A stretch of 34,654 nt of DNA, from positions 1 to 34,654 of the forward strand of contig CALISK010000235.1 of NCBI GenBank assembly GCA_938041625.1, read 5' to 3'. The DNA is from an uncultured Tenacibaculum sp. (GTDB lineage: Bacteria > Bacteroidota > Bacteroidia > Flavobacteriales > Flavobacteriaceae). Numbering within the stretch: the first letter of the stretch is position 1; the number at the start of each line of letters is the position of its first letter. Of the stretch, positions 1 to 34,654 are shown piece after piece. The position numbers and the translations under genes were made by a program. The notes under the pieces are model-generated. The model was given only the letters and a program-made list of their open reading frames with translations, was not told the DNA's origin and did no database searches.

Positions 1-1
1 T

Positions 2-349
2 TTTAATTCTGATTTAATAAAAGAGAGTTGCGATATTCTGTTTTTAATAGAGGAAGAAGAAGCTACTATGTGGTTTAAAGAAGAATATGTTTTCAGTAGA
101 GAGGTAAAAGAGAAAATACTTATAGGCATGATATCATTGGATATAAGTGATTATAATGATGGTACAACGATCTTTAAATTTTGGCCTGTATTTGATCATG
201 GAGGAAAGGTGTGTTTAGATTCTAAAGTATTAAAAAAACATTTTATTGAAGTATTAAAAAAAGTAAATGGATATGATATAGTTCTCTATGAAAATGGAAC
301 ATATTCTATAAGTATTTATGAAAACAGGAAAATTCCGGATAATTTATAA
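2..349 (+). CDS. hypothetical protein, 5' truncated by window edge
   Basis: Frame of the 68..349 ORF is open back to base 2 (NSDLIKESCDILFLIEEEEATMWFKEEY...), so ATG68 is probably internal; stop at 349. No family recognised. Confidence 0.55.
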   Translation, partial: FNSDLIKESCDILFLIEEEEATMWFKEEYVFSREVKEKILIGMISLDISDYNDGTTIFKFWPVFDHGGKVCLDSKVLKKHFIEVLKKVNGYDIVLYENGTYSISIYENRKIPDNL

Positions 350-465
350 TAAGGTAAAATCAAATGTTTTTAAATAAATTGATTAAAGCATTTTTAATTT
401 AAACTTCAATTAATAAACAAACTTTAAACTATTTGTAATTTGTGTTTTCTAAGGGATTACATTTT

Positions 466-702
466 ATGAATTATTTTACGATTGTGGGTTGGTTAGGAGT
501 TGTATTATTTGTTGTAGCCTATTTACTATTAAGTTTAGAGAAATTAAATGCTAAAAAGGCAACATATCATTGGTTGAATTTTTTAGGAGCTTTATGCTTA
601 GTCTTAAATGCAGTATCAATAAAAGATAACCCTACAATAGTTGTAAATATTATTTGGGGGTTAATAGCAATTTTTACGGTATTTAAAAACTATAAGAAGT
701 AG
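466..702 (+). CDS. small membrane protein, CBU_0592-like
   Basis: MNYFTIVGWLGVVLFVVAYLLLSLEKLNAKKATYHWLNFLGALCLVLNAVSIKDNPTIVVNIIWGLIAIFTVFKNYKK; ATG at 466 preferred over GTG 442; three hydrophobic segments. Confidence 0.7.
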   Translation: MNYFTIVGWLGVVLFVVAYLLLSLEKLNAKKATYHWLNFLGALCLVLNAVSIKDNPTIVVNIIWGLIAIFTVFKNYKK

Positions 703-710
703 TTGAAATT

Positions 711-1310
711 TTAACAAAAATCAATTAAACTTAACACATGCTTAATATAAATAGTAGACTGTTTATTGTAAAACTCTGAATTATCTATTTGAGTTCCTAA
801 ATAAAAATAGCCTCCATCTATCATTGCAAAAATGATTTCATTTAACTCATCAATATTGTTATTGATAATTACATGATGTTCTTTAGCGCTTATTAATTTA
901 GATTTTAAAACCTCTCTTAAAGAAGCGCTAAAGCTTTTAAAGCTATTACTTACCTCTTTATTTCTGTAAACTAACGCATATAAACTGTAAAAAACGCCAT
1001 CATCTACATAATCACTCCATTTTCTAGTGAACATTTTCTTTATAAAATCTTCTAGAATATTTTTAGATGTAATTTTGTCAGGAGTACTATCATTTATAAA
1101 AGTAATGTAAGCTTCTAAAATATAGTTGTTTAAAGCTTCTAGGATATGCTCTTTGGTTTCAAAATAATGCATAACCAAACCTTTACTAATCCCCATGTGA
1201 TTGGCTAAATTAGCTATAGAAACATTTTCTAAGCCTATATTTTTAGAAACTTCATAAAAAGCAATAACAATCTCTTTTCTTCTTTTGTCAGTTAAGTTTT
1301 TTCTTCCCAT
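711..1310 (-). CDS. TetR/AcrR family transcriptional regulator
   Basis: N-terminal HTH: GLENVSIANLANHMGISKGLVMHYFETKEHILEAL. Start taken at MGRKN (1310) rather than 1340. Confidence 0.9.
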   Translation of the reverse strand: MGRKNLTDKRRKEIVIAFYEVSKNIGLENVSIANLANHMGISKGLVMHYFETKEHILEALNNYILEAYITFINDSTPDKITSKNILEDFIKKMFTRKWSDYVDDGVFYSLYALVYRNKEVSNSFKSFSASLREVLKSKLISAKEHHVIINNNIDELNEIIFAMIDGGYFYLGTQIDNSEFYNKQSTIYIKHVLSLIDFC

Positions 1311-1328
1311 TTTAATATTAATTAACGG

Positions 1329-1336
1329 CAAATATA
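1329..1336 (-). promoter_or_regulatory. putative Bacteroidota -7 box (TATATTTG) for the tetR gene
   Basis: CAAATATA on + strand = TATATTTG on -, matches TANNTTTG, ~20 nt upstream of ATG 1310; no good TTG at the expected spacing. Confidence 0.4.
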
Positions 1337-1418
1337 TCATTATAATTTAGTGATTTTCTAGTTAACAATGCCTTCATATACTTCTATGGTTTCTTAACTC
1401 TATAGTAACTATTTTTTA

Positions 1419-1436
1419 ATTGAACGATCGTTCAAT
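1419..1436. promoter_or_regulatory. perfect 18-bp palindrome, likely TetR operator
   Basis: ATTGAACGATCGTTCAAT is its own reverse complement; lies between divergent tetR and the phosphatase gene. Confidence 0.75.
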
Positions 1437-1484
1437 CTATTTTTTTGATTTTATAATTTTACCACACTTAAAGGGGTATATAAA

Positions 1485-2738
1485 ATGAAGAAAAATTTAA
1501 CAAGCATATTATTACTACTATTTTCAATATCGATAATAGCACAAGAAAATAAAAAAACGAATAAAGTTGTTTTTATACTTGTTGATGGAATTTCGTCTGA
1601 CTTATATTATAAATCGAATACCCCCAATATTGATGTTATTGGTAAAGAAGGTGGATTTGCAGAAGCATATGTAGGTGGTAAAAGAGGAACTATAACAGAG
1701 ACACCAACAATTTCTGCAGTAGGTTATAATAGTTTAATTACAGGAACTTGGGTACATAAACATAATGTTTTTGGAAATGAAATTAAAAAACCTAATTACA
1801 ATTACCCAACATTATTTAGAGTATTAAAAGATGCGTATCCAAATAAAAAAACGGCCATTTTTTCTACATGGTTAGATAATAGAACCAAATTAGTTGGTGA
1901 AAATTTACCAGCAACAAACCATGTAAAAATAGATTATCATTTTGATGGATTAGAATTAGATGAAGAACGTTTTCCGCATGACCCCTATAAAAAATATTTA
2001 AAGAGAATTGATGCAGAGGTTGCTAGAGAAGCGGCAAATCATATTCTAAATGAAGGCCCAGATTTATCTTGGGTGTATTTAGAACATAGTGATGATGTAG
2101 CACATTACTATGGTGAAAGTAAAGAGTTCTTTAATATCGTTGCTTATGAAGATGCTTTAATAGGAACTATTGCAGATGCTGTTAAATTAAGAGAACAAAA
2201 AACAAATGAAAACTGGTTGTTAATTGTAACCACAGATCATGGAAGAATGCCTTCTGATGGTAAACATCACGGATTTCAATCGCACAGAGAAAGAAGTATT
2301 TGGGTAGCTATGAATAAACCTATAACAAACGATTACTTTAAAAAAAACAAAGTAGCTATTGTAGATGTTTTTCCAACAATTACCAATTTCTTAAACATAC
2401 CACTTCCTAAAAATGTAGCCTATGAATTAGATGGCGTACCACTAAATAAACAAATAGATGTTTTTGATTTAGAAGGAGTAGCAATTGATAAAAAAATGCA
2501 ACTAAAATGGATGGTAGAACACAGAAAAAATGAAATAGCGAAAATTTATATCACGTATGCTAATAAAACTAAAGAAGGAACTAAAGATGAATATCAATTA
2601 ATAGAAGAGGTTGATGTTCAAAAAAAAGAAGTACAACTAAAAATTAATCCACCAAAACAAACAAACTACATAAAAGTAGTCTTAGAAACTAAAAATCATT
2701 CAATAAATACTTGGGTAAAAATTAATAAAAACAAATAA
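1485..2738 (+). CDS. secreted alkaline phosphatase superfamily protein (type I phosphodiesterase/nucleotide pyrophosphatase-like)
   Basis: Signal peptide MKKNLTSILLLLFSISIIAQ; metal/nucleophile motifs VVFILVDGISSD, TETPTISAVGYNSLITGTW, LEHSDDVAHYYG, VTTDHGRMPSDGKHHGF. Confidence 0.85.
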   Translation: MKKNLTSILLLLFSISIIAQENKKTNKVVFILVDGISSDLYYKSNTPNIDVIGKEGGFAEAYVGGKRGTITETPTISAVGYNSLITGTWVHKHNVFGNEIKKPNYNYPTLFRVLKDAYPNKKTAIFSTWLDNRTKLVGENLPATNHVKIDYHFDGLELDEERFPHDPYKKYLKRIDAEVAREAANHILNEGPDLSWVYLEHSDDVAHYYGESKEFFNIVAYEDALIGTIADAVKLREQKTNENWLLIVTTDHGRMPSDGKHHGFQSHRERSIWVAMNKPITNDYFKKNKVAIVDVFPTITNFLNIPLPKNVAYELDGVPLNKQIDVFDLEGVAIDKKMQLKWMVEHRKNEIAKIYITYANKTKEGTKDEYQLIEEVDVQKKEVQLKINPPKQTNYIKVVLETKNHSINTWVKINKNK

Positions 2739-2748
2739 TTATTTAAAA

Positions 2749-5700
2749 ATGAGGGGACATATAACAATTTTACTACTATTTCTTGTGTCGTTATTATATG
2801 CACAAGAAAGTATTACAGGTACGGTTACTGATGCTTCTACGGGAGAAGTATTACCAGGAGTCGGTATTATGGTAAAAAACACTACCAGAGGAACAGAAAC
2901 CGATTTTAATGGAAATTTCACTATTTCAATAAAAAAAGGAGAGGCTGTAAATTTTTCTTTTATAGGGTTTAAAACGCAAGAGATTTTATTTACAAATCAA
3001 ACTACTTTAAAAGTAATTTTAGAAGAAGACAATGCGCAATTAGATGAGGTAATTGTAACTTCTTTAGGAATTAAAAAAGAAAAAAGAGCATTAGGATATG
3101 CTGCAACAGAGTTAAAAGGAAATGAGTTAAATAAAGTTAAGACAGTTAATGTTGTAAATTCATTAGCAGGTAAAATAGCAGGAGTTCAAGTGTCAGGCGC
3201 TAGTAATGGTGTTTCTAGTTCTGCACGTATAGTTATTAGAGGAGAAAATTCATTAAATATAAATAGTAATAGTCCACTTTTTATTTTAGACGGAATTCCT
3301 GTAAATAATAGAATATTTGGAGTTGGAGGAAATACAACAGATCAGGCAGATTTACCAACTGATTATGGAAATGGAATTTCTGAATTAAATTCAGATGATT
3401 TTGAATCTGTAACCGTTTTAAAAGGGGCAGCAGCTTCTGCACTTTATGGTTCTAGAGCTTCTAATGGAGTAGTGGTTATAACCACTAAAACAGCAAATAA
3501 ACATGAAGAAGGATTAGGGGTAGAAATAGCATCATCATCAATGTTTAGTAGTGCTTTACGTTTACCAGAATTACAAACTCAGTTTGGAGGAGGCTGGGGA
3601 GGTGCTTATGCTTCTAACTTCGGAACAAATTTCGGACCTGCATTAGATGGTAGTGTTATATCTCAGGAATTATCTTTAGGAGAGGTGGTAAACAGACCAT
3701 TTAAAAATAGATATGATTTAAATGATTTTTTCAAAGATGGAATGAGTTTAAATAATACAGTTACTTTAAGCGGAGCAGATGAAAAAGGAAATTTTTTGTT
3801 TAGTTATGGAAACACATATAATGAAGGGATTGTACCGAATACAAATTTAAAAGGAAACAGTTTTAGATTAAATGCAAGTTATCAGTTAAGTGAAAAATTA
3901 AAAGCAAGTATAAAGACAAATTATATAACAAGAGGTTCAGATAATTTAACAGTAGCAGGTTATGGAAATCAAGGGATTATGTATACGTTACTATGGAATT
4001 ATATTAATACTGATTTAAATGACCTGAAAGATTATTGGAATGTAGAGAATCAAGAACAGCGTAGGTTATTCTCTTGGGGAGATAATCCATGGTTTATTGT
4101 GAATGAAAACATAAATGCTTTTAATAAAAATAGATTTATAGGAAATGTAAACTTAAACTATCAATTTAATGAAAACTGGAGTTTATTAGGAAGAGTAGGG
4201 ATAGATCAATCAAATGATTTCAGATGGTCTAGAAGATCCATAGGAGCAGTAAGAAACCCTAATGGAATGTATAGGGAGCAAAAAATAGATTTTGAAGAAA
4301 TTAATGCCGATTTTTTACTGTCATATAAAAATAATTTTGGAGATTTTTCTACCACAATTTCAGCAGGTGGAAATAGATTTGATCAAAAAATAAAAGAAGG
4401 ATTTTTACAGGGTAATGGGCTTTCAATACCTGGTTTATACAATGCTCAAAATATAAATGTAACTCCTGTAATTCGAAATAATGTATATGAGAAAAGAATT
4501 AATAGTTTATACGGATTTACAAATATAGGATATAGAGATTATGTATATGTAGATTTATCTATAAGAAACGATTGGTCTTCAACATTACCAACAAGTAATA
4601 ATTCATTTTTCTATCCAGCAGCTTCTATATCATTTATTCCTACTAGTGCTTTTGAATTACCAGAAGAAATCAACTTTATGAAAGTACGTTTCAATATAGC
4701 TGAAGTAGGAGGAGATACAGATCCTTATAATTTAGAAAAAGCATATAATTTTGGAACTTTAGGGGGTACTTTAACAAACCCTACTGAGTTATTAAATGCA
4801 AATTTGAAACCAGAAAAAACAGTTTCTACAGAGTTTGGTTTTGAAGGAATGTTTTTTAATAAACGAATAACCTTAGATGCTACATATTATACTGCCACTT
4901 CAGAAAATCAAATTTTAAATGTTGGAATATCTGGTGCTAACGGATTTAACTCTATTGTAGCAAATGCAGGTGAAATTAAAAATTCAGGAATTGAATTAGC
5001 ACTAGGAGTAAAGCCTATAAAAACAGATGATATAGAATGGAGTATTAATGCGAATTTTACTAAAAATAAGAGTGAAGTAGTTTCTCTTTTAGATAATCTA
5101 GATACATTTATTATTGGAGAAGGACCAGATGGAGTTACCATAGAGGCTAGACCAGGTGGACAAATGGGAGATATTTATGGTAATAGTTATGTGCGAAATG
5201 ATGAAGGGCAAATTATTTATGAAAATGGATTACCGTTAACAGGTAATAGAAAAAAAGTAGGGAATTACAATCCAGATTGGATTTTAGGATTAGCTACTAA
5301 TTTCAATTATAAAGGATTTAATTTTTCTGCTCAATTTGATATTAGAGAAGGCGGAGAGGTATATTCATATACCAATGCAATAGGAAGAGAAAGTGGAATA
5401 TTAGCAAATACATTACCTTGGAGAGATGGAATTGTAGGAGAAGGAGTTGTAAGTGACGGAAGTGGGGGTTTTACACCAAATACGCAAGAAGTTACTGCAG
5501 AAGATTGGGCCTATGCTGTACCTAGAAGTAATGCAGAAGCAAATATTTTTGATGCTTCATTTGTGAAATTAAGGCAATTAAGTTTTGGATATTCTTTTGA
5601 TGATACAGTATTAGATACATTAAAATTACAAGGCTTATCTATAAGTTTAGTAGGATCAAATTTATTTTTATGGACAGATGTTCCTAATATAGATCCTGAA

Positions 5701-5799
5701 GCGCAAGGTATATCTGGAGGAACCTTATTACCAGGTTTAGAAGTAACTCAACTACCATCTACCAAAAGTTACGGTTTTAAAATTAACATGAAACTTTAA
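2749..5799 (+). CDS. SusC/RagA-family TonB-linked outer membrane protein
   Basis: Signal peptide, CarboxypepD_reg-like domain (ITGTVTDASTGEVLPGVGIMVKNTTRGTETDFNGNFTI), plug (LDEVIVTSLGIKKEKRALGYAA...VRGENSLN...PLFILDGIPVNN), VTVLKGAAASALYGSRASNGVVVITTK, C-terminal beta barrel. Confidence 0.96.
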   Translation: MRGHITILLLFLVSLLYAQESITGTVTDASTGEVLPGVGIMVKNTTRGTETDFNGNFTISIKKGEAVNFSFIGFKTQEILFTNQTTLKVILEEDNAQLDEVIVTSLGIKKEKRALGYAATELKGNELNKVKTVNVVNSLAGKIAGVQVSGASNGVSSSARIVIRGENSLNINSNSPLFILDGIPVNNRIFGVGGNTTDQADLPTDYGNGISELNSDDFESVTVLKGAAASALYGSRASNGVVVITTKTANKHEEGLGVEIASSSMFSSALRLPELQTQFGGGWGGAYASNFGTNFGPALDGSVISQELSLGEVVNRPFKNRYDLNDFFKDGMSLNNTVTLSGADEKGNFLFSYGNTYNEGIVPNTNLKGNSFRLNASYQLSEKLKASIKTNYITRGSDNLTVAGYGNQGIMYTLLWNYINTDLNDLKDYWNVENQEQRRLFSWGDNPWFIVNENINAFNKNRFIGNVNLNYQFNENWSLLGRVGIDQSNDFRWSRRSIGAVRNPNGMYREQKIDFEEINADFLLSYKNNFGDFSTTISAGGNRFDQKIKEGFLQGNGLSIPGLYNAQNINVTPVIRNNVYEKRINSLYGFTNIGYRDYVYVDLSIRNDWSSTLPTSNNSFFYPAASISFIPTSAFELPEEINFMKVRFNIAEVGGDTDPYNLEKAYNFGTLGGTLTNPTELLNANLKPEKTVSTEFGFEGMFFNKRITLDATYYTATSENQILNVGISGANGFNSIVANAGEIKNSGIELALGVKPIKTDDIEWSINANFTKNKSEVVSLLDNLDTFIIGEGPDGVTIEARPGGQMGDIYGNSYVRNDEGQIIYENGLPLTGNRKKVGNYNPDWILGLATNFNYKGFNFSAQFDIREGGEVYSYTNAIGRESGILANTLPWRDGIVGEGVVSDGSGGFTPNTQEVTAEDWAYAVPRSNAEANIFDASFVKLRQLSFGYSFDDTVLDTLKLQGLSISLVGSNLFLWTDVPNIDPEAQGISGGTLLPGLEVTQLPSTKSYGFKINMKL

Positions 5800-5811
5800 T
5801 CAATAACGAAA

Positions 5812-7221
5812 ATGAAAAAAATTATATACTTAGTAATAGCGCTTATTGTTTTTAGCGCTTGTACAGAAGGTTTCGAAAACATAAATACGAATCCAAATAA
5901 TCCAGAAGAAGCAAGTGAGAATCTGTTGTTACCAACTGTAATTTTCGATTTAACCAATACAATGGTGAATGAATCGTATAATTTTGGAGATATTATAGGA
6001 CAATATGGAGCTAGATATGAATTTAATGATTTAGATATATATAGATGGCAATCAGATAATCGTTTTTGGTCTCCAATGTACACGATACTTCAAAATATAA
6101 AAGACATTAAAAATATAGCAGAAGCTAATAGAAATACAAATTATAAAGCAGTAGCATTAATCTTAGAATCATACATTTATAGTGTTATTACCGATGCTTA
6201 TGGAGATGTGCCTATGTCGGAAGCAAATAGAGCAGAAGAAGGAATAATAACACCTGTATATGATAAACAAGAAGCTATTTATACAAAGTTATTTGAAAAA
6301 TTAGAGAAGGCAAATGCTATCATAAATATGTCTGAAACTATTAGTGGAGATGCTCTTTACAGTGGGAATATGTTATCATGGAAAAAATTTGCTAATTCAT
6401 TACGTTTACGATTATTAATGCGTACTAGTAGTATTAAAAATGTTGGTGCAGATATTTCAGAAATCCTAAATAATTCGACTAAATACCCAATTTTTGAATC
6501 GAATGCTGATAATGCTATTTATGAATATAGTGGTTCTTTACCAAATGTTTCTCAAGTGGCTTTACCAGGAGGAGGTAGAGATTATGATTATTATTTGTTA
6601 ATACCTACCAATCATTTTGTGAATCTTTTAAGTACAAATAACGATCCACGATTAAATGTATGGGTAAGCCCTAAAGAAGGAACTAATGATAGAACATTAG
6701 GAGTTGAGCCAGGACAATCATTAAGTGATATAGGAAGACCAGCATCTTTTAGTAGAAGGGCTTCAGAATTTTATGAAAGCGCAACTTTAATTCAAGGTAT
6801 ATTCATGACTTATAGTGAGGTAAATTTCCTTTTATCAGAAGCTAGTGAAAGAGGCCTTATCTCAAATAATACGGCTAAAAATTATTACGACATGGGAGTT
6901 ACTGCTTCTTTTGAACAATGGAATGTAACAATACCAAGTGATTTTTTATCTGTAACAGTACCTTATGATAATACTACAGATAGGTTATACGAACAAAAAT
7001 GGTTAGCATTATATCATTCTGGAATAGAATCTTGGTTTGATTGGAAAAGAACAGCAAAACCAAGTTTTATAAATGCAGGCTCAGGAAATATTAATGGAGG
7101 TTTAGTTCCTGTTAGGTTAAAATATCCAAGTTTAGAACAATCAGTTAATAAAATGAACTATGATACTGCATCATCTGCTATGGGAGGAGATGAAATTAAT
7201 GCTTCTTCTTGGTGGTGGTAA
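5812..7221 (+). CDS. SusD/RagB-family nutrient-binding outer membrane lipoprotein
   Basis: Lipoprotein signal MKKIIYLVIALIVFSAC; directly downstream of susC; SusD-like features (EGFENINTNPNNPEEA, AEANRNTNYKAVALILESYIYSVITDAYGDVPMSEA, C-terminal GGDEINASSWWW). Confidence 0.93.
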   Translation: MKKIIYLVIALIVFSACTEGFENINTNPNNPEEASENLLLPTVIFDLTNTMVNESYNFGDIIGQYGARYEFNDLDIYRWQSDNRFWSPMYTILQNIKDIKNIAEANRNTNYKAVALILESYIYSVITDAYGDVPMSEANRAEEGIITPVYDKQEAIYTKLFEKLEKANAIINMSETISGDALYSGNMLSWKKFANSLRLRLLMRTSSIKNVGADISEILNNSTKYPIFESNADNAIYEYSGSLPNVSQVALPGGGRDYDYYLLIPTNHFVNLLSTNNDPRLNVWVSPKEGTNDRTLGVEPGQSLSDIGRPASFSRRASEFYESATLIQGIFMTYSEVNFLLSEASERGLISNNTAKNYYDMGVTASFEQWNVTIPSDFLSVTVPYDNTTDRLYEQKWLALYHSGIESWFDWKRTAKPSFINAGSGNINGGLVPVRLKYPSLEQSVNKMNYDTASSAMGGDEINASSWWW

Positions 7222-7264
7222 CAATTTTTAATATAAGTTGTTTTGTTTATTTATATCGTTAAGT

Positions 7265-7299
7265 AAAAAGGATTGAACATTTAAGTTCAATCCTTTTTT
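7265..7299. terminator. bidirectional intrinsic terminator between convergent susD and GlcG/HbpS-like gene
   Basis: AAAAAGGATTGAAC-atttaa-GTTCAATCCTTTTTT: 14-bp stem with A/T tails on both sides. Confidence 0.9.
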
Positions 7300-7336
7300 G
7301 TATAAAATGTTTTCAGAAATTATCTGAATACTATCT

Positions 7337-7735
7337 TTAAATTGCTAAAGCACCAGCTTCTGCTACTGTATGGTCATTTTCAACAGAACTTCCACTTACA
7401 CCAATAGCACCGATAATTTCACCAGCTTCATTTTTAATAGGAACTCCACCAGGAAAAGTAATTAAACCATTATTAGAGTGTTCGATATTATATAAAGGAC
7501 CACCAGGTTGAGATAATTCTCCGATAATACCTGTGTTCATATCAAAATAACGAGCAGTTTTTGCTTTTTTAATAGAAATATCTAATGAACCTAACCAAGC
7601 ACCATCCATACGTGCAAATGCTACTAAATTTGCTCCTGAATCTACAATAGCAATATTCATTTTTGTATCTATTTCAATAGATTTATCTTTAGCTATACTA
7701 ATTATTTCTTCTGCTTGAGCTAATGTAATATTCAT
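7337..7735 (-). CDS. GlcG/HbpS family (DUF336) heme-binding-like protein
   Basis: [22 protein letters not shown]...[39 protein letters not shown]...[34 protein letters not shown]. Confidence 0.9.
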
Positions 7736-7767
7736 TTTTTTGTTTTTTTAATTTGATAATAATGATG

Positions 7768-7775
7768 CAAAGATA
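7768..7775 (-). promoter_or_regulatory. putative -7 box (TATCTTTG) for the GlcG/HbpS-like gene
   Basis: CAAAGATA on + strand, ~33 nt upstream of the start codon; matches TANNTTTG. Confidence 0.4.
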
Positions 7776-7968
7776 GTGTGTCAATTCTTTTTTTATCACG
7801 TAATCCTCAAATTAAAATAATTTGTTATTTAAATAAGCAGAACACTTTGGTATTTAGTAATTGTTAACGAATATGAATTGATATTCATCGAATATGTGTT
7901 TTCGATTATTTTCATTAATCAACATCATTATATTCGTATTGATATTTGAAATAAAAATTAAAAATAAG

Positions 7969-8568
7969 ATGATTAAAAAAGTATTAATTTTATTTGTTGG
8001 AATAGTAATCTTAAGTTCTTGTGGTACTAATGCAACAGATTTAAATAAACCAGAAAGTTTTACAAAAATAAAAGAATTGGCTCTAAGTAAATTTGGTGGA
8101 GATAAAGAAATATATAAGTTTTCAATACAAACCAAAGATCATTTAACAAGTGAAGTTTCTTATTTAAATATAAGTTATTTAGAAGATAAGTTAGATTATG
8201 GACAAATGTATTTTCTTTCGTTAAATGGTAAGGAAAAATTAGAAGAACCTGAAAAAGCAAGAGACAGTTTTCAAAAAAAGTTTTTCTTAAAAAATAAACA
8301 AGGAAAAGTAAAAATAAAAGATCTTGACTTTAGTATTATTGAGGCTAAATATGATGAAGGTATAGGAATGATTTCAAATGAATATGAAAGTTTCACATTA
8401 CATAGTTGGACATATAATGTAAATAATAAAGGCGAGATAACAGCTGATTTTACAATTGAGGGTAGAAAAAAAGGAGAAAGCACTTCTATGCAAGGAAGAA
8501 ACATTGTAACAAATTATTATGAGTTTCCATTTAAAATGAATGTTGATAAATCTATTGAAGCTAAATAA
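7969..8568 (+). CDS. hypothetical lipoprotein
   Basis: ATG at 7969 gives MIKKVLILFVGIVILSSCGTNATD with lipobox LSSC; ORF-track start 7894 adds an implausible extension. Confidence 0.75.
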   Translation: MIKKVLILFVGIVILSSCGTNATDLNKPESFTKIKELALSKFGGDKEIYKFSIQTKDHLTSEVSYLNISYLEDKLDYGQMYFLSLNGKEKLEEPEKARDSFQKKFFLKNKQGKVKIKDLDFSIIEAKYDEGIGMISNEYESFTLHSWTYNVNNKGEITADFTIEGRKKGESTSMQGRNIVTNYYEFPFKMNVDKSIEAK

Positions 8569-8610
8569 CAATTAATTTAAAAAAGAATAAAAGAAAAAGT
8601 TTTTTAAACT

Positions 8611-8645
8611 AAAAAAGGATTGAATTAAATATTCAATCCTTTTTT
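8611..8645. terminator. bidirectional intrinsic terminator between the lipoprotein gene and folD
   Basis: AAAAAAGGATTGAAT-taaat-ATTCAATCCTTTTTT. Confidence 0.9.
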
Positions 8646-8674
8646 GTATGTATTATTTAATCTAAAAAGATAAA

Positions 8675-9553
8675 TTAACTATTTCTACGTTTATTAGCTA
8701 ATAAAGTATTTTTAAGAAGCATTGCAATCGTCATTGGGCCTACACCACCTGGAACAGGAGTAATGTATGATGACTTTTCTGCAACCTCTTGAAAAGCAAC
8801 ATCTCCTACTAATCTAAATCCGCTTTTCTTAGAAGCATCAGCAACACGAGTAATTCCCACATCAATAACTACAACTCCTTTTTGTACCATATCAGCTTTT
8901 AAAAATTCTGGAATACCAATAGCAGCAATAATAATATCTGCTTTTTTAGTAATTTCTTCTAAATTTTGAGTTCTACTATGTGTTAAAGTAACTGTTGCAT
9001 TTCCTACTTTTCTTTTTTGAGAAAGTAAGATACTCATTGGGCTACCTACTATATGACTACGGCCAATAACCACTACATTTTTTCCTGAAGTTTCAACTTT
9101 GTAACGATCTAATAATTCTAAAATTCCAAATGGAGTAGCAGAAATGAAAGTAGGTAAGTTTAAAGCCATTTTACCTACATTTTCTGGATGAAAACCATCT
9201 ACATCCTTTTCAGGATCTATAGCCATTAAAACTTTTTGTTCATCTATGTGTTTAGGTAGTGGAAGTTGAACAATAAAACCATCAATATCGTTATCAATGT
9301 TTAAAATTTCAATTTCATTTAATAATTCTGCTTCTGTAGTTTCGTCTGATAATTGAATTAATGTAGATTCAAAACCAACACGCTCACAAGCTTTCACTTT
9401 TGCATTTACATAAGTTAAACTAGCTCCATCATTTCCTAAAATGATTGCTGCTAAATGAGGTGCTTTTTTTTCATTTCTTTTTAATTCACCAACTTCTAAA
9501 GCGATCTCTTCTTTAATATCCGCTGAAGTTTTTTTTCCGTCGAGTAATACCAT
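8675..9553 (-). CDS. folD: bifunctional methylenetetrahydrofolate dehydrogenase/methenyltetrahydrofolate cyclohydrolase
   Basis: [96 protein letters not shown]. Confidence 0.97.
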
Positions 9554-9589
9554 TTGTTGTTGTTAGTGTGTTGTTGTGTTATTTAAATA

Positions 9590-9618
9590 AAAAAGAGAAG
9601 CGTGTAACTTCTCTTTTT
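9590..9618 (-). terminator. intrinsic terminator downstream of ffh
   Basis: AAAAAGAGAAG-cgtgtaa-CTTCTCTTTTT hairpin between ffh stop and folD start. Confidence 0.8.
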
Positions 9619-9622
9619 GTTT

Positions 9623-10951
9623 TTATTTCATGCCTCGCATCATTTGCATCATACGTTTTCCGCCACCGCCTTGCATCATTTTCATCATTTTGCTCATTTG
9701 ATCAAATTGCTTCATTAGTTGGTTTACTTCTTGAACGGAAGTACCAGACCCTTTAGCAATTCTTTTCTTTCTACTGGCGTTTATAATGGTTGGTTTAGTT
9801 CTTTCATCAGGGGTCATAGAATGAATAATAGATTCTATTCCTTTAAATGCATCATCATCAATATCAATGTCCTTTAAAGCTTTACCAGCTCCAGGAATCA
9901 TTCCTACTAAATCTTTCATGCTACCCATTTTCTTGATCTGTTGAATTTGACTTAAGAAATCATCAAACCCAAACTGATTTTTTGCAATCTTCTTTTGAAG
10001 TTTTCTTGCTTCAGCTTCATCATATTGTTCTTGAGCTCGTTCTACTAAAGAAACAACATCTCCCATTCCCAATATACGATCTGCCATACGATCTGGGTGA
10101 AAAACGTCAATAGCATCCATTTTTTCACCAGTACCAATAAATTTAATTGGTTTATCTACAACAGATTTAATAGAAAGAGCAGCTCCACCACGAGTATCAC
10201 CATCTAGTTTTGTTAAAACTACACCATCAAAATTTAAAACATCATTAAAGGCTTTTGCAGTATTAACAGCATCTTGCCCAGTCATAGAATCTACCACAAA
10301 TAAAGTTTCTTGTGGTTTAACAGATTTATGAATGTTAGAAATTTCGGTCATCATTTCTTCATCAACAGCTAAACGACCAGCGGTATCAATGATTACTACA
10401 TTCTTATTATTTGCTTTAGCGTGCTTAATTGCATTTTCAGAAATCTCTACAGGATTCTTATTTCCTTCTTCCGCATATACTTCAACACCAATTTGTTCAC
10501 CTACCACTTTTAATTGATTAATGGCGGCTGGTCTGTAAACATCACATCCAACTAAAAGAACTTGTTTTGTCTTTTTAGTTTTTAGAAAGTTAGCAAGTTT
10601 ACCGGAAAAAGTAGTTTTACCAGATCCTTGTAAACCTGACATTAAAATAACAGTAGGAGAACCACCTAAGTTAATACCTACAGTATCTCCACCCATTAAT
10701 TTGGTAAGCTCGTCTTTAACAAGTTTTACCATTAATTGCCCTGGGTTTAACGTTGTTAAAACGTTTTCTCCCATTGCTTTATCCTTAACAGAATTGGTGA
10801 ATTCTTTTGCTATTTTAAAATTTACATCGGCATCTAATAAAGCTCTACGTACTTCTTTTAAAGTTTCAGCTACGTTAACTTCATTAATCTTACCATGACC
10901 TTTTAGCGTATGTAACGCTTTGTCTAATTTTTCACTTAAATTATTGAACAT
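9623..10951 (-). CDS. ffh: signal recognition particle protein Ffh
   Basis: MSGLQGSGKTTFSGKLANFL (P-loop), DTAGRLAVDEEMM, TKLDGDTRGGAALS, C-terminal Met-rich M domain MSKMMKMMQGGGGKRMMQMMRGMK. Confidence 0.98.
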   Translation of the reverse strand: MFNNLSEKLDKALHTLKGHGKINEVNVAETLKEVRRALLDADVNFKIAKEFTNSVKDKAMGENVLTTLNPGQLMVKLVKDELTKLMGGDTVGINLGGSPTVILMSGLQGSGKTTFSGKLANFLKTKKTKQVLLVGCDVYRPAAINQLKVVGEQIGVEVYAEEGNKNPVEISENAIKHAKANNKNVVIIDTAGRLAVDEEMMTEISNIHKSVKPQETLFVVDSMTGQDAVNTAKAFNDVLNFDGVVLTKLDGDTRGGAALSIKSVVDKPIKFIGTGEKMDAIDVFHPDRMADRILGMGDVVSLVERAQEQYDEAEARKLQKKIAKNQFGFDDFLSQIQQIKKMGSMKDLVGMIPGAGKALKDIDIDDDAFKGIESIIHSMTPDERTKPTIINASRKKRIAKGSGTSVQEVNQLMKQFDQMSKMMKMMQGGGGKRMMQMMRGMK

Positions 10952-10977
10952 TGGTGTCTGCTACATTTTTAGAGGCA

Positions 10978-11008
10978 CAAATATAGCATTTTCGTTAGTA
11001 GTTTTCAA
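10978..11008 (-). promoter_or_regulatory. putative ffh promoter, TTG-N20-TATATTTG
   Basis: On the minus strand TTG (11008-11006), 20-nt spacer, TATATTTG (10985-10978), ~27 nt upstream of ATG 10951. The -33 element lies inside the 3' end of the DinB-like gene. Confidence 0.55.
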
Positions 11009-11519
11009 TTAAATCTTTAGTATGATGTTCAGTATGGTAAGCAGTCCACATAATAATTTCTCTAACAGGCATTTTTCCCATAAGAGGATGAGGTAGAATA
11101 ACAGAGTCTAGATCACTATCTTTCCACTGATTAGTTTTATGTTGTAACTTTTTTTGTTGAATTTGAAGTTTGGCAAGTAATTTTGTTTTTTCTCTTAAAG
11201 AAGGTTTGGTAATATGAGCATTAAATTGCTTTGCTTCTTCTTTGTATTTAACAAGTTTATCTTGATATTTTTTTATTATTTGATCATAATTTCTTGTTTC
11301 TCTATTTGATTTCCCAAATTTTAATTTGAGTAAAAACTTAGGCAAACTCATAGCTTGATTCAATTTTTTAATAGAATCAACCAAATGCACAATCTGTTGT
11401 CCTGTAGTCCATTTTTCTTTGGGCCCTTCAATCCATTTTTCCACAGGTTGTTTTTCAATCCAATTAAATAAATCTAAATGTTTTTCCTCGATTAATTGAT
11501 TAATTTGGTCTTTCCTCAT
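10995..11519 (-). CDS. DinB-like superfamily protein
   Basis: KWTTGQQIVHLVDSIKKLNQAM ... HPLMGKMPVREIIMWTAYHTEHHTKDL: His pattern and helical layout of the DinB/YfiT fold. Confidence 0.75.
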   Translation of the reverse strand: MRKDQINQLIEEKHLDLFNWIEKQPVEKWIEGPKEKWTTGQQIVHLVDSIKKLNQAMSLPKFLLKLKFGKSNRETRNYDQIIKKYQDKLVKYKEEAKQFNAHITKPSLREKTKLLAKLQIQQKKLQHKTNQWKDSDLDSVILPHPLMGKMPVREIIMWTAYHTEHHTKDLIENY

Positions 11520-11710
11520 TTTAAACTTTATATTTATAAAGTAAATATACTAAAATATAAAATGCATTTTTACTGCTAAAACTATTCCTAAAAACTTTTT
11601 TTTAAAAAAAATCTTAAAAAATAAAAGACATTCAAAAGAAAATATTTAGAAGTATAATGAAATTAAATTTTTAGTTTGTTATTTTCGGGGAATTAAGAAA
11701 TTTTACATAA

Positions 11711-12712
11711 ATGAAGAAAAGTATAACACTAAAAGAATTATCTAAAATATTAAAAGTATCGATTTCTACTGTATCAAAAGCTTTAAATGATAGTTATGAA
11801 ATAAGTGAAATTACTAAGAAGAGAGTCAGGGAGGCAGCAAATGAATACAATTATAAACCAAATAGGACAGCTATGAACCTTAAATCTGGTAGGGTAAATA
11901 CTATCGGAGTAATACTACCAAGTTTAAAAAACTTTTTTTTAGCCAGGGTATTAAGAGGTATAGAAAATGTAATAGCAAAAACAGATTACAATATAATTAT
12001 AAGTATTACCAATGAATCTCATGAGAAAGAAGTACAATCAGTACTCTCTTTGGCAAATGGTTTTGTTGAAGCTATAATTATAGCTGTTTCTGAAGAGACT
12101 CAAGTATTACAAGATTATTCTCATTTAGAAAACGTAAAAGACAAAGTTCATTTATTAATGTTTGATCGTGTTGTAAATACAATACCTTGTGATAAGGTTT
12201 TAGTAGATGATTATGATGCAGTTTTAAATGCAGTGAAAGATTTGCAACTTAATGGAAGAAAAAATATAGCATTAACATCAACAATAAATAATTTAAGCGT
12301 TGGAAAGTTAAGAATTAAAGGATATACAGATGCTATTAATGAATATCATAAACCAATTATTATTGAAGGTACTGTAGAGGTAATTAAAAAAGCGTTAAGA
12401 GAGAGATTAAAAGAAGAATCTATTGATGCTATAATAGCTTTAGATGAAGAGGCTTCATTAGCTTCATTTAAAGTAGGTAAAAAAGAAAAATTACTTGATA
12501 ACGGAAAGCTTTCTTTAATAGGATATGCAGGTAAAACGATTTCTGAGCATTTAACTCCAAGTTTAACAACAATTAATCAACATGGAAAAAAAATAGGTAG
12601 AACTGCTGCTAAAATGATATTAAATAAATTAAAAAATGAAAACGAGAAATCTGAAGAGATAATTATAAAATCGACATTATATAATAGAGAAACAACGAGA
12701 ATAAAAGAATAG
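11711..12712 (+). CDS. LacI family transcriptional regulator
   Basis: N-terminal HTH ITLKELSKILKVSISTVSKALNDSYEISEITKKRVREAANEYNYKPNRTAMNLKSGR, then periplasmic-binding-protein-like domain. Confidence 0.95.
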   Translation: MKKSITLKELSKILKVSISTVSKALNDSYEISEITKKRVREAANEYNYKPNRTAMNLKSGRVNTIGVILPSLKNFFLARVLRGIENVIAKTDYNIIISITNESHEKEVQSVLSLANGFVEAIIIAVSEETQVLQDYSHLENVKDKVHLLMFDRVVNTIPCDKVLVDDYDAVLNAVKDLQLNGRKNIALTSTINNLSVGKLRIKGYTDAINEYHKPIIIEGTVEVIKKALRERLKEESIDAIIALDEEASLASFKVGKKEKLLDNGKLSLIGYAGKTISEHLTPSLTTINQHGKKIGRTAAKMILNKLKNENEKSEEIIIKSTLYNRETTRIKE

Positions 12713-12747
12713 ACAATTAGAAAAAATTATTATTTACAATAAGTAAC

Positions 12748-13443
12748 CTAACGTATTTGAGTTATTATTTTTTTAATAATACCGCTATTCGAAATAGTTT
12801 GTGTAGCATTACCAAAGTAATTATTTTCAGTATTAATTTTTTTAGAAGCAGAAGAATGAATTTCTAAAAAACCTTGATCTTTAAATAATTTAGCGTTTAA
12901 AGGAGAAATACCACCCCCAGGTAGTATGATGATACTTTTATGATGTTTTTTATTGATTTCTTTTAATAATTTTAACCCTTTTTCTGCAGTCATTGCTTTA
13001 CCTGAAGTTAAAACTCGATTAGCGCCTAACTGTATTAATTTTTGAATTTCTATTCTTGGTTTTTTTACAAGATCAAAAGCTCTATGAAAAGTAAAAGGTA
13101 GTGGTGAAGAAAGTTCAATTAATTCTTTAGTTCTTTTTTCATCTATTGTATTATCTATATTTAGTATTCCAGAAACAATTCCTTTGCAGCCCATTTTTTT
13201 ACTAAGAAGAATATTCTCCTTCATTATTTGAAATTCTTGTTCAGAATAAACAAAATTTCCGCTTCGAGGACGTATAAGAACAAAAGTATCTATAGTCAGT
13301 TTTGAAGTAATTAATTTTAATAAACCATAGGAAGGAGTAATCCCTCCAACATTTAATTCGGAGCAAATTTCTATTCTATGTGCTCCTGCTTTTTCTGCAT
13401 TTATGGCAGATTCAAAAGAATTAACACAAACTTCTAATAGCAT
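12748..13443 (-). CDS. cutC: copper homeostasis protein CutC
   Basis: LEVCVNSFESAINAEKAGAHRIEICSELNVGGITPSYGLL, VLIRPRSGNFVYSEQE, FHRAFDLVKKP, GANRVLTSGKAMTAEKG, ILPGGGISPLN. Confidence 0.93.
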   Translation of the reverse strand: MLLEVCVNSFESAINAEKAGAHRIEICSELNVGGITPSYGLLKLITSKLTIDTFVLIRPRSGNFVYSEQEFQIMKENILLSKKMGCKGIVSGILNIDNTIDEKRTKELIELSSPLPFTFHRAFDLVKKPRIEIQKLIQLGANRVLTSGKAMTAEKGLKLLKEINKKHHKSIIILPGGGISPLNAKLFKDQGFLEIHSSASKKINTENNYFGNATQTISNSGIIKKIITQIR

Positions 13444-13570
13444 ATTATCATTGATTATAAAATAAGCAATTTACAATGTTTAAATTATTTAAGATTAAAA
13501 CAGAATTTTAAAATATAAAAAGTATTGAAAATAAAATTAAGAGGTTTATTTTTACATTAAAATTAACCAA

Positions 13571-14488
13571 ATGAATAAATCTAAACTACTTATAATTGTT
13601 TCTTTTTTTTCAATATATATTATTTGGGGATCTACCTACGTATTAAATAAAATATCGGTATCAGAAATTCCACCTTTATTGTTAGCTTCTATTCGATTTG
13701 GAGTAGCTGGAATTTTAATTATGATAATAGCCAAATTATTAAAACAGTCATTAAAGATTACTAAAAAACAGTTTATAAATACTTTGATAGCTGGTTTCCT
13801 ATTCTTAGTGTACGGAAATGGGGTATTTGTTTGGGCTTTAAAATATGTAGACACAGGTTTTGCTGCTCTTTTAGCATCAACTCAACCTTTGTTTGTATTG
13901 TTTTTATTGCGATTGATAGATGGTAAGCGTATGCAAAGGAAATCTATAATAGGTGTAGTTTTAGGTATTATAGGGATGTATCTTTTGGTAAGTCAAAAAG
14001 AAATAGCAACTTCTGAAGGAATGGTTTTAGGAATATTTATGATCTTAACCTGTGTTTTAAGTTGGAGTTATGGAAGTGTATTTGTATCTAAAGCTAATTT
14101 ACCTAAGAACTTTTTTGTAAGTACAGGTTATCAAATGATTACTGGAAGTTTTTTATTGTTTTTTTGGAGTCTTATTTTTAAAGAAGATATGACTACATTA
14201 TTTAATATTAGTTATAAAGTAAAAGTATCAATGGTTCTTTTAGTATTGTTTGGAAGTATTGTTGCTTTTACAGCCTTTAATTATTTATTGAAAGTAATTT
14301 CGCCAGAAAAAGTAGCTACATCAGCTTATGTAAACCCAATAATAGCTCTATTATTAGGTTGGTATTTTTTAGATGAACAATTAACCAATCAATCTATTAT
14401 AGCTTCTATTGTATTACTTACAGGAGTCTATTTTATAACTTCTAGAAAAAGGGTTTCTAAAAATAAGGCAATAACTAAACCTAAATAA
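13571..14488 (+). CDS. EamA/DMT family transporter
   Basis: Ten hydrophobic segments; IIWGSTYVLNKISVSEIPPLLLASIRFGVAG and repeated EamA half ending SAYVNPIIALLLGWYFLDEQLTNQSIIASIVLLTGVYF. Confidence 0.93.
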   Translation: MNKSKLLIIVSFFSIYIIWGSTYVLNKISVSEIPPLLLASIRFGVAGILIMIIAKLLKQSLKITKKQFINTLIAGFLFLVYGNGVFVWALKYVDTGFAALLASTQPLFVLFLLRLIDGKRMQRKSIIGVVLGIIGMYLLVSQKEIATSEGMVLGIFMILTCVLSWSYGSVFVSKANLPKNFFVSTGYQMITGSFLLFFWSLIFKEDMTTLFNISYKVKVSMVLLVLFGSIVAFTAFNYLLKVISPEKVATSAYVNPIIALLLGWYFLDEQLTNQSIIASIVLLTGVYFITSRKRVSKNKAITKPK

Positions 14489-14491
14489 AAT

Positions 14492-14525
14492 AAATTAGCA
14501 CAATATGACCATATTGTGCTAATTT
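14492..14525. terminator. hairpin, terminator-like
   Basis: AAATTAGCACAATAT-gacc-ATATTGTGCTAATTT, perfect 15-bp stem between the EamA gene and the minus-strand peptide gene. Confidence 0.75.
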
Positions 14526-14563
14526 GTTAAGTATATCTCTTTTTTTATTAGAGATAATTTACA

Positions 14564-14740
14564 TTAATTACAATGCTTATTATAAGCATCGTGACCATCG
14601 TTATAATCTCCTTGAAATCCACCTCCTAAAAGTAATTTCTTTAGAGTTTTACAATATTTTCTTCTAGATGTTCCTCCTTGAATTGTTTGTTGCTCTATTT
14701 TATTTAGAGTTTTTCCTAAAGTTAAAATTGAATTTTTCAT
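14564..14740 (-). CDS. small peptide with double-glycine-type leader (putative secreted/bacteriocin-like precursor)
   Basis: Translated by eye from the minus strand; 58 aa, absent from the ORF track: MKNSILTLGKTLNKIEQQTIQGG|TSRRKYCKTLKKLLLGGGFQGDYNDGHDAYNKHCN. Leader resembles that of the neighbouring 70-aa ORF. Confidence 0.7.
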   Translation of the reverse strand: MKNSILTLGKTLNKIEQQTIQGGTSRRKYCKTLKKLLLGGGFQGDYNDGHDAYNKHCN

Positions 14741-14872
14741 GATTTAATAATAGTGTTAAATAATTTAGTTAAACCCTTGATCATTTTAAGACATTCAAGG
14801 TTTATGTCTTTCTTTCGCGAAAAGAGTATTGCTTAATTTTAAATTAAAATACTTTTCATAACAGATATTTAA

Positions 14873-15085
14873 TTAATGTGCATTGTTATCTGAATGTGGA
14901 TTATTAGTACATATAATGTTAAAACAACTGTAACGGCTTAAATGTGGATACATTTCGAGCCATTCATACGAACTACCAATACAACAATAATTGTATTCTG
15001 TAGGAGCTGGTAATTGTTTTCCTTTAATCCGATTTTTTTCAATTTTACTTAATATTTTTCCTAAACTTAAAATTGTTTCAATCAT
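14873..15085 (-). CDS. small peptide with related leader (putative secreted/bacteriocin-like precursor)
   Basis: MIETILSLGKILSKIEKNRIKG|KQLPAPTEYNYCCIGSSYEWLEMYPHLSRYSCFNIICTNNPHSDNNAH; same ILxLGKxLxKIExxxIxG leader; four Cys in the tail. Confidence 0.7.
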   Translation of the reverse strand: MIETILSLGKILSKIEKNRIKGKQLPAPTEYNYCCIGSSYEWLEMYPHLSRYSCFNIICTNNPHSDNNAH

Positions 15086-15239
15086 AAAAGAGTTTTTGTA
15101 TTTAAATATTCGAGTTAATTATGATCTTTGCAAAGACGTTTATAAAACTATTTTGTTTATTTTTAGCAGAAGTATGAATGTATACATTTATACAAGTATA
15201 TATCTCTTTATCCATTTTAAATCAAAAACTAAAGCACCA

Positions 15240-15914
15240 ATGCAATTTCAAAAATCTTCGTTTAAATTTTTAAATGATTTAGCTCTTAATAATAACCGTG
15301 AGTGGTTTGCAGAACATAAAAATGAGTTTACTACTGTTCAGAATACTGTAAAGGAATTTTATACAGAAGTACAAAAGAATTTAGAAGAACACGATGAAAT
15401 TGAAAAGCATAAATTGTTTAGAATTTATAGAGATGTTCGTTTTTCAAAGGATAAAACTCCATATAAAACACATTTTGCAGGTTCTTTTTCTAGACAAGGA
15501 GCTCATTTAAGAGGTGGATATTATTTAAGATTAAAACCAGGAGAAAGTTTTTTAGGCGGTGGTTTTTGGGACCCTAATAAAGAAGATTTATTAAGAATTA
15601 GAAAAGAGATAGAAATAGACGCTTCAGAGTTTAGGGAAGTGATTAATGATGCTAATTTTGTAAAACATTTTGGAGGTAAATTTGAAGGAGAAGAATTGAA
15701 AACAGCACCTAAAGGTTTTGATAAAACACATCCAGATATTGATTTAATTAGAAAAAAAGGATTTATAGCTGTTCAAAATTTTACAGATAAAGAAGTCCTG
15801 TCTCCAAATTTTTTAGAAAAAATAAATGAATCCTATATAGCATTACGACCATTTTTTAATTTAATGAGTTCTATTTTAACAACGAATTTGAACGGAGAGA
15901 GTTTGATTGATTAA
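15240..15914 (+). CDS. DUF2461 family protein
   Basis: MQFQKSSFKFLNDLALNNNREWFAEHKNEF...FRIYRDVRFSKDKTPYKTHFAGSFSRQGAHLRGGYYLRLKPGESFLGGGFWDP. Start 15240 preferred; the ORF-track start 14991 lies in the antisense of the 70-aa peptide gene. Confidence 0.9.
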   Translation: MQFQKSSFKFLNDLALNNNREWFAEHKNEFTTVQNTVKEFYTEVQKNLEEHDEIEKHKLFRIYRDVRFSKDKTPYKTHFAGSFSRQGAHLRGGYYLRLKPGESFLGGGFWDPNKEDLLRIRKEIEIDASEFREVINDANFVKHFGGKFEGEELKTAPKGFDKTHPDIDLIRKKGFIAVQNFTDKEVLSPNFLEKINESYIALRPFFNLMSSILTTNLNGESLID

Positions 15915-17241
15915 GGTTTTTAATTTCTTTCTTTAGAAAAAAGTAAGTTACGATGGTAGCTAATATATCAGAAATAGGAAAAGCAAACCAAATTCCTTTT
16001 AACTCAAAAAAGATAGGTAGAATAATAATAAAAGGAATTAAAAAAATAGATTGTCTTAGTAGTGTTAATATTAAGGCAGGGGTAGCCTTACCAACTGCTT
16101 GAAAATAAGAAGATCCTATTAATTGAAATGCAATAAATGGGGTAGCTAAAAGACAGGTTAATAAAGCTTTTGGTGTTTCTGTTAATAAAGTTTCATCGGT
16201 AGTAAAAATAGCTGCCATTTGATTATTAAAAAGAAATATACAAACGAAGATAACTGAACATAATATAGTTCCATATTTTATAGCTGTTTTTAAAACGTCT
16301 TTTACTCGGTCAAATAATTCAGCACCATAATTATATCCTGCTATAGGAATAAATCCTTGTACAATACCAAAAATAGGAAAGAATATAAACATCATTAATC
16401 GGTTAATGATTCCAAATATGGCTACAGAAGTTTCATTACCATACTTAAATAAAGAATAATTTAAAACGATAATTAAAATACTAGAAGTAGCCTGTCTTAC
16501 TAAAGTAACACTTCCTAGTGAAGTTATTTCTTTAACTAATTTTTTTTGTAATTGTAAATATTTAATCCCTATTCTTAATTCACTTTTACTTGAAAAAAGA
16601 AAACCAACAATAAAAATTCCACAAACAGCATACGCTAAAGCAGTGGCTAAACCAGCGCCAAACATTCCCCAATCGAATACTTTAATAAAAATAATATCGA
16701 GTATGATATTAGCAATAGCAGGTAAAATTAAAGCAACCATAGCATATTTTGGTTTGCCTAATGCTCTAATTATTGGATTTCCCATCATAGCAAAAGCTAA
16801 AAATGGAGCTCCAATTATAATGACTCTAAAATAAGGAATTGCAGGTGTTATAATATCTCCATTAGCACCAAAGAGAGTTAAAACCGAAGTTTCAAATAAG
16901 ATACAGATACCTACTAAAATTAAAGAAATAATTGCTGTAAGGCTTATTTGATTACCAAAAATAGTCTTTGCTTTTTCAATATTGTTAGCTCCTAAAGCAA
17001 TAGAAATGATAGAACTTCCTCCAACACCTACTGCCATTCCCATAGAAGAAATTAAAAAACTAATAGGCAATACAACTGTAATTGCAGCAATGGCTAAAAC
17101 TCCAATCCATTGACCAACAAAAATGGTGTCTACAATCATATTAATAGACATTACAAGAATACCTATAGAAGCTGGAATAGATTGTTTTAATAATAAGGAA
17201 CTTACTTTTTCTGTAGATAGCTCGTTAGCAATTTTGTTCAT
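15871..17241 (-). CDS. MATE family efflux transporter
   Basis: 12-TM pattern; LLKQSIPASIGILVMSINMIVDTIFVGQWIGVLAIAAITVVLPI, AMMGNPIIRALGKPKYAM, QGFIPIAGYNYGAELFDRVKDVLKTAI. Confidence 0.94.
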   Translation of the reverse strand: MNKIANELSTEKVSSLLLKQSIPASIGILVMSINMIVDTIFVGQWIGVLAIAAITVVLPISFLISSMGMAVGVGGSSIISIALGANNIEKAKTIFGNQISLTAIISLILVGICILFETSVLTLFGANGDIITPAIPYFRVIIIGAPFLAFAMMGNPIIRALGKPKYAMVALILPAIANIILDIIFIKVFDWGMFGAGLATALAYAVCGIFIVGFLFSSKSELRIGIKYLQLQKKLVKEITSLGSVTLVRQATSSILIIVLNYSLFKYGNETSVAIFGIINRLMMFIFFPIFGIVQGFIPIAGYNYGAELFDRVKDVLKTAIKYGTILCSVIFVCIFLFNNQMAAIFTTDETLLTETPKALLTCLLATPFIAFQLIGSSYFQAVGKATPALILTLLRQSIFLIPFIIILPIFFELKGIWFAFPISDILATIVTYFFLKKEIKNLNQSNSLRSNSLLK

Positions 17242-17292
17242 CGGGAAGTTTAATTAGTAAACAAAGAAACAAAATAATACGATTAGTTATGT

Positions 17293-17703
17293 ATGTTTGT
17301 TACTATGAATTTAAATGAAAATTTTTCAATTAAAAGAAAGGTTGTTAAAGAAGAAATTGATGAATTAAATCATGTAAATAATGTGGTTTATTTACAATGG
17401 GTGCAAGACATTGCAAAATTACATTGGAAAGAACTCACAAAAAATAATGATTATAAGGATTTAATTTGGGTCGTAATACGACATGAAATTAATTATTTGG
17501 GAGAAGCAACTTTAAATGATGAAATAAAATTAACTACATGGGTAGGAGAGACAGGTGGTGTAAAGTCAATAAGACATGTAGCTATTTATAAAGAAGAAAA
17601 ATTAATAGCAAAGGCAGAAACAACATGGTGTTTATTAAATGGAAAAACTTTTAGACCAACAAGGATTACAGAAAGTATTGTAAATTTATTATCACCACTT
17701 TAA
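17293..17703 (+). CDS. acyl-CoA thioesterase, 4HBT hotdog-fold
   Basis: VVKEEIDELNHVNNVVYLQWVQDIAKLHW...VVIRHEINYLGEATLNDEIKLTTWVGE. Start may be the second ATG at 17305. Confidence 0.88.
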   Translation: MFVTMNLNENFSIKRKVVKEEIDELNHVNNVVYLQWVQDIAKLHWKELTKNNDYKDLIWVVIRHEINYLGEATLNDEIKLTTWVGETGGVKSIRHVAIYKEEKLIAKAETTWCLLNGKTFRPTRITESIVNLLSPL

Positions 17704-17737
17704 TAAGTCGTCTATCTTTGCATTTTAAAAGAATTAT

Positions 17738-18850
17738 ATGTCAACATTTTCGGCTTTAGGTATTCGCAAAGATTTTGTAAAAGGATTGAATGAGTTAGGG
17801 ATAAAAAAACCTACAGAAATTCAGGAAAGAACTATTCCTTTTTTATTACAAGAAAAAACTGATTTTATTGGTTTAGCACAAACAGGAACCGGTAAAACGG
17901 CGGCATTTGGATTGCCTATTTTACATCAAATAAAATCAGAGTCAAATACTATTCAAGCGCTAATTTTATCACCAACAAGAGAGTTGGTTCAGCAAATAAA
18001 AAAACAACTATTTAAGTTTACAAAATATGTAGATAAAAAAATATTTGTAGAAGGTGTTTATGGAGGTGAAAGAATAGAAAGGCAAATTAAAAATTTACAG
18101 AGGACTACGCATATAGTTGTAGCAACACCAGGAAGATTGATCGATTTAATAGAACGAGGAGAAATTGATTTAAAAAACATTAAAACATTGGTGTTAGATG
18201 AAGCTGATGAAATGTTGAGTATGGGTTTTAAATTAGAAATTAATAGAATTTTAAAATATACTTCAGGAGAAAGAAACACTTGGCTGTTTTCTGCAACAAT
18301 GCCAGATGAAATTAAACGTATCGTTAAAAGCTATATGAATATAAATGCTAAACGAGTAGAAATTAATCCGGCTTCTGTGGTTAATGAAAACATAACACAT
18401 TATTATTCATTGACTACCATTCCTAAAAAAACTGCAGCAATTGTTTCTTTTTTAGAAGGGAGACATAATGAAAGAGGAATTATTTTTGCAAGAACTAAAG
18501 CAGGAGCAAGAAAGCTTACGAATGAATTGCAAGAAGAAGGATTTACAGTTGGAGTTTTAGAAGGAGATATGAAGCAAATTGAGAGGGATAAGGTAATGAG
18601 AGCTTTTAAAAATGAGAGTCTACAGTACTTAATAGCTACCGATGTTGCGGCAAGAGGTATTGATGTACAAAATTTAAATTTTGTATTGCATCATCAACTT
18701 CCTGAACAATTAGAATATTATACCCATAGAAGTGGTAGAACAGCAAGAGCAGGTAATAAAGGTATTTCTCAGGCTTTTATTTTACCAAATGAATTAGAAA
18801 ATATACATCAAATACAAAAGAAATTAAATATTAAGTTTATTAAAAAATAA
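17738..18850 (+). CDS. DEAD/DEAH-box RNA helicase
   Basis: IQERTIPFLL, AQTGTGKTAAFGLPIL, PTRELVQQI, TPGRLIDLI, VLDEADEML, FSATMP, YLIATDVAARGIDVQNLNFVLHHQLPEQLEYYTHRSGRTARAG. Confidence 0.97.
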   Translation: MSTFSALGIRKDFVKGLNELGIKKPTEIQERTIPFLLQEKTDFIGLAQTGTGKTAAFGLPILHQIKSESNTIQALILSPTRELVQQIKKQLFKFTKYVDKKIFVEGVYGGERIERQIKNLQRTTHIVVATPGRLIDLIERGEIDLKNIKTLVLDEADEMLSMGFKLEINRILKYTSGERNTWLFSATMPDEIKRIVKSYMNINAKRVEINPASVVNENITHYYSLTTIPKKTAAIVSFLEGRHNERGIIFARTKAGARKLTNELQEEGFTVGVLEGDMKQIERDKVMRAFKNESLQYLIATDVAARGIDVQNLNFVLHHQLPEQLEYYTHRSGRTARAGNKGISQAFILPNELENIHQIQKKLNIKFIKK

Positions 18851-19015
18851 TAGAAACAACTACCTATGAATATCATATATATCTTAGATATTTTAGGAAC
18901 TTTCGTCAATGATATATAAGGTAAGTACTTTTGAAATTAGTAAAGTTGTTTTAACTTTATTAGCTAGATTTGTTATTGTTTTAATAGTATTTCAAAAAGC
19001 TTTTAATATCACAAT

Positions 19016-19654
19016 ATGTTTGAAACCCTTTTAGACCTTGATAATTTAACTGCCACAGCAGATTATGTAGGTACATTTGCTTTTGCAATTAGTGGTGCAT
19101 TAGTTGCTTCTAAAAAAAAGTTTGATTTATTTGGCGTTATAATTATAGCTTTTGTAACAGCAGTAGGAGGAGGGATGTTAAGAGATGTTTTAATTAATGC
19201 GCATCCAATAAATTGGATAGGTGATCTAAATTATATCTGGACTATTTTTATTGCAGTAGCATTTACATTCCTATTTAAGAAAAAAATAGAACCCTTACGT
19301 AAAACTTTTTTTTTATTCGATACTATAGGAATTAGTGTGTTTACTTTATTAGGAATTCAAAAAGGTTTAAGTTATGAACTTCCTGCTATAGTAGCCTTAA
19401 TTATGGGAATGGTTTCTGCTGTTTTTGGAGGAGTAATAAGAGATGTATTAACAAGAAAAGTACCTTTGATTTTTAAAAAAGAAATATATGCTTCTGCTTG
19501 TTTATTGGGAGGTTTAGTGTATTTAACATTAAAACATTTTAATTTTCAAGAGAATATAGTATTTGTAATATCTGCATTAGTTATTATTAGTGTAAGAACC
19601 TTGTCTGTTGTTTATAAATTAGAATTACCAAAAATTAGAGATGACTATTTTTAA
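19016..19654 (+). CDS. trimeric intracellular cation channel (TRIC/UPF0126) family membrane protein
   Basis: TADYVGTFAFAISGALVASKKKFDLFGVIIIAFVTAVGGGMLRDVL and repeat MGMVSAVFGGVIRDVLTRKVPLIFKKEIYASACLLGGLVYL. Confidence 0.93.
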   Translation: MFETLLDLDNLTATADYVGTFAFAISGALVASKKKFDLFGVIIIAFVTAVGGGMLRDVLINAHPINWIGDLNYIWTIFIAVAFTFLFKKKIEPLRKTFFLFDTIGISVFTLLGIQKGLSYELPAIVALIMGMVSAVFGGVIRDVLTRKVPLIFKKEIYASACLLGGLVYLTLKHFNFQENIVFVISALVIISVRTLSVVYKLELPKIRDDYF

Positions 19655-19770
19655 ATCATACAGTTTAGTAGATTCCTTTAGTAATTAGTTAAAAAAGAGG
19701 CTAAAATTGCAAAATATTTATTGAAATTTAAAATCAATTTTTTTAAATTGCTGAAAAAAGAGGGGTTTTT

Positions 19771-20328
19771 ATGAAACAAATTACTTTGTTTTTAGTGTTG
19801 TTATTGAACTTAACAGTTTTTTGTCAGGATAAAAAGCTACCAGAAGGTTGGGATGAAATATTGCTTGAAGGCCAAACAGCCTATATGAATTTAGTAACAG
19901 GTGATGTATCATATGTTTTGCCTAAAATAGTTGCCAGTGTACCTAAAAAAGTTGTAGAATATGACCCTACTATTACACATAAAGTTAAGAAAGGAGAAAC
20001 ACTTAGTAGTATTTCAAGAAAATATAATAAACACTTATCAGAGTTATATAGATTGAATAGCTTAGTTAATTTTGATTCAATAGAAATAGGAGATGAAATT
20101 GTAATAGGGTATAGGCAAGAAAAAATTAAAGAACAGTATCAAAATGTTATTTATGATAATGAAACTAGTAATGAAGGCGTAGTTACAGATTATCATATAG
20201 TTCAATCTGGAGATACTTTATATAGTATTTCTAAGAAATACAAGATTAACTTAACAATATTAAAAAGAAAAAATAACTTAAAGACGAACGCTATTTTTGT
20301 AGGACAAAAGCTACAAATTCAAAAATAG
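19771..20328 (+). CDS. secreted protein with N-terminal WW-like motif and two LysM domains
   Basis: Signal peptide; LPEGWDEILLEGQTAYMNLVTGDVSYVLP; LysM repeats HKVKKGETLSSISRKYNKHLSELYRLN... and HIVQSGDTLYSISKKYKINLTILKRKNNLKTNAIFVGQKLQI. Confidence 0.9.
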   Translation: MKQITLFLVLLLNLTVFCQDKKLPEGWDEILLEGQTAYMNLVTGDVSYVLPKIVASVPKKVVEYDPTITHKVKKGETLSSISRKYNKHLSELYRLNSLVNFDSIEIGDEIVIGYRQEKIKEQYQNVIYDNETSNEGVVTDYHIVQSGDTLYSISKKYKINLTILKRKNNLKTNAIFVGQKLQIQK

Positions 20329-20360
20329 AGAAAGAAAATACCAATCTGAGAAAATTACAA

Positions 20361-21434
20361 ATGGCAAACGAAAACAAATACACTAAAGAAGATCTTCAAG
20401 AACTTAAGTGGAATGAACATATTCGTTTAAGACCAGGGATGTATATTGGTAGAGTTAATTTAAGAGGATTTATTGATCTTTTAAAAGGAATTTATAGTGT
20501 TTCTCTTTCCAAACTAAAAGCTGATACTATATCTTTTGATTTTAAGAATAGTAATAGAGGTAAAATTATAATCGATAATATTCAGAACCCAGTAATTGAC
20601 AATTGGAGTAAATGGAATTCAAATTCTCAAAACCCATTTATTTTAGAATTTCAAACATTAAATGCTCTTAGTTTATTCTTTACAATTAGATTATTTGATT
20701 CTAATGATGATATAATACTAAGACAGGAATACAAAGAAGGTGTTTTAACTAATGGTGAATTAACTGAAAAGCCTATTGAATGTAATAAGTTAGAAATAGA
20801 TTTTACACTTGACACGAAAATTTGGAAGAAATTTAATTGGCTGGAAAGTTTTATAAACCATGAAATCAGAGAATTTGCATATTTACATAAAAATGTAAAA
20901 TTTAGAGTACATTATGAAGTTGCTGATGAACAATGTAATATTGTTTACTTCTTTGAAAATGGATTGAAAGATAGAATTGAGGTTGAAAATTTAAAAGGTT
21001 TAGGAAGCAGTTATTTCAATACTTATTTTACTAAGGAAATAAAGGATTTTAGTATAGAAGTGGCATTTGCTTTCAGAGATTATACAGTAGACGAACCATT
21101 TTTAAAATCATTCGTAAACGATTATTATACAAATGAAAATGGGAGTCATATTGATGGAGTGTTGAAAGGTTTGACTTATGGGGTGATGAAATACTTTCAG
21201 AAATATGATTTGACAGAAAAATATAAAATATCGGAAAAAGGAATTAAGGAAAGCTTAATAAGTTTAATAAATATTAGAATGAATTCACCAGTATTTAGCG
21301 GATGTGTAAAAAATAAACTTGCAAATCCTGAAATTATTGAACCAATTACCGATTATATTTCTGAATTATTATTTGAGAGTATAGAAAAAGATAAAGAGTC
21401 AACCGAGAAACTGATTAGAAAATTTGAAATATAA
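20361..21434 (+). CDS. GyrB/ParE ATPase-region-like protein (GHKL + transducer), probable pseudo-ATPase without TOPRIM
   Basis: WNEHIRLRPGMYIG, TLNALSLFFTIRLFDSNDDIILRQEYKEG, SFVNDYYTNENGSHIDGVLKGL, KGIKESLISLINIRMNSPVFSGCVKNKLANPEI align with GyrB in order; N-box, DNGRGIP and GGLHGVG motifs are absent. Confidence 0.8.
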   Translation: MANENKYTKEDLQELKWNEHIRLRPGMYIGRVNLRGFIDLLKGIYSVSLSKLKADTISFDFKNSNRGKIIIDNIQNPVIDNWSKWNSNSQNPFILEFQTLNALSLFFTIRLFDSNDDIILRQEYKEGVLTNGELTEKPIECNKLEIDFTLDTKIWKKFNWLESFINHEIREFAYLHKNVKFRVHYEVADEQCNIVYFFENGLKDRIEVENLKGLGSSYFNTYFTKEIKDFSIEVAFAFRDYTVDEPFLKSFVNDYYTNENGSHIDGVLKGLTYGVMKYFQKYDLTEKYKISEKGIKESLISLINIRMNSPVFSGCVKNKLANPEIIEPITDYISELLFESIEKDKESTEKLIRKFEI

Positions 21435-21502
21435 GAGAGTTAGTTACTTAGATTTATTAATTTCAATTTTTATTTCTTGTTTCTACTAACAGATATAAAA
21501 AC

Positions 21503-21536
21503 AAAAAACACGATGATTAAATCATCGTGTTTTTTT
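21503..21536. terminator. bidirectional terminator between the GyrB-like gene and the OMP gene
   Basis: AAAAAACACGATGATT-a-AATCATCGTGTTTTTT near-perfect palindrome with A/T tails. Confidence 0.88.
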
Positions 21537-21554
21537 ATATAAAATTATTTCTTA

Positions 21555-22202
21555 TTAAAATCTATACGATAAACCAACAATTATTTGGTTTACTCTTGTA
21601 TCAAATTTAGAAGTATTAGCAGCGCTTCCTGATGCTCTAGTAATTATTTCAGATTCAGTATCAGAAAAACTTCTATCCCAACGAACCTCTAATCCTAGTT
21701 TACCTAATTCAATACCTGCACCTATATTTAAACCTACAGTAAATCCATCTACTTCAGTTTCAAAATTATCAATAACAGCACCAACAGTATCAAAATCTAA
21801 ATCACCATCTAAAATGTATTGAAAAGAAGGACCTGCATGTATATAAGCAATCTTAAATATTTTTTTACCTAATAAAACTGGAATGTCAATTTTTTGAAAA
21901 TCATAAGAAGCCTTTGTGTTAGAAGCATCATTAGCGGTAAGTTCACTTTTTAAGGCAGTATACACTAATTCAGGACGAATATACAATCCTACAATAGGTA
22001 ATTTAGCTCTTAACCAGATACCACCATGAAAACCAGTTTTACTTTTTGTTTGATCTTCAAGTATGTCGTTGGTAACATCGTTGATATTTTGAAATGAATC
22101 AGAATTATAATTAACCCCAGCTTTAATACCAAAGTCTAATTGCGCTTGTACTAACTGGCTAGCAGCTAAAAATAAGCATAGAGATAAAATTAGTTTTTTC
22201 AT
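21555..22202 (-). CDS. outer membrane beta-barrel (porin-like) protein
   Basis: Signal peptide MKKLILSLCLFLAASQLVQA, LDFGIKAGVNYNSDSF...GFHGGIWLRAKLPIVGLYIRPELVYT...GLNIGAGIELGKLGLEVRWDRSFSD...IIVGLSYRF. Confidence 0.92.
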   Translation of the reverse strand: MKKLILSLCLFLAASQLVQAQLDFGIKAGVNYNSDSFQNINDVTNDILEDQTKSKTGFHGGIWLRAKLPIVGLYIRPELVYTALKSELTANDASNTKASYDFQKIDIPVLLGKKIFKIAYIHAGPSFQYILDGDLDFDTVGAVIDNFETEVDGFTVGLNIGAGIELGKLGLEVRWDRSFSDTESEIITRASGSAANTSKFDTRVNQIIVGLSYRF

Positions 22203-22247
22203 GGTTTTTTAATATTTACTTAAATTAAAAACGTTTTAATAGTCAAT

Positions 22248-23198
22248 TTATTTTCTTTTAATGACTTTCTTTACAGCTTCAACTACTGCTTCGTCATTAA
22301 TTTTATATTTTTTCATTAATTCTGCTGGTGTAGCAGACTCTCCAAAACTATCGTTTACAGCAACAAATTCTTGAGGAGTAGGATTGTTTGTAGCTAAGCA
22401 ACGAGCAACGCTTTCACCTAAACCACCAAATTTATTATGTTCTTCAGCAGTAACAATACATTTAGTTTTAGTAACAGAAGCTAAGATAGCCTCTTCATCT
22501 AATGGTTTAATAGTATGAATATTGATAACTTCAGCACTAATACCTTCTTTTTCTAATTGCTCAGCAGCTTGTAATGATTCCCAAACTAAATGACCAGTAG
22601 CAACAATAGTTACATCTGTTCCTTCTGTTAATTTTACTGCTTTTCCAATTTCAAATTTATCAGTAGGCATAAATACAGGAACTTTTGGTCTACCAAAACG
22701 TAAGTAAACAGGACCATCATATTCTGCAATAGCAATAGTAGCTGCTTTTGTTTGGTTATAATCACAAGTGTTAATAACTGTCATACCAGGTAACATTTTC
22801 ATTAACCCAATATCTTCTAAGATTTGGTGTGTAGCACCATCTTCACCTAAAGTTAAACCAGCATGAGAAGCACAAACTTTTACATTTTTATTAGAATAAG
22901 CTATAGATTGTCTAATTTGATCATATACACGACCTGTTGAAAAGTTAGCGAAGGTTCCTGTAAATGGTATTTTACCACCTATGGTTAAACCAGCAGCGAT
23001 ACCCATCATATTAGCTTCTGCAATTCCTACTTGAAAAAAACGTTCTGGATGATTTTTTTCGAATTCATTCATTTTTAATGAACCTGTTAAATCAGCACAT
23101 AAAGCAACCACATTAGGGTTTGTTTTCCCTAACTCAGTTAAACCATCACCAAAGCCAGAGCGGGTGTCTTTTTTTTCTGTAAATGTATATTTTTTCAT
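22248..23198 (-). CDS. transketolase C-terminal subunit (transketolase family protein)
   Basis: [43 protein letters not shown]...[20 protein letters not shown]...[31 protein letters not shown]. Start at 23198 preferred over 23240. Confidence 0.95.
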
Positions 23199-23247
23199 TG
23201 TTGTGTTGTAAATTCTGCCCAAAAATAATCTTTTAAGCAAAAAGAAA

Positions 23248-23829
23248 CTATAAATTCATTAATTCTTTATATAATTTATGCACGGGTAAGCCCATAACAT
23301 TAAAGTAACTACCTTCAATTTTATCAATCCCTATTTTACCAATCCATTCCTGAATTCCATAAGCCCCTGCTTTATCATAAGGTTTATAGTTGGTTATATA
23401 AAAATCGATTTCTTCTTTTGTTAGTTTTTTTAAAGAAACATTCGTAATATCATTAATGATTTTCTGAAAGTTTTTACTTTTAATACTAACAGAAGTAATT
23501 ACTTGATGTTCTTTATTAGATAAACTTTCTAGCATAGTGAAAGCATCGTTGTAATCTTTCGGTTTTCCTAAAGCTTTATTATTTAACCAGACAATAGTAT
23601 CTGAAGTAATTAATAAATCATTGTCGGTTAATTCTCCATCAAAAGGTTTTGATTTTAGATCAGCTAAAAAATCTGTAATTTCTTCAGCTTTTAAGTCTTC
23701 AGGAAATATTTCTTCGATTTCTTTTAAACGTATTTCAAAATTTAATTCTAAATCTTTAAAAAATTGTTGACGTCTAGGAGAACCAGAAGCAAGTATAATA
23801 TTAAATTTAGATAGTTTTTGTGTTAGCAT
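23248..23829 (-). CDS. maf: Maf family nucleoside triphosphate pyrophosphatase
   Basis: [104 protein letters not shown]. Confidence 0.96.
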
Positions 23830-24288
23830 TTATCCAAAATTCTTTTTAATACGTGCTAAATCACGTTTATTATCTCGGTCTTTCATTGTTTCACGCTTAT
23901 CATGCGTTTTTTTACCTTTAGCTAAAGCAACTTCTAACTTAGCCCAACCATTTTCATTTAAGAATAATCGTAAAGGAACAATTGTATTTCCTTTAGCTTC
24001 GACTTCTCTAGCTAATTTCTTTAACTCTTGTTTATTTAATAACAGTCTTCTTTCACTTTTAGGATTGTGATTGTAATGATTACCAAAGGCATATTCTTCA
24101 ATATACATGTTGATAACAAACAGTTCTCCACGATCATTAAATTCACAAAAACTCTCTGTTATTCTCGCTTTACTTTGACGTATAGATTTTATTTCGGTAC
24201 CTGTTAATTGTATACCTGCGGTATATTTATCTATTATTTCGTACTCAAAACGAGCTTTTTTGTTTTTTATGTTAATTTTTTTCTGCAT
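23830..24288 (-). CDS. smpB: SsrA-binding protein SmpB
   Basis: INIKNKKARFEYEIIDKYTAGIQLTGTEIKSIRQSKARITESFCEF...KNTIVPLRLFLNENGWAKLEVALAKGKKTHDKRETMKDRDNKRDLAR-type SmpB core and tail. Confidence 0.97.
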   Translation of the reverse strand: MQKKINIKNKKARFEYEIIDKYTAGIQLTGTEIKSIRQSKARITESFCEFNDRGELFVINMYIEEYAFGNHYNHNPKSERRLLLNKQELKKLAREVEAKGNTIVPLRLFLNENGWAKLEVALAKGKKTHDKRETMKDRDNKRDLARIKKNFG

Positions 24289-24309
24289 AAAATCTTCAAC
24301 AATTTAAAG

Positions 24310-24317
24310 CAAAGATA
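24310..24317 (-). promoter_or_regulatory. putative -7 box (TATCTTTG) for smpB
   Basis: CAAAGATA on + strand, ~22 nt upstream of the smpB start. Confidence 0.45.
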
Positions 24318-24321
24318 CATT

Positions 24322-24349
24322 ATTGAGTTTGTATAAAAAGTGTTGGTTT
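24322..24349. repeat. direct repeat copy 1 (26/28 identical to 25424-25451)
   Basis: ATTGAGTTTGTATAAAAAGTGTTGGTTT compared with ATTGAGGTTTTATAAAAAGTGTTGGTTT. Confidence 0.8.
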
Positions 24350-24402
24350 CAGAATTATTGTGCTAGTCTTTTACAATAATAAAAACAAAGTTTTACAATT
24401 AT

Positions 24403-25422
24403 TTATAACGTATCTGAAAAAGTTATTTTATAATCCAATTTAGGTTCAGAAGAAATTAGGTATTGTGTATCAATTACAATGGAACTTTTTAAATTTTCTG
24501 GAATATCTTTAATGAATATAGGAGTTGTTAGTCCACTATCATTTATATTAATTTTTTCGTCCTTATACACTTGAACCTCTGTAATCATTAATAAATGATT
24601 AAATCCTTTTAGTTTTTCATTATCGATTACAATTTGTTTTTTTTCAAAAGAAAATTTTTCAATAGCTTGTTTTTTTACTTGATTTAAAGGAAAAATAGCT
24701 TCTTTACTTACTTCAAATACAGTTTTTTCTTTATAAAAACGTTTTTCTTTAAGTTCTTCTATTGAAACTCCAGCCTTATTAAGTCCAATAGAAAGTTCAA
24801 TTTTTTCTGGTATAAATATGACTTCATTTTTTACCTGATTCATTAAATTTAAAAAAATAGGGACTTGCTGTTCTTTAACCAATGCATTTTGCATTGTTTC
24901 ACTTATAATAATATCAGGTTCATTATTGGAATCTATGCAATATTTAGTAGCATCTTCATTAACTATAGTAATATCATAATCTTCTAAACCTAATTTTAAA
25001 ATTAGTTTTTGTAGCATTTGAAAACTAAAAGGGTTTATTTCTAAAAAAGTATACTTTATATCTTCTTTAGAGTATCTAAATATAAAAGGTAAAATAAGAG
25101 TAGCATAAGGACCTGTACCCGCATATAAAATATGTAACGGTTTTTGTGAACTCATCTTTTCTTTAATAGCTTTATCTATTCCTCTAATAAACTGCCTTGT
25201 TCTTAATAAATCATCTAAACAAAGTGCTGCCCAAAAGGTACCTAAAGCCTTACCATTATCAAAATGAATATCATCTCTACCTTTTTCAATATCCATATTT
25301 TGATTGCTAATCTGCTCTAAAATATCTTTATATTTTTTAGAAGCATCTGATAGTTTTAAGAAATCAAGGTTGTTTTCAAAATATTCTGAAGTAGCGTTAA
25401 TTATTTCTTTCTGTAAATTCAT
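24403..25422 (-). CDS. class I SAM-dependent methyltransferase, PRMT-like
   Basis: Motif I LHILYAGTGPYATLILP, YTFLEINPFSFQML, DIIISETMQNALVKEQQVPIF (E-x8-E), VIFIPEKIELSI. Confidence 0.7.
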   Translation of the reverse strand: MNLQKEIINATSEYFENNLDFLKLSDASKKYKDILEQISNQNMDIEKGRDDIHFDNGKALGTFWAALCLDDLLRTRQFIRGIDKAIKEKMSSQKPLHILYAGTGPYATLILPFIFRYSKEDIKYTFLEINPFSFQMLQKLILKLGLEDYDITIVNEDATKYCIDSNNEPDIIISETMQNALVKEQQVPIFLNLMNQVKNEVIFIPEKIELSIGLNKAGVSIEELKEKRFYKEKTVFEVSKEAIFPLNQVKKQAIEKFSFEKKQIVIDNEKLKGFNHLLMITEVQVYKDEKININDSGLTTPIFIKDIPENLKSSIVIDTQYLISSEPKLDYKITFSDTL

Positions 25423-25423
25423 A

Positions 25424-25451
25424 ATTGAGGTTTTATAAAAAGTGTTGGTTT
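25424..25451. repeat. direct repeat copy 2
   Basis: ATTGAGGTTTTATAAAAAGTGTTGGTTT, immediately upstream of the methyltransferase start codon. Confidence 0.8.
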
Positions 25452-25497
25452 TAAACTTTTGGTTTTTAAAATGATAATTATGATATGATTAATTAAA

Positions 25498-27180
25498 TTA
25501 AAAACCGATAGCTTTATCATCTCCACGATGATCTGCACCACCTTCTAATTTTCCGTTAGGTAATACTAGAATAGCATCTACTTTACCAATAACAGTAGAG
25601 TTAGTTTCGTCTAATATATATCCTATTTGTTTTAGTTTGGCTCTCACACCTTTTGAAAAACCATTAGGTTCCATTTTAATATCATCAGGTAACCATTGAT
25701 GATGAAAACGAGGTTGATTTACGGCTTCTTGCATTCCCATTTTATATTCATGAACATTTAAAATAGTTTGTAGTACAGAAGTAATAATTGTTGATCCGCC
25801 AGGAGTACCTACTACCATAAATAGTTTATTGTCTTTTTCAACAATAGTTGGAGTCATAGAACTTAACATTCTTTTTTCAGGTTCTATTTTATTTGCTTCA
25901 GCACCAATAAGTCCAAACATATTTGGAACACCAGGTTTACTACTAAAATCATCCATTTCATTATTTAAAAAGAAACCTAATTCAGAAGCATATAGTTTAG
26001 AACCATAAGCAGCATTTAGTGTAGTTGTTACAGAAACAGCATTACCAAATTGATCTACGATAGAGTAGTGGGTAGTTTCTGTACTTTCTGAAAAATTAAC
26101 AGTACCATGTGATATAGCTGTTGATGAGGTAGGTATTTCAAATGAAAAATTTGACATTCTTTCTGTAGCATATTCTTCACTAATCAATTTTTTGATAGGA
26201 ATCTTTATAAAATCAGGATCTCCTAAAAAATGACTTCTATCGGCATATGCTCTTCTTTCTGCTTCTGTAATAGTTTGAATTGTTTTTACAGAATTATGCC
26301 CATAAATATCTATTTCATAAGGTTCAATAGCTTTCATTATTTGGGCTAAACAAATACCACCACTAGATGGAGGAGCCATAGATATAATTTTTAAATCATC
26401 GTATTTAAAGGTAATAGGAGTTCTCCATTTCGCTTTATAATTAGCAAGATCTTCTTCTGTAATAATCCCCCCGTTTTGTTGAATAAATTGCACTAATTTT
26501 TTAGCAGTTTCACCTTTATAAAATTCATCATGTCCATTTTGTTGAATCTTAATAAGTGTTTCTGCAAGCGCATTGTACTTTATGGTATCTCCTTTTTTCC
26601 ATGCTTTATCAAATAGAATAGGATTTTTGTTTACTTTTAAAAAGTTTGGTTGATGTTTTTTTATCCTTTTTTCTTGTTTTTCGGTAACTATCACCCCTTT
26701 TTTAGCTAAATCTATTACTGGTTGTATAATATCTTCAATAGCTAATGAACCAAATTTTTTATGAGCTTCAAAAACTCCAGCAACAGTTCCCGGAACACCA
26801 ACTGCCATAGCACCTAATATACTTTTTCCTTCAATAACATTACCAATAGAGTCTAAATACATATTATGTGTAGACGCTAATGGAGCTTTTTCTCTATAAT
26901 CGAGGGCGCCAATTTCTCCGCTTTTTTTTCTGTAGACCATAAATCCACCACCACCAAGATTACCAGCATAGGGATAAGCAACAGCTAAAGCCAATTCTGT
27001 TGCTACCATAGCATCAAAAGCATTCCCTCCTTTTTGTAAAATAGCGACACCAATCTTAGAAGCCTCTTTGCGCGCAGAAACCACCATTGCTTTTTCGCTG
27101 ATAACACCAATTTCAGGGGCTTTTGTTTTACAGTTTATAAAAAAAAATAAAGAAAAGAGTAGTAGGATATATATTCTCAT
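25498..27180 (-). CDS. ggt: gamma-glutamyltransferase
   Basis: LLFSLFFFINC lipoprotein-like signal; AILQKGGNAFDAMVATELALAVAYPYAGNLGGGGFMVYR; TTHYSIVDQFGNAVSVTTTLNAAYGS; FLNNEMDDFS; SSMTPTIV; GTPGGSTIITSVLQTILN. Confidence 0.95.
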   Translation of the reverse strand: MRIYILLLFSLFFFINCKTKAPEIGVISEKAMVVSARKEASKIGVAILQKGGNAFDAMVATELALAVAYPYAGNLGGGGFMVYRKKSGEIGALDYREKAPLASTHNMYLDSIGNVIEGKSILGAMAVGVPGTVAGVFEAHKKFGSLAIEDIIQPVIDLAKKGVIVTEKQEKRIKKHQPNFLKVNKNPILFDKAWKKGDTIKYNALAETLIKIQQNGHDEFYKGETAKKLVQFIQQNGGIITEEDLANYKAKWRTPITFKYDDLKIISMAPPSSGGICLAQIMKAIEPYEIDIYGHNSVKTIQTITEAERRAYADRSHFLGDPDFIKIPIKKLISEEYATERMSNFSFEIPTSSTAISHGTVNFSESTETTHYSIVDQFGNAVSVTTTLNAAYGSKLYASELGFFLNNEMDDFSSKPGVPNMFGLIGAEANKIEPEKRMLSSMTPTIVEKDNKLFMVVGTPGGSTIITSVLQTILNVHEYKMGMQEAVNQPRFHHQWLPDDIKMEPNGFSKGVRAKLKQIGYILDETNSTVIGKVDAILVLPNGKLEGGADHRGDDKAIGF

Positions 27181-27761
27181 AATTTAGGAATCTCTAATTG
27201 AATAAAATTATTAATATCAATAATAAAACTATTAAAATCTTTTTCTAGGTCATTATAATGTAATTGTAAATCTTCAATGGCTAAATTCATTTGAGACCTA
27301 CCTTTAGTACGTCTATTCATACCATTTAATACATCCTTCATTCCGCTTATAAATTGATAGTTGTATAACCAATCATATTGTTTCATGTAAGGAAGAATAT
27401 CTTTCGTTTTTTCTGGCAAAATAGCAATGTTATCGTATAGTACTTTATACACATTTTGAGAAAAAATAGCTAGTGGGGTTTGTGAATAATTATTCCAGTT
27501 TTTAGCTAAAAAGTGATCATAAAAAATATCTATAATTACTCCGTCATAATGACCATAACGCTCATGTAATCGACGTTTACTAATTCGAACGGTTTCATGA
27601 GCGTCGGTAAACGTATCTATCTTTCGGTGTAATTGAATACCTTTCTGAATGTCGCTAGGTAAATGATTGAATTTATTTCCTCTTACATGGTCAGCAATAA
27701 AATTACCAATCATAATTTCTGTATTATTAGGAGACAAGTATAAATGGGCTAAAAAATTCAT
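27177..27761 (-). CDS. acyl carrier protein phosphodiesterase (AcpH/DUF479)-like
   Basis: MNFLAHLYLSPNNTEIMIGNFIADHVRGNKFNHLPSDIQKGIQLHRKIDTFTDAH...YDGVIIDIFYDHFLAKNW; 4-bp overlap with ggt. Confidence 0.9.
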   Translation of the reverse strand: MNFLAHLYLSPNNTEIMIGNFIADHVRGNKFNHLPSDIQKGIQLHRKIDTFTDAHETVRISKRRLHERYGHYDGVIIDIFYDHFLAKNWNNYSQTPLAIFSQNVYKVLYDNIAILPEKTKDILPYMKQYDWLYNYQFISGMKDVLNGMNRRTKGRSQMNLAIEDLQLHYNDLEKDFNSFIIDINNFIQLEIPKL

Positions 27762-27810
27762 GACTATAAATGTAAACAAAAAAGTAGCATTAAAATTTTA
27801 GATTCTTATT

Positions 27811-27940
27811 TTACTTAATAGAAAATGACTTTTTAGAGAGATTAATTTACTTTTTTATAAAATTATTAAAATCAATTATTGTGATACTAATTGCATTTGA
27901 GGTGTAAAATGTGGTTTCTGTGTTTGATTAATAGTATTAA
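27811..27940 (-). pseudogene. decayed 3' remnant of an MG2-like gene (paralogue of 29256-30917)
   Basis: Minus strand ...GAAACCACATTTTACACCTCAAATGCA...ATTGATTTT...AAAAAAGTAAATTAATCTCTCTAAAAAGTCATTTTCTATTAAGTAA aligns with the intact 3' end ...AAAATTACATTTTATACTTCAAATGTA...ATTGATTTT...AAAAAAGGAAAATTAATCCATCTAAAACAAACGTTTTCTGTTAAGTGA; frameshifts and stops present. Confidence 0.75.
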
Positions 27941-27978
27941 GTTGAAGAAAGTTTATTATTTATTCAGGTTTATTATAT

Positions 27979-29184
27979 TTAATCAACCCAAAAATCTGGA
28001 GCTACGGGATTTCCATGTCTAGAACAATCTCCACATTCTTTTCCTATTAAAATATAAGGGAAACTAGTAGAAACAGGAGGGAGATCAAAGAAAATATAAC
28101 CACTTTCTAATAGTTTTAGAAGAGGTGAATTTCCATCTTGATCTACTATAATAGGAGTAGGTCGATCATTACAAAAAGCACGAGTTACATAATTCGTATA
28201 ATTAGTTTCAGTTATATCTTCGCGATTGATAAAAAACCTCTTTGTATTAACAGAAGAAACTTCAAAAAAACCATCTACTTTATTTTCAATAGGATTTGTT
28301 TCTGATTTAATATTACTAGGTATGTTTCCTAATTGAACTTGAGAAAATACATTATCAGGATCAGAGAACTTACTTAATAACTCATAATAATCATGTGTTT
28401 TTTTATTGATGACATACTGTTTTAAAAGAATACTATATCGTACTCCAACAACATAACTATCTAAAGGAATAGTTCTAATAGGAAAACCAATAACACGATC
28501 TTCAGATAATGATTTTGTTTCAGTAATAAGAAACTTTTTAGATTTTTGATTTCCATAACAAAAGCCTACGCCATCTTCATTAGGATCTTTTTGAATCAAT
28601 TTAAATTCATAAGGAGGTTTTGCTGATTCAATTATAATTTTTCGAGTAGTCCAAAAAGGAATTTTAATTTTATAAGTTTCATCATATTCATATCTGTAAT
28701 ATTGGCCCTCATTACCTGAAAGAGCACTATTAGCTTTAATTACTAATTCAAGGATATCTAAATCATTTAATTCAACATTGAAACTGAGATCTTTTATTTC
28801 AGAACTTAAAGGTAATTTTTCAGGAGTAGAATTATATTTCATGCCTCCTATAGTTTCAATATTTAAAGTATATGATTTTAAAGGTTGTGCAGCAAATGGA
28901 GAAGTAGAAGTATAAATTCCATTTTCTGTTTCTTGAAAATTATAGGTAACTCCTGCATCATCAATAATTGTTACAATAGCTTTTTTTACGGGAATAGTTT
29001 TTGTAGAATCTATAGGAATAGTTTGAAATAGTTTTACAGAATGACTTTTTATTTCATTAGTTAATATTGCTTTAACAACTATGTTTTCTGTAAATGTATT
29101 GTTATCAATCTCAAAAGGTTCTATACAACTTTTAGTTAATAATAAAAATATAAAAAGTAAGAAAAGTAATATATATTTTTTCAT
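27979..29184 (-). CDS. DUF4249 domain-containing lipoprotein (copy 2)
   Basis: Lipoprotein signal LLFIFLLLTKSCIEPFEID; C-terminal GKECGDCSRHGNPVAPDFWVD; paralogous to 30932-32146 along its length. Confidence 0.88.
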   Translation of the reverse strand: MKKYILLFLLFIFLLLTKSCIEPFEIDNNTFTENIVVKAILTNEIKSHSVKLFQTIPIDSTKTIPVKKAIVTIIDDAGVTYNFQETENGIYTSTSPFAAQPLKSYTLNIETIGGMKYNSTPEKLPLSSEIKDLSFNVELNDLDILELVIKANSALSGNEGQYYRYEYDETYKIKIPFWTTRKIIIESAKPPYEFKLIQKDPNEDGVGFCYGNQKSKKFLITETKSLSEDRVIGFPIRTIPLDSYVVGVRYSILLKQYVINKKTHDYYELLSKFSDPDNVFSQVQLGNIPSNIKSETNPIENKVDGFFEVSSVNTKRFFINREDITETNYTNYVTRAFCNDRPTPIIVDQDGNSPLLKLLESGYIFFDLPPVSTSFPYILIGKECGDCSRHGNPVAPDFWVD

Positions 29185-29255
29185 GTTGTTTTAAAATTAC
29201 AGACAGTTATAGGAATTGAGTATTTTTTGTTTATAACATTATTTATATTTTTGAA

Positions 29256-30917
29256 TCACTTAACAGAAAACGTTTGTTTTAGATGGATTAATTTTCCTTT
29301 TTTAGAGAATCCTTGAAAATCAATTTCGAAATCACCAGTTACATTTGAAGTATAAAATGTAATTTTTTTTTGAGTTGTATTTATATTAGGATTCCAATAT
29401 AAAAGAGTTCTAAAATCGGGTATTCTTTTATTTTCTTTATCGTGTCTTTGAAAGAAGTATTTTTTTTGAGGTTGTACTTCTGTTATTTTAAATTCTTTTA
29501 CTTTTTTATAATCAGGAAAATAATCCTTTTTAAAAGTTTCTATGTAAATAATTCCTTTATACATAGAGTAACCATAAAAATATTTATCGTTAATTATTGA
29601 AATTGTATTAATTTTTCTAGAATCAAAGTCAATAAAGTTGTTAAGATTATTTATAATATGACCATCTACAATAAGTAATGAAGGTATATTACTAACATTA
29701 CCAGTTTCAATTGAATTTGTTGTTTGAATAGAAATTTGATACTGATTATTTTTTTTAGAGATGTTTACTTTTTCGATTATCTCAATTAAAGTTTCTTTTA
29801 GAGTTTTAAACCTTTTATAGTCATCTAATTTATAGGTCTTTTTTTTATTTTCTAATAAAAAATATTTGATTTTAGAAGTTAACAAACTATCTTTTTTAAC
29901 AGAATAATAAGCATTTTCTATTTGTGAATATAAAATCCTGTCTTCTATATCATTTATTATTTTCTGATTAAGATTAATAGTAGGGTAGTTGAAGTCCTTT
30001 TTTTCAAAATTTTTATTTTTTATTAGTTTTATTTCATAATTAGAGAGGTTGGGTTCAAGAACTTGAATATAAATTTTACTGTTGTTTAAATTTTTTATAT
30101 TAAAATAAAATTCACCAGAGTTGTTTGTTGTTGCTATTAAAGGTAAATGATTACTGTTGATAGATAAAGCTATTCTTAAACCAGAAATATTACCAGAATT
30201 TTTGGCTTTTATTTTTCCATGAATTAGAGAGCCTCTAAGTTCGGGTAAATGGAAAATCTTTTTAGGAGTCTTATTTTTTAATTCAAAATTCGGAACGTCT
30301 TTATTTAAAGGGAGATAAAAGTTTTCTTTCCGTTTAACAGAAATAGAAAAATTACCTTGATGTTTAGAACTAATTTTTTCAATGTTTAAAGTAATTTTTT
30401 CTCTTTTTTTATAAGTAGATTTATTTAAAAGTAAACCATCCTTATTTAAAGGGTTCAAAATTGGAGATGTTTTTTCTGAAGTAATTTTACTTGTTAATTT
30501 ATAAGAAGAAGGATTTATTATAAAAATATTTTTCTCGAAATAATTTTTATAGTTTTTCATCCATTGTGTGTAGCATATTAATTTATAAACTCCCGTTTTT
30601 ATAGCTGTATTAATAAAAAAATCACCAGAGCCACCACCATCTTTTAATTTTATTTTTTGTTTAATAATAGTTTTATTTTCAGAAGACCTTAATTCAAGGT
30701 AAGCGATTTTACTATAAGGAGAAAACTCACCTGTATTATCTAAACAATACGCTTTATAGTATAACGTTTCTCCAGTAAGTAAAAACTCATTATTATAATG
30801 CAGATGTATTTGTTCTCTAGGGAGTTTTTCTATATTCTCAGAGATTAATGTATAGTTTGATTGAGAAATGACTTTTATACAAAGGAATATTATTATGATA
30901 AATATTATTTTTTTCAT
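29256..30917 (-). CDS. MG2 (macroglobulin-like) domain surface protein
   Basis: Signal peptide MKKIIFIIIIFLCIKVISQ; LPREQIHLHYNNEFLLTGETLYYKAYCLDNTGEFSPYSKIAYLELRSSENK...; C-terminal LLYWNPNINTTQKKITFYTSNVTGDFEIDFQGFSKKG. Start 30917 preferred; 30944 would overlap the upstream gene. Confidence 0.75.
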   Translation of the reverse strand: MKKIIFIIIIFLCIKVISQSNYTLISENIEKLPREQIHLHYNNEFLLTGETLYYKAYCLDNTGEFSPYSKIAYLELRSSENKTIIKQKIKLKDGGGSGDFFINTAIKTGVYKLICYTQWMKNYKNYFEKNIFIINPSSYKLTSKITSEKTSPILNPLNKDGLLLNKSTYKKREKITLNIEKISSKHQGNFSISVKRKENFYLPLNKDVPNFELKNKTPKKIFHLPELRGSLIHGKIKAKNSGNISGLRIALSINSNHLPLIATTNNSGEFYFNIKNLNNSKIYIQVLEPNLSNYEIKLIKNKNFEKKDFNYPTINLNQKIINDIEDRILYSQIENAYYSVKKDSLLTSKIKYFLLENKKKTYKLDDYKRFKTLKETLIEIIEKVNISKKNNQYQISIQTTNSIETGNVSNIPSLLIVDGHIINNLNNFIDFDSRKINTISIINDKYFYGYSMYKGIIYIETFKKDYFPDYKKVKEFKITEVQPQKKYFFQRHDKENKRIPDFRTLLYWNPNINTTQKKITFYTSNVTGDFEIDFQGFSKKGKLIHLKQTFSVK

Positions 30918-30931
30918 TGTTTTACAATATT

Positions 30932-32146
30932 TTAATCGATCCAAAAATCAGGAGCAATAGGGTTTCCATGTCTAGAACAATCTCCACATTCCTTTCCTAT
31001 TAATAAATATGGATGGGTTGGAGGAGGAGGGTTAATATTAACTGGGTTGAAGTAAATATATCCGTTTTCTAAATGCTCTAAGAGAGGTGATTTACCAAAT
31101 TCGTTAACAATAAATGGATTTGGCTGATCATTATTACAAACAGAAGGTATGACATAATTAGTGTAGTTGGTTTCTGTTATATCTTCACGATTAATGAAAA
31201 ATCTTTTTGTAGTAACAGAAGAGACTTCAAAAAAACCATCTATTTTGTGTTCTGAAACGTTAGTTTCTAGTTTAATGTTATTGGGTATATTTCCTAATTG
31301 TACTTGAGAAAATATATTTTCTGAATCAGAAAACTTATGTAACAGTTCGTAATAATCATATGTTTTTTTATTGATAACATATTGCTTTAAAAAGAGACTA
31401 TATCGTACTCCTATAATATAACTATCTAGAGGAATAAATCGAATAGGGAAATTAGAAACACGATCTTCAGATAATGATTTTGTTTCTGTGATTAAAATTG
31501 TCTTAGATTTTTGATTTCCATAGCAAAATCCTTTTCCGTAAATACTTGGATCTTTTAAAACTGTTTCAAATTTAAAAGGATTATCTGATACCATTATAAT
31601 TTTTCTAGGGTTCCAGTATCTTGCTTTAATTTTAAAAGTTTCATCATATTCATATCTGTAAAATTGGCCTTCATTGTTTGAAAGAATGCTATTAGCTTTA
31701 ATAACTACTTCAGGTACATCTGCATCATTAAGTTCTATATTAAAACTGAGGTCATCTATTTCTGATTTTAAAGGTAATTTTTCTGGTGTCGATTTATACT
31801 TTAAGCCTTCTATAGTTTCAATATTTAAAGTGTATGACCTTAGAGGTTGAGCAGCAAATGAAGAAGTAGAGATATAAACACCATCTTCGATTTCTTGAAA
31901 GCTATAAATATTTCCTGTGTTATCAATAATTGATATTCTAGCATTTTTTACTGGAATAGTTTTTGTAGAATCGATCGGAATAGTTTGAAATAATTTTACA
32001 GAATGATTTTTTATTTCATCAGTTAATATTGCTTTAACGACCAGATTTTCTTTAAAAGCAATAGTATCAATTTCAAAAGGTTCTATACAGCTGTTCACTA
32101 GCAATATGAGTATAGATAAAAAGAAAAATAAAGTGTTTTTTTTCAT
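30932..32146 (-). CDS. DUF4249 domain-containing lipoprotein (copy 1)
   Basis: LSILILLVNSCIEPFEID lipobox; C-terminal LIGKECGDCSRHGNPIAPDFWID. Confidence 0.88.
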   Translation of the reverse strand: MKKNTLFFFLSILILLVNSCIEPFEIDTIAFKENLVVKAILTDEIKNHSVKLFQTIPIDSTKTIPVKNARISIIDNTGNIYSFQEIEDGVYISTSSFAAQPLRSYTLNIETIEGLKYKSTPEKLPLKSEIDDLSFNIELNDADVPEVVIKANSILSNNEGQFYRYEYDETFKIKARYWNPRKIIMVSDNPFKFETVLKDPSIYGKGFCYGNQKSKTILITETKSLSEDRVSNFPIRFIPLDSYIIGVRYSLFLKQYVINKKTYDYYELLHKFSDSENIFSQVQLGNIPNNIKLETNVSEHKIDGFFEVSSVTTKRFFINREDITETNYTNYVIPSVCNNDQPNPFIVNEFGKSPLLEHLENGYIYFNPVNINPPPPTHPYLLIGKECGDCSRHGNPIAPDFWID

Positions 32147-32151
32147 CGTGA

Positions 32152-34654
32152 TTAAAATTTGAAATTATAAGTTATTGTAGGAATAGGAACAGAAAAAATA
32201 GAGCTTTTAAAACTTTTTACATTTCCATTTACACTTTCAAAGAAAACGGAGTAAGGATTGTTTCTTCCTAAAACGTTATAAATTGAAATATTCCAAAAAC
32301 TATGAGCAAACTTTTTAATTTTATGGTTTCCTTCAATATTTAACCCAATATCCATTCTGTAATAATCTGGTATTCTAAATTGGTTTCGGTTACTATAAGT
32401 TAAAACTTCAATATCATCAATAATATATTTTCCTGTAGGATATGTAATTGGTTTTCCGGTTTGGTAAGTGAAATTTGCTGAAAGGCTATATCTTTCGGTA
32501 AATTTGTAATTAAAAACAGCGTTAAAATCGTGAGGAATATCATAGTTGGTAGGAAAGAAGAGTCCATTATTAACTCTTTCCTCCTCAAATTTACTATTTA
32601 ACTGAATAAGAGATCTAGAATAACTATATCCCATCCATCCATTTAAACGACCTTTCTTTTTCTTAAGGAGAAACTCTACTCCATAGGACTTTCCGTTCCC
32701 TTGTATAACTTCAGTTTCAATATTTTCATTTAACAATAAATTTGCTCCAACTTTATAATCTAATAAATTTTTATACCTTTTGTAATAACCTTCTAAACTC
32801 AATTCGTATTTATTACCATCAATATTTTTGAAAAGGCCAAGTGATAATTGTGTTCCTTCTTGAGGTTTTATATTTGAATCTGAAAGCCTCCAAGTATCTA
32901 TTGGAGTAGCAGTATTATTATTATTTAAGCGATGTATATATTGAAAAGACTTATTATAACTAGCTTTTAAAGATAGATTTTGATCAAATGAATATCTACC
33001 AGATAATCGATAACTTAAACCATGATATGTTTTAAATACTTCGTTATTATCATATTCAATAGTATTTAATAAAGTAGTTTCGTCTTTTATAGAATTTGTT
33101 TGGTAAAATCTTTGTGAAGAAGAGCCTAAACCAAGGTATTGATTAAATCGTAAGCCTAAATTTATATTTAATTTTTTATTTAAAGTTATTTCGTCAGAAA
33201 TAAATAAACCATTTTCAAGTGCCCTTTCTTTTTCTATTGTTAAAGGAGTAAAACTAGAAGCATCATTGTTAGGAAGTATTGCTCCAGGGTTAATATTGTA
33301 TAACTTTGATTCTAAGCCATAATTGAATTTGTGTTTTTTAGAATAATCATATAGCATTTTTAATTTTAACCCAGTTTCATTTATTTGATATTTGAGGTTA
33401 AATCCGTTATTAGTACCACTATTTTCATAATCTATATCAAATGTGTAATTACTATTAGATAAAATAATATTAGCCCTATTTTTATCATTAAATTGATGTT
33501 TCCAGTTTAATGAAACCATTCTATTTCCATATTTATTAATAGTATCTGAAGAAATTTGATAGCTATCTTCACTATAATATCCTGTTACTTTTAATGAATT
33601 TTTATCATTAAAAGTATGTCGGTATTTAGCAATAAAATCAAAAAAAGAGACATTACTGTTATTTAATTTTTCTTCATTTATGATATCTAACATCCAATCA
33701 GAGTAAGTACTTCTAGCTCCTAGAATAAGTCCAGACTTTTCTTTAACAATAGGAATGTCAACACTAATATTTCCAGTAATGGGCCCAATAGAAGCTTCTC
33801 CAGAAAATTTCTTTGTATTTGGATTATTAGTGCTAATGTCAAAAACAGAAGATAATCTCCCTCCAAATTCTGAAGGAATATTACCAGTGTATATTTTTAA
33901 ATTATTTGTTGTGAATGGGTTAACCGCTGAAAACAATCCTAAAAAATGAGTTGGATTATAAATAACGCCATTATCAAGTAAAAATAAATTTTGATCTACT
34001 TTACCACCTCTTACATTTACTCCTTCTGAACCTTCTCCTGCAGATTTAATTGAAGGTAATGTAGTTGCCACTTTTAAAATATCTCTTTCTCCTAAGATTG
34101 TAGGAATTGTTTTTATTTCTTGTACCTTAATTTGATTAATACCAGCTATAGTTTGCCGTATATTTCTACTCTTGTTAGCATCAATAACAACTTCATCTAA
34201 TTTTTCCGATTTTTCATTTATAAAAAAGTTTAAATTTCCATTATTATAAATGATTATTTTTTTTGTTAGTTTTTCGAAGCCCACAAAAGTAGTTTCTAAA
34301 TTATTTTCCCCGTAAGGCAGTTTTAATTTATAAACACCTTTATTATTTGAAGTAGCATAAATGTTTTTATTTTTTTCAAAAATGGTAACACCTTCAATAG
34401 GTTCTCCAGTATTTCCATTTTTTACAACGCCAAATAGATTATATAGTTGTTGTTTTTCTTTTTTCTCTTTCCCAATTTTTATAATACCATTTGAGAAGTT
34501 TGATTTTGAATCTACAAAAATAGGAACATTTGTATGTTCTTTATCAATTGTTTCTTTATCAATTGTTTCTTTATCAATTGTTTCTTTATCAATTGTTTCT
34601 TTATCAATTGTTTCTTTATCAATTGTTTCTTTATCAATTGTTTCTTTATCAATT
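32152..34654 (-). CDS. TonB-dependent receptor, 5' end beyond window
   Basis: Plug and barrel (KLDEVVIDANKSRNIRQTIAGINQIKVQEIKTIPTILGERDILKVATTLPSIKSAGEGSEGVNVRGGKVDQNLFLLDNGVIYNPTHFLGLFSAVNP...). Frame stays open upstream of 34284 through a CarboxypepD_reg-like domain (LYNLFGVVKNGNTGEPIEGVTIFEKNKNIYATSNNKGVYKLKLPYGENNLETTFVGFEKL) and (IDKET)n to the window end. Confidence 0.93.
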   Translation of the reverse strand, partial: IDKETIDKETIDKETIDKETIDKETIDKETIDKETIDKEHTNVPIFVDSKSNFSNGIIKIGKEKKEKQQLYNLFGVVKNGNTGEPIEGVTIFEKNKNIYATSNNKGVYKLKLPYGENNLETTFVGFEKLTKKIIIYNNGNLNFFINEKSEKLDEVVIDANKSRNIRQTIAGINQIKVQEIKTIPTILGERDILKVATTLPSIKSAGEGSEGVNVRGGKVDQNLFLLDNGVIYNPTHFLGLFSAVNPFTTNNLKIYTGNIPSEFGGRLSSVFDISTNNPNTKKFSGEASIGPITGNISVDIPIVKEKSGLILGARSTYSDWMLDIINEEKLNNSNVSFFDFIAKYRHTFNDKNSLKVTGYYSEDSYQISSDTINKYGNRMVSLNWKHQFNDKNRANIILSNSNYTFDIDYENSGTNNGFNLKYQINETGLKLKMLYDYSKKHKFNYGLESKLYNINPGAILPNNDASSFTPLTIEKERALENGLFISDEITLNKKLNINLGLRFNQYLGLGSSSQRFYQTNSIKDETTLLNTIEYDNNEVFKTYHGLSYRLSGRYSFDQNLSLKASYNKSFQYIHRLNNNNTATPIDTWRLSDSNIKPQEGTQLSLGLFKNIDGNKYELSLEGYYKRYKNLLDYKVGANLLLNENIETEVIQGNGKSYGVEFLLKKKKGRLNGWMGYSYSRSLIQLNSKFEEERVNNGLFFPTNYDIPHDFNAVFNYKFTERYSLSANFTYQTGKPITYPTGKYIIDDIEVLTYSNRNQFRIPDYYRMDIGLNIEGNHKIKKFAHSFWNISIYNVLGRNNPYSVFFESVNGNVKSFKSSIFSVPIPTITYNFKF
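34538..34654. repeat. 15-bp in-frame tandem repeat (TTATCAATTGTTTCT)n, truncated by window edge
   Basis: TTATCAATT recurs every 15 nt at 34541, 34556, 34571, 34586, 34601, 34616, 34631 and 34646; minus-strand translation is (IDKET)n. Confidence 0.97.

Follow-up and report, generated by a model that had tools for sequence, protein, structure and literature searches.

The window, the whole stretch of 34,654 bp analyzed here, comes from an uncultured Tenacibaculum sp. (GenBank assembly GCA_938041625.1, contig CALISK010000235.1) and carries at positions 20361-21434 of the forward strand an intact 357-aa open reading frame with an ATG start and a TAA stop. Reading frame, profile matches and predicted fold identify its product as a stand-alone GyrB/ParE-like pseudo-ATPase, consisting of a GHKL fold and a transducer domain and lacking TOPRIM. 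The gene starts 32 bp after a gene for a LysM-domain protein (19771-20328, forward strand, assigned by profile match), exactly where an earlier, sequence-only reading of this DNA had placed it, and the two are possibly co-transcribed in the window. Downstream, a near-symmetrical terminator-like hairpin (21503-21535) lies between the pseudo-ATPase gene and a convergent outer-membrane beta-barrel gene. As delimited by alignment, the protein opens with an N-terminal strap and an RLRPGMYIG motif (residues 1-30; 20361-20450) that are Bacteroidota ParE-like, with 44-59% identity to ParE in this segment. Where the N-box used to be (residues 40-53, LLKGIYSVSLSKLK; 20478-20519), the catalytic Glu and the Mg-binding Asp/Asn are not retained, and in the region of the former DxGRGIP motif, ATP lid and GGLHGVG motif (residues 69-97; 20565-20651) the motifs are lost and the lid is deleted. 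The transducer domain spans residues 201-357 (20961-21431), also on the evidence of a profile match, and contains the equivalent of the QTK loop, SGCVKNKL (21297-21320), where QTK has become C-V-K/R across the family.

Homology, predicted fold and loss of the ATP motifs

The homology to the N-terminal region of GyrB/ParE that the sequence-only reading had proposed was recovered by several profiles and greatly exceeds what chance would produce. Residues 215-354 of the window protein match the Pfam DNA_gyraseB profile (PF00204, E=8.7e-22), the protein also matches the NCBIfam GyrB subfamily profile (E=1.2e-36), and the best PDB match is ParE43 (4url), with E=1e-15 for the window protein and E=6.5e-27 for the family profile. 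The HATPase_c profile, by contrast with PF00204, gave no match at E<=0.01 in the window protein or in any of 14 family members. A model computed with AF2 from the single sequence was poor (pLDDT 43), and the model based on the 14-sequence alignment (pLDDT 83.5, pTM 0.81) was used instead. Its best PDB matches in a Foldseek search are all N-terminal regions of GyrB/ParE, at a TM of ~0.8, in agreement with the GHKL and transducer fold expected of GyrB43; for Mycobacterium tuberculosis GyrB (3zm7) the TM values are 0.80/0.80, with an rmsd of 3.3-3.6 and 18-19% identity, and viral RIIA is a weaker fold match. The profile and structure matches, together with the absence of HATPase_c in the 14 members, thus establish that the sequence had been read correctly. 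Set against the features of a type IIA topoisomerase subunit B, the protein shares the homologous GHKL and transducer architecture, lacks the ATP-binding motifs (N-box, DxGxG, GGLHGVG and QTK) and ends after the transducer domain, so that TOPRIM and the C-terminal half are missing, as they are in all members of the family.

Motif loss was analyzed in an alignment of the 14 members with GyrB and ParE. Among the 75 columns with a conservation of 95% or more across GyrB plus ParE, the ones that bind ATP/Mg are lost throughout the family. The family consensus has other residues in place of the catalytic Glu/Asp/Asn of the N-box, 14/14 members have gaps at the DxGRGIP columns, GGLHGVG and the ATP lid are either absent or substituted, and the fourth GHKL motif has lost its GT. 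Both Q and T of the QTK motif have been lost, and the Lys position, kept in the window protein as originally noted, is occupied by K in 9/14 members and by R in 5/14. The Asp of the 'IIIDN' string in the window protein varies within the family and is hence not a conserved residue. The disappearance of the N-box, DDGRGIP and GGLHGVG, first described for the window protein, is therefore family-wide, since none of the 14 aligned members and 10 further ones, divergent members included, retains the ATP motifs. Across the family, 71 columns are invariant, of which 55 lie in the transducer half, 28 are common to GyrB and 35 are family-specific and mostly in the transducer, and these 35 residues argue for new constraint rather than decay. 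About a third of the members (~5/14) lack the N-terminal strap or have it in altered form, the transducer half is net acidic in 12/14, and the column equivalent to Arg286 of E. coli GyrB is an invariant Leu. Judging from the loss of its motifs, the family would be unable to bind ATP.

Distribution, ancestry and selection

Orthologs are sporadically distributed within Bacteroidota. Among 35 genomes of the same genus no ortholog was found, the matches being ordinary GyrB or ParE, and a search of 400 Flavobacteriaceae genomes brought up one ortholog, in Aureisphaera galaxeae at 61% identity, the frequency in this family being 2/400. A two-sequence profile built from the window and Aureisphaera galaxeae proteins retrieved 13 relatives from genome contigs (best segments 47-64% identical), belonging to Lacinutrix, two Aquimarina, an uncultured Flavobacteriaceae, Aureisphaera, Aureispira and several Saprospiraceae. 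Positives were obtained for 2/55 Aquimarina genomes and for 15/298 Saprospiraceae genomes, the latter including 10 new members, some of which share no more than 25-35% identity with the member closest to them. Two high-scoring candidates (L130 and L131) turned out to be ordinary GyrB. The family thus comprises 24 members from Flavobacteriaceae and Saprospiraceae, sharing 25-65% identity, all of them stand-alone proteins of ~345-375 aa that end after the transducer. One Saprospiraceae copy (G1308, L171) is interrupted by an internal TAA stop. No relative was found among viral contigs (IMG/VR), and phage matches are limited to distant topoisomerase-like proteins, for which reason a viral or phage origin was rejected. 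A literature search returned no description of a stand-alone, ATP-dead GyrB/ParE-like family.

In a tree of 54 sequences the family forms one ancient clade (support 100/100). Bacteroidota GyrB excludes it (97/95), and it falls on the side of Bacteroidota ParE (98/94); constraining it to GyrB instead of ParE was rejected (p-AU 0.014), with the caveat that long-branch attraction may explain part of this phylogenetic signal. The N-terminal sequence YTxxxIxxLxWxEHIRLRPGMYIG is likewise Bacteroidota ParE-like, and the tree rejects an origin as a recent paralog of the host GyrB. Flavobacteriaceae members are nested inside a wider Saprospiraceae diversity, which suggests transfer, the root being uncertain. 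Synonymous divergence among the Aquimarina and L067 copies is 0.14-0.18 in the 3' half versus 0.74 in the 5' half, a disparity that indicates recombination; between the L065 and L067 copies the values are 0.74 (5' half) and 0.18 (3' half), as in mosaic cassettes. A dN/dS near 1 had been named in advance by the sequence-only reading, along with a mismatching fold and close orthologs with intact ATP motifs, as a result that would speak against its interpretation, and none of the three was obtained. The values obtained are 0.08-0.15 in seven close pairs and 0.04-0.17 when computed by half, with neither half relaxed. Catalytic residues lost in all orthologs, purifying selection and a retained GHKL and transducer fold bear out the original description of the protein as a pseudoenzyme, here extended to a GyrB/ParE-derived family.

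Integron-like cassettes and gene neighborhoods

Four marine Flavobacteriaceae carry the gene as a cassette: Lacinutrix (L064), two Aquimarina (L065, L066) and an uncultured Flavobacteriaceae (L067). In each, the cassette starts directly after GTTATCACCAAT or a close variant, and the stop codon is followed by a ~60-bp palindrome, TATATAACAAA...TTTGTTATATTTA(A/C)CGTT or a close variant. The same attC-like boundaries recur in the four arrays with different neighbors each time, these being small genes of unknown function. A first attC scanner overlooked sites with outer boxes made unlike by cassette shuffling. With a second, cleaner stem scanner, attC-like sites were detected in L064 (10) and L187 (13), always on the same strand; shuffled sequence gave 0-0.2 sites, and the opposite strand gave none. 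The L064-L067 copies hence display a single ORF, attC-like palindromes, same-strand arrays and varying neighbors, as integron gene cassettes do. The array in L187 (L187:1507-13512, uncultured Flavobacteriaceae) is CALIN-like, and the best recombinase match in its genome (72 bits) falls short of the Aquimarina level.

Aquimarina latercula (L122) and an uncultured Aquimarina (L123) carry integron-like platforms (L123:676-13411, L122:1-1853) with an IntI-like tyrosine recombinase of 380 aa, and an attI-like site follows the 3' end of its gene. L122 shows a first cassette with its attC, and in L123 there are 7 attC-like sites past the recombinase gene, all on the same strand. The recombinase points toward the array, which reads in the same direction, a layout known from Treponema integrons (PMC3607928). 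TIGR02249 matches the recombinase as two separate segments that score below the cut-off, and the IntI insert is absent; an IntI-type integrase with the IntI-specific insertion was therefore not found beside the array, and the system is called integron-like. Given that IntegronFinder 2.0 reported a complete integron within Bacteroidetes only in Salinibacter (PMC9024848), integron-like platforms in marine Flavobacteriaceae are a second point of interest.

The window copy shows no convincing attC-like site at its gene borders, and its status as a present-day cassette is not supported. Its leader, ACCAATCTGAGAAAAT (20340-20355, forward strand), matches the L067 cassette leader at 15/16 nt, a similarity that is suggestive only of a trace of a former cassette boundary. 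A functional link to the LysM gene is not supported, as LysM is peculiar to the window copy and adjoins no other member. Across 23 loci no neighbor gene recurs except between near-identical genomes, and a functional pairing with LysM or any other neighbor was rejected on this basis. The Aureisphaera ortholog lies downstream of a DUF4272 gene (L068:7027-7941) and one from a Saprospiraceae MAG downstream of a weak DUF5063 match (L072:272-721), neither arrangement being common to others. Full-length GyrB and ParE are both present in 11/13 host genomes checked. The exceptions are fragmentary assemblies: GyrB is missing in G808, and ParE in the window's own genome (G000, 70%-complete), probably through missing contigs.

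Possible roles and comparison with known systems

The proteins constitute a conserved, sporadic and selected family of ATP-dead mimics of the GyrB/ParE N-terminal region in Bacteroidota, cassette-borne in four marine Flavobacteriaceae. Since their shape is kept while the ATP-binding and DNA-cutting parts are lost, and since they are under strong selection and ride on a mobile cassette in some bacteria, they probably exert their effect as imitators or partners of the genuine enzyme. We infer, tentatively and with somewhat less than even confidence, an accessory, mobile, ATP-independent pseudo-subunit that acts by protein contact on type II topoisomerases. The protein would neither bind ATP nor cleave DNA and, as no dedicated partner accompanies it, its target would be something that every host has. 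The absence of a travelling partner gene, combined with the preserved fold, points to type II topoisomerases or agents targeting them. Contact would be made through the hyperconserved transducer surface with the N-gate/transducer of the host GyrB or ParE, or of the version brought by an incoming phage or plasmid, and would adjust, protect or block the topoisomerase, an accessory trait for which only certain strains would be under selection. Against this reading, the lid and, in the ~5/14 members mentioned above, the strap are lost or altered, and these are the elements that make the GyrB43 dimer, which weakens the case for canonical N-gate pairing. The dimerization decoy or topology modulator put forward by the sequence-only reading stays a conjecture. 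It is a more speculative proposal, which we consider possible but rather unlikely, that integron-carried pseudo-subunits pairing with or shielding a host's or invader's type II topoisomerase represent an undescribed class of regulator or of phage/poison resistance; a defense role as such is possible. If the pseudo-subunit reading is correct, a topoisomerase domain can be converted into a control or protection module, and the hyperconserved transducer points to a surface of GyrB/ParE not so far recognized as regulatory.

The protein might instead be a decoy or immunity factor, a mimic of the GyrB/ParE surface that soaks up a toxin, an antibiotic peptide or a phage inhibitor directed at gyrase and spares the real enzyme. 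A sporadic single-gene module, cassette-borne among small genes of unknown function, with no partner gene and with a fold predicted to be retained without activity, is what such a factor could look like. However, the ATP-site and lid surface bound by many GyrB-directed agents is gone, no conserved toxin gene is adjacent, and 0/14 members match PADLOC/PADLOC-DB models, which also led us to reject a known anti-phage defense protein; we regard the decoy as an unlikely alternative. Repurposing of the fold as a binding scaffold for a non-topoisomerase target is also doubtful. The 35 family-specific invariants, at which GyrB and ParE have other residues, might just as well reflect binding to something other than a topoisomerase, and GHKL folds are reused elsewhere, as in viral RIIA, but the whole GyrB43 architecture is preserved here, including the 28 invariants shared with GyrB. 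GyrB43 dimers enclose a cavity that holds DNA, and the kept fold and strongly conserved transducer would suit a DNA clamp or topology-binding protein that works without ATP, with DNA held in the transducer cavity of a constitutive homodimer. The net acidic transducer and the Leu at the position of Arg286, a residue whose role in E. coli GyrB bears on this question, make such a clamp less likely, and with the lid and, in part, the strap also missing we consider it improbable. A decaying, functionless gyrB/parE fragment is scarcely credible despite the loss of all catalytic motifs and the internal stop in the G1308 copy, as dN/dS is ~0.1 across both halves, the 24 orthologs form one clade with the same architecture and the window ORF is intact, which likewise rejects local gene decay.

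Compared with GyrB43/ParE43, the family shares domain order, predicted fold (TM ~0.8), the RxRPGMYIG motif and the PF00204 transducer, and differs in lacking the ATP motifs, lid, TOPRIM and C-terminal half, in its ~18-32% identity and in forming a separate clade. 'ATP-binding proteins' of Streptomyces plasmids (WP_331741584.1, WP_331746379.1; L128:2968-4158, L129:2971-4161) are also stand-alone, GyrB43-like and end after the transducer. Their N-box is partly degenerate (EVVSYAVDE instead of EVVDNSIDE), its DN being replaced by SY or WY, but they keep DNGRG and most of the lid and G-rich loop, are ~23% identical to the family and group with other GyrB in the tree, which indicates an independent origin. 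PDB entry 3cwv, 'DNA gyrase, B subunit, truncated', presumably from Myxococcus, is likewise annotated as a stand-alone truncated GyrB (369 aa), but was matched only at E=0.67. Qnr-type pentapeptide proteins protect gyrase and are carried as integron gene cassettes; they resemble the family as gyrase-related accessory proteins on cassettes, the gyrase relation of the family being putative, and differ in having an unrelated fold. To our knowledge, known gyrase regulators all have folds unrelated to gyrase, in contrast to which the pseudo-subunit proposed here would be a regulator built from the topoisomerase's own dead N-terminal half, both conserved and mobile.
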